Positions 1 through 64,000 of a DNA stretch of 64,000 nucleotides are shown piece after piece. The DNA is from Mariniblastus sp. GTDB lineage: Bacteria > Planctomycetota > Planctomycetia > Pirellulales > Pirellulaceae. How positions within the stretch are numbered: the stretch's first letter is position 1; the number at the start of each line of letters is the position of its first letter. Location of the stretch: NCBI GenBank assembly GCA_022447555.1, contig JAKVBF010000002.1:1-64000 (forward strand), in the 5' to 3' direction. Position numbers and translations under genes: made by a program. The notes under the pieces were generated by a model, which was not told where the DNA came from, did no database searches, and saw only the letters and a list, made by a program, of their open reading frames with translations.

Positions 1-1062
1 CGAAAGACGGGCGAATTATATGCCAAGGCTGCGTACAAACAAGTCAACCGAATACTCAATGGCAGTCTTGCTGAAAACGAAAGCTTTGTTTGGGAGCTCT
101 ACAACCGTTTACAAGCCGGTAAGTCTGAATCACGCGATCAGACAAATAATTTGGGGCTTCAAGGGGATCCTATTTTCCGAAACGATCGAATCATTCTAAG
201 ACAGAATGGAGCCATCTTGAATTTCACCAGTGGCAGCACCACAAATCTGGTTGCGACGTTAGGCGAGAATTGGCTAGGCAGTAGTAGTGACTTGAAGCGA
301 CTGAGCCATATCCACCAATTAAATGGGCTTCGTTTTTATCATAGAAACCTTTCGGTTGACGATGCCAAAGCAGCGGCCAATCTAAAGCAGCTTCAATTCC
401 TGGCCATTCAGGGATGTGAATTGGTCGGATTTGAACTCCATGAAATTCCATTTCCAGAAACGATTCAGTCGCTTTACCTGGGACAGGCCCGTTTGGATGA
501 AACAACAATCAACATGTTGGCTAAATTGAAACTACAGGTCTTAGATCTAACCGAAGTGGAATTCAGTCCCGAAGCGGAAAACTCGCTCTCCACGCTCCAA
601 ACAGTTCGCGAGATGGGTTGGACACGGACCCCAATCAGCAGCCAAATGTTTGAACAAATGACCCAACTACCAGCCTTGAACACCCTCAACCTCTCAGTCA
701 GCAAGTTCGGGTACATAGATAAAATACAATTCTCAAAAAAACGCCCAGAAGTCAGATTTAATAATTTGCCGGTTGCTTTCCTAGGGGTCCAAGGGCCTCA
801 AACCATTAGCTCCTACCAACGCGATGCCGACTGTTTAATCGACCAAGTGGTGGCCGATTCTTCAGCCGCTAAAGCGGGTATTGAACCCGGAGATATCATT
901 CGGAAGGTTGACGGTCAGCCAATTGAGAAATTCGAAGAGCTGAGAATGTTCATCACGCAACATGACATTGGCGAGAGACTGGTACTGGATGTAGAGCGGG
1001 ACGGCAAGTTAATAAAAATTCCGGTAAAACTTGGGAGCATGGATCAAGCACAAGTCCGCTAA
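1..1062 (+). CDS. LRR-like protein with C-terminal PDZ domain (5' truncated)
   Basis: The reading frame is open from the first base of the window to the TAA at 1060-1062, so the true start lies upstream. The middle part has leucine-rich, repeat-like spacing (e.g. LKQLQFLAIQGCELVGF, LPALNTLNLSVSKFG), as in planctomycete LRR proteins. The last ~90 residues look like a PDZ domain: a FLGVQG strand, then AAKAGIEPGDIIRKVDG, then a closing beta segment ending KIPVKLG. PDZ domains of this kind bind peptide C-termini and are often found on exported proteases or scaffolds, but no protease domain is visible in the part present. The gene converges with the DUF420 gene on the other strand. The family is reasonably sure; the molecular role is unknown. 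Confidence 0.8.
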   Translation, partial: RKTGELYAKAAYKQVNRILNGSLAENESFVWELYNRLQAGKSESRDQTNNLGLQGDPIFRNDRIILRQNGAILNFTSGSTTNLVATLGENWLGSSSDLKRLSHIHQLNGLRFYHRNLSVDDAKAAANLKQLQFLAIQGCELVGFELHEIPFPETIQSLYLGQARLDETTINMLAKLKLQVLDLTEVEFSPEAENSLSTLQTVREMGWTRTPISSQMFEQMTQLPALNTLNLSVSKFGYIDKIQFSKKRPEVRFNNLPVAFLGVQGPQTISSYQRDADCLIDQVVADSSAAKAGIEPGDIIRKVDGQPIEKFEELRMFITQHDIGERLVLDVERDGKLIKIPVKLGSMDQAQVR

Positions 1063-1095
1063 GTCGAAACGCTAACCGACTGACTTCGAGAAAAT

Positions 1096-1124
1096 GAGGG
1101 AACCTAAAATGGTTGAAGACCCTC
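1096..1124 (+). terminator. possible weak hairpin between convergent genes
   Basis: GAGGG (1096-1100) can pair with CCCTC (1120-1124), and AACC with GGTT inside it, leaving a small loop and a right-hand bulge. It lies between two convergent stop codons. There is no clean U-run after it, so it may not be a functional intrinsic terminator. Confidence 0.25.
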
Positions 1125-1144
1125 TCTAATTGGACGAATTCGTC

Positions 1145-1729
1145 TTAGGCGACGAAGGCCAGATAATAAAATCCCCACCCAGTCACAGTCGTCAACAGCA
1201 TGAAAACGGAAGCGATCCAGCCCCACCGACGATGAAAACGGCTATATTCCCCGGGCTCCGCGACGTTGAAATTTCGCACCGCGCCATACAGGACAAATGC
1301 CCATACAAACGGCGTAGGAATGGCAAAAGCGAGATGAATCCAAAGCACTCGATCCACCCATCCGTTAGCGTAAAAAGGAGATTCCTCTGCCGCTACGCGC
1401 CAATCTGTAAAAAATCGTATGTCAATTTCAAATCCCACAATGGCGATGGCCAATAAGGAAGCCAATCCAATCTGGATGGTACGGTGCGCAAAATACAACC
1501 GTTTCTGCCGAACCAGATAAATACTGACCGCTAAAATCATCATCACGAACAACATCGCACAAACGACGATATCCAGCATCAAAGAACCGCGGGTGGGCAA
1601 AAAACCATGTGAACTCAACAATGGACTCACCGCCCAAGACCCTTCATTTTGAATTAAAAGTAACCCACTGTTGGCCATAAAACGCTGTTTCACATCAAAA
1701 TCAAAACGCCACGATCGCGTCTTGACCAC
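1145..1729 (-). CDS. DUF420 family membrane protein
   Basis: The protein is about 194 residues with four hydrophobic segments, at roughly residues 50-75, 85-105, 128-152 and 168-192. It has the layout of DUF420/YozB proteins: an N-terminal FMANSGLLLIQNEG stretch, a GSLMLDIVV first helix, and histidines before helices 2 and 3 (AHRTIQ, LWIHLAFA). DUF420 proteins are four-helix inner-membrane proteins, often linked to cytochrome oxidase or haem-copper respiratory genes, but no such genes are nearby and the function is not established. The longest frame starts with GTG at 1729. An ATG at 1678 is an alternative that would remove 17 residues; neither has a convincing SD. Confidence 0.8.
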   Translation of the reverse strand: MVKTRSWRFDFDVKQRFMANSGLLLIQNEGSWAVSPLLSSHGFLPTRGSLMLDIVVCAMLFVMMILAVSIYLVRQKRLYFAHRTIQIGLASLLAIAIVGFEIDIRFFTDWRVAAEESPFYANGWVDRVLWIHLAFAIPTPFVWAFVLYGAVRNFNVAEPGEYSRFHRRWGWIASVFMLLTTVTGWGFYYLAFVA

Positions 1730-1858
1730 TTTGCGAAAGACGCGTGAGCGATTAGTTTATTTGAAAAGAGTGCCAAACGCGATACAACTTTGTTCAAATA
1801 TGCTTTGTCCCGCCCGTCTTAATCTCGTCAGGGCGACGGAAGCAATCGACAACACTCA

Positions 1859-1942
1859 GGCCGAGTGGCGGAATTGGCAGACGCTCAGGATTTAAAATCC
1901 TGTGTCCGATAGGACGTGCGGGTTCGAGTCCCGCCTCGGCTA
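1859..1942 (+). tRNA. tRNA-Leu (anticodon UAA)
   Basis: The acceptor strand GGCCGAG (1859-1865) pairs with CTCGGCT (1935-1941), with one G-U pair. This is followed by TG, a D-arm containing GGAATTGGCAGA, and an anticodon stem CAGGA/TCCTG around loop TTTAAAA, giving anticodon TAA. A long class II variable arm (TGTCC-GATA-GGACG) follows, then the T-arm GCGGG-TTCGAGT-CCCGC. The long variable arm and A discriminator fit a leucine tRNA reading UUA. CCA is not encoded. Decayed polysaccharide genes lie about 1 kb downstream, but I see no repeat of the tRNA 3' end that would mark an att site. Confidence 0.96.
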
Positions 1943-2002
1943 TTTATCCCTAACGAGCTCTGGTCGTTCAACCGAGCCGGACGGAATTTTTTTCCCGCCC
2001 TC

Positions 2003-2626
2003 TCATTTCAGTTCCTGGATACGAACATTCCGATACCAAATCGGCTTTGCCTCATCCTGGAAACTGATGTAGCCACTGGCGGGGCGGTCCTGCAAACCCG
2101 TTTGGCTCAAGTCCAGGTCTTGGATCTTCTCACCATTGAGAACCACCACTAAGTGATCCCCCCGCAGGGTGATGGTATATCGGTTCCATTGTCCAGCCGG
2201 TTTGACAACCATCTTGGACGGCGCCGAGGTCCGGATAACGCCGCCACAGTCATGATGCCCAAATTTCTTCTTACCATGGGTATCGAGGATTTGAACTTCG
2301 AAACCACTCGTTACGTGATTTTTTAAATCGCCAACGCGCATGAACACACCGGAATTCCCTTTCTTGTTAAACTTAAATTCCAGATCGAGCACAAAATCCG
2401 AATATTTCCGAACGGTCGTCAGGTAGTCCTGATAGCGTTGCCACCCGGTCTCACCCTCCCGTGGCTTCAGCGTTACGACGTTTCCCTCCTCGACCACCCA
2501 ATTTCCTTCGGTCTGCCAGCCTGACAGATCCTTGCCGTTAAACATCGGCTTGAACTCCGCCTGTTGATTCTCAGGCCCGGCTGCCGCCAACAGAACGGCC
2601 GTGACAATTCCGATCATCTTATTCAT
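2003..2626 (-). CDS. exported DUF1080 (3-keto-disaccharide hydrolase-like) protein
   Basis: A single DUF1080 domain covers most of the protein. It opens with the typical FKPMFNGKDLSGWQ motif and continues through KKGNSGVFMRV, SGFEVQILDTHG and a final YISFQDEAKPIWYRNVRI strand. This concanavalin-like fold is hugely expanded in planctomycetes, and some members hydrolyse 3-keto-glycosides. I chose the ATG at 2626 because it gives a short basic N-terminus followed by a hydrophobic signal segment (MIGIVTAVLLAAAG). A longer frame from 2665 adds 13 residues without a signal. The protein is probably periplasmic or extracellular and acts on sugars; the substrate is unknown. It is one of three DUF1080 genes in the window. 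Confidence 0.9.
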   Translation of the reverse strand: MNKMIGIVTAVLLAAAGPENQQAEFKPMFNGKDLSGWQTEGNWVVEEGNVVTLKPREGETGWQRYQDYLTTVRKYSDFVLDLEFKFNKKGNSGVFMRVGDLKNHVTSGFEVQILDTHGKKKFGHHDCGGVIRTSAPSKMVVKPAGQWNRYTITLRGDHLVVVLNGEKIQDLDLSQTGLQDRPASGYISFQDEAKPIWYRNVRIQELK

Positions 2627-2996
2627 GACAAGCTCGCGTTGAATGCTTACCGTTGTACTGCCCATCTGGCAAATCTACCTGAACACCTCACGTAACAGTA
2701 CCCGTTTTCCACAGGTCGTCAACCGAATACGATGTTCGGCATGATCCGCTGGAAGATTCTTGCCCCTCGCCAAGTAACAGGGCCTCAACGAGCCGCCTTT
2801 CTGCTTAATGCCTGACTGCTGAAATGGGAACAAGCCCACAGGCGACGCGACAAAACTCATGGCTATTTTTTTCAGCATTGACTTGTCCAGAAGTGTGCGA
2901 CGCATCTTGTTTTGCATGTCCAACTAGCTCGAGTCCAGATAGACGTAAAAAACGCTCGTTCCGGACTAAACCAATATGCCAAATATCACACCAAGC
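2627..2996. other. intergenic stretch without a recognisable gene
   Basis: An 82-codon frame on the minus strand (2675-2923) has no recognisable domain, an unlikely composition and no SD, and I do not call it. The stretch separates the DUF1080 gene from the carbamoyltransferase relic and may be further decayed coding DNA. Confidence 0.4.
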
Positions 2997-3340
2997 ATGA
3001 ACATGCTAGGAATCAAGGCCTTTCATGGTGTCGCTTCCGCCGCCATTGTGGTAGACCGTGAGCTGATCGCCGCCGTGAAAAAAGGGAGGTTTAACCGGAT
3101 CAAGCATCAGGCGGGCTTCCAGGCCGAGGCGATCCGCTACTACCTTGAAGCAGCCAATTTGACCCCGATCAAATCGTCTAAGCTGCCGTTAGTTTTAAAG
3201 CGAAGTCAAATGTGAGTCGCAAAGCGCTTTTTGCCATTAGGAACCGCTCTTCCTTGCGCATCATCATGGACCGTTTGTCGAGGCAGAGTAAATCTCTTTC
3301 CATCGCCCAGCAATTTGCCGGGCGTGTCGCTATCCGCTGA
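2976..3340 (+). pseudogene. carbamoyltransferase (NodU/CmcH family) N-terminal remnant
   Basis: Residues from ATG 2997 read MNMLGIKAFHGVASAA, then RFNRIKHQAGF, then AIRYYLEAANLTP. This is the N-terminus of NodU/CmcH-type O-carbamoyltransferases, normally MNILGI...HDxSAA..., EERFxRxKH and AGFPxxAIxYCLE. The intact frame stops being family-like at a run of Cs near 3163-3166. Reading on in the shifted frame gives PDQIV, a TAA (3179-3181), then SRKALFAIRNRSSL and IIMDRLSRQSK, which match the next part of the family, up to a TGA at 3338-3340. So there is one frameshift and at least one nonsense codon, and only about 115 of the usual ~580 residues remain. Active-site-region residues are also altered (HD to HG, EER to KGR). 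The intact enzyme would carbamoylate a sugar or polyketide. Confidence 0.72.
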
Positions 3341-3490
3341 GGAAAGAAGGCTTTGACTCTCCCCTTTACTCAAAAGGTGTAAGCTGCCCACGATGCCATG
3401 CAAAAAAGCCTCTTAAAAAAGACCCGATTTACACAAACACAAACCAAATTGATCTTTCATGGGCAATGGGCGAAGAGCGCCTTAACTAAA

Positions 3491-4054
3491 TTAATTAATG
3501 GTTCGTTCCTTTAAATCATGGGCTGGATTTCCGACATAAATTCTGCCCCCCTCAAGATCCTTATATGCACATGACCGAGCACCTAAAACTGCGAGATCCC
3601 CGACCGTGACCCCAGGACCAACAAATGCGTCAGCCCCAATCCATACGTCCTCACCAATTGTTATTGGCAAACGTATCAGCCTAAAGGTCGGATCAGAATA
3701 GTCATGTGTACCAGCGCAAAGATGTGCGTATTGACTGATTACTGCTCGAGCTCCGATATGGACCGGCCCTAAACTATAAATGATTGCATGGTCTCCAATC
3801 GTGGCCCCTTCCTCGATATGTACCATCCAAGGGACCTCAATATTTACTGAAGGCCTTATTGACACATTAGAGCCAACCTTTGCACCAAACACCCGGAGTA
3901 TCAAGCGGCGGATTCCGTACCAATTATGAAAGGTGAAACGGAAGATTGTTTTACCAATCAACATCCAAAGGGCACGACCAACCTTTTCACGAAAAGACCA
4001 AGGGCTAGCCTCAGGCCGTATCTGGCGTCGAGTTTCAGTATTTGAATCATCCAC
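3491..4054 (-). CDS. WcaF-like hexapeptide acyltransferase (putative polysaccharide O-acetyltransferase)
   Basis: This 187-residue left-handed beta-helix protein carries hexapeptide repeats (VHIEEGATIGDHAIIYSLG, TIGEDVWIGADAFVGPGV). It has the presumed catalytic histidine in CAGTHDY and the family-typical ending YVGNPAHDLKER. The N-terminal WSFREKVGRALWMLIGKTI segment is typical of WcaF-type colanic-acid acetyltransferases. These transfer acetyl from acetyl-CoA to sugar hydroxyls of exopolysaccharides. The start is GTG at 4054. No glycosyltransferase or export genes remain beside it, only the carbamoyltransferase relic, so it may be the surviving part of a former surface-polysaccharide locus. 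The fold is sure; the acceptor is not. Confidence 0.88.
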   Translation of the reverse strand: MDDSNTETRRQIRPEASPWSFREKVGRALWMLIGKTIFRFTFHNWYGIRRLILRVFGAKVGSNVSIRPSVNIEVPWMVHIEEGATIGDHAIIYSLGPVHIGARAVISQYAHLCAGTHDYSDPTFRLIRLPITIGEDVWIGADAFVGPGVTVGDLAVLGARSCAYKDLEGGRIYVGNPAHDLKERTIN

Positions 4055-4384
4055 GTTAATACTCTAGGCTTCTAAGTAAGGCTTGATAGTGATCCTATGC
4101 GAAGTTTATCTATCATACATCTCTCCGAGCTATGGTACATGCCCAACCCACGTTAGACACCTTGCAGGAACCTAAATAAACTTTTTGATTGAAGACATGC
4201 GGGCAAAGGAATGGATTCAAAAAATCACTCCCGCCCAAGACTTTTTGGACCCGGCCTTCCGCCAATCGCCGACATCGGTGAATGCTACGATTACCAAATT
4301 ATTCCGGTACAGATCAATTGCTAATTTCAAGAATTCCAAATCCCCCTGGAACCGCAGTTGATTCCAAAGTGAAACCCCTTGCAT
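4055..4384. other. intergenic stretch, no feature seen
   Basis: This holds the upstream region of the acetyltransferase and the downstream region of the porin. Short frames on the plus strand here have no recognisable domain. No strong terminator or promoter was found. Confidence 0.4.
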
Positions 4385-5734
4385 TTAAAATTCCCAAAGC
4401 ATGTCGCAAGCCATCAACCATTGTTTGGCCGATGTGTAATCATCAAACGACAACGGCAGCGTCGAATTGGAATCTCTCGACTGCCAATCATATCTCAGTT
4501 CCGGCCGGAACCTCAAATGATTGCGAGGCTTCCAGTTAAGCCCCATGGTGATATTGTAATAATTACCTGACGCGGCAAGTGGATCAGAAATGACACCGCT
4601 CAGCGGACCACCGGCATTCTGCAACCACTCAACCCTCACTGCAGATCTCCACTGACTATTAATTTGATAAATCAGGTAATTAGCGAGCGTGTAAAACTCG
4701 TAATCGTCTTGAGGATTCCCCATGCGGGAACGGCTGTTCATCAAATCGTGCTCCATCACGTAATGCCATCGATCGGCCAACTGACGGTCAAATATAAGAG
4801 AGTAATAAAAAACAAGGGCGTCCTCATTCGTGACTGCCGTTCTTTGTTTCCCACTTTGGAAATCAAATTGTAATTGCGTTTTTTTATCGGTCGACGTCCA
4901 AATCACACTGCCTGCGTAACTGACCGAATGATTGATATTATTTAACGTGCCCCAACCCAGGTTTGGACCAAAACTAATATTGATATGATCAGTTAACGGA
5001 TACTCTGCTAGAAAACCGGTCAGCGTTCCCGGCTGGATATTGTCCATCAAAAGATGAGAATAAAAAAAGTTCGAGGGGGCGTACCCCGTTTCGTTTCCAA
5101 TCGGAGTTAGGAACGTACCAATCTTAATACTCGCCCCGCGACCAAACGGGAAAAAAAGATTCAGGTAGGCTTGCCGAAAGGCGAGTGTCATATCCCCATT
5201 GGGTACGAGTTTTTCATCGAGGCCTTGAGTCAACATGAATCGAGCATCTGTTCCATAAACCGTATCCAATCGTCCGCCCAGTTGAATCGACTGTCGATCC
5301 GTGTCCACGGTTCTTTCGGTAACCAGATAAATTGCATTCAGCTGATAATCATTAGACCGGTAGTTCGTGTGCACCAAACCATTGGTACGGTTGCGCGGGG
5401 CTGCTGGATTCCACGTAAATCCCTGATCGACGTATCCGTAGACTTGGCAACGAGGACCACTCCATTCAGAAATCTTCTGAAACGTCCTGGCGATTGGATG
5501 ATCGGCTTGAAGATTAGCAGCCGAACCGTCAATGGCACCATGGTTAACCCGCCGCATTGGCATTCCATCGGCGATACCAGCTGCCAAGTTTCCTGAAATG
5601 CCGGACCTTGTAGCGCGAATCTTTTCCACAGGTTTATCAGAGGTCTGAGCGGCGCTCTCAGTAACGAACCACAAGGTCACGATCACACAGAACATCAAAA
5701 AAAAATGATCAAGTCTCAAATTCACGCAAATCAT
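4385..5734 (-). CDS. outer-membrane beta-barrel porin (BBP2/OmpL-like)
   Basis: About 449 residues from ATG 5734, which gives a signal peptide (hydrophobic LFCVIVTLWFV-type core ending near SAAQ). A longer frame to 5791 adds 19 residues ahead of the signal. The mature protein is made of alternating aromatic/hydrophobic strands and begins with CQVYGYVDQGFTWNP, followed by NDYQLNAIYLVTERTVD, IKIGTFLTPIGNETG and YSHLLMD. This pattern is characteristic of the putative beta-barrel porin-2 family found in planctomycetes. It ends in aromatic Phe, as expected for a BAM substrate. Its likely role is an outer-membrane channel; the substrate is unknown. A striking inverted repeat sits about 90 bases upstream (5821-5847). 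Confidence 0.87.
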   Translation of the reverse strand: MICVNLRLDHFFLMFCVIVTLWFVTESAAQTSDKPVEKIRATRSGISGNLAAGIADGMPMRRVNHGAIDGSAANLQADHPIARTFQKISEWSGPRCQVYGYVDQGFTWNPAAPRNRTNGLVHTNYRSNDYQLNAIYLVTERTVDTDRQSIQLGGRLDTVYGTDARFMLTQGLDEKLVPNGDMTLAFRQAYLNLFFPFGRGASIKIGTFLTPIGNETGYAPSNFFYSHLLMDNIQPGTLTGFLAEYPLTDHINISFGPNLGWGTLNNINHSVSYAGSVIWTSTDKKTQLQFDFQSGKQRTAVTNEDALVFYYSLIFDRQLADRWHYVMEHDLMNSRSRMGNPQDDYEFYTLANYLIYQINSQWRSAVRVEWLQNAGGPLSGVISDPLAASGNYYNITMGLNWKPRNHLRFRPELRYDWQSRDSNSTLPLSFDDYTSAKQWLMACDMLWEF

Positions 5735-5820
5735 TTTGCAAGCCCGCGGTTTATCAACGATTGTGAAAACCCATACTCTGAGTCGAGGCAAAGAGTCACA
5801 GTTTTCACCAATTTTGTCCA

Positions 5821-5847
5821 GCCTAAATTGAACGCGCTCAATTTAGC
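5821..5847 (-). promoter_or_regulatory. inverted repeat upstream of the porin gene
   Basis: The arms CTAAATTGA and TCAATTTAG are perfect 9-base inverted copies separated by ACGCGC, and GCCTAAAT occurs again directly at the right edge. The site lies 87-113 bases upstream of the porin ATG, where a dimeric regulator could bind. It could instead be a transcript hairpin, but no U-run follows it. Confidence 0.4.
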
Positions 5848-6208
5848 CTAAATGGGCGATCCCAAGGCAAACTCCACCGGCTCCTGTTCTCAGCTTGACC
5901 GATGTCGCGCCGGGTGAGCGCCCCTTTTTAACCCCCACAGACAAATCCGAGTTCCAAGCGCCGCTCAAAACGACAACTGACGATCGATTGAGTACACAAC
6001 CAAGGCTGATTCACTCCGGGCACTCGCATTTCCACCGTCACCATCAAGAAGGTTACGAACTGCTCAAGGAGCTTCAAATTCCCGCTCTTTACCAAGACAT
6101 CCCCATCGAAAACATCATTGGAATATCGGCTGACTGCCTCAATTGCTACCTTTCTTGTTAGAGACCGACAGGGAATGACGGTCTTCCAAATCTCGCCAAC
6201 ATCATTGT
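5848..6208. other. intergenic stretch, no convincing gene
   Basis: Two overlapping frames on opposite strands (88 codons plus, 94 codons minus) shadow each other. Neither has a domain, signal peptide or SD, so I leave both out. Confidence 0.4.
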
Positions 6209-7105
6209 TCAATCTGGAGAGGGAGAGGTCGCTTCGGGTAACAGCAACAGGGAACCCGCCAAAAAACCCAGAGCGCCCAGCAATGTGAACACCATGGATA
6301 GGTTAGCCACCCAGGCATCCATCGGGAACGGCAGGACGATCGCGAACAGAGATGCTACAAGAAATGCAAAGCAACCAATCAGGTTAAAAAACACGACCCA
6401 CCAAGAAAGATTGTGAGGTTCCAAACCCCAACGTTTGTGACACGTTTCCGCGAACGCCGCATGCCCTGACAAAAGAAACAAAATCGATCCGATGAAATTC
6501 GGAAGCCAGATTAAAACGTCCTGCTGAAGCCAATTTAGCGATGGAAACATCGCATCGAACGTATTGATGTTGAACCACAGCGTTCCCGCGAATTGCAACA
6601 TGCTACTCAACCAACCAATGTCCTTTGGACGCCAACCAAAAAACCGTCTGCGTTGCTCCGAGGGTGGATCAACATGAAGAATGTCGACCGCATTGGCAGC
6701 TTGAAATAGTTGCAAATAGGCTGCACCCGTAAAAAACAGAGAGCCCGTAAAAAACATCAACATAATGTTTCGAGGCGCAAAATTGAAAATATGAATGGAA
6801 ATAACGAGCAGGCTCAAAACACTCGCCAACGCAAATAGAAAGGAACCTATCGTGAATCCGATCCCGATCCACCAATTCATTTTCCAGGGCATCCAAAGTA
6901 GCGACAATGCTCGAAAGGGAGCCACGATCGTCTGATTGTCAATCGACACTTGCAAATGTTTGCGGTGATGGCGTGAACTCCACAGTGTACGTTTCTTATC
7001 GGACGCCTCGAATATTCGCTTGGTGATGAACGGCCAAGGACCGATTTCCTCAATGCAGCGAGGTTTTGAATCCCCGGATTTCAATGCATCAGCGGTTTCC
7101 TTCAT
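6209..7105 (-). CDS. polytopic membrane protein, YrhK-domain-like
   Basis: 298 residues from an ATG at 7105. After a ~60-residue soluble N-terminus containing WPFITKRIF, there are six hydrophobic segments with repeated glycine-serine-leucine patterns: FTGSLFFTGAAYLQLFQAAN, FAGTLWFNINTF, NFIGSILFLLSGHAAF and LLGALGFLAGSLLLLPE. The GSxLF motifs and the paired LQFAGTLWFN / IGSILFL elements resemble YrhK-like membrane domains. Function is not known; it is presumably in the inner membrane. It is transcribed alone, away from the following DUF1080 gene. Assignment to YrhK is from motif likeness only. Confidence 0.72.
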   Translation of the reverse strand: MKETADALKSGDSKPRCIEEIGPWPFITKRIFEASDKKRTLWSSRHHRKHLQVSIDNQTIVAPFRALSLLWMPWKMNWWIGIGFTIGSFLFALASVLSLLVISIHIFNFAPRNIMLMFFTGSLFFTGAAYLQLFQAANAVDILHVDPPSEQRRRFFGWRPKDIGWLSSMLQFAGTLWFNINTFDAMFPSLNWLQQDVLIWLPNFIGSILFLLSGHAAFAETCHKRWGLEPHNLSWWVVFFNLIGCFAFLVASLFAIVLPFPMDAWVANLSMVFTLLGALGFLAGSLLLLPEATSPSPD

Positions 7106-7549
7106 TTTGCGTCCACCAGCTAAGTATCAACTCATTCCCAAAAGCTTCATCAAGCCCAACACTCTAAATGGGGTGTCTGAAGCCCGACACCCACAAACAC
7201 GCCCTAGCAATACACCGGAAACTGCCAATGGCCAAGGCGATCACTTCCATCTAAGTAGTAATCGTCGGATATTAACGGTTTTCGTTATAAAACATCGCGT
7301 GCCTCGGGCAAGTCGACCGAGAAAATTACATCATTGGTCGATGGCCAAACGATAAACATCGACCGCCAGTCCCAATGGTAATACCCACCGCTTACTTTTT
7401 AAAATCCAATCCATAAAAGACTGCTCGCCCAAAAGGGCTAAGGCTTCGCACGGGCAGCAGACACCTCCCCTTCTAACGGAAGAAGGGTAATAATACAGAC
7501 ACCTCGGAATTCCCCCAAGATCATCATTGCAACCTACAGGAGATCTCCC
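7106..7549. other. intergenic stretch between divergent genes
   Basis: About 440 bases containing the promoter regions of two divergent genes. A 111-codon plus-strand frame overlaps the start of the membrane-protein gene and is a shadow. An AGGAG at 7538-7542 is the SD for the downstream GTG start. No RNA gene or repeat is seen. Confidence 0.45.
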
Positions 7550-8236
7550 GTGACACTATGCATCCTTTTTTTACTCGCGCTCACTACCGATGTTGAACCA
7601 TCTCAAGACAAAACCATTTCGCTGTTTAACGGAAAAGATTTAGCGGGCTGGCACGTCGATGTTCCGAAGGCAGATAACCAAACTGACCTGAAAGAGACGT
7701 TCATCGTCCGCAACGGAAACCTTGTAAGTCTCGGCAGCCCGAAAGGTCACTTGATCACCGATGCCAAACATCAAAACTATCGACTAAATATCGAATATCG
7801 ATTTGCGGGGACGCCGGGCAATTGCGGGATTCTGGTTCACAGTTCCAAACCTCGCGCGCTATACAAAATGTTTCCGCAGTCGATCGAAGTCCAAATGAAT
7901 CACAAACATGCTGGTGATTTCTGGTGTATCGTGGAAGACATTGCCGTTCCCGATATGGTGGCAAGGCGAGGACCAAAAGAAAATTGGGGAATCACTGAAG
8001 GCAAGGCACGCAGGATTCTAAACCTGACTGATGACTCTGAAAAAGCAGTCGGCGAGTGGAACCAAATGGTCATCGAATGCATCGGTGATGAGGTCAAAGT
8101 TTGGGTCAACGGAGACTTAGTCAATCACGGCAATCAATGCACTGCCACCAGTGGGCAAATTGCCTTACAGGCTGAAGGTTCGGAAGTTGAAATTCGTAAA
8201 TTCACCCTAACGCCGATCACAAAACTCACAGACTAA
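7550..8236 (+). CDS. exported DUF1080 (3-keto-disaccharide hydrolase-like) protein
   Basis: 228 residues. The GTG start at 7550 is fixed by an AGGAG SD seven bases upstream and by the short hydrophobic leader that follows (TLCILFLLALTTDV). The single DUF1080 domain starts ISLFNGKDLAGWHV, has a central PGNCGILVHSS, an IEVQMNHKHAGDFW strand and ends SEVEIRKFTLTPI. It is the larger type that retains GDFWCIVEDI, typical of planctomycete copies linked to sugar or glycoside breakdown. Exported, probably a periplasmic glycan-active protein. The neighbours give no substrate clue. Confidence 0.9.
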   Translation: MTLCILFLLALTTDVEPSQDKTISLFNGKDLAGWHVDVPKADNQTDLKETFIVRNGNLVSLGSPKGHLITDAKHQNYRLNIEYRFAGTPGNCGILVHSSKPRALYKMFPQSIEVQMNHKHAGDFWCIVEDIAVPDMVARRGPKENWGITEGKARRILNLTDDSEKAVGEWNQMVIECIGDEVKVWVNGDLVNHGNQCTATSGQIALQAEGSEVEIRKFTLTPITKLTD

Positions 8237-8477
8237 TCGGTCGACCCTCTAACTCGGTAGACAGCTTATTGACACGAGTCAATCATTGATATCTTTAGCC
8301 TGTTTAACGCTGGTTTGGGGGACCAATCCAGCCCTACCACCGCATGACTTGGGCTTTTACGCTGCAAAAACGGGAAACGATCACCAGACGAGAAGTCGAT
8401 AAACAACTCGCTTCACTTTGGCACGGGCGCGGGCCGCCGTCGGCCAAAAGATCGGTGCGACTCCCGATTGACTGGCA

Positions 8478-8666
8478 TTAAGATAAAATGCCTTTAATGA
8501 CGTGGGCCTCTTCTCCCACCCCCGTCAATCGCTGATCCAGAACTTGGTATTTGAACGTCAATTTTTTATGATCGATGTCCAACTGATGCAGAATGGTCGC
8601 ATTCAAATCACGAATGTGCGTCTGGTTTTCCGTAATATTGTAGCTATGATCATCGGTCGCTCTCAC
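8478..8666 (-). pseudogene. 3' remnant of a DUF1501 gene
   Basis: The 62 codons match only the C-terminal end of DUF1501 proteins: [13 protein letters not shown], then [20 protein letters not shown], then a degraded [17 protein letters not shown]. The family usually ends with TDxxGY, HDLxATILHLLGxDH, FRLTxVxGxVVxxIL. The ~400 upstream residues are missing, because the fragment begins within six bases of the end of the efflux pump gene. The C-terminal motif GRDFRLT has become LDQRLT. It is therefore a truncated, probably non-functional relic left by a rearrangement. Between 8237 and 8477 there is only a 46-codon unrecognised plus-strand frame and a small GGCATT/AATGCC hairpin. Confidence 0.72.
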
Positions 8667-8668
8667 CT

Positions 8669-11600
8669 TTAAATGGACAATGGGCGATTTTCGGAGAAGT
8701 ACTGAGATTCTGTTTGAGGAGATGTTTCGATCTCGAAACGATCATCCCTGATCCCCAACTTCATTTTAGATTCCAGAAATCCACAATACACAACGGGAAC
8801 AACAAACAGCGTGATCAACTCGACAAGCATTCCACCAAAAACCGGGATCGCCATGGCTCGAGCTACGTCCGCACCTCGGCCCGTGGCATAAAGTACTGGA
8901 AGCAGCGCGATGATGGTAGTCATCGTGGTCATCAAACAAGGACGAATTCGCTTCAACCCAGCCCGTACCACCGAATCTCTTATGTCTTGCACCGTATCGA
9001 CTCGACATTTCTTTAGCACCTGATCCAGATAGGTTGCAATGATGACTCCGTCGTCAATCGCGATACCAAACAAGGCGATAAAACCGACCCAAACCGCCGT
9101 GTTCAATTCAACACCACCAATAGCCAAAGCCAACATGCCACCGCCGAAGGCAACCGGAATTCCACTAAACACGATCAGCGTTAAAGGCAGTCGGCGAAAC
9201 TGGAGGTAAATAATAAAAATGTTCAACAACAGAACCAGCGGAATAATACCCGCCAATCGCCAATTTGCCTCGATTTGATTTTCAAACGAACCCACGGGTT
9301 CTAGCTCGAACTCACCTTCAGCAAACGTCAGCTGACCGTTTTTACGGGCCCGTGTCAGGGAGTTCATCACCTGCTCGACCGTTTCCAAAGAACCCAACTG
9401 ACCAGAGGGAGAAAAAGCCACGTGGGCAATCAATCGAGCGTCTTCGCTATTGATCACGGCCGGGCCCCATTCCATTTTGAGCGTAGCCAAACGTCCTAAG
9501 GGGACGACGTCACCCGTGTTGGTAACAACTGGCAGCTGAGTCAGTTCTTCCATGTCATCACGAACGTTTCGCTGGTACCGAACCTGAACAGGGTAACGCT
9601 GACGTCCTTCCACAGTCGTCGTCGCGATCTTGCCGCCCAAAGCGGCTTCAATCACTTCATTGACTTGGCGGACGCTCATTCCGTAACGAGCCGACTCTCG
9701 ACGTTCCACTTCAAATTCGATGTACGGCTTCCCTAAAACAATGTCCGGGCTCACCGTGCCCGAATTGATCGCTGGATGTTGCTTAAGAAAAGAAGCCACC
9801 TCGGTTGCCGCGGCAGATAATCCATCGAGCGTTTCTCCATAAATCCGAACCGCCATCGACGCCTTAATGCCACTTTGCAACATCACAACACGACCTTCGA
9901 TGGGCTGCAGTTCATCGGCCATCGTGATTCCGGGTAACGTCGCAACCGCATTGATTTCGTCCCAGATCGATTGCTCTGTCACTCCCTCACGCCATTGCTC
10001 GCGAGGCTTCAACATGACGTAGGTTTCAATCATTGCCGCCGGGGCGGGGTCCAGTGCAGAATCGACTCTTCCAATTTTCCCTAGCACATGTTCAACCTCG
10101 GGTATTTTGCAGATCATCGCGTCTTGAGTTTGAAGGGTTTCCATCGCTTGTGACAGACTGGCAGCCGGGTAAAGACTGGGCATATAAAACCAGCTTCCCT
10201 CATCCAGTGCGATCCAATCGTCCGTTTTTAATCCGAGCAGAACATGCTTCAGATCCACGTATCGCTGCCAGCGATTAAGATCTCCACCTGTCCATTTCAC
10301 CAGCTTCTCTATCGGCTGAAATACCACGGGAAACCCGTGCCAGGCCCCAAACCCCGTCCCCACAATCAACACGGGCAAGACCAAAAACAACAACTTGAAT
10401 CTCAGGAATAAACGCAAAGTCGGCTCATAAACAAAATGAACGGTGCGGGCAATCGGATTCCGTTCAATTGGACGAACTTGTTCTCGCAGAATTCGATAGA
10501 CCAAGGTAGCTGAAAGTAAGCCAACAACCCCCGTCAAGAATCCGGCAGGCAACGACAGTTGATCTGCCCATTGCATCATCCATGGCCACCACACCACGAT
10601 GCAGAGGGCGACCATCAAACCCCCAAATACAAGGGCCCCGACAATCGCCGACGTTCGCTGACCTCGCGGATTTTTCAGCAACAAACGAGCCAGAGGCGGA
10701 ACTAGTAAAACAGCCACTAGCAAACTTGCGACCAATGCGTACGTCTTACTCCACGCTAATGGAGCGAATAAGCGATGATCGCGACCCGTTAAAAAGAAGA
10801 CTGGCAAAAAGCTGATCACCGTTGTGCTGACCGCTGTCATCACCGCAGGCGCGACTTCGGTCGTCATATTCACTATGGTCGCCATTCGACCGGCATCACC
10901 GTCGGGGCGGCCTTGTCGTTCCCAATCGGCAACGCCTCGAAATATATTTTCGGAAATCACAATCCCCATATCCACCATCGTCCCGATGGCAATCGCGATG
11001 CCTGCTAATGACATAATATTGGCATCGACATGAAAAACATACATCGCGACAAATGCCATAAGCACGGCAATGGGCAAGGTCGTTGCCACCACCAAACTGG
11101 CTCGGAAGTGAAGAAGGAATAGTACAATCACTGCAATCGTGATTGCAATTTGTTGGGCCAAAGCCTGAGTTAGCGTCTGCATCGTTTCATTCACTAACTG
11201 GGTGCGGTCATAAATCCCGTGAATACGGATTCCTCCCAGTTCATTCTCCAGCAGCCCGATTTTCGCTTTCACCCGATCGATCACTTGGCGCGGGTTCTCC
11301 CCGTACCGCATGACTACCACACCTCCCACTGCCTCACTTCCATTCCAGTCCAGCGCACCGCGACGAAAGGAGGGTCCCGTCTGCACAACCGCGACATCCG
11401 CAACACTGATGGGAATTCCATCATTCGTCGCGACAACGGTTTGCTCGATTTGTTCAAGGGTCTCAGCGCGAGTTTTTCCGGCACCAATGAACCCGACACC
11501 GCGAACTAGAAACTCCATACCGCTCGATTCAATTGTCTTGGCGCCCACGTCAATATTTGAATCGCGAACGGAACGGATCACTTGGGCCAAAGTTAAATTG

Positions 11601-12193
11601 TGAATCCTGAGTTTGTTTGGATCGATATCAATTTGGTACTGGCGGACGTAACCGCCAATCGAGGCAACCTCTGCAACGCCCTCTACACTTTGCAGGGCGT
11701 ACTTCACCACGTAATCCTGCTTGCTCCGAACATCCGCCAAATCCATACCGGGCGGTGCCTCCAACACGTAATAATAGATCTGCCCGAGCGCGGTTGCATC
11801 CGGCGCTAGCAAGGGACTGGCCCCCGAAGGTAATTGATTTCCAATCGTTAACAATTGCTCGGCCACTCGCGAACGGGCCCAGTAAAAATCAATGTCATCC
11901 GCGAAGGTCACTTGAACGAAACTGAAACCGAACATGCTCTTCCCACGAACACTTTCAGCGCCTGAAACAGACTGTAAGGCGACAGACAAGGGGTAGGTGA
12001 CTTGATCCTCAATGTCTTTCGGACTTCGACCCGGCCACTCGGTCAGCACAATCACCTGGTTTTCGCCCACGTTGGGAATCGCATCAATCGGTACTTCGCG
12101 CAAAGCGTATACACCAAACGCAACTGCGAGCAGGGCGGCGAGAAACACGACCAATCGTTCACGAACACAAAAACTTACAAGACTGCGAATCAT
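8669..12193 (-). CDS. cusA: CusA/CzcA-type heavy-metal efflux RND pump
   Basis: 1174 residues, slightly longer than the usual 1040-1100. The HME-RND N-terminus is clear: [39 protein letters not shown]4 has [17 protein letters not shown], with the charged residues used for proton relay, and the second half has the mirrored [16 protein letters not shown]. Two large periplasmic loops include the porter region. This inner-membrane pump exports monovalent (Cu/Ag) or divalent metals by proton antiport; Cu/Ag is suggested by the partner's Met/Cys-rich modules but is not proven. The extra length is mostly hydrophobic plus a linker at about residues 505-690. Its ATG overlaps the TGA of the adaptor gene (ATGA), so the two are translationally coupled. 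No CusC/TolC gene is adjacent. Confidence 0.93.
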
Positions 12194-14316
12194 TGGCCCA
12201 AAGTCTCCTTGGTGGGGGGCTTGCTTCGTGTCGGCAACTTGCCCATTTTCTCAAGGTATTTATCCGCGTTCTCGACAAGACTTTCTCGACATCCGCTACA
12301 ACAAACAAACACAGCAACTCCCTGCAAATCAACTTTGATCGGTGGTCCCATACTGCCGAGCCGCATTTCGGCGACCGGACAGTATTTTTGTTTCTCTGCC
12401 AATTGTCGATCGATAACGCTCAATGCTTGCAACGCTTTCTCAATGTCCTCTAACTCTTTAGCTGTCAGGGGCTCTTCGTGCTTTAAAGGATGCCCGTGTT
12501 TTAAAATTTCCAGATACCGATCAGGCTCCTCTAGCAGGCGGGTGCGACAACCTTCGCAACACATGAATACCGCCTTCCCCTGAACGATGACTTTGACGGG
12601 AGTTCCCATGGATCCCAAATCGAATCCGGTAACGGGACAAAGTCGTTGCGCGCGGGCTAGAGCTCTGTCGGTATCATCCAATTGAGCGAATGCCTGTTCG
12701 ATTTTGGCCGATTCTATTTCCCTAGCCGCCTGTTTCGATTCGTCTTTTCCCGCCGCACGATTGGGATCGATCAAGGAGGGTTTACCCGACATATTGAATG
12801 CGGCATCGACCATAAAGGCTGCGTTGGCGACCACCATTTCCCCTGATTTAATTCCCGAGACGATGGCCACTTGCTCACCAGCCACAGGCCCTATCTTGAC
12901 CTGTCGGAATTCAAAATGACCAGGACTGGTTTCCACGTAAGCGACACTTTCATCACCGGACACAAGAACCGATTCACGGGGAACAACCACTGCCATCTGA
13001 TTTCCAGGGGGGTCTTCAACAAACCCAAGAGACGACGCGTCTAAAAGTTCTTCACCGCACACGGGGCATATCCCTGGTTCATCGCGAATAATATAGGGGT
13101 GCCGTGGACTGATCCATTTTCCTGCCAATTGCGGATCATATAATTCATTTAACTGCCCTCCACTGGAATCCACCGGTACCTCGCTTCTGATTTCTGCATA
13201 ATCTCCAACCCGGATCAAACCGGCCTCGTTGGGTATCACCACCCGAACCGGAATCGTCTGTGTTTGGGGATTGATTTCCGAATCGATAAATGCAATTCGA
13301 CCCGTAAATTCTTTGCCCATTTGGGATTGCAGTACAACGTCCACCTGCTGCCCAAAACGTACCAGACTGGCATCTTCTGGAAACAGTTGAACGACCAACC
13401 AAACCCGGGACAAATCGACAACCTGAAGGATCGGAGTGCCCGTCTTTAGGTACTCTCCCTCATCCACCATTTTTTTGACGACGGTACCTGAAACAGGCGA
13501 AGTAATTTGAATACGACTATCGGCTTTACCCGACGTTTCGAGCGACTGCAACTGAGACTCGGGCAAACCAAATTCGAGCAATCTTTGCCGCGCGCTTTCG
13601 TACATACGACGGTTGGCATCCACAATTCGCTGACGATCAGAAGGTTCTTCCGATAACGCTTTCCTGGCCTGCAGCAGCTCTACCTGAGCAGAGTACAGAT
13701 CCGGCGAGTAAATCATGGCCAACGCCTGGCCACGGTCCACATGGGCCCCTGTGAAATCAACGAATAATCGCTCTAAACGCCCGTTAACGTAGGCCGCAAT
13801 TGTCGATTCACTGGTTTCGTCATACGCAATCTTACCAAAGGCTTTGATGGTTTTTTTTATTGGTTTTGAGGTAGCCATCACCGTTTGGATATTGGATAAA
13901 CGCCTCGCCGCGGGCGCGATCGTCAATCCGTACAAATCTTTGGGATCTCCCGACACAATTCTCGCTTTCAATTCCATCGCGCAAACCGGACACCTTCCTG
14001 GCTCCTTGACCGGAGAAACACAGAGCATGGGACAGACATATTCAATGTCACTTTGAGTCACCCCACCCGGTTCGCCCTGACTGTCAGCAGACAGGAAATA
14101 CCCGTTTTTCTGCGCCACCGAGAAACCAACGGCGAGCAAGACAATGGCTCCAACGGCAATTACCGGCTGGAGCACCATTTGTGTTCCATGGGCAATTTTC
14201 TGCCAACGTTGAACTGAAGGGGTAATCTCCGCAGCCACCTTGTTCGCTTTCTTTGGCGACGGGGACTCGACTGACAATTCCTGACTGGTTTTTTGCGGAA
14301 TTTTGTTATGACTCAT
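12190..14316 (-). CDS. cusB: CusB-like periplasmic adaptor with extra metal-binding modules
   Basis: From ATG 14316 (708 residues); a TTG at 14352 would add 12 residues. After a cytoplasmic tail and one TM helix (near VLQPVIAVGAIVLLAVGF) comes a heavy-metal-binding module YVCPMLCVSPVKEPGRCPVC. The membrane-fusion body follows (lipoyl/hairpin and beta-barrel: GRLERLFVDFTGAHVDRGQ, ITSPVSGTVVKKMVDEGEYL). A second module, YIIRDEPGICPVCGEEL, is inserted late. Two tandem C-terminal domains share CPVTGFDLGSMGTPVKV...FMCCEGC and CPVAEMRLGSMGPPIKV...FVCCSGC and look like TRASH/YHS-type metal sites. It links the pump to an outer-membrane channel and probably hands metal to it. Coupled to cusA by a 4-base overlap. 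Confidence 0.92.
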   Translation of the reverse strand: MSHNKIPQKTSQELSVESPSPKKANKVAAEITPSVQRWQKIAHGTQMVLQPVIAVGAIVLLAVGFSVAQKNGYFLSADSQGEPGGVTQSDIEYVCPMLCVSPVKEPGRCPVCAMELKARIVSGDPKDLYGLTIAPAARRLSNIQTVMATSKPIKKTIKAFGKIAYDETSESTIAAYVNGRLERLFVDFTGAHVDRGQALAMIYSPDLYSAQVELLQARKALSEEPSDRQRIVDANRRMYESARQRLLEFGLPESQLQSLETSGKADSRIQITSPVSGTVVKKMVDEGEYLKTGTPILQVVDLSRVWLVVQLFPEDASLVRFGQQVDVVLQSQMGKEFTGRIAFIDSEINPQTQTIPVRVVIPNEAGLIRVGDYAEIRSEVPVDSSGGQLNELYDPQLAGKWISPRHPYIIRDEPGICPVCGEELLDASSLGFVEDPPGNQMAVVVPRESVLVSGDESVAYVETSPGHFEFRQVKIGPVAGEQVAIVSGIKSGEMVVANAAFMVDAAFNMSGKPSLIDPNRAAGKDESKQAAREIESAKIEQAFAQLDDTDRALARAQRLCPVTGFDLGSMGTPVKVIVQGKAVFMCCEGCRTRLLEEPDRYLEILKHGHPLKHEEPLTAKELEDIEKALQALSVIDRQLAEKQKYCPVAEMRLGSMGPPIKVDLQGVAVFVCCSGCRESLVENADKYLEKMGKLPTRSKPPTKETLGQ

Positions 14317-14490
14317 GACAGATTCTCTGTGACGTTGTCGGAGTGAAATCAAACGGGGGATCCATTTCGAATGCGTTCAGTGGCATCATTCAAAACAGAC
14401 AGAAACGCTTACCTAAATTGATTACATCTTCTGGATTGAGCAAGGCAGAGGCGCAAGCCTATCGGCGCGCACGAACCTTGCCAAAAAACG

Positions 14491-14943
14491 TCAACAGGTA
14501 AAACGAGATAGAAGGGCGCATGTCTGCTGCGCCGTTTTATAAAAAGAGTCATCCGACACAAAACGATACTTATTAGAATCGATTTGATCTGATCGAGTCC
14601 ACCAAAATGTCAAGGAACAGCAAGCCAGAGACAAGTCTCCGATGCTTTGGCCATAGATTGGAATAGCCGGAACAGTGGGTACCCAAGGCGAAGACACAGC
14701 ACAGTGGCAGTCGCTACAACAGCACTCATTCGACGTTTCACGGCAGCAACACTCTTGGGAACTTCCCGCCGGAACATCCAATCGCTGAAAACAGCTGAAA
14801 CCCAATGATGATTCAAGCTTCACTGTCCGATCTTGTTCATACCCCAATCCACCTGCAACCCAAGACTGTGCGCAGATCGACAACAAAGCAAGTCCTGCAA
14901 TGAGGGGAGCGAACCGATTGTGATAGGGGGATGATTTTAACAT
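14491..14943 (-). CDS. small exported cysteine-rich protein of the metal-efflux unit
   Basis: 150 residues beginning MLKSSPYHNRFAPLIAGLAL, a plausible signal peptide (hydrophobic core LIAGLALLSICAQSWVAGG). The middle holds a dense cluster ECCCRETSNECCCSDCHC, which looks built to bind a soft metal such as Cu(I), Ag or Cd. More cysteines follow (LACC, QTCALL). It lies 174 bases upstream of the adaptor gene in the same direction and is probably co-transcribed, so a periplasmic metal chaperone or sensor role is likely but inferred. I know no named family for it. Confidence 0.7.
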   Translation of the reverse strand: MLKSSPYHNRFAPLIAGLALLSICAQSWVAGGLGYEQDRTVKLESSLGFSCFQRLDVPAGSSQECCCRETSNECCCSDCHCAVSSPWVPTVPAIPIYGQSIGDLSLACCSLTFWWTRSDQIDSNKYRFVSDDSFYKTAQQTCALLSRFTC

Positions 14944-15262
14944 TGAAAGCGAGTTGGGATTCCAAACCTGTTTTCATAAACCTGCTGCTCTGAATTCTAT
15001 ACAGTCTCAACGTCGCAGCGGAAGACTACCCAGATTATACCGTAGCCCAACAGCCGCCAAGTTTGCAGAACGTGAAAAACAACTATTTCAACCTCGTTTT
15101 CAACTATTTTGGTATGGAACAACCGGGATTTAACCATTGAATCGGAAAACTCACGCCAGGTGACAAGGAACCTGACAATCTCACCATCCACCCTACCAGC
15201 ACCTCACTGAGGTGACCCAACAAAAATCGCAAGTCAAAACCACGATAAGAAAATATAATCTG
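14944..15262. other. upstream region of the metal-efflux unit
   Basis: On the minus strand, near 14995-15010, TTGAGACTGTATAGAAT could hold a promoter element for the Cys-rich/cusBA unit. A 7+1+7 palindrome CACCTCA-C-TGAGGTG lies near 15206-15220 just past the oxidoreductase gene, but has no U-run. A 64-codon minus-strand frame (14997-15191) has no recognisable feature. Confidence 0.35.
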
Positions 15263-16285
15263 CTAGGGCTTGAGCAGCACTTTTCCAATGTTCTGGCGAT
15301 CTTGAATGTAGTGATGCGCTGAGCCCACCTCTGCAAAAGAAAACGTCTTAGCGATAACCGGCTGAACCACGCCTTGTGAATAAAGTTTCAACAATTCATC
15401 CAGCCAACATTGCACCCGTTCCATTTCGTTCCAAAGACGCCCCAGATTTACGCCGAAAACACCACGATTGTGATTGATCAACGAAACAGGATTGAACTGC
15501 AACCAAGGCATCGAAGCCGCCATCTTTAGATAGGACCAGCGGTTTTTCGTTTTATGTGTCGCCGCTGAAGAAACACCGAACATTCCCAAACGCCCGGTCG
15601 CGGCGAGGCAGCGGTAACTTTTTTTGTAGGACGATCCGCCAACAGCATCCAAGACCAGCTCAACACCCTTGCCATTTGTGATCTGCTGGACACGTTGCTC
15701 AAAATCTTCCTGCCGATAATCAATACAGTGGGTCACGCCGAGTTGCATTAAAAAAGCATGCTTTCTCTGGGAGGCCGTTCCAATGACCTGAGCGCCCAAG
15801 TGAAGCGCTAGCTGGGTGGCCGCGATCCCGACGCCTCCACCGGCTGAATGCACCAAAAGCGTATCCCCCGACCGCAGCCCCCCCATGACTCGGACTAACT
15901 GAAACGCGGTCAGATAATTCACGGGAATGGCAGCTCCCACCTCGGCGCTCATCCCTCCGGGACGTTGCATGATTTGCCCTGCCGGAACACAAACAGTATC
16001 GCTGTACCCACCAAAACGGGTCAGGGCCAGGACGTCTGCATCAAGCAACGCCTCCGAAACATCCGGTCCCACCTGATCCACTCGTCCTGCGACTTCGTAA
16101 CCCACAACTACCGGCATCGGAGGTAAATCCTGATAGACGCCGAGGCGACCCATGATATCGGCAAAATTAATCCCGGCAGCCTCGACCCGTATCCGAACTT
16201 CCCCAGCGGCCGGTTCGGGATCCGCTACCTCGCGAATTTCAAATACTTCAGGCGGTCCGGGCTTGGGAATCCATATCTGTTGCAT
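15263..16285 (-). CDS. zinc-independent quinone oxidoreductase (MDR family)
   Basis: 340 residues from ATG 16285, with a GGTGA SD-like element. A longer frame to 16441 would add a spurious hydrophobic leader. The GroES-like N-terminal domain has VRIRVEAAGINFADIMGRLG and VVGYEVAGRVDQVG. The Rossmann domain has LLVHSAGGGVGIAATQLA, the AxGGVG NADPH motif, and IDYRQEDFEQRV. Catalytic zinc ligands are absent, as in quinone oxidoreductase/VAT-1 types. The LVHSAGGGVG and C-terminal GKVLLKP fit the VAT1-like branch, which reduces quinones or enones with NADPH. It is cytoplasmic. It lies downstream of the outer-membrane protein gene with 121 bases between. Confidence 0.9.
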   Translation of the reverse strand: MQQIWIPKPGPPEVFEIREVADPEPAAGEVRIRVEAAGINFADIMGRLGVYQDLPPMPVVVGYEVAGRVDQVGPDVSEALLDADVLALTRFGGYSDTVCVPAGQIMQRPGGMSAEVGAAIPVNYLTAFQLVRVMGGLRSGDTLLVHSAGGGVGIAATQLALHLGAQVIGTASQRKHAFLMQLGVTHCIDYRQEDFEQRVQQITNGKGVELVLDAVGGSSYKKSYRCLAATGRLGMFGVSSAATHKTKNRWSYLKMAASMPWLQFNPVSLINHNRGVFGVNLGRLWNEMERVQCWLDELLKLYSQGVVQPVIAKTFSFAEVGSAHHYIQDRQNIGKVLLKP

Positions 16286-16406
16286 CACTTTTTCACCAAT
16301 TTTCAAGATGATCGTCAGAGCTTTCGCTCCAGTTGAGAGCATTATCCAGCACAACCACAGAACCACAAGCCAAAACGCCCAATCAATGGGGTGAATGCAG
16401 CATCGG

Positions 16407-17435
16407 TTAAAAGCGAGCCCCGGTGCGGATAAGTAATGCATTACCTAACGAGATATCCGGCAGATCCGTCTTGAAATTGATTTCTCTTCCCAATGCCAAT
16501 CCGATCTCAAACTGGAATGTCTGTCCAACGGGTCGAAACACCCCCGCTTCTTGGATCGGAGTCACCTCCCAACCGGCAACGACCCGCCATTCTCGATAGT
16601 TAAGCTGGTCCGACGTTTGATCGGAGCGCTCAAATGCCCAATTACCACCGTTGATTCCGCCTCCAATGTAACCCCACAACTGCCTTTGTTGCCGCTGTTC
16701 GAGACACCAAGAAATCCTCGGTTCGGGCATCATCAAATTGATCTTTAAACGATCAGACGGTTGAAAAATCAAACCGGCGGCCGGCAATACGGGGATGTCA
16801 CTGCGGCCAGTCGCCAACGCGCCAACGGCAAAACTCCAACGATCGTTTGGGCGGTAAATTCCAAATCCACCGCCTCGTAATTGCCAAGCATCACGACTGT
16901 TATTTTTGAGGTCTGAAGCATAAGCCATCGTGATCATAAAGCGAGTGAGCCATCTTGGATTGATCCGCCTCATCCACGTTAGACCCAACGAGGCTTCGTG
17001 GAAGTTTTGAGGCAGATCTAGTGACTCTGTGGATCTCATTTGAGTAAATGAATAACCCGAGTTGATTAACGGTGGCGGGGGCCCAAAAAAAGGATAAGTA
17101 GGGGATTTCATAGAAACATCGCAGGAATACAAACCCAATCCACTGGACTCAGGCTCCCACTCAAACGCCAGTCCGAATCTCGGTCTAAGCAGACTCTGGT
17201 AATCGAATTTGGTCTTCTCGATCGCCATCTCTCCCGGGATCGAGAGTTCGGAGCGGGACCTGCCAAAAAGACGAGGCTCGCGCCTATCGGACGAGTGAGC
17301 CAAACGCGACACGGGAGCAGGGCGCCTGGCCATCCGGGGACGTTCAGCCGACCGATCTATCTCGTCTTGCAAACTGGCCTCTGCGGTCAACCCAGCGAAA
17401 CAGCATAATAGAGCCACGATCGATCGAAATAGCAT
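16407..17435 (-). CDS. DUF6268-like outer-membrane beta-barrel protein
   Basis: 342 residues from ATG 17435, which gives the signal peptide MLFRSIVALLCCFAGLTAEA. The longer frame to 17468 only adds 11 residues. The mature part is rich in alternating aromatic strands (LRPRFGLAFEWEP, RFMITMAYASDL, WSFAVGALATG, LWGYIGGGINGGNWAFE) and ends in RF with terminal Phe. This is the layout of DUF6268 and related planctomycete outer-membrane barrels. The IDLxxPxxRI-like element is seen as LKINLMMPEPRISW. Function unknown, presumably an outer-membrane structural or transport protein. Confidence 0.78.
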   Translation of the reverse strand: MLFRSIVALLCCFAGLTAEASLQDEIDRSAERPRMARRPAPVSRLAHSSDRREPRLFGRSRSELSIPGEMAIEKTKFDYQSLLRPRFGLAFEWEPESSGLGLYSCDVSMKSPTYPFFGPPPPLINSGYSFTQMRSTESLDLPQNFHEASLGLTWMRRINPRWLTRFMITMAYASDLKNNSRDAWQLRGGGFGIYRPNDRWSFAVGALATGRSDIPVLPAAGLIFQPSDRLKINLMMPEPRISWCLEQRQQRQLWGYIGGGINGGNWAFERSDQTSDQLNYREWRVVAGWEVTPIQEAGVFRPVGQTFQFEIGLALGREINFKTDLPDISLGNALLIRTGARF

Positions 17436-17582
17436 GCAACGTCCTTGACGCCATAGGAGTAAAGCCACGTTACTTCATTCGTAACAAATGCTTCGTACCA
17501 AACATTTACTTTTAAAGATAACGCAAAAAAGATAGAAGTATGTCGAAGGTAAAATCTGACACGCTTGATGGCAGCTAGCACC

Positions 17583-17604
17583 GAAAACGCTCGCCGAGGC
17601 TGAG
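17583..17604 (-). terminator. probable terminator of the phosphatase pair
   Basis: Five bases after the metallophosphoesterase stop, the minus strand has CTC-A-GCC-TC-GGC-GAG followed by CGTTTT. The stem is short with one bulge and the U-run has only four bases, so termination may be partial. Confidence 0.45.
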
Positions 17605-17608
17605 GATT

Positions 17609-18919
17609 TCACTTCCCCAATTCTAGCTTCTCACGTTTTCCATCAATCGAGACTCGCCAGAGTTCTCCCTTCTCTTGCAGCAGCCCCTGACATTTTTCAG
17701 CGTCTCGCCATTTTACATCAATCCCAATAACCGCACCGGTTTTGTCCAACGGTCCAACGTTGTCCACAACCGTATGCCCGATCACGACGTGCTCTGCTCC
17801 ATGTCGTTCGAGAATATTTCGGATCTCCTCTTCCGTTGCCTTTCCGCCCCATGACGAACCGTATTGATCAAAATAGCCTCGGTACCAGAAGGGCCCATGT
17901 TGGTGGCGAACCGGATTGGTAGCGGGTGTTGACCCGGTCGGCCGGGCCGGCGCTAAGCCTTCTCGTATCCTTCGGTTAAGAGTGTCGGCTGTTAACTGCG
18001 CCTGATCCAAAATCGGGGAATAGCCACCGTGGACAAAAAATAAGTTGCCCACTGTCTCAACGCCGTTTTTTGAGCGCCACCAGCGACCGATCTCGGTATC
18101 CTCAGCGAATAAACGATCATAGTCCAACTTCATACGAGAAGTCACAAAGTGATACTTGGGATTGATGTACCGAAGATCTCCCCCCATCACCATCGCTTCA
18201 TGGTTCCCTAAGATGTAATGAACGTCGCCTCCTACCTTCCGTGCCTGCCGCTCGAGCCGATGAAACAACCACATGACTTCGGTCACCTGAGATCCACGAT
18301 CCACTAAATCACCTACCAATACGAGATGGCCTTCACCCCAAATCCAATCTTGTTTGGAATCAATGATTTGACTCGCTTGTAGAAATCGAACGGCATTTTC
18401 ATAATTCCCCTCCAAGTCGCTGATCGCCATCAGTTTGGAAGGCCGGGACCAAACCGACTTGGGGGACTCTGGTGGTGTCGGATCAAGTAGGATCGACTGC
18501 TGAAATCCTGGGAAATCATCAATCTCGCGAGGACCCGCGATATTGGTGTAGGTTTTTCGGACAACCTGCCCGGCGTTCATCATCAAGACTTCAGCCGTTG
18601 AAGGGCCTCTCCAAATCACGTAGGGACCGTCGTTAACCTCCGCTGCTTTGATCGCCAAGGGTTGTACGGTGGTCGCGACTAACATTCCATCACGAACAAC
18701 AAACTCCACAACCGCCAAGTCCCCCGGCTGCGGTTGCTTATTGGCGTTTAAGGCCGTCGAGGGCAGGGTGGTGAATTCCTGCCCACCGATAACCCAAGGC
18801 TCACCCGCTTGAGTTGGAATCGACTGAATCTCCTCAATCATGGCTTGGGGGGCTTCTTGTCCCACCAGCATGCCCCAAGACATCAATAACGCTACCACGC
18901 TCAACCATCGATACATCAT
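17609..18919 (-). CDS. exported Shewanella-like-type metallophosphatase
   Basis: 436 residues from the tandem ATGs at 18919/18916; the longer frame to 18997 overlaps the previous gene. A signal peptide (MMYRWLSVVALLMSWGMLVG) is followed by a ~140-residue domain of unknown role. The calcineurin-like phosphoesterase core then has SDLEGNYEN, VGDLVDRG, ILGNHEAM, FFVHGGYSP and VIGHTVVD. These supply the usual Asp/His/Asn ligands of a two-metal centre. The first motif has Glu-Gly-Asn where most relatives have xHGN, which is typical of Shewanella-like phosphatases. The product is probably periplasmic and removes phosphate from phosphoprotein or small substrates. Downstream partner of the histidine phosphatase gene (75 bases apart). 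Confidence 0.88.
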   Translation of the reverse strand: MMYRWLSVVALLMSWGMLVGQEAPQAMIEEIQSIPTQAGEPWVIGGQEFTTLPSTALNANKQPQPGDLAVVEFVVRDGMLVATTVQPLAIKAAEVNDGPYVIWRGPSTAEVLMMNAGQVVRKTYTNIAGPREIDDFPGFQQSILLDPTPPESPKSVWSRPSKLMAISDLEGNYENAVRFLQASQIIDSKQDWIWGEGHLVLVGDLVDRGSQVTEVMWLFHRLERQARKVGGDVHYILGNHEAMVMGGDLRYINPKYHFVTSRMKLDYDRLFAEDTEIGRWWRSKNGVETVGNLFFVHGGYSPILDQAQLTADTLNRRIREGLAPARPTGSTPATNPVRHQHGPFWYRGYFDQYGSSWGGKATEEEIRNILERHGAEHVVIGHTVVDNVGPLDKTGAVIGIDVKWRDAEKCQGLLQEKGELWRVSIDGKREKLELGK

Positions 18920-18993
18920 TTTAGTCACACCCTTTTCATTGGATTTTTTAAGACCTAAACCCTTCTTCCACCGGCATTGTTCTAACACATCGT

Positions 18994-19506
18994 TCATTTA
19001 CTTTTTTGACCGAATCGGATCCGCATCGCTCGCGTTTTACCTCCGCCAGTCGAAACAACAAATAGGTTGTCGTACTCATCATCAGAGACCTTGAAATCCC
19101 CTTGGCCTCCGAATCCTTCAACAAGCTTGTCCACCGTATTAGAATGCCCAACAATCAGCACGACGTCTCCAGGATGGGCGGCCTTCATTTTTTCGAACCA
19201 TTGCTTCGAATGATTACCGTAAAGGGTCACGGGCAATGATAATTTTGCTGCCGTGGGTGCCGCGGTATCACGAGTACGCTGGGTATCCGTTGAGTAAATG
19301 TGGGTCACGCGCAACACTTCCATCAAACTGGCAAGTGTATCTGAGCGCGAAAATCCTACCGGCGTTAAAGCATCATCACTACCATCGCGCTCTGCATGGC
19401 GAACGATATACCACGTCGTCGGAGCCGGTAGTTGCTGAGCAACACTCTCCGATGCGACCAGGAAAAGCAACGCCGTGACCGGCAGCATCCACTTTGTATT
19501 CATCAT
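18994..19506 (-). CDS. exported histidine phosphatase (phosphoglycerate-mutase superfamily)
   Basis: 170 residues from tandem ATGs at 19506/19503, with AAGGTG as SD. A signal peptide (MMNTKWMLPVTALLFLVA...) precedes the RHAERDG motif (catalytic His37). THIYSTDTQRTRDTA, a typical arginine element, follows, and VLIVGHSNTVDK holds the second histidine. The short SixA-like length and signal peptide point to a periplasmic phosphomonoesterase rather than a glycolytic mutase. Transcribed just before the metallophosphatase, so the pair may serve phosphate scavenging. Confidence 0.9.
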   Translation of the reverse strand: MMNTKWMLPVTALLFLVASESVAQQLPAPTTWYIVRHAERDGSDDALTPVGFSRSDTLASLMEVLRVTHIYSTDTQRTRDTAAPTAAKLSLPVTLYGNHSKQWFEKMKAAHPGDVVLIVGHSNTVDKLVEGFGGQGDFKVSDDEYDNLFVVSTGGGKTRAMRIRFGQKSK

Positions 19507-19668
19507 CAAACACCTTTTGTCGGGAACCATATCAATCGAACGCCTTTCTATCACCTATCGCCGCATGACACACTGTGAATCCGCAATCTTCTTCTATTCC
19601 GTTATCCTTGGTTGACCCGATAACGATCCCCGCGAAATACTCAAACCAGTGCGACTCTATAACGAGCG

Positions 19669-19710
19669 CGACTTTAAAATTAGTTCGACTTTAAAATTAG
19701 TTCGACTTTG
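19669..19710. repeat. 17-base tandem duplication at a gene 3' end
   Basis: The unit CGACTTTAAAATTAGTT occurs at 19669-19685 and again at 19686-19702, followed by a third partial copy CGACTTTG. The copies span the stop codon of the GlsB-type gene, so the duplication sits just past its coding end. Confidence 0.85.
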
Positions 19711-19951
19711 TAAACAAACCGATCATCAAAAGCAGTCCAATCGCTCCGATAGTACCACCGGCAATTTCGTTCAGTATGGGACTTCCAAAAAGATTCAAAC
19801 TCCCGAAAAACCACCCAAACAAAACGGCCCCCAGAACGCCCACCACGATGTTGCCAAGGCAACCGAAACCATGACCTCGAACGATCTGCCCCGCCAAAAA
19901 ACCACACACCGCACCGATAATCAGAGCAACAATTAAGCCATTTGTATTCAT
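19697..19951 (-). CDS. GlsB/YeaQ/YmgE family small membrane protein
   Basis: 84 residues from ATG 19951; the longer frame to 20080 lacks family likeness. It is almost entirely hydrophobic and glycine-rich, with three membrane segments: LIVALIIGAVCGFLAGQIV, LGNIVVGVLGAVLFGWFFG, and AGGTIGAIGLLLMIGLF. The GFLAGxIVRGxGFGxxGNIVVGxxGA pattern is the hallmark of the transglycosylase-associated GlsB/YeaQ family, inner-membrane proteins linked to stress tolerance. The exact function is not known. Its 3' end is followed by the tandem duplication. Confidence 0.93.
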   Translation of the reverse strand: MNTNGLIVALIIGAVCGFLAGQIVRGHGFGCLGNIVVGVLGAVLFGWFFGSLNLFGSPILNEIAGGTIGAIGLLLMIGLFTKSN

Positions 19952-20385
19952 CTCTTGAGCGAGGAGCAGTCCGCCATCAATCATTTCACCCAACCTTATA
20001 TTGAATCGAGATACGTCGACCAAACCAAATGAATCCATCGACCAATCAAGACGTCTATGGCGAGGGCGTTTCCATTTCAATCACTAGCGAACATCTTGAC
20101 TTAAGGATTCCCCTACAACAATCAGTGAGACGATTTATCTCTCAGAAACATTCCTGACGACATTGATCAAAACGTTTGTTTTAAAGGTCGATTTCATAAA
20201 AAAAGAGAACGTCTGGGTTATCTCATCTTCCAACAAGGATCAAAATATTTTCTGAGAATTCGAAGATAACACCTGCCAATCTGTATCCACCGTCAATTCA
20301 CCGTCTTGCATCAAAACGTGACAATCCATCTTTGAATCACGCAAACTTCGAGCAGACAAACACTCTGGCTATATCGCCAATGGCC
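19952..20385. other. intergenic stretch, no gene seen
   Basis: An AT-rich interval upstream of the GlsB-type gene and downstream of the small gene at 20440-20601. I see no ORF with an SD or recognisable domain. Confidence 0.45.
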
Positions 20386-20420
20386 AAAAAAAAAATGCCG
20401 CCTCGTAACCGAGCCGGCAT
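20386..20420 (-). terminator. strong intrinsic terminator of a small minus-strand gene
   Basis: ATGCCG...CGGCAT (20395-20400 with 20415-20420) and CTCG...CGAG pair around loop TAAC with a single C-C mismatch. On the minus strand the hairpin is followed by ten Ts (20386-20395). It lies 20 bases beyond the stop of the 53-codon frame at 20440-20601, which argues that this strand is transcribed. Confidence 0.85.
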
Positions 20421-20439
20421 CGTGTTTCATGTATTAACC

Positions 20440-20601
20440 TTAGAAATTCGTGTTGTATTTCTTAGACATTTCGTTTCGCACGCTCTCAGTCTCCGCGTCG
20501 ACTTCCCGCAGACCCATGCTTATTTTTTCGCGAGCGATCCAAATCAATATTTGGCAGACGCTAGACGAGTCAGATCCACCGCCGCAACTGGAGCCCGTCA
20601 A
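20440..20601 (-). CDS. small 53-residue protein of unknown function
   Basis: Too short for ordinary gene callers but well supported. A TTG start at 20601 has an AGGA SD five bases upstream, with an in-frame TAA just before it. The stop TAA (20440-20442) is followed by a strong intrinsic terminator. The product has a Gly/Ser-rich N-terminus with CGGGSDSSSVC, a short hydrophobic run CQILIWIARE, and a charged, probably helical C-terminal half ending in MSKKYNTNF. The paired cysteines flanking SDSSSV could bind metal or form a disulfide. An internal ATG would give a 25-residue form. I do not recognise a family. Confidence 0.6.
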   Translation of the reverse strand: MTGSSCGGGSDSSSVCQILIWIAREKISMGLREVDAETESVRNEMSKKYNTNF

Positions 20602-20948
20602 CGGGATCCTGTATTAAGACTCGCGGGAATCTAGTTTTGCTCTTTGCACCTTTTTAACAATCTGATTTCGAGAACCTACGGGTCACCGAACGCCCCACTC
20701 TACGGTTTCCCAATCCAAGTCGGTAAATACGGAATTTTCAGAATGTCCGTAATAACTTAACAAACGCCAGAGTGATCCTTCTGCATCCTCCGATACGAAA
20801 GACGTTTGCCTAAAGCCACTGCCGCCGATGGACGAACCCAAAGGATAACGGGTTCGGCCCCGCTATTTCCTTTCACCCCCGAACCAATCGGTTCACGGGG
20901 CGGGAGGCCAATATCACAAAACGCGTTGAGCCCAGGAGTGGCTCACTC
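20602..20948. other. upstream region of the esterase gene with two GC-rich hairpins
   Basis: On the plus strand CGAACCC (20833-20839) pairs with GGGTTCG (20850-20856). A second hairpin forms from CCCCGAACC to GGTTCACGGGG around AATC (about 20877-20900). Both lie just before the AGGAG SD (20934-20938), so they may be a structured 5' leader. The promoter for the minus-strand small gene should also lie here, but I cannot place it with confidence. Confidence 0.4.
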
Positions 20949-22859
20949 ATGATGCACCCAAGATTTAGAAACCTGCTTTTTATGGCTTTGATTGCTGTAA
21001 TGCTGACCGCGTTATCAAGCGGCTGTCGCAGCCATGAACGCAAACGGGCATCGTGGAATCCACCACTTCCCATTGCACCCCGCAGTGCCGAATCGCTCAG
21101 CCGTTCCGACACCAATCACTCATTCACAGACCTATCCTTTGCAGAAGCCAATTATGCAAAGGCAATGCGGCTGGAAGATCAAGGCGCTGACCAGTGTGTC
21201 GACTTTTACTTCCAGACGATTCAGGATGTTTGGCCAACCATACAGCAACAACTGCTTGAGACCCAGCATCCGCAGGGAAGAGCAGGGGACCTCTACCGAT
21301 CTGCAAGTAATAAATTAATCACGGCCGGGCAGAAAGCCGGTCGTTTTGATCCTCGGTCTGGCTTACGAGTCCAAACCACAAGCGGCTGGCAAACGATCCC
21401 CACCGCCTACTTTGGTTTTCCGTGGAAACCTAACCAATTCAACATTGTGGAACCGGTCGGCAATTACTCCACCAAAGACCTGATTGAGTATTTCCGATTC
21501 CCCGGGGTTGGCGTGCCAACCGTTGTGATTCGCTGCCGTGAACCCGAAGACCAATTCATGCGAAAACAACAGTACTTTGCCGCGACCCTGTTGGTCAGAC
21601 CGAGACCGGATGCCAATGGTGATTTCGAAATCCAATTCCTGAACCCTATCAATTACTCAAACGTTGATGTTGACGGATGCTCCGTACCCTTGAGGCGGGA
21701 TTTGTCAGCCCCCATTGCCTATCGTTTGAAAGATGAAGGCCGACAATACCTGACCGCATTTCTGCAGCCCGGATCGACAAAAAACACGACCGGCCTGTTC
21801 ATGATCCAGCCTTATCAGCCGGGAAAAATCCCCCTTGTGTTCGTTCACGGCCTATTATCGGACCCACTAACTTGGGCTAACATCGCCAATGAATTACTCG
21901 TCCGCCCGGAAATGATGGAAAAATACCAGATCTGGGTTTTTGAGTATGCCACTGGTGAACCGTTCCTTCGTAGCGCGGCCGTGTTACGCCGACATCTTGA
22001 AGACGCTAGAACTCACGTCGATCCAGAGCACCAAGACCCGGCACTGGATGAATCTGTTTTGATTGGTCATAGCATGGGAGGGTTGGTCGCCAAGCTGCAA
22101 GTCTCATACAGCGGCGATCGCGTCTGGCAGGCTGTATCAAGTTGCCCGCTTGAGAGTCTTCGAGCCCCATCCGACTTACGAAACCAATTGGCATCCTCGT
22201 TTTACTTCAATCCCGTCCCCTCTGTTTCACGAGTTATCTATATCGCGACACCGCATGGGGGATCTCCCTGGGCCAATCGCCCCGTTGGCAGGCTGGGATC
22301 TGTTCTCGTGGAAGAGCCCTCAAGTCAAAAGGCTGAACACAAACAACTGGTCGCCGATAACCCTTGTTGCTTTTCTCGAGAATTCACCAAGCGGATTCCA
22401 ACCAGCATCGACTTGCTACGCCCTCAAAGCCCGCTACTCAAAGCAATCTCAAAGCTGGACAATGATCCTTCCGTCGAATTCCATTCAATCATTGGAATCT
22501 ATCGTCCCATGATTGGAGCATTCGTATCAGACGGAGTCGTCCCCACCCGGAGTGCGATTGTTTCGGACGTGGTGACACAAAAGTTTGTCCACGCAAAACA
22601 TCAGAAAATTCACCAGAGCCCTCAAGGCATTAGTGAATTATTATGCATCCTGCGCACGCATTTCCAAAATGTAGATGCCAATCAGCTACCAAATGACATC
22701 GCCCCTCAAAAAGCTTCCCCGAGTTTGAGCAAGCCTATTCTGCAGCCTTCTTTCTCGATTCAACCAATCTCAAAAGTTCCTCTACCTGCATTTCGAGAAC
22801 CCCATCCGACATTCAACGTCCTTCCGGACAGTGTGACGTTCAGTCGGAAGCTTCCATAA
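20949..22859 (+). CDS. lipoprotein alpha/beta-hydrolase (esterase/lipase-like)
   Basis: 636 residues. The start at ATG 20949 has an AGGAG SD ten bases upstream. The signal peptide ends in a lipobox-like LSSGC, so the mature protein is probably lipid-anchored at Cys26. A ~280-residue N-terminal region without a recognised domain comes before the hydrolase core. That core has IPLVFVHGLLSDPLTWANIA (oxyanion-loop region) and the nucleophile elbow VLIGHSMGGLVAK (Ser375). DGVVPTRSA supplies the likely acid residue, and KHQKIHQSP the likely catalytic histidine region. Such proteins hydrolyse esters or lipids in the periplasm. The substrate is unknown. Monocistronic by layout, with the next gene on the opposite strand. 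Confidence 0.88.
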   Translation: MMHPRFRNLLFMALIAVMLTALSSGCRSHERKRASWNPPLPIAPRSAESLSRSDTNHSFTDLSFAEANYAKAMRLEDQGADQCVDFYFQTIQDVWPTIQQQLLETQHPQGRAGDLYRSASNKLITAGQKAGRFDPRSGLRVQTTSGWQTIPTAYFGFPWKPNQFNIVEPVGNYSTKDLIEYFRFPGVGVPTVVIRCREPEDQFMRKQQYFAATLLVRPRPDANGDFEIQFLNPINYSNVDVDGCSVPLRRDLSAPIAYRLKDEGRQYLTAFLQPGSTKNTTGLFMIQPYQPGKIPLVFVHGLLSDPLTWANIANELLVRPEMMEKYQIWVFEYATGEPFLRSAAVLRRHLEDARTHVDPEHQDPALDESVLIGHSMGGLVAKLQVSYSGDRVWQAVSSCPLESLRAPSDLRNQLASSFYFNPVPSVSRVIYIATPHGGSPWANRPVGRLGSVLVEEPSSQKAEHKQLVADNPCCFSREFTKRIPTSIDLLRPQSPLLKAISKLDNDPSVEFHSIIGIYRPMIGAFVSDGVVPTRSAIVSDVVTQKFVHAKHQKIHQSPQGISELLCILRTHFQNVDANQLPNDIAPQKASPSLSKPILQPSFSIQPISKVPLPAFREPHPTFNVLPDSVTFSRKLP

Positions 22860-22883
22860 AAAACGCGTCGAAATCGACGACGC
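22858..22883 (-). terminator. intrinsic terminator of the small secreted-protein gene
   Basis: On the minus strand GCGTCG-TCGATTT-CGACGC is followed by G and six Ts. It lies 58 bases after the stop at 22941 and overlaps the stop codon of the convergent esterase gene. Confidence 0.7.
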
Positions 22884-22940
22884 TTCAACTTGGCAGAAGA
22901 TCTGGTGGACCGTCATTACGAAGCCTGAACTTCGAATCCA

Positions 22941-23327
22941 CTAATAACCATAAACGGGGTAGATCACTGCGGGTAGCATCGGCACTGCGTAAGCTCGAGA
23001 CCGACGAGCGGAATTGCTGGGTGCCATAAAGTTGGATACCACAGGCACCGTTGGAACGTAATAGGCAGACATTGTGGGGACTGGAACCGCCGACATCGGA
23101 ATCACCGGAACCTGTGGAGCAAAATAGGCCGGGTAGCCTACTTGGACCGCGACCGAACGGTGATTTGGCTTGAAACATGAAAACGGACGAGAGCGTGCAG
23201 CAACCACTTCAACCGCCGAGGGGAAGTAAGTTGGCACTAATTGTGCGTGAGTCGTTTCGGTTTGGGCGATTGAGACCGCAAAAAATGCCATCGAGAAGGC
23301 AGCCGTCAGTTTCATCAGTTTCATCAT
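22941..23327 (-). CDS. small secreted Pro/Val/Tyr-rich protein
   Basis: 128 residues from the tandem ATGs at 23327/23324 with a GGAG SD. The longer frame to 23468 has no start support. A clear signal peptide (MMKLMKLTAAFSMAFFAVSIA) is followed by a low-complexity mature part with recurring Pro-Val-Tyr/Ser-Ala-Val blocks: FAPQVPVIPMSAVPVPT, SAYYVPTVPVV, AVPMLPAVIYPVYGY. No catalytic motif is seen. It may be a surface, wall-associated or structural protein. It is followed by a strong terminator and so is probably its own transcript. Confidence 0.75.
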   Translation of the reverse strand: MMKLMKLTAAFSMAFFAVSIAQTETTHAQLVPTYFPSAVEVVAARSRPFSCFKPNHRSVAVQVGYPAYFAPQVPVIPMSAVPVPTMSAYYVPTVPVVSNFMAPSNSARRSRAYAVPMLPAVIYPVYGY

Positions 23328-23513
23328 GTTGTTAACTCCATCGGTGTATTGATCGTGGTTCGTGCTTGATTTTGATTCATGCCTGCCGCAGCGGATTACG
23401 TTTGAAGGTACCAAGCCCACGACCAAGTATACTTCTGGTGGGCGCGCGTTTGCACAATAAAATAACAATTATGACAGGGAACTCGAACGATTCGGCGTAT
23501 CCAAGCCTGAGAT

Positions 23514-24629
23514 TTATGACTCGGTCGGATTCAATACTTCCGGGATATGCCAGCGTCCTGCCATTAATTCGGCCACCGGGCGACTGGCTTGGTTTTGATA
23601 GAGAATGATCTTGATAATGGAAACGATCGGGGTTGCCAAAAACATGCCGATGATTCCCCAGACCAAACCAAAAAACATCAGGGCCAGCAATAAGAAAACA
23701 GGACTGACATCAAATGATTTACCCATCCAACGGGTTTCAATTACATTCCCACTGACAAACTGAATCGTCGCAATTAAGGCAAAGCAGACCACGGCCGAGG
23801 TGACCGACATATCGGAATTCAACATCAAAAAAGGGACTGGGGCCACCGTGCTAATCAAAGGGCCAATATTCGGAATGAAGTTCAACAAAAAGCAGAGCAA
23901 ACCAAAAACGATCGCCAAGGGCACCCCAAACAACCACAACACCAACCCAAATGTGAAGCCCGTGACAGCCGAAATAACCGTTTTCATAAATAAATAACGG
24001 CGAATTTGCGATTCGATTTCTTTGAGTATGTTGCTCGGATCTCCCGTGCTCGCCTGGCGTTCACCACCTGACAGTAGAAAAAAAACAAAAATCAGGATCA
24101 GGACGCCATAGGACAAGAGACTCGAAAGCGAGCTGGCAAAACGCAACAGCAAACCCTGAACGAACGACGATGCTTTCCCAAGTAATTCATGGACGCTTTG
24201 CCGCATTTCCAAATCCCGTTGTTCATCAACGCTTTCCGTGCCTTCCCCCCCCTTTGTTGCGGGAAGCATATCCGCGGCAGGCAAGATGAGCTTCTCTGCC
24301 GATTTCGGAATGTGTGTCGCAACCCATTCGACAATCTGTTTCATTCGGGCTTCGTAGCGGCCTTTATTGGCCGCTAGATCATTAGCCGAGACAAAAATCA
24401 TTAACGCACAACCGACCAGCAATGCGACCCCAATACTGAAGGTGACCAAAAATGCAAAAAAGCGATGCAAATGCAAACGTTTTTCAACAAATTCCAAAAT
24501 AGGGCGACAGCCAATGACAACGAACAAAGCAATCACGAAGGGCAATAGCACGGACTCAAGATAATCCAGGCTAGCGCCAATCGCGATGGTCGCCAAAATA
24601 ACTAAGCAAATGGTTTGTGTGTGTCTCAC
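23514..24629 (-). CDS. AI-2E family transporter (PerM-like permease)
   Basis: 371 residues from a GTG at 24629. About eight hydrophobic segments in the AI-2E layout: two N-terminal helices (DYLESVLLPFVIALFVVIGCRPI), a ~120-residue soluble stretch, then LLILIFVFFLLSGG-type helices and FLLNFIPNIGPLIS. The C-terminal GLVWGIIGMFLATPIVSIIKII is the typical closing signature. The name derives from E. coli TqsA, but many homologues have nothing to do with AI-2, so the substrate should be left open. Inner membrane. Lies 95 bases downstream of the small lipoprotein gene. Confidence 0.92.
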   Translation of the reverse strand: MRHTQTICLVILATIAIGASLDYLESVLLPFVIALFVVIGCRPILEFVEKRLHLHRFFAFLVTFSIGVALLVGCALMIFVSANDLAANKGRYEARMKQIVEWVATHIPKSAEKLILPAADMLPATKGGEGTESVDEQRDLEMRQSVHELLGKASSFVQGLLLRFASSLSSLLSYGVLILIFVFFLLSGGERQASTGDPSNILKEIESQIRRYLFMKTVISAVTGFTFGLVLWLFGVPLAIVFGLLCFLLNFIPNIGPLISTVAPVPFLMLNSDMSVTSAVVCFALIATIQFVSGNVIETRWMGKSFDVSPVFLLLALMFFGLVWGIIGMFLATPIVSIIKIILYQNQASRPVAELMAGRWHIPEVLNPTES

Positions 24630-24723
24630 TGCTTAATGATCCTTGAAGCTGTCGTTAAAGAGTTGGGGGCCACAAGAGCAGGCACGACATTATCTCCTGC
24701 ATAAGGATGGATGACGATCTGTT

Positions 24724-25173
24724 CTACCGGCCTTTACCCTGCGCATTCCTTTGCCAGTCAACCTGCTTCTGCGTGCCCATCTGCAAACCTTGACGTTGGG
24801 TTTCGGCGATACTTTCACCGGTACCGCGCCAACGCACATTAGGCTGAACAGTAACCATTTCATCAAGAATTGCGTTGATTTCCTTACTCACCGCATTCAG
24901 CTCAGTCGCAATGGCGGAGCCATTTGAATCTCCCGGCAGCGTTCTGATGAAACCGCTCTTTGGGTCATAGGTTGGAGGGGCCCCCGCCGAAGATTGGTTT
25001 TGTTTGGCTATTCGAGCCAGATGGGCATCATACTCCGCCATGAGTTCTGCCTGCTCATTTTTTAATGGATAGTATTTCTCCCAGAGCGCCTTCACCTGCT
25101 CGCTTTCGGTGTACTCGCCACACCCAACCACCAACAGCAGCCCGACCATTAATAGCAAAGCATGTCCTCTCAT
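24724..25173 (-). CDS. small lipoprotein of unknown function
   Basis: 149 residues from ATG 25173, which has GGGGGAG just upstream; the frame to 25209 adds 12 residues before the signal. The signal peptide MRGHALLLMVGLLLVVGC ends in a lipobox (LVVGC). The mature part is hydrophilic and helical (WEKYYPLKNEQAELMAEYDAHL) and contains TYDPKSGFIRTLPGDSNG. No known domain is seen. Probably anchored in an envelope membrane; transcribed ahead of the AI-2E permease. Confidence 0.75.
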   Translation of the reverse strand: MRGHALLLMVGLLLVVGCGEYTESEQVKALWEKYYPLKNEQAELMAEYDAHLARIAKQNQSSAGAPPTYDPKSGFIRTLPGDSNGSAIATELNAVSKEINAILDEMVTVQPNVRWRGTGESIAETQRQGLQMGTQKQVDWQRNAQGKGR

Positions 25174-25605
25174 CTGCTCCCCCTTGGTTAACACGATTGC
25201 GTAAGACACTCACCATAGTCTGCCCCAAAGAGGTTTTGGACCCTACCGCCGCCATAAATCTTCATGTTATGCAAGGATTTTACATCGAACCCCTGACAAT
25301 CCATCTTCTTCCGGTGCGCGACAGCAATTCGATCGATCCGCCGTAGCGTTCATAAAGGGGTTAAGTGGGCCAACGGCTGACCCCTGAGGTCTGGCATCTT
25401 CTTTAAGCAAATAGAAGCGGAAATTGGATTCAACCCCCTCAACCGAGACGAAACCAGTACCGCGAACTTACAGCAAGATAATGTCGCAACGAGTGACCCA
25501 ATGGGTCACTCGTTTTTCACGCTGCATTATTTAGCAAATCACCTAAAAACCACGCATTAAGGCATCGACGGTTCAAACACTCAGGCGTCACTTGACCCAT
25601 CAAGC
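25174..25605. other. intergenic stretch with a perfect orphan hairpin
   Basis: No frame here has an SD or a recognisable product on either strand. The only clear element is the terminator-like hairpin at 25488-25517 listed separately, which faces the plus strand although no plus-strand gene precedes it. Confidence 0.45.
25488..25517 (+). terminator. perfect inverted repeat followed by a T-run
   Basis: AACGAGTGACCCA and TGGGTCACTCGTT are exact 13-base complements around a single A, followed on the plus strand by CGTTTTT. The plus strand has no evident gene ahead of it, so it may end an unseen small RNA, or act for the minus-strand lipoprotein gene 90 bases away despite lacking a U-run on that strand. 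Confidence 0.55.
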
Positions 25606-25872
25606 TTACTTGCCCGCTTTTTTAATTTTCAATAGCTCGGAGACCGGCAGGCCATTCGGATCCACAGCGTTCGGATCTTGCGCCAAGATCGTTTCCAAGG
25701 CTTGGATTTGCCCTTGAACATTTCGCTCTTTTTTTGCCGCTTCAAAGGTTATCCACTCGGCTGCGTTCGGTTGGGCCTTTCCGCCATTATCCGTGTTAAA
25801 GCCACCGTTACCGCAGCCTAAACAGCAGAACAGACTTGCCGTTAACATAAATGCGTATACGTTGCGTCTCAT
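25606..25872 (-). CDS. short lipoprotein
   Basis: 88 residues from ATG 25872, fixed by AAGGAG seven bases upstream. The longer frame to 25980 lacks such a site. A signal peptide MRRNVYAFMLTASLFCCLGC ends in a lipobox (CLGC), with a Gly/Asn-rich tether GNGGFNTDNGG after it. The rest is a small helical part (AQPNAAEWITFEAAKKERN... GQIQALETILAQDPN). It is not a named family. The helix plus DPNAVDPNGLPVSELL ending could be a small protein-interaction module in the envelope. Confidence 0.72.
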   Translation of the reverse strand: MRRNVYAFMLTASLFCCLGCGNGGFNTDNGGKAQPNAAEWITFEAAKKERNVQGQIQALETILAQDPNAVDPNGLPVSELLKIKKAGK

Positions 25873-26139
25873 TAGTTTCTCCTTGGAAGGTTGATTGAGC
25901 TTCATTTGTAACCTCTCTAGAGGCTCAGGTCCATCAGGTTGTTTTGGGCTGCCATTTTTTTCACCTGATCCAGCAGGCAACCTCTCTTTCCCGCAAAATC
26001 TCCGCCCGAAACCAATATTTTTTTGAGCGGTCAGAAATGCCGACTCTTTCTGAGGAATGGTTTGCGGTTCGCCCCTCGGCCGCCGGTTGCCCCTTCCACG
26101 ACAGGATTCAATGGAACTAGGCGGAGCTGCTTAGGCGGC

Positions 26140-26634
26140 TCACTCCAAATGCTCGTGGTGCAATCCGGTAAAGTGCCGCTTAAAAGCTCCCTGATGCTCA
26201 ATCGCCGCTTTGGTAAACCAAAGTTTTTGCACCAGAAAAAACAACAAAGCCGTACTCCAACCGAAAAGCAAAATTCCATTCATCGCCTGAATGCCACACA
26301 ACAGTCGCCAGCTGTCGGTCAAAACAATATCACCGTATCCCAAAGTGGTATAAGTGACCGAAGAAAGATACAGAGCACTTTCGAAATCGGCGAACCTTCC
26401 GGATTGCTCAAAATACCAATAGGCTGCGGCATAAAGGGTGATATCCAAATAATGTTTGGTCGCCAACGCGGTGGCGGTGCCTCCCAAGATCATCGGTCTG
26501 GTCGTGACCACAGAATATTTCATTCGGCTCAATACGGCGTACCATTTAAGACCACTCAAAACCAAAGAGGTTGTGAATGCGTGCAGTGTCACCGTAAGGG
26601 CGATGCCTGAGATACCAATTAATACGGGGAACAT
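26140..26634 (-). CDS. potassium-channel-like membrane protein (Ion_trans_2)
   Basis: 164 residues from ATG 26634; the longer frame to 26724 adds 30 residues without a helix. The pore domain has the selectivity-filter motif TYTTLGYGDIVL, preceded by a pore helix (SALYLSSV) and flanked by hydrophobic helices, with the last one QAMNGILLFGWSTALLFFLV. GYGD is the K+ channel signature. The soluble tail (HQGAFKRHFTGLHHEHLE) is short and lacks an RCK/TrkA domain. It is a small two-pore-like ion channel in the inner membrane; K+ selectivity is inferred from the filter. Confidence 0.85.
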   Translation of the reverse strand: MFPVLIGISGIALTVTLHAFTTSLVLSGLKWYAVLSRMKYSVVTTRPMILGGTATALATKHYLDITLYAAAYWYFEQSGRFADFESALYLSSVTYTTLGYGDIVLTDSWRLLCGIQAMNGILLFGWSTALLFFLVQKLWFTKAAIEHQGAFKRHFTGLHHEHLE

Positions 26635-26809
26635 AATGCTCAAATCACTGGAGTATTGCGAGTCCTTGCAAGCCGCCAAATATAAGCATCTGAGTAAAAC
26701 TGACCAATGTGACTTTGCGAGCAATTTACCAATGGTAGCACGCCTTAAAAGGCGAGTTTCCTGCGAGAAAGCTCCTGTTCAACGCTAGGAGCACCTTCAC
26801 GAGACTATG

Positions 26810-26843
26810 TTGACATTCCCTGCATAGCAGCAGAGGCTATAAT
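26810..26843 (+). promoter_or_regulatory. possible promoter of the FG-GAP/ASPIC gene
   Basis: TTGACA at 26810-26815 and TATAAT at 26838-26843 are consensus-like, but the spacer is 22 bases, longer than the usual 16-19, so the -35 may not be the one used. The -10 lies about 60-90 bases before the candidate starts. Confidence 0.35.
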
Positions 26844-26903
26844 TCACCTTACTATAGAGATAGTGGCTAAGCCTAACATGGACTAGCATGCCCTTCTCGG
26901 TCC

Positions 26904-28796
26904 GTGCCAATATCGATGATTCCCGAACCAATGAAATATTCACGCAAGCACTCATGGCTCATAACGGTCTGCCTTTTGGGGCCGCTGATCTTAACAGAAA
27001 TCGGATGCGGGCCTGCGGAGTCGACCCCAACGGCCGATAAATTATCGGAACAAGAGAGGGTTGTTGGTCAAATCGTCAATAGTGAAGAGCTGCTACTGGC
27101 CCTAAATACAGAACTCAGTGCTCTCAAAAGAAGCGCACTTAACTTGGTCGTCCCAGATCCCATAGGACGTTCACTGTTTGCTGAGCAGGTTGAATTTTCC
27201 GCTTGGAACTTCGACACCTCGACCCCCGAAGTCGCCGAATCTCGAAACCGTGAACAGCTGAGCATCTGGCCCTCGGAATTGAAAAAGGTCAAGTTCTTCG
27301 ATCATGCCAAGTTCTATATGATTCGCGGGCGTTTCGACGAGAACGATTCGGAACGTTACTACTCGGATGTCGGATTTTATGGCCTCGCCAAAACCAAAAA
27401 CCAAACTTGGTTAGCAGCCAAAGCCACCTGCGACGTTCAATGGGTGCGTGTCGGTGAGGCCAATGATTCTTGGAAAATCGACTCTTGGAAAACAAAACAA
27501 TTCAAAACCGACACATCCGACCAACTGATGTTCCGGGAAACTCTGGAATCTCTGATTGACGATCCCTCCTTAGCAAAATTACTACAAACGTCCCAGCACA
27601 TGGAATTCGCCGAACAGATTTTTCAAACCGGTGAGATACAGCTTGCTGGTCTCGAGCACCTTGCGGAAAAATTCACCCAACCCAACCTGGAACAGTACTT
27701 TCGCATCCAGCAGGCGGGACAACACCCCGGCGTGGCGATCGTCGACTTCAACAACGATGGTTGGGATGACCTTTACCTTTGCGACGAATGGCGACCCAAC
27801 CGGCTGTTGAAAAATCTTAATGGTAAGAAATTGGTTGATGTGGCCGCCGAGGTGGGCTTGGATTTGGGCCCTACGACCAGCACGATTTTTGGCGATTTTG
27901 ACAACGATGGTGACCAAGACGCTTTCGTCGGTTGTTTCTTTCAACCCTGTAAACTGATGTTGAACGAAAAGGGGACTTTTATCGACAGGACTTCCGAGTA
28001 CATCTCCGTGGACCTGCCCCAATTAACCACCTCAATCTCAGCAGCAGACTATAACAATGACGGTTTACTCGATATCTACATATCGACCTATGGGTTCCCA
28101 GCCGGTCGCAAATCCAGTCGCAGTCGCTACTGGACCGCTGACTTTTTAAACCGCTCTGAGACGAATGTGATGCGATCTAATCAGGAGGGTTCACATCGAA
28201 TCCTGAACGCTCTGGGCCCGCCAAACCTATTATTGATGAACACTGGCAATGGAGGGTTTCGACGAGCCCCAGAGAATGACGACGTCCAATTGCATCACAA
28301 TACATTCCAGTCGACCTGGTGCGATTACGATATGGATGGCGATCAAGACCTCTATGTTTGCAATGATTTCGCACCTGACTTTTTGCTGCGCAACGACGGG
28401 GAGGAAGGTTTCAAGGATGTTACCCTAGAGGCTGGAGGGGAGGACATGCTCGGATTTGGAATGGGCGCTTGTTGGGGAGACTACGATCTGGACGGTGACT
28501 TCGATCTCTATGTTTCCAACATGTACAGCAAAGCAGGTAAACGAATCACCAAGCAAGTCGATGGTTTGGATGAGCGATTTTTCAGAATGGCCACAGGGAA
28601 CCGCTTATTCTCAAATGAGGGCGGCCAGTTTCGATTGGTTCCAGACAAATCGGGAGAAGGTTCAGCGGCTGGCAAAGCTGGCTGGTCTTGGGGCGGCCAG
28701 TTCGCAGACTTCGATAATGACGGACGTCAAGACCTTTACGTATGCTCAGGCTTTTTCACCGCCCCTGAAAAATATGCATCGACGATCGATTTGTGA
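26904..28796 (+). CDS. FG-GAP (CRTAC1-like) lipoprotein, first part up to in-frame TGA
   Basis: The start is uncertain: GTG 26904, or ATG 26916/26931. The ATG at 26931 gives a signal peptide ending in a lipobox-like TEIGC. A ~220-residue N-terminal region is followed by Ca-binding FG-GAP/VCBS beta-propeller repeats: VDFNNDGWDDLY, GDFDNDGDQDAF, ADYNNDGLLDIY, CDYDMDGDQDLY, GDYDLDGDFDLY, FADFDNDGRQDLYV. The frame meets TGA at 28794-28796, just after ...KYASTIDL, in the middle of the expected domain. The next ORF (28812) is in exactly the same frame with only five codons between, so this is very probably one gene. See the following entries for the selenocysteine hypothesis. Confidence 0.85.
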   Translation: MPISMIPEPMKYSRKHSWLITVCLLGPLILTEIGCGPAESTPTADKLSEQERVVGQIVNSEELLLALNTELSALKRSALNLVVPDPIGRSLFAEQVEFSAWNFDTSTPEVAESRNREQLSIWPSELKKVKFFDHAKFYMIRGRFDENDSERYYSDVGFYGLAKTKNQTWLAAKATCDVQWVRVGEANDSWKIDSWKTKQFKTDTSDQLMFRETLESLIDDPSLAKLLQTSQHMEFAEQIFQTGEIQLAGLEHLAEKFTQPNLEQYFRIQQAGQHPGVAIVDFNNDGWDDLYLCDEWRPNRLLKNLNGKKLVDVAAEVGLDLGPTTSTIFGDFDNDGDQDAFVGCFFQPCKLMLNEKGTFIDRTSEYISVDLPQLTTSISAADYNNDGLLDIYISTYGFPAGRKSSRSRYWTADFLNRSETNVMRSNQEGSHRILNALGPPNLLLMNTGNGGFRRAPENDDVQLHHNTFQSTWCDYDMDGDQDLYVCNDFAPDFLLRNDGEEGFKDVTLEAGGEDMLGFGMGACWGDYDLDGDFDLYVSNMYSKAGKRITKQVDGLDERFFRMATGNRLFSNEGGQFRLVPDKSGEGSAAGKAGWSWGGQFADFDNDGRQDLYVCSGFFTAPEKYASTIDL

Positions 28797-28828
28797 TCCG
28801 ACTTTTGGCGCATGGTCGTGCGCACGGA
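28794..28828 (+). promoter_or_regulatory. in-frame TGA with bacterial SECIS-like hairpin (candidate selenocysteine codon)
   Basis: TGA (28794-28796) is followed by GCGCA (28808-28812), a six-base loop TGGTCG and TGCGC (28819-28823). TCCG (28797-28800) and CGGA (28825-28828) close a second, outer helix. The apical loop starts 16 bases after the TGA and contains GGUC, like the GGU-containing apical loop of the E. coli fdhF SECIS. Stem and distance fall inside the usual bacterial SECIS limits. A nonsense mutation would not predict such a structure, but hairpins of this size do occur by chance. Confidence 0.5.
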
Positions 28829-29966
28829 CAACCAGCTGGGGCAAGAATTTTCCGAGTCTAAAAAATGGGATGCGGACGCAAGCGAACTTTACAACTTCAT
28901 TGAAGAGGTGGAAGTCGATGGAGAAATACAACGGATTGTAAGCTCACAGAGCGGGAACGAAAGAAATCACCTGTTCTTGAATCAGGATGACGCGGAGCTG
29001 AAAGATGTTTCGTTGATATCGGGGCTGGACTCAATCGCTGACGGTCGAGCGAACGCCGTATGGGACTTTGATCGTGATGGCCATCAAGACATCGTCCTTC
29101 TCAATGCCAACAATCCTTTTTTGCAGCTTTTCCACAACCAGCTGAAATCGACAGACCCAAACCATTCGAATTTTATTGCGGTTCAGCTCACAGGTGGTAA
29201 TCTCACAGGGCAAGCATCCAACGAGTGGAGTAATCGAGACGGGATTGGCGCCGTGATCACTGTCAAAGCAGGTGAGCACTCTTACCTGCGTGAAGCGCGG
29301 GCCGGAGAGGGGTTCGCTGCTCAAAATAGTAAAATCATGCTAGTCGGGATTGGGGACCAAACATCAGCCCTACTGAGTGTTCGATGGCCTTCAGGAAAGA
29401 CCATTGAGTACGGCATCGTTTCAGCCGGTAAACTAGCCCATTGCTATGAAGATAAATCATCCACTTTTGACCTTTCGGGAATCGAGTTGACTTCTTATGC
29501 GGCCCGAGATCCTTTTGTGGAAAAAGACGTCGTGGTCGACCGGGGCACCTTTCAATTAGAACAGTGGAACAGCGTTGTCTCCGACAAGACACAGTTAATC
29601 TTGTACGTCACCATGGCCACTTGGTGTCCCAATTGCAAAAAGAATCAACCGCTAGTGACCCTTTTACGCGAGCAATTTGGCGACCAGATCGAACTCATTG
29701 GAATTCCTGTCGATCCCGAGGAACAGCCCAGCCAGCTGGCCGATTATCGCCAGAAATACAAACCTGCTTACAAACTTCTCGATCCGATTTCATCCAGTAA
29801 GCGTGCGGAAATCGAAACACTGATTACCTCGCTCTCCCAGCAGGGAGCGCTACCCAGCACCTTGATCACCGACCGTCGAGGACGGGTACTGGACGCTATG
29901 GGTGGCATCCCGAGTAGCTCGACCGTTGCAAGATTGTTGGAAGGCCTTCCAAAGCTCACCCAATAG
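28812..29966 (+). CDS. ASPIC/UnbV and thioredoxin-like C-terminal part of the same protein
   Basis: In the same frame as the preceding ORF, so both are best read as one ~1,011-residue protein with residue ~622 at the TGA. This part continues with a last FG-GAP unit (VWDFDRDGHQDIVLLNANN). The ASPIC/UnbV domain follows (NRDGIGAVITVKAGEHSYLR, ARAGEGFAAQNSKIML, VRWPSGKTIEYG). The C-terminal ~150 residues form a thioredoxin-like domain with the CxxC active site MATWCPNCKKNQP and a GALPSTLITDRRGRVLDAMGG strand. The fusion of a redoxin with an extracellular adhesion-like propeller suggests thiol/redox chemistry outside the cytoplasm. If read separately it would begin at ATG 28812, without an SD. Confidence 0.85.
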   Translation: MVVRTDNQLGQEFSESKKWDADASELYNFIEEVEVDGEIQRIVSSQSGNERNHLFLNQDDAELKDVSLISGLDSIADGRANAVWDFDRDGHQDIVLLNANNPFLQLFHNQLKSTDPNHSNFIAVQLTGGNLTGQASNEWSNRDGIGAVITVKAGEHSYLREARAGEGFAAQNSKIMLVGIGDQTSALLSVRWPSGKTIEYGIVSAGKLAHCYEDKSSTFDLSGIELTSYAARDPFVEKDVVVDRGTFQLEQWNSVVSDKTQLILYVTMATWCPNCKKNQPLVTLLREQFGDQIELIGIPVDPEEQPSQLADYRQKYKPAYKLLDPISSSKRAEIETLITSLSQQGALPSTLITDRRGRVLDAMGGIPSSSTVARLLEGLPKLTQ

Positions 29967-30095
29967 ACGGGTTCGGTTCCTAGCCAAAACGTAGGTTGCC
30001 GCAAAAAAATGGATTTGGCTTGCGCACACGGTTTTCTTAAGCCGCCATGGAAATTATCATTCATTGACACTCACATCATTCAAGGGGCCGCTTCG

Positions 30096-31988
30096 ATGCA
30101 ACCGAACTCTCATTCCTTCCAGCACAACTACCTATGTCAAATCAGCTGCACGTTCCTACTGGTCTCGCTGATTCCACTTTCGGGCATGGCTCAGGATCAA
30201 AAACCGACTGTCCCCACTTTTAAAAACGGTGAAGCTCAGGTCGTGGATGGATTCAAGAACCCAAGAGACTGGATTGATCATGACCTTTTTGTCGAAACCG
30301 AATTTGATACCGACGGCGATGGAAAACGAGATCGCATGCACGTCTCCGTCTCTCGACAAAAACAGACGGAAACCGAGGGACTTAAAGTTCCGGTTGTTTA
30401 CGTGACGAGCCCTTATTTCGCGGGTGTGAGCGGAACCGACAAAGCCTACTTTTGGAATCCAGAGCATGAGCTAAATGCTACGCCTCCGGCAAGAAAAAAT
30501 CCGCCACCAATCAAGCACCAGTCGCGTCGCCCGATCATCTCGCGGTCTCATTTAAACGACTGGATTCCTCGCGGTTACGCCGTGGTCCACTCCTGTTCTC
30601 CAGGCACAGGATTATCCCAAGGCTGCCCTACGGTAGGGGGCAAAAATGAATCGCTCGCTCCCAAAGCGGTGGTCGACTGGCTTTGCGGCCGAGCCAAAGG
30701 TTACACATCGCTCGATGGAGATGAGCTGGTGACCGCCGATTGGTGCACCGGGAAAGTCGGCATGACGGGCACTTCATACAATGGAACCTTACCGCTGGCC
30801 GCAGCCACGACTGGGGTAGAAGGGCTCGAAGCCATCATCCCAATCGCGCCCAATACGTCATACTACCACTACTATCGCTCTCACGGACTGGTCCGCCATC
30901 CAGGTGGTTATATGGGTGAAGATATCGATGTCCTGTACGACTTTATTCACAGTGGTGAACCAGACAACCGCGACCACTGCGACTGTGAAGTTCGGGACAA
31001 AGAAATGGCCAACAATATGGATCGAGTCACGGGCGATTACAATGAATTCTGGGCGGGGCGGGATTACCTGAACCAGCTGGAAAATCTGAAGGCACCGGTC
31101 CTGATGGCCCACGCATTTAACGACTGGAACGTAATGCCCGAACACTCGGTAAGGATCTACCAGGCGCTGAAAGAGAGGGGTATCCCGGTCCAGTGTTACT
31201 TCCACCAAGGTGGCCACGGCGGACCGCCTCCGATGAAACAGATGAACCGCTGGTTCACTCGCTATCTACACGGTGTGGAGAACGACGTCGAGAATGACCC
31301 CAAGGCTTGGGTGGTAAGAGAGAAATCAAAGCGGACCGAACCAACTCCTTATGGCGACTACCCAAATCCTGACGCCACTGCCGTCGAGCTATTTCCAACT
31401 CGTCCCATGCCAAGCCAACAAGGGACAGGTTGGTTGGAATTAAACCGAAGTAAAACTTCAGGAATCAATCCCATTCAAGGGAAACACACCTTCACTGATG
31501 ACGTGTCGCTGACGGGTACCGAACTGGCTCAATCAGACAAGTCCGACCACCGTCTTCTATTCGTGACGCCTGAATTGAAAGAACCGGTTCACCTATCTGG
31601 AACACCAAGTTTGTCGATCAAGGTAGCCAGTTCCAAACCGGCCGCCAATCTTTCGGTATGGGTCGTTTCCCTGCCCTGGAAGAAACGGGGCCGCATCACC
31701 GATAACATCATTACCCGAGGCTGGGCCGACCCTCAAAATCACCAATCGATGACAGAAAGCGAACCTTTGCAACCGGGCCAATTCTATTCACTCAAGTTCG
31801 ACCTGCAGCCAGACGATCAGATCATCCCGGCAGGGCAACAAATCGGATTGATGATCTTTTCAAGCGATCGTGATTTCACACTCTGGCCCAAAGCGGGCAC
31901 CGAACTGACGGTCGACTTGGATGCCACTTTCTTGGAATTGCCAGTGGTCGGCGGGTCGGAGACGCTCAAAAAAGCATTTGCCCAATAA
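30096..31988 (+). CDS. exported CocE/NonD-type (S15 family) alpha/beta-hydrolase
   Basis: 630 residues from ATG 30096, supported by an AAGGGG SD eight bases upstream. The frame from 30009 has no such site. A signal peptide (LLVSLIPLSGMAQ) is followed by an FDTDGDGKRDRMHV Ca-binding-like loop and VPVVYVTSPYFAG. The catalytic nucleophile is in GKVGMTGTSYNGTLPLAAA (Ser227), and KAPVLMAHAFNDWNVMPEHS supplies the acid region. FHQGGHGGP is the histidine loop. The C-terminal jelly-roll of the X-Pro dipeptidyl-peptidase/CocE fold is present (LSGTPSLSIKVASSKP). Such enzymes cleave Xaa-Pro peptides or esters. Extracellular or periplasmic; substrate not deducible. Confidence 0.9.
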   Translation: MQPNSHSFQHNYLCQISCTFLLVSLIPLSGMAQDQKPTVPTFKNGEAQVVDGFKNPRDWIDHDLFVETEFDTDGDGKRDRMHVSVSRQKQTETEGLKVPVVYVTSPYFAGVSGTDKAYFWNPEHELNATPPARKNPPPIKHQSRRPIISRSHLNDWIPRGYAVVHSCSPGTGLSQGCPTVGGKNESLAPKAVVDWLCGRAKGYTSLDGDELVTADWCTGKVGMTGTSYNGTLPLAAATTGVEGLEAIIPIAPNTSYYHYYRSHGLVRHPGGYMGEDIDVLYDFIHSGEPDNRDHCDCEVRDKEMANNMDRVTGDYNEFWAGRDYLNQLENLKAPVLMAHAFNDWNVMPEHSVRIYQALKERGIPVQCYFHQGGHGGPPPMKQMNRWFTRYLHGVENDVENDPKAWVVREKSKRTEPTPYGDYPNPDATAVELFPTRPMPSQQGTGWLELNRSKTSGINPIQGKHTFTDDVSLTGTELAQSDKSDHRLLFVTPELKEPVHLSGTPSLSIKVASSKPAANLSVWVVSLPWKKRGRITDNIITRGWADPQNHQSMTESEPLQPGQFYSLKFDLQPDDQIIPAGQQIGLMIFSSDRDFTLWPKAGTELTVDLDATFLELPVVGGSETLKKAFAQ

Positions 31989-32027
31989 ATGGGGTGTAAC
32001 GAGCAGCCATGCCCGAACACAATCTCA

Positions 32028-32054
32028 GGTCCCGGCTCGCGACCGGGACCTTTT
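32028..32054 (+). terminator. intrinsic terminator between convergent genes
   Basis: GGTCCCGG (32028-32035) pairs with CCGGGACC (32043-32050), and TTTT follows at 32051-32054. It ends the hydrolase transcript and sits just before the stop of the convergent FG-GAP gene. Confidence 0.8.
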
Positions 32055-32060
32055 ATCAGA

Positions 32061-33257
32061 TCATTGATCAGAGGGCTTCTTTCCTAGCAGATTGAATAAC
32101 AGATAAGTACCACTCTTCCCCGCCACTGCAATGTCCATCCGTCCATCCTGATTCAAATCAGCTGTTCGGATTTGGAGGCCCGTTCCGACCGTCCCACGAT
32201 CGATCACGTGTTTTTCAAATTGCTGCTGCTTTGGCAGCCACCGATAGTAAAAGAGACACGGCGGTTCCCGCCCGCCAGGGTCTTTGCCATTATGAGCGTA
32301 AACTCGCTTGCCCGTAATCAATTCCGGTTGACCGTCCCCATCCAAGTCGGCCAGATGAAGCGCATGAGGCTGTGAGAATTCTTTATCGATCACCTGCTTG
32401 TTCCACCGAGTGGTCCCGTCGGCCAGAGGAGGCAGCTGCTCCCATAGGAACAGACCGTAATCGTGACCTTTACCGATGATCACATCGGGTCTTTGGTCAC
32501 CGTTCCAATCTCGGACCAGTATTGGGAGGCTGGCGTGGACATTCCAATCAGGATGAAAAGGCCAATTACTCTCGATCGTTTTCTCATTTGTCAGGCCGGG
32601 GTTCTCAAACCAACCGTTGCCGACCAGGATATCCATATCACCATCGCCGTCGAGGTCACCCGAGCCCATACCGTGAGAATTCCCCTTCTCACTAATCCGC
32701 ACCCGTTCCATTTGGTAAGCCGCTGTGGCCGTCTTTGACGAAACCACGAATTTCCAAATATTCATTGGCGCGTCCTGCCCCCACGTATTGACTAGCCATT
32801 CGGGACGGCCGTCCTGAGAGAGGTCAACCAACAGCTGCCCCTCATTCTGACTGTCCCCGGTATCGACCAACAACTCCTTCTTCCACATTAAACCGAGACT
32901 CAAACCCTCAGCACCGGGGTTGCGGTACCAATTAACCTCACTCGGTAGAAAGGAACCCGCCACCACATCCATCCAGCCGTCACGATCGACGTCCATTGCA
33001 AAGTCACCATTGCTTTCCACATAGCCATTCCAGTCTTTGATATCGCGCACCGGGCGAGGCGTGAAATGAGGCGCTGCGTACCAATTACGTCCCGCGATCA
33101 CATCCAGCTTTCCATCTCTATTGAAATCAGCAACGTCAATCCCCTCGTTGGCATCAACCGTTAGTTGACGAATATCCCATCGAATCTCTTGCGAGCACAA
33201 CGAAGTCGCCGCGCAACACAGCGTAAAAAGCAAAACTAGAGACAGAGCCTGTGGCAT
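32061..33257 (-). CDS. exported FG-GAP/VCBS-repeat protein
   Basis: 398 residues from ATG 33257 with AAGGAA as SD. A signal peptide MPQALSLVLLFTLCCAATSLC is followed by at least five Ca-binding repeats: ADFNRDGKLDVIAGRNW, DVDRDGWMDVVAGSF, GDLDGDGDMDILVGNGW, RDWNGDQRPDVIIGKGHDY, ADLDGDGQPELITGKRV, ADLNQDGRMDIAVAG. This makes a beta-propeller of the FG-GAP type, with no ASPIC/UnbV or redox domain and no obvious enzyme signature. In planctomycetes such proteins are often extracellular and found near sugar-catabolic genes; function unknown. Confidence 0.88.
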   Translation of the reverse strand: MPQALSLVLLFTLCCAATSLCSQEIRWDIRQLTVDANEGIDVADFNRDGKLDVIAGRNWYAAPHFTPRPVRDIKDWNGYVESNGDFAMDVDRDGWMDVVAGSFLPSEVNWYRNPGAEGLSLGLMWKKELLVDTGDSQNEGQLLVDLSQDGRPEWLVNTWGQDAPMNIWKFVVSSKTATAAYQMERVRISEKGNSHGMGSGDLDGDGDMDILVGNGWFENPGLTNEKTIESNWPFHPDWNVHASLPILVRDWNGDQRPDVIIGKGHDYGLFLWEQLPPLADGTTRWNKQVIDKEFSQPHALHLADLDGDGQPELITGKRVYAHNGKDPGGREPPCLFYYRWLPKQQQFEKHVIDRGTVGTGLQIRTADLNQDGRMDIAVAGKSGTYLLFNLLGKKPSDQ

Positions 33258-33387
33258 CTTAGGATTCCTTAATGAACCGCAGATCGCTTAATAAAGTGAT
33301 CGCATTATGCAGCTACGTCATACGACCGCAACCAGCCAGACGGCAACCAGATTTCACCTAATATCGAGAACCCTATTGTAGTGGGTG

Positions 33388-34884
33388 TCATAGTCCCGAT
33401 AAGAAATTATCCGCGTGTTGCAAATGTTCTGACCTTTTTACCGGATCCATTTTTTTCGCCATCGCACACATCATCGCCCACCTAGGATTTTTGGCTAGAT
33501 CATCGACATGCCGCCAAATCCACCGCCAATACAATCCATCCCAAATCTGACACCAATCGTCTTTGGGGTAGTGACTCATTTTACGAACGTAAGCTGATCC
33601 AGAAAAATACGGCTTCGTCGTGATCAAACCTCCATCCGCGTGTTGGCTCATCGCATAGACATTAGGAACCATCACCCAGTCATAACTGTCCACGAACATC
33701 TCCATGAACCAAAGGTAAATCTCATCCGGATCGAACTCGCACAAGAACATGAAACCACCCAAAACCATGAGTCGTTCAATATGGTGACAGTACCCGGTAT
33801 CCAGTATCCGACGAATCGCATCATCAATGGGCAAAAGCCCCGTGGTTCCATCGTAAAAACTTGCGGGGATCGAACGCTGGTGGTTCCAGTGGTTAGTGGT
33901 TCTCATGGTGGCACCGAGGTCTTCATAAGTGGCTCTCATGAACTCTCGCCACCCAATGACTTGGCGAACGAAGCCTTCCAAAGAATTGAGCGGGATGGTC
34001 GATCGTTCACCATACTCAAGTGCCGCTGAGAGTACAGCAGCCGGTGTCAACAACCCGATATTCAGCATCGGAGTAAGGACGCTGTGCCATAGCCAACACT
34101 CATTCTGCTCGATGGCGTCCTCATAGTCACCGAATAATGCAAATCGTTGGTGAAGGAATTGATTTAACCATGAGCGAGCCGCCTCATGAGAAGTCGGGTA
34201 GATTAACTGATCAATCGAGCCGGGGTGGTCGGGGAAATGTTGATTCACATGGTCGCGAGCGGCCAAGTCAATCAGGTCGTGATCGGCAGGCTCTAATTGA
34301 GGTATCCCGGAAAGCACACGTTTCGGAATTTTTTTTCGGTTGTCCTGATCAAAACTCCACTGGCCCCCGACAGGCTGATCACCGTCCATAAGAACACCTA
34401 AACGCCGCCGCTGATGTTTGTAGAAATCTGCCATGAACCACCGCTTCTTGTCCGCTCGGTAGTTTGTATTTTCCTGACCACTGTTTAAAAATAGCGGCGT
34501 TTCGATCACCTCTCGCTCGATCTCAAATTTTCGGCAGTACCTATCCAATCGCTTCTCCAACGTATGATCAACGACGTCGGCAATGATGACTCGGCCTAGA
34601 GAATCTTGGAACGCCGTTGCCAGATAGGACTCGAGAACGTTTTCTTCTTCAGCATATTCCACATAATCCACCACCCAACCCTGCTGAGTGAGCTTTTCTG
34701 CGTGCCGCTTCATCGTTGCACGGTGCATCCACAATTTTTGCTTATGGAACTTGGCAGGGTACTGAGCATCGCCAAAAAATAGACTGTCCTCGATGAGAGC
34801 GATTCGCTCGGGTTGCAAGGAGATCCCGGGATGTTGCTCAAACAGCTGATTTGGGAAAATCAGAAGGATGGAGTTTGCCGACAT
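33388..34884 (-). CDS. cryptochrome/photolyase-related protein (PhrB-like, no Fe-S cysteine pattern)
   Basis: 498 residues from ATG 34884. N-terminal Rossmann-like domain opens SILLIFPNQLFE. The C-terminal FAD domain has the PhrB-like RRILDTGYCHHIERLMVLGGFM, SYDWVMVPNVYAMSQHADGG and KPYFSGSAYVRKMSHY. DNA photolyases of this group repair (6-4) or CPD lesions using light and FAD, and many also carry a [4Fe-4S] cluster held by four cysteines. Here the CxxC...ACPFN segment of PhrB is replaced by PKDDWCQIWDGLYWRW, so the usual cluster is probably absent. Cytoplasmic. It could be a photoreceptor rather than a repair enzyme. Confidence 0.85.
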   Translation of the reverse strand: MSANSILLIFPNQLFEQHPGISLQPERIALIEDSLFFGDAQYPAKFHKQKLWMHRATMKRHAEKLTQQGWVVDYVEYAEEENVLESYLATAFQDSLGRVIIADVVDHTLEKRLDRYCRKFEIEREVIETPLFLNSGQENTNYRADKKRWFMADFYKHQRRRLGVLMDGDQPVGGQWSFDQDNRKKIPKRVLSGIPQLEPADHDLIDLAARDHVNQHFPDHPGSIDQLIYPTSHEAARSWLNQFLHQRFALFGDYEDAIEQNECWLWHSVLTPMLNIGLLTPAAVLSAALEYGERSTIPLNSLEGFVRQVIGWREFMRATYEDLGATMRTTNHWNHQRSIPASFYDGTTGLLPIDDAIRRILDTGYCHHIERLMVLGGFMFLCEFDPDEIYLWFMEMFVDSYDWVMVPNVYAMSQHADGGLITTKPYFSGSAYVRKMSHYPKDDWCQIWDGLYWRWIWRHVDDLAKNPRWAMMCAMAKKMDPVKRSEHLQHADNFLSGL

Positions 34885-35243
34885 TCTAGAATCCGATTGG
34901 GCTGTGCGAGGACGGACGTTTGGCAGACTCTTGAGATGCGGCTAACCGTAACTCCTTGCCTTTACCTGCTTTTGGGCGTACTCTTCGAAACCGCGATTAG
35001 TATTGGGGTGATAACTTGGAAACGTTGGTTTCGGCGTGAAAATCACAATTCAAGTCCCTGCCCGCCTTATTTGGCTTAACCGCTCCCTTTTATAATAAGA
35101 CCTAACCTTTGAAAGCCGAAACCTTAGGATCCACAATAGAGCAACGCAAAAGTGGCGGTACCCTAAACGAAAATCAGGAGTATACTCGGGTCGCGCAGCT
35201 GCGATACGTCAACTTTTATCCCAAGCCCTCTAAAGCCAATTTC
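34885..35243. other. upstream region of the aminotransferase gene
   Basis: About 360 bases. A 47-codon plus-strand frame (34936-35079) would encode a short protein with one hydrophobic helix but has no clear SD, so I do not call it. A TATAAT-like -10 occurs at 35091-35096 without a good -35. Confidence 0.35.
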
Positions 35244-36569
35244 ATGGAATCAAATTCAAAATCACCGAATCGCAGTCGCGACCTTTTTGAGGAGGCGCAA
35301 AAATATTTGCCGGGTGGCGTCAGTCGAAATACTATCTTTCGCAAACCCAATCCGGTCTATGCCAAATTTGGTAAAGGATGCTACGTCACCGATGTCGAGG
35401 GTGTAGCCCGACTGGATGTCGCCAACAACATGGCCTCACTCATTCACGGCCACGCGTGCCCGGACGTCGTCGATGCGGTCCAGCAGCAACTGCATCAGGG
35501 AACAGCATTTACAATGGCCACCATTGCTGAATTGGAATTTGCTAAGTTACTATGCGACCGTGTGCCGCACTTTGAGAAGTTAAGGTTTGTCAACTCAGGC
35601 ACGGAAGCGGTGATGGCCTGTATCAAAGCAGCCCGTTGCTTCACGGGGCGATCCAAGATTGCCAAGGTTGAGGGAACTTACCACGGAACTTACGACTACG
35701 CGGAGGTGAGCCAGAAACCCAAACCAGAAAATTGGGGCGACGCTCAACGGCCCGCATCGGTTCCCGTCGCGAAAGGTACCCCCCAAAGCGCCTTGGATGA
35801 CGTGATCATCATCCCCTTTAACAACCCGTCGTTGGCGCGTGAAATCCTTAATTCCGAAGCCGACCACCTCGCTTGTATTCTTCTTGATCCCATGCCGCAC
35901 CGCGTCGGCTTAATCCCTGCGTCCAACGAATTTGTCACAATGTTACGGGAGTGGTGTGACCAGAATAAGGCCTTGTTGATCTTGGACGAAGTGATCACCT
36001 TTCGATCGGGTTACGCCGGAGCAGGGGAGTGGTTTGATGCGAAGCCGGACCTCACAGCAATGGGGAAAATAATCGGCGGTGGATTTCCCGTTGGCGCGTT
36101 CGCGGGCCGAAATGAAGTCATGGATTTACTGGATCCCCAACATGCAGAGATCCCTTTCCCCCACTCGGGAACTTTTTCTGCTAACCCGATCACCATGGCC
36201 GCTGGAAAAGTTACCATGAGCTTGTTCGACCATACGGCTGTCGAGGATATCAATGACCTGGGCGACTATGCGCGAACAACGATCACCGAATCGATTCGTG
36301 AAATTGGCTTACCGGCATGCGTGACCGGTGCTGGTTCGATGTTCCGTGTCCATCTCAAATCAGAACCTCCAACAGACTACCGCTCGGCTTATATGTCTGC
36401 GTCCCAACAACAGCAAATCACATGGTTGGTAAATCACATGTTTGAGTCTGGATTCATGATGATCAATACATGCACCGCAGCATTGTCAACCGTTATGAAC
36501 CGACAACACATTGACGCACTGACGGATCAATTATCTCGTGGTTTCAGACAATTACGACAAGCGGCTTAA
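35244..36569 (+). CDS. class III aminotransferase (glutamate-1-semialdehyde-aminomutase-like)
   Basis: 441 residues from ATG 35244; the longer frame to 35109 adds 45 residues with no family match. Typical order of motifs: LPGGVSRNTIFRKPNP, FVNSGTEAVMACIKAARCFTG, AKVEGTYHGTYDY (PLP-phosphate and ring contacts), LLILDEVITFRSG (Asp holding the PLP nitrogen) and AMGKIIGGGFPVGAF with the PLP lysine at K275. The fold matches GSAM/aspartate-aminotransferase-family class III enzymes. It lacks clear HemL-specific context (no other haem genes are nearby), so the substrate stays open. Cytoplasmic. Followed at 133 bases by cardiolipin synthase. Confidence 0.88.
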   Translation: MESNSKSPNRSRDLFEEAQKYLPGGVSRNTIFRKPNPVYAKFGKGCYVTDVEGVARLDVANNMASLIHGHACPDVVDAVQQQLHQGTAFTMATIAELEFAKLLCDRVPHFEKLRFVNSGTEAVMACIKAARCFTGRSKIAKVEGTYHGTYDYAEVSQKPKPENWGDAQRPASVPVAKGTPQSALDDVIIIPFNNPSLAREILNSEADHLACILLDPMPHRVGLIPASNEFVTMLREWCDQNKALLILDEVITFRSGYAGAGEWFDAKPDLTAMGKIIGGGFPVGAFAGRNEVMDLLDPQHAEIPFPHSGTFSANPITMAAGKVTMSLFDHTAVEDINDLGDYARTTITESIREIGLPACVTGAGSMFRVHLKSEPPTDYRSAYMSASQQQQITWLVNHMFESGFMMINTCTAALSTVMNRQHIDALTDQLSRGFRQLRQAA

Positions 36570-36702
36570 TAGATCGGGCATAGCGATTGCTTGCCACTCA
36601 GCTCACCCCTAGAACCATCTTACGGAAGCAATGAAGGAAGTGGCTTCCCGGAAGCACCCCGCCATGGCTGGTAATCCGAAGGTTTCATGAGAGAATTTTG
36701 AG

Positions 36703-38157
36703 ATGACTCTGCTCCTCGAAACTTACTGGCCTTTCTTCTTGGCGGCAGCTGAACGACTGATTGCCGTTGCAGCATCGACCCACGCGATTCTTAACAAACG
36801 TGAAACCGCTTCGGTGATAGGGTGGGTGGGACTGATCTGGCTGGCTCCGTTTATGGGAACTTTGGCCTATTTCTGTTTGGGCATCAATCGAATCCAACGT
36901 CGCGGTAGCATGGTCAACAAGGAATTACAAAACGTTCTCGATCAAATCACGGTCCCAGTTCCCGAACAGGTCATCGAGCAACTAGACGAAGTCAAAACAC
37001 GTCATCTACAATTCAAACAAATCGTAGAAACGGTCGACAAGCTGACGCAACGACCGCTGCTCCCTGGAAACACGATCACACCTCTACTGGATGGTGATCA
37101 GGCATACCCAGCTATGCTGGAAGCCATTGACCATGCAACCGCATCAATCTCACTCGTTTCCTATATCTTCGATTACGACAGTGTGGGTATCGCGTTTATC
37201 AACGCTTTGGAAAGAGCCATTCAGCGCGGCGTCGAAGTTCGTGTTTTAATTGATGACGTCGGCTCTAAATATTCGCGGCCGCGAGCCACTCGGGAAATGC
37301 AAAAACGGAGGATTCCATGCAAGACTTTTCTACCCACCCAAGGTCCTCGCTTCGCCCATTATGCCAATCTCCGAAATCACCGGAAAATACTAGTGGTCGA
37401 TGGGAAGATCGGTTTCACAGGCGGCATGAATATTCGCGAGGCCTGCATTTTGGAGCAAAACCCAAAGCACCCGGTGCAAGATTTACACTTTCGTTTTCGC
37501 GGACCTGTCGTAACCCATCTTCAAGAAGCATTTATCACGGACTGGGCATTCACTACAGATGAAATACTGAAGGGAGAGATTTGGCTGCCGACACTCGATT
37601 TTGAAGGTCACGCGCTGGCTCGAGGTATAACCGACGGACCGGACGAAGATTTTGAGAGACTATTGATGACGATCTTGGCGGCAATCGCGATGGCCAACCA
37701 GCGAATTGACATTGTAACCCCTTATTTTCTTCCTGATTCAAGTATGATTCGAGCGTTGGTATTAGCGGGCATGCGAGGGGTCGAGGTGAACGTAATGGTG
37801 CCCCGAATCAATAACAACCCGCTCGTTCAATGGGCCGCATCAAATTCGTTAGGCCAAATCGCGGCAGGCGGCTGCCAAGTCTACCTGAGTGCCCCCCCTT
37901 TTGATCACACAAAGTTGATTTTAGTGGACAACGCCTGGTCGTTGGTGGGGTCTACAAATTTAGATCCCCGAAGTTTGCGATTGAATTTCGAATTTAACGT
38001 GGAATGTTACAGCCAAGAACTGGCGCGAGATTTGGCAGACATTATTGATAAGAAAATACATAGCGCCACGCGGCTTGAGTATCAAGCGTTCATGGCTCGC
38101 AATGTCCTTCTTCGATTGCGAGATGGAATCGCGCGGCTTCTAACACCCTACCTTTAA
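36703..38157 (+). CDS. cls: cardiolipin synthase (PLD superfamily)
   Basis: 484 residues from ATG 36703. Two N-terminal TM helices (near LLETYWPFFLAAAERLIAVA and VIGWVGLIWLAPFMGTLAYF) are followed by two phospholipase D domains. The HKD motifs are NHRKILVVDGKIGFTGGMNI and FDHTKLILVDNAWSLVGSTN, each with the catalytic His-Lys pair. The family condenses two phosphatidylglycerols, or PG and PE, into cardiolipin at the inner membrane. Length and architecture match bacterial ClsA. Same direction as the aminotransferase, convergent with phoD. Confidence 0.95.
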   Translation: MTLLLETYWPFFLAAAERLIAVAASTHAILNKRETASVIGWVGLIWLAPFMGTLAYFCLGINRIQRRGSMVNKELQNVLDQITVPVPEQVIEQLDEVKTRHLQFKQIVETVDKLTQRPLLPGNTITPLLDGDQAYPAMLEAIDHATASISLVSYIFDYDSVGIAFINALERAIQRGVEVRVLIDDVGSKYSRPRATREMQKRRIPCKTFLPTQGPRFAHYANLRNHRKILVVDGKIGFTGGMNIREACILEQNPKHPVQDLHFRFRGPVVTHLQEAFITDWAFTTDEILKGEIWLPTLDFEGHALARGITDGPDEDFERLLMTILAAIAMANQRIDIVTPYFLPDSSMIRALVLAGMRGVEVNVMVPRINNNPLVQWAASNSLGQIAAGGCQVYLSAPPFDHTKLILVDNAWSLVGSTNLDPRSLRLNFEFNVECYSQELARDLADIIDKKIHSATRLEYQAFMARNVLLRLRDGIARLLTPYL

Positions 38158-38194
38158 CGCAGGCAACCAAACGCGGTACGCTTACTGGTTGGAC

Positions 38195-39715
38195 TCAAGG
38201 CCGTTTGTTTATTGGTAAACGTTCTGTATGTAAAACAACCGAGCTTCCAGTATCTTGATTCGTCCCAAACCACTCCGCTTGCCCCGCCATGCCATCAATG
38301 GTGACTCCAAGAAAACCACCTTTATCGCTAAAATAGCGGTGATATTGAGGGTCCCGACCAGGATTCCCGCCAAACTTGTGCTGGTCGTTAATCGGTCCGC
38401 ATCCCATCTCAATCAAATCGGTCTTTGGATCCTGCGAACAGTATTGCCAATGACGATCACCACAAATGACGTAGCAGTTTTCCAGACCGCTAAAAAATTC
38501 CCTTAGCTCTCGCCCCTCGGTCTCGAACCCGGGATTCGAATGGTTATCGTTCTTTCCTTTTTTATCCGGCCCCACCAATGGTCCCGGAGAGATCACAAAT
38601 TTAAAAGTCGCGTCAGATTCTTTTAATGTTTTCTTAAGCCAACTCTTTTGAACCGGCCCCAAAATCGTCTTTCCTGGGCCATCTGGCATACGATTTTCCG
38701 AGCGGAAATCACGATTTTCGGTCAACCATATTTGCAGATCTTTACCCCAGCGAAAGGTGCGGTAAGTATGAGTTCCCATCGGAACCTGCTCCCGGAAAAT
38801 TGCGAGGCCATCATCGAATTTCAACTCACCATATTTCTGCCCCGGCCAACAGTCATTCTTGAGAGTATCGTGATCATCTTTCATAAAATACGAGGCGATA
38901 TTTTGATGGAATTTACGATTGTGGCCGTAGCTAAACATTAAATCCCATTTGGCGCGCGCCTGCGCAACCGTTTTTGCCAGTGGAACTTTATCGTAGTAGA
39001 CGATATCACCGGTATGCACAAAAAACATGGGATTAAAATCCAACATCCTCTGATAAGAAATGTGCCCTTGTTTTCCAGCATCAATACTGCGAACAGCTTG
39101 ACAGGTAGACACAATAAAACGCACTGGTGCTCGCCGGCCAAAGGCGGGTGCCGTTACGAAACGTCCTTCAATCATTCCGACTGATTTTTGCCCTGCGCGC
39201 CGGCCTTCCACTCGAAATTCGTAGTGGGTACCACTATCAAGACCTTTCATTTCAAATTGGTATGTCGAGTTGGTTGTGGGCTTAACTTGATGCCAAGAGG
39301 TCACCTTAGGATGGTCTGAAAAACCCGATTTCCAATATTCCAAACGAACCGTCCCCTCAATTCCCGAAGCAACGTTCTCTGGCATACTGACTTGGGATTT
39401 TTCGCTGGGCTCCAATCCTTCGGTCAATATAGGCAATGAGTCAAAATTTGCCTCAGCTCGATCCGTCAGTCGAACCCAGATCAAGGCCGAATCCGTGGTC
39501 ACCTCCCCAATTTTTATGCCGCTAGCAAAACCCGGAGGCGTATCGGCAAACAGCCTAGAAGAACTATCGACCCAGCCAACGGTAACGACAACCAGTGCCA
39601 GCCAATAGAACCCCCAGCATTTCTTCATCCATTGAAGAATCTTCCTGTTCATCAGTGGGCGACTCGATACATTGGACTGAGATATTTTTAGTCGCTTACG
39701 TTTCATAAGTATCAT
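38195..39715 (-). CDS. phoD: PhoD-type phosphodiesterase/alkaline phosphatase
   Basis: 506 residues from ATG 39715; ATG 39652 is an alternative that places a signal helix (FYWLALVVVTVGWVDSSSRL) near the N-terminus. N-terminal PhoD-N strand segment (GEVTTDSALIWVRLTDRAE), then the catalytic core FVHTGDIVYYDKVPLA, SYFMKDDHDT, YVICGDRHWQYCSQD. These give the Asp/His/Asn ligands of the Fe/Ca metal centre. PhoD releases phosphate from phosphodiesters and monoesters outside the cytoplasm. Lies head-to-head with the glycosyltransferase gene (40 bases between), sharing one promoter region. Confidence 0.92.
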   Translation of the reverse strand: MILMKRKRLKISQSNVSSRPLMNRKILQWMKKCWGFYWLALVVVTVGWVDSSSRLFADTPPGFASGIKIGEVTTDSALIWVRLTDRAEANFDSLPILTEGLEPSEKSQVSMPENVASGIEGTVRLEYWKSGFSDHPKVTSWHQVKPTTNSTYQFEMKGLDSGTHYEFRVEGRRAGQKSVGMIEGRFVTAPAFGRRAPVRFIVSTCQAVRSIDAGKQGHISYQRMLDFNPMFFVHTGDIVYYDKVPLAKTVAQARAKWDLMFSYGHNRKFHQNIASYFMKDDHDTLKNDCWPGQKYGELKFDDGLAIFREQVPMGTHTYRTFRWGKDLQIWLTENRDFRSENRMPDGPGKTILGPVQKSWLKKTLKESDATFKFVISPGPLVGPDKKGKNDNHSNPGFETEGRELREFFSGLENCYVICGDRHWQYCSQDPKTDLIEMGCGPINDQHKFGGNPGRDPQYHRYFSDKGGFLGVTIDGMAGQAEWFGTNQDTGSSVVLHTERLPINKRP

Positions 39716-39755
39716 TTCAAAATTTCATCCATCTAAAAAAATGTAACGTTCACTT

Positions 39756-41021
39756 ATGATACTTGTATTCAGTATCCTTTGCGCCTCTGGTTATATCCTA
39801 CTCAACGTGTTTCAGGCGGTTTACATAGGATTGTACTCGAGACGTATGAGCCGGCATTCTGACCTCCCAAAAAACGATGCATTTCAGCCTCAAACGTGTG
39901 TCGTGCTCTGTTTGCGAGGATCCGATCCTTCGTTGCCGATTTGTTTGGCGGGGCTGGCGGCTCAATCTCACACCAACTATCGCCTGATGTGCGTGGTTGA
40001 TGACCTACTCGACCCCGCACTTAATTCTGTAAAACAATTTTCAAAACAGTTTAAGCACCCTCCGAAAACGCTTCTCATTGATCAACCATCATCGTCTTGT
40101 AGCCTCAAGTGTTCGGCACTTCTTACCGCCTTCAACGACTTAATTGCCATGGAGTCCCCTCCTGAAGTCATTGCGTTGGTAGATGCAGACGCCAGCTGTG
40201 ACCCTGATTGGCTAAACGATTTGATTGCGCCACTCGCCGACAATGCCATCGACGCCACCAGTGGCAATCGTTGGTTCGACCCCCGTGATCACGCGCTCGG
40301 TTCTTGGGTTCGGCAAATCTGGAATGCCGCGGCGGTGGTTCAAATGAACCTCTACGGAATCCCGTGGGGAGGTTCTTTAGCCTTTCGAACGCGCTTATTG
40401 ACTCAGACGAATTTCTGTGACCGTTTGAAAAATGCGTTTTGTGAGGACACATTGCTGAGTGATGTCCTACGACAAACAAAACGCAACGTCTATCCGGTCA
40501 ACCGTCTCGTCGTCACCAACAACGAGTCAACCGACCTTGGCGTTACTCGTCGCTTCATCACACGGCAATTAATAACAACCAAACTGTACCACTGGTCATG
40601 GCCGTTGGTGGTCCTCCATTCGTTGAGTATTTTCTTCCTAAACCTGTTCGCTTTGGCTGGACTAGTTTTTGCCGTCACCCAAGCCGATCGGCTATCAACA
40701 GCCGTGTTCCTGACATGCATTGTCATTTATCCACTGTGCAACGCGGGCTTTCTCAAATGGATCGGAAACATTAATAGTCAACAGTTTGCCACACGCCCGG
40801 GTTCATCAGGGCGTACAACCGATGTCTGCATCTCCACTCGCCAATACCTGATCGCCGTTGCAATCTCACCCTGGGTGCATGCTTGGGCCACGCTCACTGC
40901 GCTCTTTATAAAACGAATTTCTTGGCGAGGGATTGACTACAAAATTGGGCGCACCGGTATCCGCATGCAAGAGTACAAACCTTTTCATACCGACCGGTCA
41001 AAGGATACCTCCATCGACTGA
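39756..41021 (+). CDS. GT2/GT21-like membrane glycosyltransferase
   Basis: 421 residues from ATG 39756. One N-terminal TM helix (MILVFSILCASGYILLNVFQ), a GT-A domain with TCVVLCLRGSDPSLP and the metal-binding VIALVDADASCDPDWL, acceptor-side GGSLAFRTRLL and CEDTLLSDVL. Two or three C-terminal helices follow (VVLHSLSIFFLNLFALAGLVF) and the ending is WRGIDYKIG, close to the W-R-G motif of ceramide glucosyltransferase/HpnI-type enzymes. It probably transfers a sugar to a membrane lipid or polyprenyl acceptor. Divergent from phoD; convergent with the SDR gene. Confidence 0.85.
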   Translation: MILVFSILCASGYILLNVFQAVYIGLYSRRMSRHSDLPKNDAFQPQTCVVLCLRGSDPSLPICLAGLAAQSHTNYRLMCVVDDLLDPALNSVKQFSKQFKHPPKTLLIDQPSSSCSLKCSALLTAFNDLIAMESPPEVIALVDADASCDPDWLNDLIAPLADNAIDATSGNRWFDPRDHALGSWVRQIWNAAAVVQMNLYGIPWGGSLAFRTRLLTQTNFCDRLKNAFCEDTLLSDVLRQTKRNVYPVNRLVVTNNESTDLGVTRRFITRQLITTKLYHWSWPLVVLHSLSIFFLNLFALAGLVFAVTQADRLSTAVFLTCIVIYPLCNAGFLKWIGNINSQQFATRPGSSGRTTDVCISTRQYLIAVAISPWVHAWATLTALFIKRISWRGIDYKIGRTGIRMQEYKPFHTDRSKDTSID

Positions 41022-41033
41022 TCAACCCAATCT

Positions 41034-42494
41034 CTAGGGCTTTCCAGCTTTCAAGGCCTGGTTGATTTCTTCTGTCCAACTGGAAATATCACTCAGATCA
41101 ACCGAAGAGATTATGGTCGTCCCATTTTTGCTAATGCCGGAGACATGTGCGGCCAACTTCAAGACGAAATCACCTCGAGAGAGACCGCGGTGAAGAAACG
41201 CCTCGCCGGACTTTCGCTCCAGCGTCCACTGCCCACCACCCGGACCCATCAGATCAATCCCTACCGAGAAATCAGGGACGTCTGCGGCCAGCGCAGCCGC
41301 GGTAAGAACGTCTTGGTGCGATGCAAGGAGATTCGAATGATCGGGTGCTTTTGATCGCCCTTTACCCCACCGATCCTGAACGCCAAATTCCATAAATTTC
41401 AAAATCACCTCCTTAGTGATTTCCGGGCAGGCAACGTCGGGAACAAACTCTTTGAGATGGCTTGCGTCAAACGACGGATCACTGGTTTCGTAAGATTCGT
41501 AAGTCGTCACATTCTCAAAATATTTAGCCGAAAAATCATTGTCTTTTGGGCGAACGTCCGATGGACCACAAAAGACCACGCCTGCTGAGTTGAAATACTC
41601 ATATCCAGCCTCAATCACTTTCCGGGCAGTCACGAAGGTATCGGGCACTAAGTGAAACGTACGAGAGTGGGCTCGGGGGTTCAAAATGATTCGAGTCATC
41701 ACGTCAGAAACCCAATCGACTGGAACCAAATTACGAGGCTCATCTCCCTGCATTGGCAATCGAATCGGCGTTTCAATGACTCCCTCGCTATTGCGTTCCT
41801 GTTGCGGGACCAAGGTCGCTAACAGACGCAGGTACATGTAAAGGCCATGATAGGTCGAAGTGAAACCCGTGGTGGAATCGCCAACAATGACAGCAGGGCG
41901 ATAGATGGTCTTGCTAAAATCACCGTCGCAAGAACGCACCAACTTCTCGGACTCGAATTTACTTCGTTCATAGTCATTGCGAAACGACTGCCCTGAATCA
42001 AGCTCTTCCTCCATCACTAAATCCGGACGCGTCCCACAAACATAAGCGGTGGAAACATAATGGAATTCACGGACCTTCATCGTTTCTAACAATCCCAACA
42101 CGTTCCGCGTACCCCCAAAATTGGTACGCCAAGGTTCAACGTCCATGGTAGCACCGTCGAACTGAAGGATGGCAGCGTTGTGAATCACACGATCACAGTG
42201 CGCTCGCACCCACGCAAGATCTCTCGCATTCAAGCCGAGATGGGCCTCAGCTACGTCACCCTGCAACACCACCGGCCGCGGCAACAAGCAACCGAGCTCC
42301 TTTTCCCAACGCTGCAAAATCAACTCAACACGTTGATGAATATCCAAACGTTTACTGGGCCGAACAACCAAAGCCAACTGCTGGCCCGCCAACAACAAGT
42401 CCTTGGTCAAGTATTGGCCCACCAAACCCGTGGCGCCCGTCAAAAGAACATAGTTTTCGAACGTATTGAATTTCGATAATTTTGAATTATTCAC
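41034..42494 (-). CDS. thioester-reductase-like SDR (NAD_binding_4) with extra C-terminal domain
   Basis: 486 residues from a GTG at 42494. N-terminal extended SDR: VLLTGATGLVGQYLTKDLL (NAD(P)-binding), VIHNAAILQFDGA, FHYVSTAYVCG and NDYERSKFESEKLV (Tyr-Lys active site). The region TIYRPAVIVGDSTTG and LVPVDWVSDVM are typical of the fatty-acyl-CoA/thioester reductase branch. The last ~130 residues (DFSVGIDLMGPGGGQWTLER...) look like an added SCP2- or ligand-binding-like domain. Likely reduces an acyl thioester or acyl chain to an aldehyde or alcohol. Convergent with the glycosyltransferase; possible lipid-modifying role is inferred. Confidence 0.8.
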   Translation of the reverse strand: MNNSKLSKFNTFENYVLLTGATGLVGQYLTKDLLLAGQQLALVVRPSKRLDIHQRVELILQRWEKELGCLLPRPVVLQGDVAEAHLGLNARDLAWVRAHCDRVIHNAAILQFDGATMDVEPWRTNFGGTRNVLGLLETMKVREFHYVSTAYVCGTRPDLVMEEELDSGQSFRNDYERSKFESEKLVRSCDGDFSKTIYRPAVIVGDSTTGFTSTYHGLYMYLRLLATLVPQQERNSEGVIETPIRLPMQGDEPRNLVPVDWVSDVMTRIILNPRAHSRTFHLVPDTFVTARKVIEAGYEYFNSAGVVFCGPSDVRPKDNDFSAKYFENVTTYESYETSDPSFDASHLKEFVPDVACPEITKEVILKFMEFGVQDRWGKGRSKAPDHSNLLASHQDVLTAAALAADVPDFSVGIDLMGPGGGQWTLERKSGEAFLHRGLSRGDFVLKLAAHVSGISKNGTTIISSVDLSDISSWTEEINQALKAGKP

Positions 42495-42712
42495 TTGATT
42501 TCAGTTCGCCAACTTACCTCAAGCCAAAAAACAGGCACGATGAAAAAAGGTTTCCCAAAATCATCGAATGCAGGGCACTTTGTTGAGGATCAAAGATGCA
42601 ATCATGATACTTTAAGTGAGTTCGAAACCGCTTTGAATGCAATGCGGGCAATGTCACCAAGAGTCGCTTGATTTACCAAGAATCCATGATTATGACTGAA
42701 ATCCATCGGATT

Positions 42713-43990
42713 ATGAAGAACACTAAAGCCACAAGGTTAAATCCGTCGTCGTACGGCAAGTCGTGTGTGGCCCTTTACGGTTTCTTTTTACTCTTAGGCT
42801 GCTGCCTGTCAGCGAACGCCACAGCACAACAAATTGGAAGATCTCAGAAAGATTTCACACCTCAAAACGGATTGGGGCTTTCACCGGAGGACGTCGAAAG
42901 GGGATGGATCGCCTTGTTTGACGGCAATACCCTCTATGGCTGGAAACCCGAGCCAAGTGGGGCGACTGACTGGCACGTGACAGAGGGTCAAATCCAAGCC
43001 ACTAAGGGCGAAAGAAGCCTGTTGAGGACCACGTCACAATTCGACAATTTCAAGTTACGACTGGAATTCAAATGCGAAGCGAGTGCCAACAGCGGTGTCT
43101 TTCTGAGAACCAGCCCGCAGCCAAAGAATCCAGCAAGGGACTGCTATGAACTAAACATCGCGGCACCAACCAACCCCTTTCCAACCGGCTCATTGGTGAG
43201 TCGCAAGACAACGCAAATCCCCCTAAAACCACAGCGGCAAGGTTGGAACCAATTGAATATAACGGCTCAGGAGAACCGAATCACGGCCTTCCTCAACGGT
43301 ACGAAGGTGATGGATTATGTCGACCCGCAACCACTAGGAAAAGGCTATATCGGGCTACAGTTCCATTCAGGCAATATTGCCTTCCGCAATATCCACCTTA
43401 AGCCGCTCGATCTCACTTCACTGATCGAAGCGAGCCTACAACACTGGAAATTAGATCAACAACTGCAAAGCCAATTCACTGTCCGAGACGGCGACCCGTT
43501 AGTGATGAATATCCAAGGAGGCAAAGGACAAATCGAGACACGACAAACTTACGCCGACTTCGTATTTCAAACGGAATGTAGAACCAACGCTCCGGGATTA
43601 AATTCTGGAGTCTTCTTTCGGTGCATTCCCAATGATTTGATGAACGGCTATGAGAGTCAAATCCAAAATCAGTATCAAAACGGTGACCGGAAACAAATCG
43701 TCGACTGTGGGACAGGAGGAATTTTTCGACGTCAAGATGCCCGGAGGGTCACGGCAGATGACATGGCTTGGTTTTCGAAAACCATCGTTGCTTCAGGGCC
43801 TCACATCAGCGTCTGGGTGAATGGTTATCAGGTGACTGACTGGTCGGATCAACGAAAACCCGACTTAAACCCTCGTCGCGGTCGGCGACTGGCAGCAGGC
43901 ACCATTATTCTCCAAGGGCATGACCCGACGACTGACATTGATTTCCGCGGCTTGCGGATTCGAGAAATCACCGAGCGTCGACCTCGTTAA
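42713..43990 (+). CDS. exported protein with two DUF1080 domains
   Basis: Start uncertain (ATG 42686, 42692 or 42713, all in frame; a TTG at 42668 is less likely). The signal peptide core VALYGFFLLLGCCLSANATAQ fits the 42713 start. First DUF1080 domain at about residues 65-235 (GWIALFDGNTLYGWKPE, ANSGVFLRT). Second at about 245-420 (FTVRDGDPLVMNI, LNSGVFFRC, DFRGLRIREI). Each has the single-domain strand pattern. Tandem DUF1080 proteins are likely glycan- or sugar-binding/hydrolysing exported proteins. Convergent with ispH. Confidence 0.88.
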   Translation: MKNTKATRLNPSSYGKSCVALYGFFLLLGCCLSANATAQQIGRSQKDFTPQNGLGLSPEDVERGWIALFDGNTLYGWKPEPSGATDWHVTEGQIQATKGERSLLRTTSQFDNFKLRLEFKCEASANSGVFLRTSPQPKNPARDCYELNIAAPTNPFPTGSLVSRKTTQIPLKPQRQGWNQLNITAQENRITAFLNGTKVMDYVDPQPLGKGYIGLQFHSGNIAFRNIHLKPLDLTSLIEASLQHWKLDQQLQSQFTVRDGDPLVMNIQGGKGQIETRQTYADFVFQTECRTNAPGLNSGVFFRCIPNDLMNGYESQIQNQYQNGDRKQIVDCGTGGIFRRQDARRVTADDMAWFSKTIVASGPHISVWVNGYQVTDWSDQRKPDLNPRRGRRLAAGTIILQGHDPTTDIDFRGLRIREITERRPR

Positions 43991-44040
43991 ATAGTCCTTC
44001 CTAACAGTGGTGTTGGAGGAGCACGCGACTCGCAAATCTA

Positions 44041-44970
44041 TCATCCCAACTGGCGGAGCACTTTCGGCAAAGGGAAATGTACATTTTCATCTCGTACCAT
44101 ACAAAGTTCGACGTCCGCTTCGTAACGGGCTTTCAGCCAATCAATGCATTCCTCGACAACCGTCTCGGGGGCGCTCGCACCAGCCGTCACCAAAACCGTT
44201 TCATCACCCTTGAACCATTCGGGGGAAATCTCCGAAGCCCCATCAATCAAATAGGAACGTACGCCAAAATCGGCAGCAAGTTCTTTCAAACGCTGACTGT
44301 TGGAGCTATTTTGACTTCCCAACACCAGACACACATCTGCACTCGAGGATAGTTTGCGAACCGCCTCTTGGCGATTCTGAGTGGCGTAACAAATGTCTTC
44401 CTTGGGAGGATTCACCAGATTCGTGAATCTTTGCCGCAAACGTGCGATGATTCGATTTGCATCATCCACTGAAAGTGTGGTTTGAGTTAGGTAAGCCACT
44501 TTCGCATCAGTTGGAATGTCAAGTAGATCGACCTCCTCTTCGGTCTCTACCAGCACCATTGCTTCAGGGGCCTCGCCCATCGTACCGATAACTTCGTCAT
44601 GACCTTCGTGGCCAATCAAGAAAATCGTATAACCTTCCCGGGCATATTTGATCGCTTCCAAGTGAACTTTGGTCACCAAAGGGCAGGTTGCGTCGATCGC
44701 GTTTAATTTACGTTCTTTGGCAATTGCCCTGATTTCCGGAGAAACCCCGTGGGCCGAAAACAGCAAGTTGGAACCCGAAGGCACCTCTTTCAGGTCATCG
44801 ACAAAAACAGCCCCCTTCTCGCGAAACGTCTCAACTACGTATTTATTGTGGACAATCTCGTGATAGACGTAGACCGGCGAACCAAATTCGCTCAATGTTA
44901 AATCCAGACTCTCAATGGCCATGTTGACACCGGCACAAAAACCGCGCGGACTGGCTAACAAAATCTTCAT
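44041..44970 (-). CDS. ispH: 4-hydroxy-3-methylbut-2-enyl diphosphate reductase
   Basis: 309 residues from ATG 44970. The three cluster cysteines of LytB/IspH are in place: C12 in SPRGFCAGV, C96 in DATCPLVTK and C194 in EDICYATQNRQ. HEIVHNKYVVE and FSAHGVSPEI (His region) and VLGSQNSSNSQRL follow the family pattern. The enzyme makes isopentenyl and dimethylallyl diphosphate in the last step of the MEP pathway, using a [4Fe-4S] cluster in the cytoplasm. It stands alone but is divergent from a squalene/phytoene-synthase homologue, so isoprenoid steps are neighbours here. Confidence 0.97.
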   Translation of the reverse strand: MKILLASPRGFCAGVNMAIESLDLTLSEFGSPVYVYHEIVHNKYVVETFREKGAVFVDDLKEVPSGSNLLFSAHGVSPEIRAIAKERKLNAIDATCPLVTKVHLEAIKYAREGYTIFLIGHEGHDEVIGTMGEAPEAMVLVETEEEVDLLDIPTDAKVAYLTQTTLSVDDANRIIARLRQRFTNLVNPPKEDICYATQNRQEAVRKLSSSADVCLVLGSQNSSNSQRLKELAADFGVRSYLIDGASEISPEWFKGDETVLVTAGASAPETVVEECIDWLKARYEADVELCMVRDENVHFPLPKVLRQLG

Positions 44971-45190
44971 GAATTTCCGTCAGTTAGGACGTGGAATAAT
45001 GCGAAGGCCCGTCATGAACGGCACAGGACGAACCTTAACCCTAGCTTATTTGACCGTCAGCCTCGCGTCGAGGCAACGGTCTACTTTTCCCAGACCTTTA
45101 AACCCTATCCTAAGACAAACTTTTGACCATAATCGAACGAGGTTTCGATAATGTTTTCGTAAAAATTTTGTACTCGTTTTCGCGACTTCC

Positions 45191-46111
45191 ATGCAAGAAA
45201 CCCGTCCACGAATTGAATTGAATGCAGCCGCCGTCGAAGCGGGGTACAAGAATTGCCGCGCGACAGCCAATCAATATTTCAAGTCTTATGCTTGGATGGC
45301 TTCTAATCTACCTAAACCCCGCCGACTGGGCCTAGACGCTCTATCCTGCCATCTTGCCAAGTGTGTCGATCTCCTCGATCTGGAGAGTTTCAATGGGTTA
45401 CCATTGGATGTTTGGTGCGAAATTCGTGACGATTTGAGCGATGCCTTTCGTGGACAGTGCACCTCGAATGATCTCGCTGCACTGGTTAACGCCTGCGAAC
45501 ATTTCGACGTTCCCAAACAATATCTTTTTGACATGCTGGAGGGGGCTGACTACTGGATTCGGTTCCGACAACTGAAAACGTTCGACGAACTGGAAGTTCT
45601 CGCTTATCGGATCGGCGGCGCGATGATGACCGCATCAGTCCCCGTTCTTGGGTTCATCAAGGACGATTACGAATTCTCAGCCTGTCGTTTAGGTAAAGCT
45701 ATTTTTCTAACGCAAGTTCTGGCAAACGCGTTGCCGGACATTCGCCGTAACAAAGTGTTTTTCGCTCAGGACGATCTGTTAGAAACAGAATTGGAGATTC
45801 ATCGGTTTAAATTGAGACAACCTAGCCAATCATTGAACCAACTTGTCCGTCTCTATGCGAATCGTATCAAGAAATGGTACCATGAGGGTGGCAAGCTGAT
45901 CCAATACTTGGACTACGATGGAAAACGGACGGTTAAATCCCTTGTCGCATTCCACTGGAACCTTTTGAACAATATTCAGCGAGCTCCGGAAAATCTGCTC
46001 GCACCAAATAAAGTCATGAGTGGTCGCGACAAGCTTTCCCTAAAAACAAGACATCTTTTGGGAATTGAGGGAAATGTACCGGTCATTCCCAATACCGATG
46101 GGCACTCCTAG
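45191..46111 (+). CDS. squalene/phytoene synthase family protein with altered Asp motifs
   Basis: 306 residues from ATG 45191. The overall all-alpha family pattern is present: CRATANQYFKSYAWMASNLP, VPKQYLFDMLEGADYWIR, ELEVLAYRIGGAMMTASVPV and the long second-motif helix. Both Asp motifs are altered: the first reads AKCVDLLD where relatives have RxxDDIxD, and the second reads NALPDIRRNKVFF where relatives have DxxED. The protein may still bind prenyl diphosphates but canonical head-to-head coupling is doubtful. The family makes squalene, hopanoid or carotenoid precursors. Divergent from ispH, so a role in isoprenoid metabolism is suggested by context. Confidence 0.8.
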   Translation: MQETRPRIELNAAAVEAGYKNCRATANQYFKSYAWMASNLPKPRRLGLDALSCHLAKCVDLLDLESFNGLPLDVWCEIRDDLSDAFRGQCTSNDLAALVNACEHFDVPKQYLFDMLEGADYWIRFRQLKTFDELEVLAYRIGGAMMTASVPVLGFIKDDYEFSACRLGKAIFLTQVLANALPDIRRNKVFFAQDDLLETELEIHRFKLRQPSQSLNQLVRLYANRIKKWYHEGGKLIQYLDYDGKRTVKSLVAFHWNLLNNIQRAPENLLAPNKVMSGRDKLSLKTRHLLGIEGNVPVIPNTDGHS

Positions 46112-46116
46112 GGTAA

Positions 46117-48006
46117 TCACTCTCCTAGGCCGACCATCTCCAACAGTTTCAACGCGTTGGTCGTTTCGGCAATCCCTTGCCGCATCTGATAATCGAACGT
46201 CATCTTACGTTGCCCGTCTTGATCAATGAACTGTTCTGCGAAGTGGACGGTACAACACGCCTTCGCCAACTCGTCGGTGGTCGCGAGATCTAAATCGTGA
46301 GTCGATATCGCGCCAATCGCATTCTCGTCAATGAGCTTACGTACCACCCGACTCACTGCAATATTCCGCTCTCGCGAGTTGGTCCCTTGAAGGATTTCAT
46401 CCAGCAAAAACAGCATCGCATGCTCTCCCACTTCGTTTTGACGCTGTGCGGTGTCTACAATTTCTTTCAATCGTTTTAGCTCGGCCATAAAAAACGAAAC
46501 ACCGTCAGCCAACGAATCGACAATTCGCATACTGGTTTCGATGCGCAGTGTGGTGAGAGTCATCGCCTCGGCGCAAACAACGCTGCCCATTTGAGCCAAG
46601 GCCACGTTTACGCCAATACTTCGCAACAGCGTACTTTTTCCCGACATATTAGAACCCGTCACCAACAATACCGTGCCAGTAGGTCCGACGGTCACATCGT
46701 TGGAAACGCGAGAATCATCCATTAATGGGTGACCCAACTGACGGCAAACAATCTTGCTGCTGGTTGAAGATCGCTCATTGACGCTTGGAAAAATCCAATC
46801 GGGATGATCTGCCTTGAGTTTGGATAGCGCCAAAATCGCCTCCCAACGCCCCAAAGCTTCAAACCAACGCCCGGCCTTATGACCATTGCGAGATTTCCAA
46901 TTTTCTAGCAGATCCAAAATATGGGCATCCCAGAAAAACATGAATTCGAGCACTAAATAAGGCAGGAAAAAAATCCCGTTACGCCGAAGATTGGCAAGCC
47001 AAGCCAAACAGGATAAAGAGCCAACGTGCCTTCTCACATCATCGCCATCCTGTGTCAAATCACTCTGTATTTTTTTCAGGAAAGGAGATTGACTCTCAAA
47101 CTCGCCAACCATACCAAAAAGATCGACGTAGTGTGAAACCTCGTTTTGATGAGACGCAATTTGGTTGAATACATCGTGCATCGCGCCGGCAAAGAAAACG
47201 GAAAGGAAAAAATTTACCGCCAACCCTGTCAGCATGATCGAGACCGCGATACCCGGCTCAGCCCCGCCCAAAAATAGCATCAGTAAACCGGCAAGAACGG
47301 CCACTGATGTGACTCGACTGAGCCACAGCAACCACCTTCGCCCTACAAACCAATGGGGACTCTCCGACCATTCAATGAAACGACTCGGACCCGATTGACT
47401 CGTGTGCAACTGAGCGCACAAGAGCCGGAACCGTTGACGATAGGTGAAATCGCGGGACAACTCCTCCACGCCGGACTGTCGCTCAGCAATCTCCTTTGCG
47501 GAAGCGCCGTTTAATATCCAGTCTCCCAACGTTTTTATCCCGAGCGGAGTTCTGGCGATGCCGAGTAATTTATACAAAGAACTATCGCCCGTCAGGTCCA
47601 GATCAAAAGCGACGGCCTGCTGCTCTCGAGGCACACTAAAGGGTGGCACTTTGATCTGGTCCCAGTCACGCTTCAACCTTGCAATCGACTCTCGATGCAT
47701 GTCCACCAATAATTGGGAGCGGCGGATCTGGAAATGGATGCGCTCGTGCAGAAAGGTCACGACTAAAAAACCGACAAACCCAAGCCCCGAGAGAACATAC
47801 CAGAGCAAGCGACCGTCGGCAGCATTCGCTAAACCAAGAAAGACAAAAAGTAGAGCGACCAAAAAAGAACCGCCACGCAGGTAACTGAATCGGCCCCACC
47901 GGATGGCCGCCTGTTGCAACACCTCGGATTCTTCACGGTGCTTGGTCGTATAGAATTCCAACGCCTGCTGCGTGGTGGTCGGTTGTGCTGGTTCAGGTCG
48001 GCTCAT
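46117..48006 (-). CDS. membrane-anchored MutS-family ATPase
   Basis: 629 residues from ATG 48006. Two N-terminal helices (GGSFLVALLFVFLGLANAA, GLGFVGFLVVTFLHERI) place it in the membrane, followed by a ~160-residue linker and lever-like region with further hydrophobic segments. The C-terminal MutS ABC ATPase has Walker A LVTGSNMSGKSTLLRSIG, Walker B FLLDEILQGTNSRER and ISTHDLDLA. There is no mismatch-recognition N-terminal domain, so repair of mismatches is unlikely. Such TM-MutS proteins are widespread but uncharacterised. Convergent with the squalene-synthase-like gene, six bases away. Confidence 0.9.
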   Translation of the reverse strand: MSRPEPAQPTTTQQALEFYTTKHREESEVLQQAAIRWGRFSYLRGGSFLVALLFVFLGLANAADGRLLWYVLSGLGFVGFLVVTFLHERIHFQIRRSQLLVDMHRESIARLKRDWDQIKVPPFSVPREQQAVAFDLDLTGDSSLYKLLGIARTPLGIKTLGDWILNGASAKEIAERQSGVEELSRDFTYRQRFRLLCAQLHTSQSGPSRFIEWSESPHWFVGRRWLLWLSRVTSVAVLAGLLMLFLGGAEPGIAVSIMLTGLAVNFFLSVFFAGAMHDVFNQIASHQNEVSHYVDLFGMVGEFESQSPFLKKIQSDLTQDGDDVRRHVGSLSCLAWLANLRRNGIFFLPYLVLEFMFFWDAHILDLLENWKSRNGHKAGRWFEALGRWEAILALSKLKADHPDWIFPSVNERSSTSSKIVCRQLGHPLMDDSRVSNDVTVGPTGTVLLVTGSNMSGKSTLLRSIGVNVALAQMGSVVCAEAMTLTTLRIETSMRIVDSLADGVSFFMAELKRLKEIVDTAQRQNEVGEHAMLFLLDEILQGTNSRERNIAVSRVVRKLIDENAIGAISTHDLDLATTDELAKACCTVHFAEQFIDQDGQRKMTFDYQMRQGIAETTNALKLLEMVGLGE

Positions 48007-48100
48007 ATTAAGCAATCATCTTGCAAAAGTTCAAATCGGAGAAAGGCATTGTCATCGCTGGCTGGTATCTTCCCTATGCAACCGATGACAAATGCCCATT

Positions 48101-49330
48101 CTAGATCCCACTCAATTCCGTCGCCCGCCGTACTCTCTCAACGGCAATGATAAATGCCGCGGTTCGCAAACTCACGCCGTGCTTGTTGGCAGCAGTCCAC
48201 ACCTCTTCGAAAGCATTTGAAAGTACCGAGTCTAACTGCTGGCGGACACGATTAAGATCCCAACTGTAATACTGACGATTTTGTACCCATTCAAAATAAC
48301 TAACTGTCACGCCACCCGCATTGGCCAAGATATCTGGCACGACGCAAACACCTCGTTCGAAAAGTATTTCATCCGCGTAGGGATGAATAGGAGCGTTTGC
48401 TCCCTCGACAATGTAGCTGGCTTTCACTGCATCAACGTTGTCTTTGGTAATCACGCCGCCCAGTGCTGACGGGATTAACATATCAACCTCGAGTGCCAAT
48501 AATTCCTCATTAGAAATCAAGGTTGCGCCTTCGAAACCCTCTAGGGTAGGGTGTTCAAGAATGTGATGCAGGACCGCAGGGATATCTAACCCGTCCGGGT
48601 TGTAGTAGCCTCCTGTGATATCGCTGACGGCAACAATTTTAAAATCTGACTCATGCATATATTTAGCCGCATGAGAACCAACGTTCCCAAAACCCTGAAT
48701 CGCTACCGAGACATCCTGCGGGCGCCGGCCTAATCGACGTAGCATTTTGAACGCTAAGATCCCAACGCCACGACCCGTTGCTTCCTCACGACCTTTCGCT
48801 CCGTAATCTTCGACCGGCTTCCCTGTGATGCATGCTGGATTAAAGCCGTTGTACTTTTCCCATTGATTTCGCATCCAGGCCATCGTCTCAGAGTCAGTAC
48901 CCATATCAGGCGCCGGGATGTCCTTATCCGGTCCAATGATCTCGTGAATCTGATCTATGAATTTACGACTGACCCGCTCTTTCTCTTTTTTACTCAGCAG
49001 ACCGGGATCGACACAGATACCACCTTTCGCTCCGCCATAGGGAATATTGACCACCGCCGTCTTCCAACTCATCAGTGACGCGAGTGCGCGAACTTCGTCG
49101 AGATCGACCTCCCAGTGGTACCGCAATCCACCCTTCATGGGCCCACGGGCATTATTATGCTGTACCCGAAAACCAACCAACGTCTCGAGGCGCCCATCAT
49201 CCATCTCAACGGGAACTTCAACCGTAACCTCACGTTTGGGTTGTAAAAGTAATTTCCGAATTTCTGGAGGCATCTCTAAATTGTCCGCAGCGCGGTGAAA
49301 ATAGAGCTGAACCGCTTCAAACGCTTTCAT
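48101..49330 (-). CDS. gdhA: glutamate dehydrogenase (Glu/Leu/Phe/Val family)
   Basis: 409 residues from ATG 49330; the frame to 49465 overlaps the divergent gene and lacks family match. Catalytic pocket: ARGPMKGGLRYH, NIPYGGAKGGICVDP (catalytic lysine region), PAPDMGTDSETMAWM. The NAD(P)-binding domain has IQGFGNVGSHAAKYM, VSDITGGYY and YIVEGANAPIHP. ~410 residues is the usual size of hexameric bacterial GDH. Converts 2-oxoglutarate and ammonia to glutamate, or the reverse; the coenzyme cannot be fixed by eye. Cytoplasmic. Divergent from the pseudokinase gene. Confidence 0.94.
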   Translation of the reverse strand: MKAFEAVQLYFHRAADNLEMPPEIRKLLLQPKREVTVEVPVEMDDGRLETLVGFRVQHNNARGPMKGGLRYHWEVDLDEVRALASLMSWKTAVVNIPYGGAKGGICVDPGLLSKKEKERVSRKFIDQIHEIIGPDKDIPAPDMGTDSETMAWMRNQWEKYNGFNPACITGKPVEDYGAKGREEATGRGVGILAFKMLRRLGRRPQDVSVAIQGFGNVGSHAAKYMHESDFKIVAVSDITGGYYNPDGLDIPAVLHHILEHPTLEGFEGATLISNEELLALEVDMLIPSALGGVITKDNVDAVKASYIVEGANAPIHPYADEILFERGVCVVPDILANAGGVTVSYFEWVQNRQYYSWDLNRVRQQLDSVLSNAFEEVWTAANKHGVSLRTAAFIIAVERVRRATELSGI

Positions 49331-49452
49331 TGGATGACTTTTTGATTGGGATTGGGGCCTTGAGGGCAAATTATCAACGAACGAATTGAATACAATTGGG
49401 TGACCTGATCGTGGCCGCCACTTCGCTGTTTGACAAGGATCACCTACAATAA

Positions 49453-52392
49453 GTGAAATCTTCAATTGTATGTAGCTATGATCATCAATATGGGACGAAA
49501 TCGTCTCGAAAAGACGTGACTATCGATTCAAAAGATTTCTGGAACTTATTATCCGAGAGCGGCCTCGTTCGCGGAGCAGATCTGCATGATCTGACCGCAA
49601 CGTTTGATGCGGCTCGAACGGAAATCGATCAGCAACCCAGGTTTCAGGGGCTGAGCGAAGTCGAAACTCTATCCAAATGGCTGGTTGAACAAAAGGTCCT
49701 TTCCGATTTCCAGGCGGAGATTCTAGCCAAGGGCGCAAGTGGTCCCTTTAAGTATGGGAATTACACCGTTGTTGGAAGTACAGATTCCGGTCCTCTAAAA
49801 AGTAGTTTCTCCGCCGTGCACCAAAGCACCGGGCATCCGGTCCTACTTCAATTCCTTCCTGGCAATTCGCCGGACGATCTCTCTTTATGGAAGAGTATTG
49901 AGACCTTGATTCACAAGGTCTCAGAATTGAATTCCGACCACCTAGCTGCTGTTTATGAAGCGGTCGTTTTACCGAACTATCGATTTGTCGTTTCCCAGCA
50001 GATCCGGGGGAAGAATTTAGCCATTCGGGTTCCACGTAAGGCTCGTATGCCATGGCAAGATGCCTGCAAAGTGTTAAATCAGGCTGGGCAGGGATTGGCC
50101 TGCATGCATCAGCAAGGTCTTTCGCACAATGCGATTTCTCCGAGATCAATCTGGTTGTCCAGCACTTACCCGGCCCAACTAAGAATTCAAATCATGCCGG
50201 ATATGGTCGCCGAAACGGGTGGCGATCTTTCTGAAGAATCGAGGTACGACTACTTGGCGCCAGAGCAACCCGATCAAGGGGGCTCGCCCGCAGCTGATAT
50301 CTATGCACTGGGCTGCGTGCTCTTTCGGCTCACAACTGGCCGAGTGCACAAGCACCCAGATACGGACGACCTGCCGCCAGACAGCAGCGGGATCACTAAA
50401 GAGCTTGCCAAACGAGAACTCCCCCCCACTCTGATTCAGTTGATCGAATCGATGCTTTCACCGCACGCTTCCAAGCGCCCCTCGATTAACGAATTCCTTA
50501 GAGTGATGAACGAACTGGCACCCACTCCCGTAGGTAAATCGACCAGCCCACCCGGGCCGGCTTCTCTGATCGCCTATCGAGCTTGGCTTACTAAATTCAA
50601 ACCGGGCACGCTTCAAAGCGACATTAAAAAACTTCCTGAGATACAACCTCAACTCACCGGCATCGCCAATCCTCAAGCAACCCCCAAAGCTAAAATCTCT
50701 AGTCGTCAGAAATCAAAACGAGCATTGCCGCTTGCTATTGTGGCTTCTCTAGTGACCCTTGGATTACTCGCGACCGCTTTTTTAATCTATGCGAACCAAC
50801 GTGTTGTCAGCGAGCGGTCGACCCAACCACCTCAACAGAACCCTCCAACTGATCCATCGGAATTGACAAAACCCAACGAACCCAAAATGGATCCCTCTGC
50901 AACCACGTCCACGTCGGGTAAATGGATACAAGAATTACTTGAAGACGACGGGGACAGATTATGGGAAACCCCGACATTGGGCGATCCCATCGACTTTTCC
51001 TATGTGCCACCCGGTGCGAAGTTGATCTTCACGTTTCGCTTAGCAAATCTCTTGCAAGAGGCACAGGGACAACTCCTAGTCGATTCCATTGGCCCCAGCC
51101 TAACTGGGCAACTCGACCGATGGCAAGAAAAAACTGGTATCCCCTTAAATGAGATCGAACGCTTAACGCTCTCGCTTCACTCAGTGGATTTTGAGTATCA
51201 GACCGTTGTTTCGGTGCAAACAACCAAACCATGGGATCGCCAACGATTACTGGATCTTTGGAACAAACCTCAATCCACCGAATTGGAAATGGGGGCTCGA
51301 ATCTATGTGGGCTCTGATGAAACCGCGTATTACTTTACCGAGGGAGACTCACAACCTAAAACCACACAGAAATTCCTGATCGGGCCAGCCGACTTGATAA
51401 GCGAATCCGCCGATTTGGCTGGCGCGGTCGCATTGAGTGGGACCATGAAAAATCTGGTGGAGGTTAGCGACCGCGAGCGACAGATTTCCATCCTCTTTTT
51501 GCGAAACGCACTGTTCAATGATGAAGGTCAAAAATTAATGGGAGGCTCTCTTGCCGCCTTGAATCGTCAGATGTCGGCAACTCTGGATGACAGTATTCGT
51601 GGAGTCCTACTGAGTATCCATGTGGATAACGGTAGTTTTTTCGAACTTCAATTCGATCAAACACTCGATTTAAAACCGGCGGAATTACAGGATTGGCTGA
51701 CGTCAACATCTCAAAAAAGCCTCGATCAAATCACTCAGTTCGCGGCCAATTCACCAGGAAACAGCTACTGGAATCCCGTCCGATCGAGATACGCCGGAAT
51801 GATCATGGACCTCTACCGAAATCTACGGATCGGTATCGAGCGTGGCAACGTGATTGCCAATTGCTGGCTCCCGCCGATGGCCGCTCACAACATCGTGGGC
51901 GGGACCGAATTGCTGCTCAACTACGCCAACGGAAACAGTGGGTCGGCCCTCTTAAACAGTACTAACAAAGTGCCCAGTTCGATCGAACAACTTTTAGAAA
52001 TGCAGCGCGATCTGAATGTCACAACCAACCCAGATCTCAATATTTTACTGGCCGATTTGCAGTCCGAAATAACCGACGATTTGGGAGAAATGCCGTTTCC
52101 ATTTAAAATTAAATTGCTGGGGAATGACCTTCTCGCTGAGGGCATTACGAAAAATCAACGGCCAGGCGAATTCGATCTGAAGCAAAAAACACTGGCTGAG
52201 ATCCTCACAGAAATCATGATACGTGCGAACCCCAACAAAGACATTTCTGGTGCACAAGATCCGAACTGCAAACTGATCTGGGTCGTGGGACCCGACCCAG
52301 ATCAACCCGACCAGAAGATCATTCTGATCACCACCCGCGCAGCAGCAGCAGACAAGGCCTACAGGCTGCCGAGCGTATTTCAGGCCGAATAA
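49453..52392 (+). CDS. membrane pseudokinase of the Ser/Thr-kinase fold
   Basis: 979 residues from GTG 49453 (GTG 49516 is an alternative). The kinase-like domain lies at about 95-355. The APE motif (DYLAPEQPDQGG, about 266) and αF ADIYALGCVLFRLTTG are present. The catalytic parts are lost: the HRD loop reads SHNAISPRSIW (about 225), no DFG is found (IMPDMVAETG instead) and the beta-3 lysine is missing (PVLLQFLPG). So phosphotransfer is unlikely and the protein is probably a binding or regulatory scaffold. A single TM helix at about 425-447 (PLAIVASLVTLGLLATAFLIY) separates it from a ~500-residue C-terminal domain of no known family, outside the cytoplasm. Next gene: zinc-ribbon/STN protein, same direction. 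Confidence 0.85.
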   Translation: MKSSIVCSYDHQYGTKSSRKDVTIDSKDFWNLLSESGLVRGADLHDLTATFDAARTEIDQQPRFQGLSEVETLSKWLVEQKVLSDFQAEILAKGASGPFKYGNYTVVGSTDSGPLKSSFSAVHQSTGHPVLLQFLPGNSPDDLSLWKSIETLIHKVSELNSDHLAAVYEAVVLPNYRFVVSQQIRGKNLAIRVPRKARMPWQDACKVLNQAGQGLACMHQQGLSHNAISPRSIWLSSTYPAQLRIQIMPDMVAETGGDLSEESRYDYLAPEQPDQGGSPAADIYALGCVLFRLTTGRVHKHPDTDDLPPDSSGITKELAKRELPPTLIQLIESMLSPHASKRPSINEFLRVMNELAPTPVGKSTSPPGPASLIAYRAWLTKFKPGTLQSDIKKLPEIQPQLTGIANPQATPKAKISSRQKSKRALPLAIVASLVTLGLLATAFLIYANQRVVSERSTQPPQQNPPTDPSELTKPNEPKMDPSATTSTSGKWIQELLEDDGDRLWETPTLGDPIDFSYVPPGAKLIFTFRLANLLQEAQGQLLVDSIGPSLTGQLDRWQEKTGIPLNEIERLTLSLHSVDFEYQTVVSVQTTKPWDRQRLLDLWNKPQSTELEMGARIYVGSDETAYYFTEGDSQPKTTQKFLIGPADLISESADLAGAVALSGTMKNLVEVSDRERQISILFLRNALFNDEGQKLMGGSLAALNRQMSATLDDSIRGVLLSIHVDNGSFFELQFDQTLDLKPAELQDWLTSTSQKSLDQITQFAANSPGNSYWNPVRSRYAGMIMDLYRNLRIGIERGNVIANCWLPPMAAHNIVGGTELLLNYANGNSGSALLNSTNKVPSSIEQLLEMQRDLNVTTNPDLNILLADLQSEITDDLGEMPFPFKIKLLGNDLLAEGITKNQRPGEFDLKQKTLAEILTEIMIRANPNKDISGAQDPNCKLIWVVGPDPDQPDQKIILITTRAAAADKAYRLPSVFQAE

Positions 52393-52588
52393 TCGTGAAA
52401 AATGGTGCCCGATGGAGAAATTAGGAGAGTTTCGCGTTTCCCCAATTGTGTGCGGGACAACGGAATGCCGAAACCATAAAATAACGCATCCGGCGAAAGT
52501 GGTGTCGCGTGAGGGAACCCGATATCATTTCGCGACATCGAAGGTGTTGACGTAAAGCGTAGTAAGCCGATTCTTGAGGTACCTACTG

Positions 52589-54634
52589 GTGGAACCATTT
52601 ACCATTCTTTGTGAAACATGCGCTGCTCGCTTGAAGGTCACACAACCCAAAGCCATTGGTCAAAAATTAGCCTGCCCTAAATGCAACAGCATGGTATTGG
52701 TGGAGGCCCCCGAAGGCCATGAAATCCCTCATGAGGAAACCGGCACACTCACCGAGGCCAGTTTTGATTTTGATGACATCGAAAAAATCTTAGAAAATCC
52801 CGCCATTCGTCCACAAGCCGAAATGGTTTCCAAACCAGCGGCAGAAAAATCTACCAAACCGTTTCAAGATGCCGCCAACCCTTTTCAAGCCCCTGACGCC
52901 AAGTCCGCCTCCAAGCATCATGAAGTGGCGCCGACGACCGGATCTCAATGGACTACGGCCGCGGCGCAATCCAGGAAAAAATGGGTGATTGCCGGCTCGG
53001 CAGCAATTGGTTCCATTCTAGTGGTCCTAACAATCATCGGCGCGATCATCGGCAACTCGACCGGTTCAAAAAATCAAAATTCCAATGTGACCATTGCAGA
53101 AGCTCCGGACGTCGAAGGGATGAATCCCGCGACCAAGAGCGCGGCAACTACCTCAGCAAATCCACCACCGACAGATTCGACTCCAGAGGTGAACCCTGAT
53201 AAATCGCCACCTTCGAAAACAGAATCCGAAAACGCGGCCAAGGATTCGCCAGCCTCTGAAACCAATGACCCAGCAACGCCATCACCAACTCCGTTCGAAC
53301 GACCCAAAATGAAACCCGATGTGATGGCTCCAAAACCGCCAGAAGAGAAACAACCCAAGCCTGCGAATGGATTGGACTCGCTGCTGATCGGTCTCAACAA
53401 AAGCGGGGGGGATTCGGTTTTGAACTCCAAACTTGGAGAGCTTTCCAATTTACTCGAACGGCAAGGAACCTCTATTCTGGAAATCAACGACTTGGCTGCC
53501 ATCATTCGCAACTCTCAATTGATCGGTTTGCCAAAATACCACTTCGAAAAACCAGATCCGTTTGACACAACGTTACTGGAACGGCTTCAAGACCCTTGCG
53601 CCGGAGTCCAGTACAAAGCAACTCCGATGATCGTTGCCTTACGGGAGATATCATTAATTACAGGCGTTCCGTTTCAATTGGATATCGATGCCATTAGTTG
53701 CAAAAACATTGACTTATCGACACCCGTGGATATCAAGGTGGTCGACAAGGACTTCCTGAGTATTGTTCGGGAACTGGTTCGTCCACTTGCATTAACCGTG
53801 GTATTCGATGGCACCGAGATTCCATGGATCACTCCCATCGACCACCAAACGCAGCTTGAAGTGCGATACGAAATCCCCAAGCTGAGTGATCCCGACGGAA
53901 AAAAATTAGAACAGTTCGTCAATTCCATTAAAAACTTTATTGCCCCCTCTTCATGGACGGTCGAAGACGACCCACCCACAATAGAACGTTTCAAAAATCA
54001 ACTGAGCATTCGCCAAACACCCGTCATTCACAGCCAAATAAAAGCTTATTTAGAAAAAATACAAAACGGTCTGAAATTGACGAGTGGCGAGCCCGCACCG
54101 GGAGACGCATTTCCCATTCGTTGGGCGCAAGCGGAAGCCAAAACGGCGAAGCCATTTACCGGAGCATTCCGTATACCTGTCTCGATAGAAACCATGCTCA
54201 ACCGAATCCAACAAGTTTCCGAGGTGGATGTCATCGTCGATTGGGCTGCCGTCCTGCCAACCGGCTGGACCCCGCAAACGATGGTACCAGGGGAAATCGA
54301 TGAGAATTCTACTGAAGAGGCGCTGCGACAGTTGATCCGAACGATGGGACTTACCAGCCGCTTCATCAATGAGAACACGATAGAGATCACGACCTTCGAA
54401 GCCGCGGCTAAATCCACGGAGCTGGAAGTCTATTCCTGTCACAAAATCTTAAATGGAGATTTGACGCCCGACGCCCTAATGCAAGCGATTCAGGGCGCTT
54501 TGAACTTCAATCTAAATCAACTCAACAACATCCGAGTTGTTTATGAACCAGAATGCGAATGTATCATTGCTGTGGCGCCGCAGTTAGTCCAACGTCAAAT
54601 CTACGCCATTCTTCAGCGACTGGGCGCCGACTAA
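52589..54634 (+). CDS. membrane protein with N-terminal zinc ribbon and STN-like region
   Basis: 681 residues from GTG 52589, fixed by GAGGT eight bases upstream; the TTG at 52574 is less likely. N-terminal MJ0042-type zinc ribbon CETCAARLKV...LACPKCNS, then a single TM helix at about 131-153 (VIAGSAAIGSILVVLTIIGAIIG). A long Pro/Ser/Thr/Ala-rich linker follows. The C-terminal 350 residues contain repeated STN/secretin-N-like segments (KATPMIVALREISLITGVPF, EVDVIVDWAAVLPTGW, ALRQLIRTMGLTSRFI). The layout is cytoplasmic zinc ribbon, helix, then periplasmic STN-like domain. Probably co-transcribed with the pseudokinase 196 bases upstream. Role unknown. Confidence 0.8.
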   Translation: MEPFTILCETCAARLKVTQPKAIGQKLACPKCNSMVLVEAPEGHEIPHEETGTLTEASFDFDDIEKILENPAIRPQAEMVSKPAAEKSTKPFQDAANPFQAPDAKSASKHHEVAPTTGSQWTTAAAQSRKKWVIAGSAAIGSILVVLTIIGAIIGNSTGSKNQNSNVTIAEAPDVEGMNPATKSAATTSANPPPTDSTPEVNPDKSPPSKTESENAAKDSPASETNDPATPSPTPFERPKMKPDVMAPKPPEEKQPKPANGLDSLLIGLNKSGGDSVLNSKLGELSNLLERQGTSILEINDLAAIIRNSQLIGLPKYHFEKPDPFDTTLLERLQDPCAGVQYKATPMIVALREISLITGVPFQLDIDAISCKNIDLSTPVDIKVVDKDFLSIVRELVRPLALTVVFDGTEIPWITPIDHQTQLEVRYEIPKLSDPDGKKLEQFVNSIKNFIAPSSWTVEDDPPTIERFKNQLSIRQTPVIHSQIKAYLEKIQNGLKLTSGEPAPGDAFPIRWAQAEAKTAKPFTGAFRIPVSIETMLNRIQQVSEVDVIVDWAAVLPTGWTPQTMVPGEIDENSTEEALRQLIRTMGLTSRFINENTIEITTFEAAAKSTELEVYSCHKILNGDLTPDALMQAIQGALNFNLNQLNNIRVVYEPECECIIAVAPQLVQRQIYAILQRLGAD

Positions 54635-54680
54635 GCCGTCACGGCAATGCTTGGGAATTCAGACTCCAGACAAGCTGATC

Positions 54681-56312
54681 TTATCTAACCAACTCGATTC
54701 GCTCGGCGCCAACACGGCCGTGACCATAATTGCGTACGGAGATCGAATAATGGCGTTCAAACCAGTCTTCAATCTGCTTCTCACGACCGAGATCAAATTC
54801 GCGATGAACGCCAAGGGTCTTGCCTGTCGCCGGCGTTTGTAGTTCACCATCGCGAACCACGATCTGGCCCGCCTTCACAACCAACCATGGCCAACTGAAC
54901 ATCGTTTCGTAGTTTTCGGAAGGGGTATAGACCACGACATCCGCATCGGCCCCGATTCCGAGATGGCCTTTGTTGGGAAGCCCCAATATACGAGCGGGAC
55001 CTGCCCGTGTGATGATCGCTATTTCTGACAGGGTGTACTCTCGGTCCAGATCTCTCAAGCAACTCGCTTGAAGCACGCGTGGATGCACTCGTTTTAGCGT
55101 TTCACGTCGGAAGCTCGCGTCCATCAATAATCGTATGATTTGAGGATAGGCTAAAAAGCTACCCCCGTTGGGGTGGTCACTACTCATCACCACTTGCCAA
55201 GGATCCTTTACCCGCAGGTACCATTCCAGCCCAATGGCCCACTGTAACGAGTTGACAAAGTTGCGATTTCGATAGTGGATCGGAGAAATTCCGCATCCCG
55301 ACTCCAATTCGGTGTCGCAGGAGTACCATTTGTCACCATTTATTTTTTGGAGGAAATAGCCCAACGGCCCATCTGCAGTCATACTCGTCGTCTCGCCGAA
55401 CATCACCTGTCCAACATCGACCGTCAGTTCCGGGTGTTCGTTGACGTAGTCGACCAAGGGTCCCACCTTGGACTCCATACCCATGTCTGAATCACCACTG
55501 CCTCCATAGCTGTGGAACTGAACATGAGTCATGTGGGCCTTTAAACCATCTAGCGATCGCATCGTCTCAAGAGTGGTTGACCAATTTCCCGGGATGCCAA
55601 GATTGTTGCCGTGGATATGCACGGGATGAGGCAGACCTAACTCATTGGCCGCACGGGCAATCCCCTGAACCACCTGACGGGGCGTTACCGAAAAACCGTC
55701 GATCAGCTCGTCAAGATCACGCGCGTTTCCTGCAGCTCTCTGCTTCCACATTTCCACACCGCCCGGATTTACCAATTTCGGCGCAAAGGCTCCGGCACGG
55801 TTGATCAACCAACCCAAAAAAGACTGTAGTCCAACGAGATCATTTTCAGCGATCAGCTGCAGCGCCAACTGGTTGTTACCGACCAAAACAAAAAAACCGG
55901 TGTCAATATTGGGAATCAGTTCAAATTCATGGTGGATGTGTCTCGCCCCCATAGGAGTCACGGCGGCGTCAAAACAGGTCGTATAACCAAGACCCGTGTA
56001 TCGATAGCCTGCCGTTAAGATATCAGGCACGCTCCCCATCGGTGAATCACGACCGGTCAGACCATTACCGACCCGCCCTTGTTCCGGCTGCATCTTGCGC
56101 GCGGTGTTCACCTTGGGACCGGCGATGTGGCAATGCATATCCACTGCGCCCGCCATCACAACACGACCGCTCACATCGATCGTGACCACGTCCGTCGGGG
56201 TTTCAGGTGCGGATACCACCTTGCCGTTTTCGATCCAAAGATCGGCAACCACCCCATCGACGCCCTGAGCTGGATCGTAAATCGTCCCCCCAGACAGTTT
56301 CAGAAATGGCAT
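54681..56312 (-). CDS. fhcA: formylmethanofuran dehydrogenase subunit A / FhcA
   Basis: 543 residues from ATG 56312. Amidohydrolase-fold subunit: FLKLSGGTIYDPAQGVDG, the metal-binding VDMHCHIAGPKVNTARKM, PVHIHGNNLGIPGN, THVQFHSYGGSGDSDMGMES, VVMSSDHPNGGSF and GIGADADVVVYTPSENYE. In methylotrophs and planctomycetes this subunit (FhcA) of the formyltransferase/hydrolase complex releases formate from formyl-methanofuran analogues, using H4MPT-linked C1 carriers. The usual fhcB, fhcD and fhcC are not adjacent. A small gene of unknown role ends 26 bases upstream in the same direction. The family is sure; the in vivo carrier is inferred. Confidence 0.94.
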   Translation of the reverse strand: MPFLKLSGGTIYDPAQGVDGVVADLWIENGKVVSAPETPTDVVTIDVSGRVVMAGAVDMHCHIAGPKVNTARKMQPEQGRVGNGLTGRDSPMGSVPDILTAGYRYTGLGYTTCFDAAVTPMGARHIHHEFELIPNIDTGFFVLVGNNQLALQLIAENDLVGLQSFLGWLINRAGAFAPKLVNPGGVEMWKQRAAGNARDLDELIDGFSVTPRQVVQGIARAANELGLPHPVHIHGNNLGIPGNWSTTLETMRSLDGLKAHMTHVQFHSYGGSGDSDMGMESKVGPLVDYVNEHPELTVDVGQVMFGETTSMTADGPLGYFLQKINGDKWYSCDTELESGCGISPIHYRNRNFVNSLQWAIGLEWYLRVKDPWQVVMSSDHPNGGSFLAYPQIIRLLMDASFRRETLKRVHPRVLQASCLRDLDREYTLSEIAIITRAGPARILGLPNKGHLGIGADADVVVYTPSENYETMFSWPWLVVKAGQIVVRDGELQTPATGKTLGVHREFDLGREKQIEDWFERHYSISVRNYGHGRVGAERIELVR

Positions 56313-56338
56313 TGAGAGTCCTTTCTCTTACAATTTTT

Positions 56339-56578
56339 TTAACGCGGTTGCCGCGGACGGTAAGCAGTTGACCCGGACCTTGGCCCGTCACTCTCGTCCG
56401 CTTGTTGCAGACGATCATCCATGGCAATTCTGGATTCCAGATCGTCGAAAACAGCTTCCAACTCATCGTAGTGACGACCAATTCGCTCAAGTCGCTCCTG
56501 CATATCCGAAGACTTTGCTGACGGACCGTCGGTGTCGATCGCTATTTTTCGGGCTTTGTACCGCGGGCCAAACGCCAT
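56339..56578 (-). CDS. small coiled-coil protein upstream of fhcA
   Basis: 79 residues from ATG 56578; a GTG at 56587 would add three. The core MQERLERIGRHYDELEAVF and DDLESRIAMDDRL is a predicted amphipathic helix or coiled coil, followed by a Gly/Ser/Arg/Pro-rich tail (SGSTAYRPRQPR). It ends 26 bases before fhcA and is probably co-transcribed. No named family. It could be an accessory or assembly factor for the FhcA complex, but that is only inference from position. Confidence 0.6.
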   Translation of the reverse strand: MAFGPRYKARKIAIDTDGPSAKSSDMQERLERIGRHYDELEAVFDDLESRIAMDDRLQQADESDGPRSGSTAYRPRQPR

Positions 56579-56699
56579 GAGATTCACTTCATGTCAAAAA
56601 TAAGTAGTTACTTGTCGAGGCTTCTCTGGAACGACGGTATTCGATTGTTCTAGGACACAGGCCTAAATTCAAGGGTCAATCTATGGCCAACCTCGTCTT

Positions 56700-58289
56700 T
56701 TAGTTTGAACTCACCTTCAGCTCGTCTCTAAGTCGTTGAAGTTCCACCTTCAATTCCGCTCGGGCTTCCTCGTAAAGCGGGTCGTTAATGAAACTCATAT
56801 TTTCATTGGGATCTTTCAGCCGATCCATCAAGTCCCACTGGTCAATATTGACTTTTGCCCGACCATTCTCTCGATCTATTTTTCGGTAGTAATGTATCAA
56901 TTTATACCGCTCCGTCACCACCCCGTAGTGAGCCGCCACGTTGTGGGTTCCTAGTTCGTAATAGTGGTAATAGAACGACTGCCGCCAATCTGAAGGATGT
57001 TGCCCAGCCAAAATCGGCTTCAGTGAGCGACCTTGCATGTCGGCAGGAATCTCAATTCCAGCAGCATCCAAAAACGTCTCCGGGAAATCTAAATTGGATA
57101 CGATTTGACTGGTGTGACTGCCGGGCTCGGTCAAGCCTGGCCATCGAATGATCAAGGGAGTTCTCAATGACTCCTCGAAAATCCATCGTTTGTCATACCA
57201 ACCATGCTCGCCCAGATAAAATCCTTGGTCCGATGAATAAATCACAATCGTATTATCTTCGAGGCTATTTTGCTTCAGATAGTCGAGAACCCGGCCTACA
57301 TTATCGTCGACCGAGGAAATGCACCTCAGGTAGTCTTTGATGTAATACTGATAATGCAAACGTCGCTTTTGTTCATCCGTCTTCGCCGACTCACGATATT
57401 TTAAATAATGATCATTCCGATTCTTATACGCGGCAATCCAATCGGATTTCTGCTCCGGTGTAAACCGACGGAAAAATCGTTTCGCCTGATCCGATTCCGG
57501 ATCAGGGAACAACTTCAAGTCGAAACCCGGTCGCATGTCTTTCCCCACTTCCATGGCATTTTCAGCGAGCACCTCAGCCCGACCTGAATAATCGTCCAGC
57601 AAGTTACTTGGCTCGGTGATGCTTTCTTTTTCAAACGTTTGTAAGTGGTCTTTGCTGGGTAACCAAGCCCGATGAGGAGCCTTGTGTTGCAACATCAGCA
57701 TGAAAGGCTTGTCTTGATTCCGATCATCTAACCACTTCAATGCATGATCGGTCGTCACATCAGTAACATAACCGGATACTTGTTTCCGACCGTTGGGTGT
57801 AAGAAAGTCGGGGTTGTAATAGTTACCTTGTCCTGGAAGTACAAACCAATGATCGAAGCCGGTTGGATCTGATCCTAAATGCCATTTACCTACAACGGCC
57901 GTTTGATATCCCGCAGATCGCATCAGCTTGGGGAACGTTTGTTGGGAGCCGTTGAATTTGTCACCATTTTGACGGAAGCCATTCAAATGCGAGTACTTAC
58001 CCGTCAAGATCACGGCTCGGGCGGGCCCACAGATAGAATTCGTAACCAAGCAACGATCGAAACGCATTCCCTGACTCGCCAGGCGATCTAGATTGGGAGT
58101 CCTGTTGATTTGCGAACCATAAGCCCCGATGGCTTGGTAAGCATGATCATCAGAAAAGATAAAAACAATATTAGGTTTCGATTGAGAACCCCCTTCCTCT
58201 TCAAAGGGGCCTGCCTGCAAACCGTCGGCTAAAAAACCATACACCATACCGGCAACAGCCAAAGCTAATGCAACTTTTTTACATCTCAT
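56700..58289 (-). CDS. exported sulfatase (FGly type)
   Basis: 529 residues from ATG 58289, which gives the signal segment VALALAVAGMVYGFLADG. ATG 58322 and the frame to 58394 are longer alternatives. Type I sulfatase: KPNIVFIFSDDHAYQAIG (metal Asp pair), the formylglycine motif C87-G-P-A-R91 in VTNSICGPARAVILTG, VGKWHLG, MLQHKAPHRAW and VIYSSDQGFYLGEHGWYDKRW. The Cys is converted to formylglycine, so an FGE enzyme is needed elsewhere. Such enzymes remove sulfate esters from algal polysaccharides, fitting a marine planctomycete. Periplasmic or secreted. No carbohydrate-active neighbour shows the substrate. Confidence 0.94.
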   Translation of the reverse strand: MRCKKVALALAVAGMVYGFLADGLQAGPFEEEGGSQSKPNIVFIFSDDHAYQAIGAYGSQINRTPNLDRLASQGMRFDRCLVTNSICGPARAVILTGKYSHLNGFRQNGDKFNGSQQTFPKLMRSAGYQTAVVGKWHLGSDPTGFDHWFVLPGQGNYYNPDFLTPNGRKQVSGYVTDVTTDHALKWLDDRNQDKPFMLMLQHKAPHRAWLPSKDHLQTFEKESITEPSNLLDDYSGRAEVLAENAMEVGKDMRPGFDLKLFPDPESDQAKRFFRRFTPEQKSDWIAAYKNRNDHYLKYRESAKTDEQKRRLHYQYYIKDYLRCISSVDDNVGRVLDYLKQNSLEDNTIVIYSSDQGFYLGEHGWYDKRWIFEESLRTPLIIRWPGLTEPGSHTSQIVSNLDFPETFLDAAGIEIPADMQGRSLKPILAGQHPSDWRQSFYYHYYELGTHNVAAHYGVVTERYKLIHYYRKIDRENGRAKVNIDQWDLMDRLKDPNENMSFINDPLYEEARAELKVELQRLRDELKVSSN

Positions 58290-58815
58290 TTTCAAGTCCA
58301 AATCTCTTAGGCGAATTAACATTGCCACCAAATCCTTACGGCCGCCACCAGCCGTTGGACCAATGTGTACAAACGTTTCACGCGACACTCCCACTATAGG
58401 GGATCAACGCGATGGCTGCAAAATACCAGAGCGCATTGTGTCGGTCAGTAAAACGACCAGAGTGGCACCTCAAACCAAAAGCTTATGTGTGAACCTTTTC
58501 GGTTCAGAGAGCTTTTAAGGGTTTACTTCTCACCCACGAATCGGCCAATTCCCAACCTTCAGATGGCGGTCGACCTTGCCATGTATAGGGCTGGTAACAA
58601 TCAGGACTAGTCGCAATCGGCAAACTCACTCGGCCCCCACGGCTCTTTCTGACCAACTTTCTAAAACGCGTGCCATTCTCAAAAAATTGGCCATCTTGCC
58701 TTTTAGATTGTGTCAGAATAGCACTAATCAAACGAACATTTCATGGTTCAGCAGACGCCGATACAGCGCCTGGAAAAGTTGAACCAAGTCCTGGGTATGG
58801 AGTCCGGAGTCGAAA
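58290..58815. other. intergenic stretch with weak ORFs only
   Basis: A 75-codon minus-strand frame (58504-58731, TTG start) contains PYTWQGRPPSEGWELADSWV, which has plausible protein-like composition, but I see no SD or family and do not call it. Overlapping plus-strand frames are shadows. Confidence 0.35.
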
Positions 58816-60297
58816 ATGATCGGTCAGCAAAAAGCACGGGTGAGATTGGCAGTGATGGTGACATTGATCACCGGAACGCTCACATCAAATGGGCAGGAAG
58901 TTATCCGCTCCGATTTCGCGATTCAAGAGCGAAACAGTCGACTAGAATTGACCGAAGAGATCCCCGTAGACGAATCCTTCTTACCTGAAGTGGGCTTTGG
59001 TCTGGTACCGGTCAACCCTCGTGACAACTCGGTTTGGATGCAACAAAGCGCTGCAGGCGATCCCAATTCGCCAATTGATGATCGTGTCATGTCGATGCTT
59101 CGAACCGGAAAAATTGATCAACCGGTCAACGAAAGTCAAGTCGATCAAATCGAGACCATTCGTACGCGCTATTCCGACGGCAGCGTTCAGATTTTGAAAA
59201 ATGTATCGCAGGACAAACTCGGTAATTTCTACAACCACGGTATCTGGCGACTTTTTAACCAAAAAGGCGAGGTATTGGCTGCGGGTCAATTTAATCAAGG
59301 TTTAATGGAGGGGCAGTGGCAGCGGTGGCATCCAGCCAACTCCGAAGGCCTTTTCCGCACTCAGCCTTTCAATCAATTTCAGGGTCCGTTTCTTTCCACC
59401 GCGACATTTACAAAAGGCAAGATGGATGGCGTCTGGGCACTATTTGACAACGAACGCCGAAAAATCTTAGAGATCCCTTATCGCGATGGTAAGCGGCATG
59501 GCGATGCGAACTGGTGGTATCCCAACTCTAATAAAATGAGACAGGCTAGTTTCCGAAATGGCCAGCTCGATGGGACCGTCAAAGAGTGGGACAGCCAAAA
59601 CAACGTGGTACGAAATGAGGAGTTCATTTCAGGAAAAAAAATTGTACGGAACACGTCATTTTATCGCCCCAAACAAAAAGAATCCGAAGCCTACTTTCTG
59701 GATTCAGAGATGGCATTGGACGGCACTGATAATTGGTGGGATGCTCAACCTGCTCTATACATGCCACGCGGCAGCGCGATGCAACATGGCCCTGTCTCTG
59801 CCTGGCATGACAATGGTCAACTTAAAATGCAAGGTCAATACATCAATGACAATCGAGAAGGCCGTTATTCTTGGTGGCACCGAAATGGCCAGCGATCGCT
59901 GGCTGGGGTCTATGAAACCGGTAATAAAACGGGTACCTGGATTTGGTGGCACCCCAACGGTATGAAACAAATCGAGGGGACCTATGAATCCGACCTCGAG
60001 TCGGGGATCTGGACCTGGTGGGACGAAGCTGGCAACGTCATCGCGACTGAGGAAATGACGCCTGCCGCGGCAACCGAACAACTAATGGAACCAAAGTCAA
60101 ATCCCGGATTAGAGCAGCCAGAGTTACTGCCTCCTCCGATTGCCCCACCAGCTAGCTTGGGCGATTCACTGGAAGAAATCAAACCAGCAAGTCCCTCTGC
60201 GACGCAACCAAGTACGCCGCTCCCGCCGATAAGATTTGACGACGAGGAACCATCTTCCCCCGTCTTACTGAATGAACCTCAGACGATTGAAAAATAA
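58816..60297 (+). CDS. exported MORN/YwqK-repeat protein
   Basis: 493 residues from ATG 58816 with a GGAG SD six bases upstream. N-terminal signal-like segment (VRLAVMVTLITGTLTSNGQ). A string of about eight MORN_2/YwqK-type repeats follows, with the pattern G...GxWxxWxxNGxxxxxGxY: GQWQRWHPANSEG, GVWALFDNERRK, DANWWYPNSNKMRQA, GPVSAWHDNGQLKMQGQY, GRYSWWHRNGQRSLAGVY, GTWIWWHPNGMKQIEGTY, GIWTWWDEAGNV. The C-terminal ~80 residues are Pro/Ser-rich. In other bacteria such repeats occur in antitoxins or surface proteins. The function here is unknown. Confidence 0.85.
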   Translation: MIGQQKARVRLAVMVTLITGTLTSNGQEVIRSDFAIQERNSRLELTEEIPVDESFLPEVGFGLVPVNPRDNSVWMQQSAAGDPNSPIDDRVMSMLRTGKIDQPVNESQVDQIETIRTRYSDGSVQILKNVSQDKLGNFYNHGIWRLFNQKGEVLAAGQFNQGLMEGQWQRWHPANSEGLFRTQPFNQFQGPFLSTATFTKGKMDGVWALFDNERRKILEIPYRDGKRHGDANWWYPNSNKMRQASFRNGQLDGTVKEWDSQNNVVRNEEFISGKKIVRNTSFYRPKQKESEAYFLDSEMALDGTDNWWDAQPALYMPRGSAMQHGPVSAWHDNGQLKMQGQYINDNREGRYSWWHRNGQRSLAGVYETGNKTGTWIWWHPNGMKQIEGTYESDLESGIWTWWDEAGNVIATEEMTPAAATEQLMEPKSNPGLEQPELLPPPIAPPASLGDSLEEIKPASPSATQPSTPLPPIRFDDEEPSSPVLLNEPQTIEK

Positions 60298-60556
60298 GTG
60301 CCGGGGTAGATCATGGCGTTACCAAGATCTGTTTTCAAATCCTGTGGATAAATCCTCTCTATCTGCGAAAACGGCTTGAGGTATTTAAGACCTCTGCTTA
60401 CCTCGCTGTCAGTAGGTGTCCCTAACGACCCCAAGCCTGCAATGCCCGCCTTGCTTCATCTAGCAAAATGGAAATAAAAATGGGGAACGACGGATAACAA
60501 ACGGATATGGGGTCGACTAAACTAAGTGATCTAAGCCCTCGTTTTCCTGTTCGACA

Positions 60557-62665
60557 ATGGACTCTGCCATGAATTATCGAGCCTTTATAGTCACCGCCGT
60601 TTTCCTTTCATTCGCCGGTGCAGGCACCCTTAATGGGCAACTGCCGGACCGCGAAGTCCAAGAGAAACTGGAAAAACTACAGCTGCTTGACCTATTCGAA
60701 ATAGAATTTGCGTCGGATCCGCAAATATCGCCCGACGGCAAGACCATCGTCTACGTTCGAAACCGATTCGACATCATGAAGGATTCCCGGCGGACCGCTT
60801 TATGGACCATTGATTCCAGTGGGCGCCACCTCCCTTTATTTTCCGGGAAATTCAATTATTCATCACCGAGGTGGTCACCCGAAGGAGATCGAATCGCATT
60901 CGTTTCCAATGAAAATGGGAGCAATCAAATCCATTGTTATTGGATTGCGGAACGAAGAAAATCCCAACTCACCAATGTGAATCAATCGCCCAGCTCACTG
61001 ACTTGGTCTCGAAATGGGAAACTGATCTGTTTCTCGATGAGTGTACCTAGCAAACCCCAACCTTTTGCGGCAATGCCGGTCAAACCAAGCGGTGCTGAGT
61101 GGGCCGCACCACCGGCGGTCATTACCCGAATGAATTACCGGCGTGATGGCGCGGGCTATCTACCTGAGGCTTTCAATCACCTTTTTGTGATTGATTCAGA
61201 GGGCGGCTCATCCAGACAATTAACCCACGGAGAGTTCCACCATCCTGGACCGTACGCTTGGGTCGGAGATGATTCAGCGATTATCTTTTCGGCAAATAGG
61301 CATGCCAATCACGAATATGATCCGGTCAATAGCGAGATCTACCGAATCCAGATTGCCGATCGCAAAATCACACCCTTAACCACGCGACAGGGTCCCGATT
61401 CAAATCCAGTCATTTCGCCAGACGGAAAGACCATTGCCTACGTCGGCCATGACGACACACTCCTCGGCTATCAACAAGACCAGCTTTACTTGATGGATGC
61501 CAATGGGAAAAATTCGCGTGTCATCATGGAAAAGATGGATCGTAGTATTCGATCACCCAAATGGTTGTCCCCGGGCGAATTGGCGTTCCAGTTTGATGAC
61601 AGTGGGGTTACCAAGGTGGCGATCACCCCACTCGATGGGACTTATTCAGTGGTCGCAGAAAATATCGGGGGGACATCGCTCGGGCGGCCTTACGGAGGTG
61701 GTAGCTACAGTGTTTCCAAAGAAGACAAAATCATCGCCTTCACGCAAACGTCACCCACCCATCCGGCCGACGTGGCCCTGACTGGGCCCAATCAAAAAGA
61801 ACGACGGTTGACCGATTTAAACAAAGGTTTGTTCTCTCACAAGCGGATCGGCAAGACAGAAGAAATCCGCTTTCAATCAACTCATGACAACCTCGATCTG
61901 CAAGGCTGGGTCATTCTTCCACCGGACTACGACCCGCAAAAAACATATCCTATGATTTTGGAAATCCATGGTGGACCGTTTGCAAATTACGGGCCCAGAT
62001 TCACACCAGAGTTGCAATTAATGGCCTCACAGGGTTATGTCGTCTTTTATATGAATCCTCGCGGCAGCACTAGTTATGGGGCCGATTTTGCCAACCTCAT
62101 CCACCACAACTACCCAGGCAACGACTACGACGACTTGATGAGCGGCGTGAGTAGCGTCGAGCAACGTTTTAATATTGACCCTGAAAATTTATTTGTCACA
62201 GGTGGCAGTGGAGGCGGTGTTTTGACCAGTTGGATCGTATGCAAGACCGATCGGTTTCGGGCGGCCGTCGTATGCAAACCGGTTATCAACTGGTATAGCT
62301 TTGCATTGACCGCGGACATGTACAATTATTTTTACAAGTACTGGTTTCCGGGCCTCCCATGGGAACACCAGGAACAATACATGGAAAGATCTCCCATTTC
62401 CCATGTGGGAAACGTAACCACCCCCACCATGCTTTTGACCGGAACCGAGGATTACCGAACCCCAATGTCGGAAACCGAGCAATTTTACCAAGCCCTGAAG
62501 TTGCAGAAGGTGGATACGGCGTTGGTTCGCATACCGGGCGCATCCCACAGTATTGGGGCGCGTCCTAGTCAACTGATCGCCAAAGTGGTCCACGTATTGA
62601 AATGGTTTGACAACCATCGCCACAAAAATGATAAGGCCCCTCAGCATCAGACCCCTGAGCCGTAG
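60557..62665 (+). CDS. exported S9 family peptidase (acylaminoacyl-peptidase/DPP-like)
   Basis: 702 residues from ATG 60557 (ATG 60569 would also fit the signal peptide YRAFIVTAVFLSFAGAG). An N-terminal beta-propeller of WD/TolB-like blades (SDPQISPDGKTIVYVRN, WSPEGDRIAFVSNENG, NPVISPDGKTIAYVGHD) precedes the hydrolase domain. That domain has MILEIHGGPFANYGP and the nucleophile VTGGSGGGVLTSW (Ser551). LLTGTEDYRTPMSETEQFY supplies the Asp, and PGASHSIGARPS the His. These are typical of S9C prolyl oligopeptidase relatives that trim oligopeptides. Periplasmic. Terminates 340 bases before gcvT. Confidence 0.93.
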   Translation: MDSAMNYRAFIVTAVFLSFAGAGTLNGQLPDREVQEKLEKLQLLDLFEIEFASDPQISPDGKTIVYVRNRFDIMKDSRRTALWTIDSSGRHLPLFSGKFNYSSPRWSPEGDRIAFVSNENGSNQIHCYWIAERRKSQLTNVNQSPSSLTWSRNGKLICFSMSVPSKPQPFAAMPVKPSGAEWAAPPAVITRMNYRRDGAGYLPEAFNHLFVIDSEGGSSRQLTHGEFHHPGPYAWVGDDSAIIFSANRHANHEYDPVNSEIYRIQIADRKITPLTTRQGPDSNPVISPDGKTIAYVGHDDTLLGYQQDQLYLMDANGKNSRVIMEKMDRSIRSPKWLSPGELAFQFDDSGVTKVAITPLDGTYSVVAENIGGTSLGRPYGGGSYSVSKEDKIIAFTQTSPTHPADVALTGPNQKERRLTDLNKGLFSHKRIGKTEEIRFQSTHDNLDLQGWVILPPDYDPQKTYPMILEIHGGPFANYGPRFTPELQLMASQGYVVFYMNPRGSTSYGADFANLIHHNYPGNDYDDLMSGVSSVEQRFNIDPENLFVTGGSGGGVLTSWIVCKTDRFRAAVVCKPVINWYSFALTADMYNYFYKYWFPGLPWEHQEQYMERSPISHVGNVTTPTMLLTGTEDYRTPMSETEQFYQALKLQKVDTALVRIPGASHSIGARPSQLIAKVVHVLKWFDNHRHKNDKAPQHQTPEP

Positions 62666-63009
62666 ATGCTGCTGGCAACCTTCACGCTCTGCTTCGAGCT
62701 GCAAGAAACGGAAAAGAGAAGCTGATTCAGAGACATTCTGTCTGTCAGACGACTGAAATCTGCTCTGCACAGGCCCGCCAAAGCCCTCGTGCTGCAGTAG
62801 GGTACTGGATTGGTATGAAGTCTTAATAACCAGTCGTGAAACGCTCGATTCGGCACTAGCCGGCAAAAGCATATTGGTTAAAATGCCGACTGTTCTTTGA
62901 CGTACAACTACCACCTCGGCCAGCCGATCTTGCTGCGCGCCTCACTTGCAAAATCGCGGTGCCGCCTGGCTCGAACGCCCGATGTTTTAACCGATTCTAA
63001 GGGGATATT
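62666..63009. other. upstream region of gcvT
   Basis: About 340 bases holding the gcvT promoter region. I looked for a glycine riboswitch, common before gcvT, and saw none of its conserved core. The minus-strand 241-codon frame here and inside the S9 gene is a shadow. Confidence 0.4.
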
Positions 63010-64000
63010 GTGACCTCCGTTGAACAACTTCTCAAAACTCCTTTCCATCAGTGGCACTCTGAACACCACGGCCGGATGGTAGATTTTGCCGGCTGGTCCA
63101 TGCCGGTCCAGTACCAGAGCATCATGGATGAACATCACCAGACCCGCAATTCGGTCGGCGTTTTTGACGTCTCTCATATGGGTCGGCTGTTTTTCAAAGG
63201 TACCGCAATTGACCAATTTCTCGACACCCTGACGACCCGCCGCGTCGCAGGAGTCGATGTCGGGCGGATTCGATACTCGTTAATGACCAATGAATCCGGC
63301 GGTATTCTAGATGACGTCCTCGTCTACCATCTAGCAGATGCAAGTGGAGCCCCATTTCACATGATGGTGGTCAACGCGAGCAACCGTGAAAAAATTGTTA
63401 CTTGGATCAATTCTCAAATACCCTCTCAAAGCGATATTGCCGTGGACGACCGTACGCTTTCAACCGCCATGATTGCCATTCAAGGGCCCAAAGCCAATGC
63501 GATGGTGGCCAGCATGTGTTCGGTAAACCCCGCTGACCTCAAATATTACACCGGTACCGCCGCAACCCTGAGTGATGTTTCCATGATTCTCAGTCGCACT
63601 GGCTACACCGGTGAAGATGGATGCGAACTGATCGTCGACAGCGAGCAAGCTCAAGCTGTCTGGGACAAGGTGATCCAAGCGGCAGCTGTACTAGGTGGCG
63701 GGGCGACCGGCTTGGCGGCTCGCGACACGCTGCGGCTTGAAGCCGCTATGCCACTTTACGGGCACGAACTGGGAGAGGAGATTAACCCGGCCCAAACCGA
63801 TCTACAATTCGCGATCAATCTTAAAGATAGGAATTTTGTCGGACGAGACGCGATCTTAGCTGCCAAAAATGATGCTTCGCTTCCGGTCAGAGTCGGCCTT
63901 GAGTTGGAGGGGAAACGAGCAGCGCGAGAGGATTGCGAAATCTTCGTCGATGAAAACAAAATTGGAGTCGTCACCAGCGGCACCTTTGCTCCAACGGTAC
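63010..64000 (+). CDS. gcvT: glycine cleavage system T protein (3' truncated by window end)
   Basis: GTG start at 63010 with an AAGGGG SD six bases upstream; 330 codons are inside the window and the frame stays open to the end (family ~365 residues). Family motifs are in order: GRMVDFAGWSMPVQYQSIMD, GVFDVSHMGRL, YSLMTNESGGILDDVLVYHL, IAIQGPKANAMV, LSRTGYTGEDGCEL and GLAARDTLRLEAAMPLYGHE. GcvT transfers the aminomethyl unit from lipoylated GcvH to tetrahydrofolate and releases ammonia. gcvH and gcvP would be expected next, beyond the window. Confidence 0.96.
   Translation, partial: MTSVEQLLKTPFHQWHSEHHGRMVDFAGWSMPVQYQSIMDEHHQTRNSVGVFDVSHMGRLFFKGTAIDQFLDTLTTRRVAGVDVGRIRYSLMTNESGGILDDVLVYHLADASGAPFHMMVVNASNREKIVTWINSQIPSQSDIAVDDRTLSTAMIAIQGPKANAMVASMCSVNPADLKYYTGTAATLSDVSMILSRTGYTGEDGCELIVDSEQAQAVWDKVIQAAAVLGGGATGLAARDTLRLEAAMPLYGHELGEEINPAQTDLQFAINLKDRNFVGRDAILAAKNDASLPVRVGLELEGKRAAREDCEIFVDENKIGVVTSGTFAPTV

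Follow-up and report, generated by a model that had tools for sequence, protein, structure and literature searches.

A probable selenocysteine codon in a propeller–thioredoxin gene of Mariniblastus sp.

The read-through gene and its domains

The window analysed here is a 64,000-nucleotide stretch of a Mariniblastus sp. assembly (62 contigs, 4.19 Mb of genome sequence). In the list of open reading frames, ORF 1 spans positions 26904–28796 and terminates with a TGA (28794–28796), and ORF 2 runs in the same frame from an ATG at 28812 to 29966; the spacer between them consists of this TGA and five sense codons. The sequence-only reading had described two same-frame ORFs split in this way, which the ORF coordinates and the read-through translation bear out. 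Read through, the gene (26904–29966, on the forward strand like all features below) encodes 1020 amino acids counted from a GTG, with a predicted selenocysteine (Sec) at residue 631 (U631), and stops at a TAG. By inspection, its likely start is the ATG at 26931 (Met10). Downstream of the TGA 389 codons are open, for which simple arithmetic (random codons, 61/64 each) gives a chance of about 8e-9.

The N-terminus resembles a signal peptide or lipoprotein signal that, judged from the sequence, would span 26931–27008 and end at Cys35 (E-I-G-C). It is followed by a helix and an alpha+beta domain in the AlphaFold2 secondary structure (residues about 49–205; 27048–27518), possibly NTF2-like on the basis of weak Foldseek rows for 3b8l and LinA (E 3e-4 to 5e-4). 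The TGA lies inside the next domain, a CRTAC1-like FG-GAP beta-propeller (residues about 208–750; 27525–29153), which scores 117 bits with Pfam FG-GAP_3 in the read-through protein (cut-off 26.9). An ASPIC/UnbV domain (PF07593, 40.9 bits, cut-off 23.4) occupies residues 780–835 (29241–29408). The C-terminal domain (residues about 884–1013; 29553–29942) is a TlpA/ResA/DsbE-like thioredoxin domain according to Pfam (Thioredoxin, residues 884–958, 27.1 bits, cut-off 23.5), profile comparison, which places it nearest to ResA/TlpA, and Foldseek, which matches DsbE/DsbF/TlpA; it reaches none of the NCBIfam cut-offs for ResA, TlpA and DsbE. From the translation, its CxxC motif is W907-C908-P-N-C911 (29625–29636). 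Of the domain order proposed earlier, FG-GAP, ASPIC and the thioredoxin CxxC stand, but the lipobox does not in this copy, where by inspection E-I-G-C departs from the canonical form; relative L024 has LLGC.

The best structural match of the AlphaFold2 model (pLDDT 87.0, pTM 0.88) is CRTAC1 (PDB 9etn; Z 33.5, 21% identity), with 455 residues aligned within model positions 207–851. In CRTAC1 and in bacterial FG-GAP/ASPIC (UnbV) proteins an FG-GAP propeller is likewise followed by ASPIC. One propeller stretch and ASPIC of our family profile match CRTAC1-type proteins well, and a second propeller stretch matches weakly. The CRTAC1 chain in 9etn has 551 residues, and the alignment stops before the thioredoxin domain of the window protein. 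We saw no Sec in CRTAC1, and the DLUSxxWR loop was observed only among the bacterial genes of this comparison. None of the NCBIfam models matches the Sec region in the six family members scanned. In the model, U631 is the first residue of a helix (631–640) in the propeller, 277 residues before the CxxC in sequence. The earlier expectation of a redox domain in the same chain is confirmed, but the Sec lies outside that domain, which leads to a picture of two partners.

Conservation of the TGA codon and its hairpin

Counting the window gene, 110 of 144 distinct genes have a TGA in the same alignment column, so that comparison reveals one recoded codon. The TGA is found at this site in 30/30 best loci (one per genome), in 60 of 66 named loci whose alignment covers this position (out of 80 fetched), in all five family members found in this genome and in two further genomes of the same genus. 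The named carriers are metagenome-assembled genomes of Planctomycetota, Verrucomicrobiota, Acidobacteriota and Gemmatimonadetes, and the recoded codon together with its RNA signal is present in at least four bacterial phyla. The 34 non-TGA genes have Glu (8), Ala (6), Cys (3), Gly (3), a gap (3), Asp (2), Ser (2), Gln (2), Arg (2), Ile (1), Phe (1) or Asn (1) at the site, and none has Trp. The homologue comparison suggested by the sequence-only reading, which asked for Cys or TGA at this position, thus yields mostly TGA, with Cys confined to three distant homologues (L072, L073 and L076). Cys forms were not put at a disadvantage in the searches, since the queries had C at the Sec site. None of the 17 nearer non-TGA homologues that were fetched (sharing 37–50% identity with a class-B query, and drawn from at least 23 such genes listed) has Cys; their residue is Glu, Asp, Ala, Gln, Ser, Asn or Arg. 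For a redox Sec, this lack of Cys is unusual. Two verrucomicrobial class-A proteins, L095 and L101, have Glu at the site and retain the CxxC.

Folding and comparison place a candidate bacterial SECIS apical hairpin directly after the TGA, with a 6-bp stem (28808–28813/28818–28823) whose loop-closing pair is U.G, a GGUC tetraloop (28814–28817) and a spacing of 17 nt (28797–28813) between UGA and apical loop. The location at 28808–28823 agrees with the sequence-only reading, as does its GGU-type loop; its stem of 5 bp with a 6-base loop is replaced by the folded form, and the loop start that it had put at 16 bases moves to 17 nt, within bacterial SECIS limits as it had said. The E. coli fdhF SECIS has a short stem, a GGU-type loop and a bulged U; the window hairpin resembles it in the short stem, the loop type and the distance from the UGA, but its 6-bp stem lacks the bulged U. 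The bacterial SECIS model in the Fig 2A legend of a 2026 review (PMC13188914) sets four limits: an upper stem of 4–16 bp with an apical loop of 3–9 nt, a G within the first two loop positions, 16–37 nt from UGA to apical loop and an MFE of at most -7.5 kcal/mol. The window hairpin lies within all four limits of that legend (MFE -8.8 kcal/mol for the hairpin alone, centroid, and -12.3 kcal/mol for the 48-mer). As a single sequence, the 48-nt window folds no better than shuffles (z 0.42, not significant), and we dropped single-sequence folding as proof of the hairpin. The case for it is therefore comparative.

Across the family, a GGU-type hairpin is found at a fixed distance after the TGA; its stem occurs in two registers, with loops of 4 or 5 nt, and the loop differs in a third class. 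Subclass B (n=73) has 95.4% of its cells paired against 87.6% in shuffles, and the stem shows 21 double-changed cells against 3.4 in shuffles, with 0/500 shuffles as good. In subclass A (n=20), to which the window gene belongs, covariation is weak (36/500 shuffles as good); a register slid by +2 has the higher covariation score (0.242 vs 0.196) but pairs 70% of cells vs 91.7% for the proposed register. The class C hairpin (n=11) is 97% paired and, being nearly invariant, carries no covariation information. The Val codons within the hairpin of classes A and B are biased, with GTC in 72/87 and then GTG in 77/84, against a background of 39% and 33%. Conservation of the RNA element is thus a comparative result. 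An outer helix of TCCG with CGGA, also proposed earlier, appears in the single window fold and was rejected as part of the element: over 20 class-A stretches it pairs 38.8% of cells vs 35.6% in shuffles. Model R1, built from alignment A5 free of this genome's genes, was run over 4.19 Mb (150/1413 first-look candidates scored) and placed exactly the genome's three class-B genes at the top, with E values from 1e-5 to 1.3e-3 and 0.21 for the match after them. Model R2, which includes the window sequence, gave the window hairpin 43.1 bits and the next match in the window 16.3. Two further SECIS candidates in the genome, C23:110600 and C60:48096 (E 0.2–0.8), were looked at lightly and taken as chance. 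At gathering scores, Rfam found one tRNA only in the window.

Selenocysteine machinery and candidate thiol partners

The Sec machinery that the sequence-only reading had proposed to look for is encoded in this genome, all of it above curated cut-offs: selA (569 bits, cut-off 267.9), selB (357.9, 242.25), selD (273.2, 125) and tRNA-Sec (68.6, 47). In raw counts that ignore kinship, selB was found in 36/40 verified-TGA genomes vs 39/256 others in an order-level sample, and in 68/74 TGA genomes vs 168/318 others in a phylum-level sample. A selB match was absent from four of the 40 verified-TGA genomes, G234, G288, G057 and G074, which are 99%, 91%, 70% and 65% complete. Decaying copies in G234 were ruled out, as the extra stops fall past the end of the aligned protein.

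For genomes with 194–281 first-look candidates, a record-size selenoproteome was considered and dropped: profile searches in three such genomes, with 150 of 274–393 candidates scored, yielded 24, 5 and 12 matches, part of which were fragments. An extra TGA in L070 was rejected as a second Sec: three sister sequences have ordinary residues there, and it is put down to misassembly or to decay of this copy. A scan of ten genes next to six of the loci, and of seven neighbours in the window, showed no shared operon partner beyond a note on TonB.

Comparison also reveals an either-or distribution of thiols. Family members have either a thioredoxin domain (81) or a Cys at Sec+2 (24), never both: in raw counts that ignore kinship, the domain is missing from all 24 UxC members, and of the 87 members without UxC, 81 have it, three are cut off and three are without. 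This pattern suggests that the Sec has a redox role and a thiol partner. The CxxC is retained in 80 of the 81 Sec members with a thioredoxin domain vs 3/16 non-Sec members, kinship again being ignored. On the tree, the Sec state changes six times and the CxxC state five times. A paired tree test of the two was not significant (three pairs on starred branches, median p 0.5), with a mean of 1.8 in the same direction and 0 in the opposite one.

Alternative readings and significance

On these comparisons, we consider it very probable that the window gene is one intact selenoprotein gene in which the UGA at 28794–28796 is read as Sec. A near-cognate tRNA could instead insert another amino acid, aided by the hairpin and without Sec. 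A hairpin 3' of a stop can increase readthrough, and a few TGA genomes have no selB match, but co-occurrence of selB with the TGA gene, Cys in three homologues with Trp in 0/34 non-TGA genes, and a hairpin within the four limits of the PMC13188914 legend make this reading very improbable. Two separate proteins, with a stop at the TGA and a restart at ATG 28812, are harder still to credit: although this ATG opens ORF 2 in this genome, it is the Met of WRMVV, where the other 19 class-A members have Thr, Ser, Ala or Glu, and the cut would split the propeller, across which the CRTAC1 alignment spans the site. A pseudogene or sequencing error might be suspected in an assembly of 62 contigs, and the sequence-only reading had named an error as grounds for rejection. 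We regard both as next to negligible, because the TGA is common to the paralogues in this genome, to two genomes of the same genus and to most of the genes compared.

Within the Sec reading, the selenolate might be non-catalytic and serve as a negative charge or metal ligand in the propeller. This would account for Glu (8) or Asp (2) among the non-TGA sites of the 144 genes, and for Glu in the CxxC-keeping L095 and L101. However, Ala, Gln, Ser and Arg occur too, and the replacements may be mere decay; the complementarity of UxC and CxxC and the absence of CxxC from most non-Sec members argue for redox. We hold a ligand role to be unlikely and, given the Sec reading, a redox mechanism to be the likely one. 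We infer that SelB with tRNA-Sec would decode the UGA as Sec, guided by the adjoining hairpin, and that the product is probably exported. The Sec, predicted at a helix start in a propeller loop, would occupy a site favouring a reactive selenolate, which may serve as nucleophile or redox group towards a propeller-bound substrate that is oxidised or electrophilic. The CxxC in the same polypeptide would then reduce the selenenyl form, and in relatives without the thioredoxin domain the Cys at Sec+2 may act as reductant instead.

Known bacterial selenoproteins share with this family a UGA followed by a hairpin within the limits of the PMC13188914 legend, and part of the family has UxC, which with UxxC, CxxU and CxU is among the motifs given for the 119 families in Table 1 of that paper. 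The sequence-only reading knew of no selenoprotein of this architecture, and that table agrees, listing neither FG-GAP, ASPIC nor DLUSxxWRxVV. In the parts of the literature available to us we found no FG-GAP, ASPIC, UnbV or CRTAC1 selenoprotein; an earlier listing is possible in S9 Table of PMC4807772, which covers selenoprotein candidates from two planctomycetes, or in Deng et al. 2026. According to PMC13188914, a thioredoxin-like fold is found in most of the selenoproteins characterised so far; its families include the thioredoxin-type 'UGC-containing TlpA' and 'Prx-like thiol:disulfide oxidoreductase'. The window protein shares a C-terminal CxxC domain with TlpA/ResA/DsbE-type thioredoxins, but its thioredoxin motif stays Cys-Cys, with the Sec placed in a different domain. 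If true, a Sec carried by a large exported propeller that has a thioredoxin domain of its own would put selenium chemistry in a new setting. More than 100 distinct genes from the four phyla named above have probably been annotated as two pieces, so that their use of selenium would go unnoticed.

As near relatives that lost Sec did not take up Cys and mostly lack the CxxC, selenium as such may be needed for the redox function. Why Sec is retained is named an open question in PMC13188914, and the non-Cys replacements offer a natural test of it; the either-or thiol partner makes the mechanism directly testable. On balance, we lean towards a widespread, uncatalogued extracytoplasmic selenoprotein superfamily, with Sec on a CRTAC1-like propeller instead of a thioredoxin-type or metal-cofactor fold, and with either a fused thioredoxin domain or a Cys at Sec+2 as partner, in which loss of Sec leads to Glu, Asp, Ala or Gln, mostly without CxxC. 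If so, this superfamily could be a major reason for the retention of the Sec machinery in some of the Planctomycetota and Verrucomicrobiota.

Read-through gene, codon conservation and Sec machinery

The open frames 26904–28796 and 28812–29966 (+) lie in the same frame, separated by the TGA at 28794–28796 and five sense codons, which reproduces the coordinates of the sequence-only reading. Read through, the two frames give 1020 residues, with the TGA as U631. As that reading had proposed, this is one ordered protein, in which FG-GAP repeats, UnbV_ASPIC (residues 780–835) and Thioredoxin (residues 884–958) each exceed the Pfam cut-off. In the window as a whole, TGA is the terminator of 10 of 33 stretches open for at least 250 codons (any frame; this gene counted). 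A separate 398-aa FG-GAP protein with no Pfam ASPIC match is encoded close by (32061–33257, minus strand), and the gene for a deoxyribodipyrimidine photo-lyase-related protein (DPRP; 33388–34884, minus strand) does not adjoin the selenoprotein gene.

The window protein served as query against 296 genomes from its host's order; as it bore C at the site, Cys forms were not disfavoured. Matches at E 0.001 were found in 180 genomes, and TGA lay precisely at query position 631 in all 30 best loci (one per genome). Forty further fetched regions showed TGA at the site (14), another codon (8), a gap (3) or no alignment across it (15). Among named genomes (GTDB 220), the best 80 of 433 confirmed loci showed TGA in 60, another codon in 6 and no alignment across the site in 14; the carriers are MAGs titled as Planctomycetota, Verrucomicrobiota, Acidobacteriota and Gemmatimonadetes groups. 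The window's genome contains five family members at E 1e-20 (profile search; one as two pieces), all five with TGA. With duplicates removed and 20 further regions added, 144 genes could be compared, and TGA or Cys was present in 110 and 3 of them, respectively, the other 31 having another residue or a gap. None of the 17 homologues without TGA that were retrieved through the phylum-wide search has Cys at the site, which is occupied by Glu in 6, Ala in 4, Gln in 2, Arg in 2, and Asp, Ser or Asn in 1 each. The Glu codon is exactly at the Sec site in loci L095, L101 (Verrucomicrobia), L174–L177, L182 and L184, most of which keep the SxxWR surroundings.

The host genome (4.19 Mb, 62 contigs, 97.5% complete) encodes the full machinery on which the proposal depended, namely selA, selB, selD and tRNA-Sec (selC), each above its curated cut-off. 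Within the order, selB (threshold E 1e-60) occurs in 36 of 40 genomes with site-verified TGA versus 39 of 256 others (Fisher 6e-21; relatedness ignored); the four exceptions are G057, G074, G234 and G288. Across 392 genomes of the phylum, with TGA taken from the match table, among the matches listed and without a site-by-site check, the counts were 68/74 versus 168/318 (5e-11; relatedness ignored). The six TGA genomes without selB (G440, G517, G560, G572, G596 and G637) are all less than 90% complete. In these counts, unexamined matches fall under 'others'.

Protein subclasses and the probable SECIS hairpin

Classes were assigned by the protein sequence around U. The 105 distinct UGA-to-+33 stretches comprise 20 of the window-like class A (DLUSxxWRxVVR), 73 of class B (DLUSFxWRQVVS; mostly about 920–1480 residues stop to stop; of three members given to Pfam, two show a thioredoxin domain and TPRs) and 12 of class C (PDGUxCxWxAVVS; about 790–1010 residues where complete).

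The window's hairpin (28808–28823) was correctly placed at the outset, but the six-base loop UGGUCG was not recovered: folding gives a 6-bp stem with the tetraloop GGUC, 17 nt after the TGA. The outer helix suggested with it (TCCG/CGGA) fails the conservation test. Stem register tracks protein class (4-nt loop in class A, 5-nt loop in class B); L148 (two genes) and L157 break this rule. In class B (n=73; no sequence was dropped, not even the non-fitting L148, twice, and L157), 95.4% of cells were paired versus 87.6 ± 0.8 in shuffles, 21 were double-changed versus 3.4 ± 1.8, and the covariation score was 0.288 versus 0.120; for all three, 0 of 500 shuffles were as high, and every slid register scored lower. 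Class A (n=20) was 91.7% paired, with double changes at two pairs, weakly above shuffles (36/500); sliding its register by +2 raised the covariation score (0.242 versus 0.196), yet left 70% paired. The class C hairpin (n=11) hardly varies. Of the two Val codons in the motif, the first is GTC in 72/87 and the second GTG in 77/84, against same-gene backgrounds of 39% and 33%. An RNA model (R1) built from an alignment (A5) containing no gene of the window's genome ranked the three class-B genes of that genome on top (E 1e-5, 2.8e-5 and 1.3e-3; next 0.21). A second model, R2, found the genome's two class-A loci first, both of which it contains. Sec insertion at U631 is very probable, with support about as good as sequence alone allows.

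The L148 genes (L148:5994–6029 and 8455–8490, acidobacterial MAG) have the TGA motif DLULP...AVAHI and a different stretch after UGA, and may represent a fourth SECIS class. A class-C copy (L070, G282:C168) carries an additional in-frame TGA at a position that codes for an ordinary residue in its sister genes, likely through assembly error or decay. Three class-A UxC genes lie in tandem in Planctomycetota MAG bin33 (L098:1–7604; the first is truncated by the beginning of the locus), and tandem pairs occur in L097 and G285 (L054). In two MAGs, titled Gemmatimonadetes (L094:159–3794) and BD2-11 clade (L099:90–3798), the selenoprotein gene is preceded by a short gene and by a TonB-dependent receptor gene, shown by Pfam in L094 and a candidate from its equal size in L099. 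Large neighbouring genes encode another FG-GAP protein with ASPIC (L096:8346–11921) or with TPR (L101:7714–11154, minus strand).

Predicted structure, novelty and proposed thiol partners

An AlphaFold2 model of the window protein, built from it and 28 named relatives, has a mean pLDDT of 87.0 and a pTM of 0.88; in it, residue 631 opens helix 631–640, right behind strand 625–629. In structure it resembles CRTAC1 most (PDB 9etn, with Foldseek E 2e-27; VIA Z 33.5, rmsd 2.4, 455 residues, 21% identity), followed by LGI1 (Z 23.7). The C-terminal domain resembles DsbE, DsbF, TlpA and ResA, and a weak likeness suggests that the N-terminal domain may be NTF2-like. A 2026 review counts 119 families of prokaryotic selenoproteins (PMC13188914), and its Table 1 shows no counterpart of this architecture or motif. 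Scanning six members with NCBIfam 20.0 gave no model match over the Sec region. A planctomycete genome paper tabulates selenoprotein candidates (PMC4807772), which might include this family; the open-access papers listed otherwise gave no relevant report of a selenoprotein or selenocysteine with ASPIC, FG-GAP, UnbV, CRTAC1 or VCBS.

Among 111 TGA members (deduplicated slightly differently from the 144 genes), 24 have Cys at U+2, none of them with a thioredoxin domain. The other 87 comprise 81 with the domain, 3 cut by the locus end and 3 without it (L024 and L148, twice). Almost all members thus have either a UxC pair or a thioredoxin fused to the chain, and none combines the two. Sec members with a thioredoxin domain retain CxxC in 80 of 81 cases (CxxS in the remaining one), against, by alignment, 3 of 16 non-Sec members with the domain; the latter include L184, which aligns weakly and has C..C elsewhere, and four rows that do not cover the CxxC columns and have no C..C in the stretch. 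On a tree of 97 rows, Sec state changes at least six times (three forced by starred branches) and CxxC five times, and a paired test, low in power, gave a median p of 0.5. The 16 non-Sec rows are scattered among Sec rows, which on this unrooted tree looks like repeated loss of Sec.

The absence of Cys among the 17 non-TGA homologues sits awkwardly with a propeller selenolate that is recycled by a thiol pair. We nevertheless consider this redox mechanism fairly probable from the distribution of the residues: the selenolate would sit in the propeller, and the thiol pair would recycle it.
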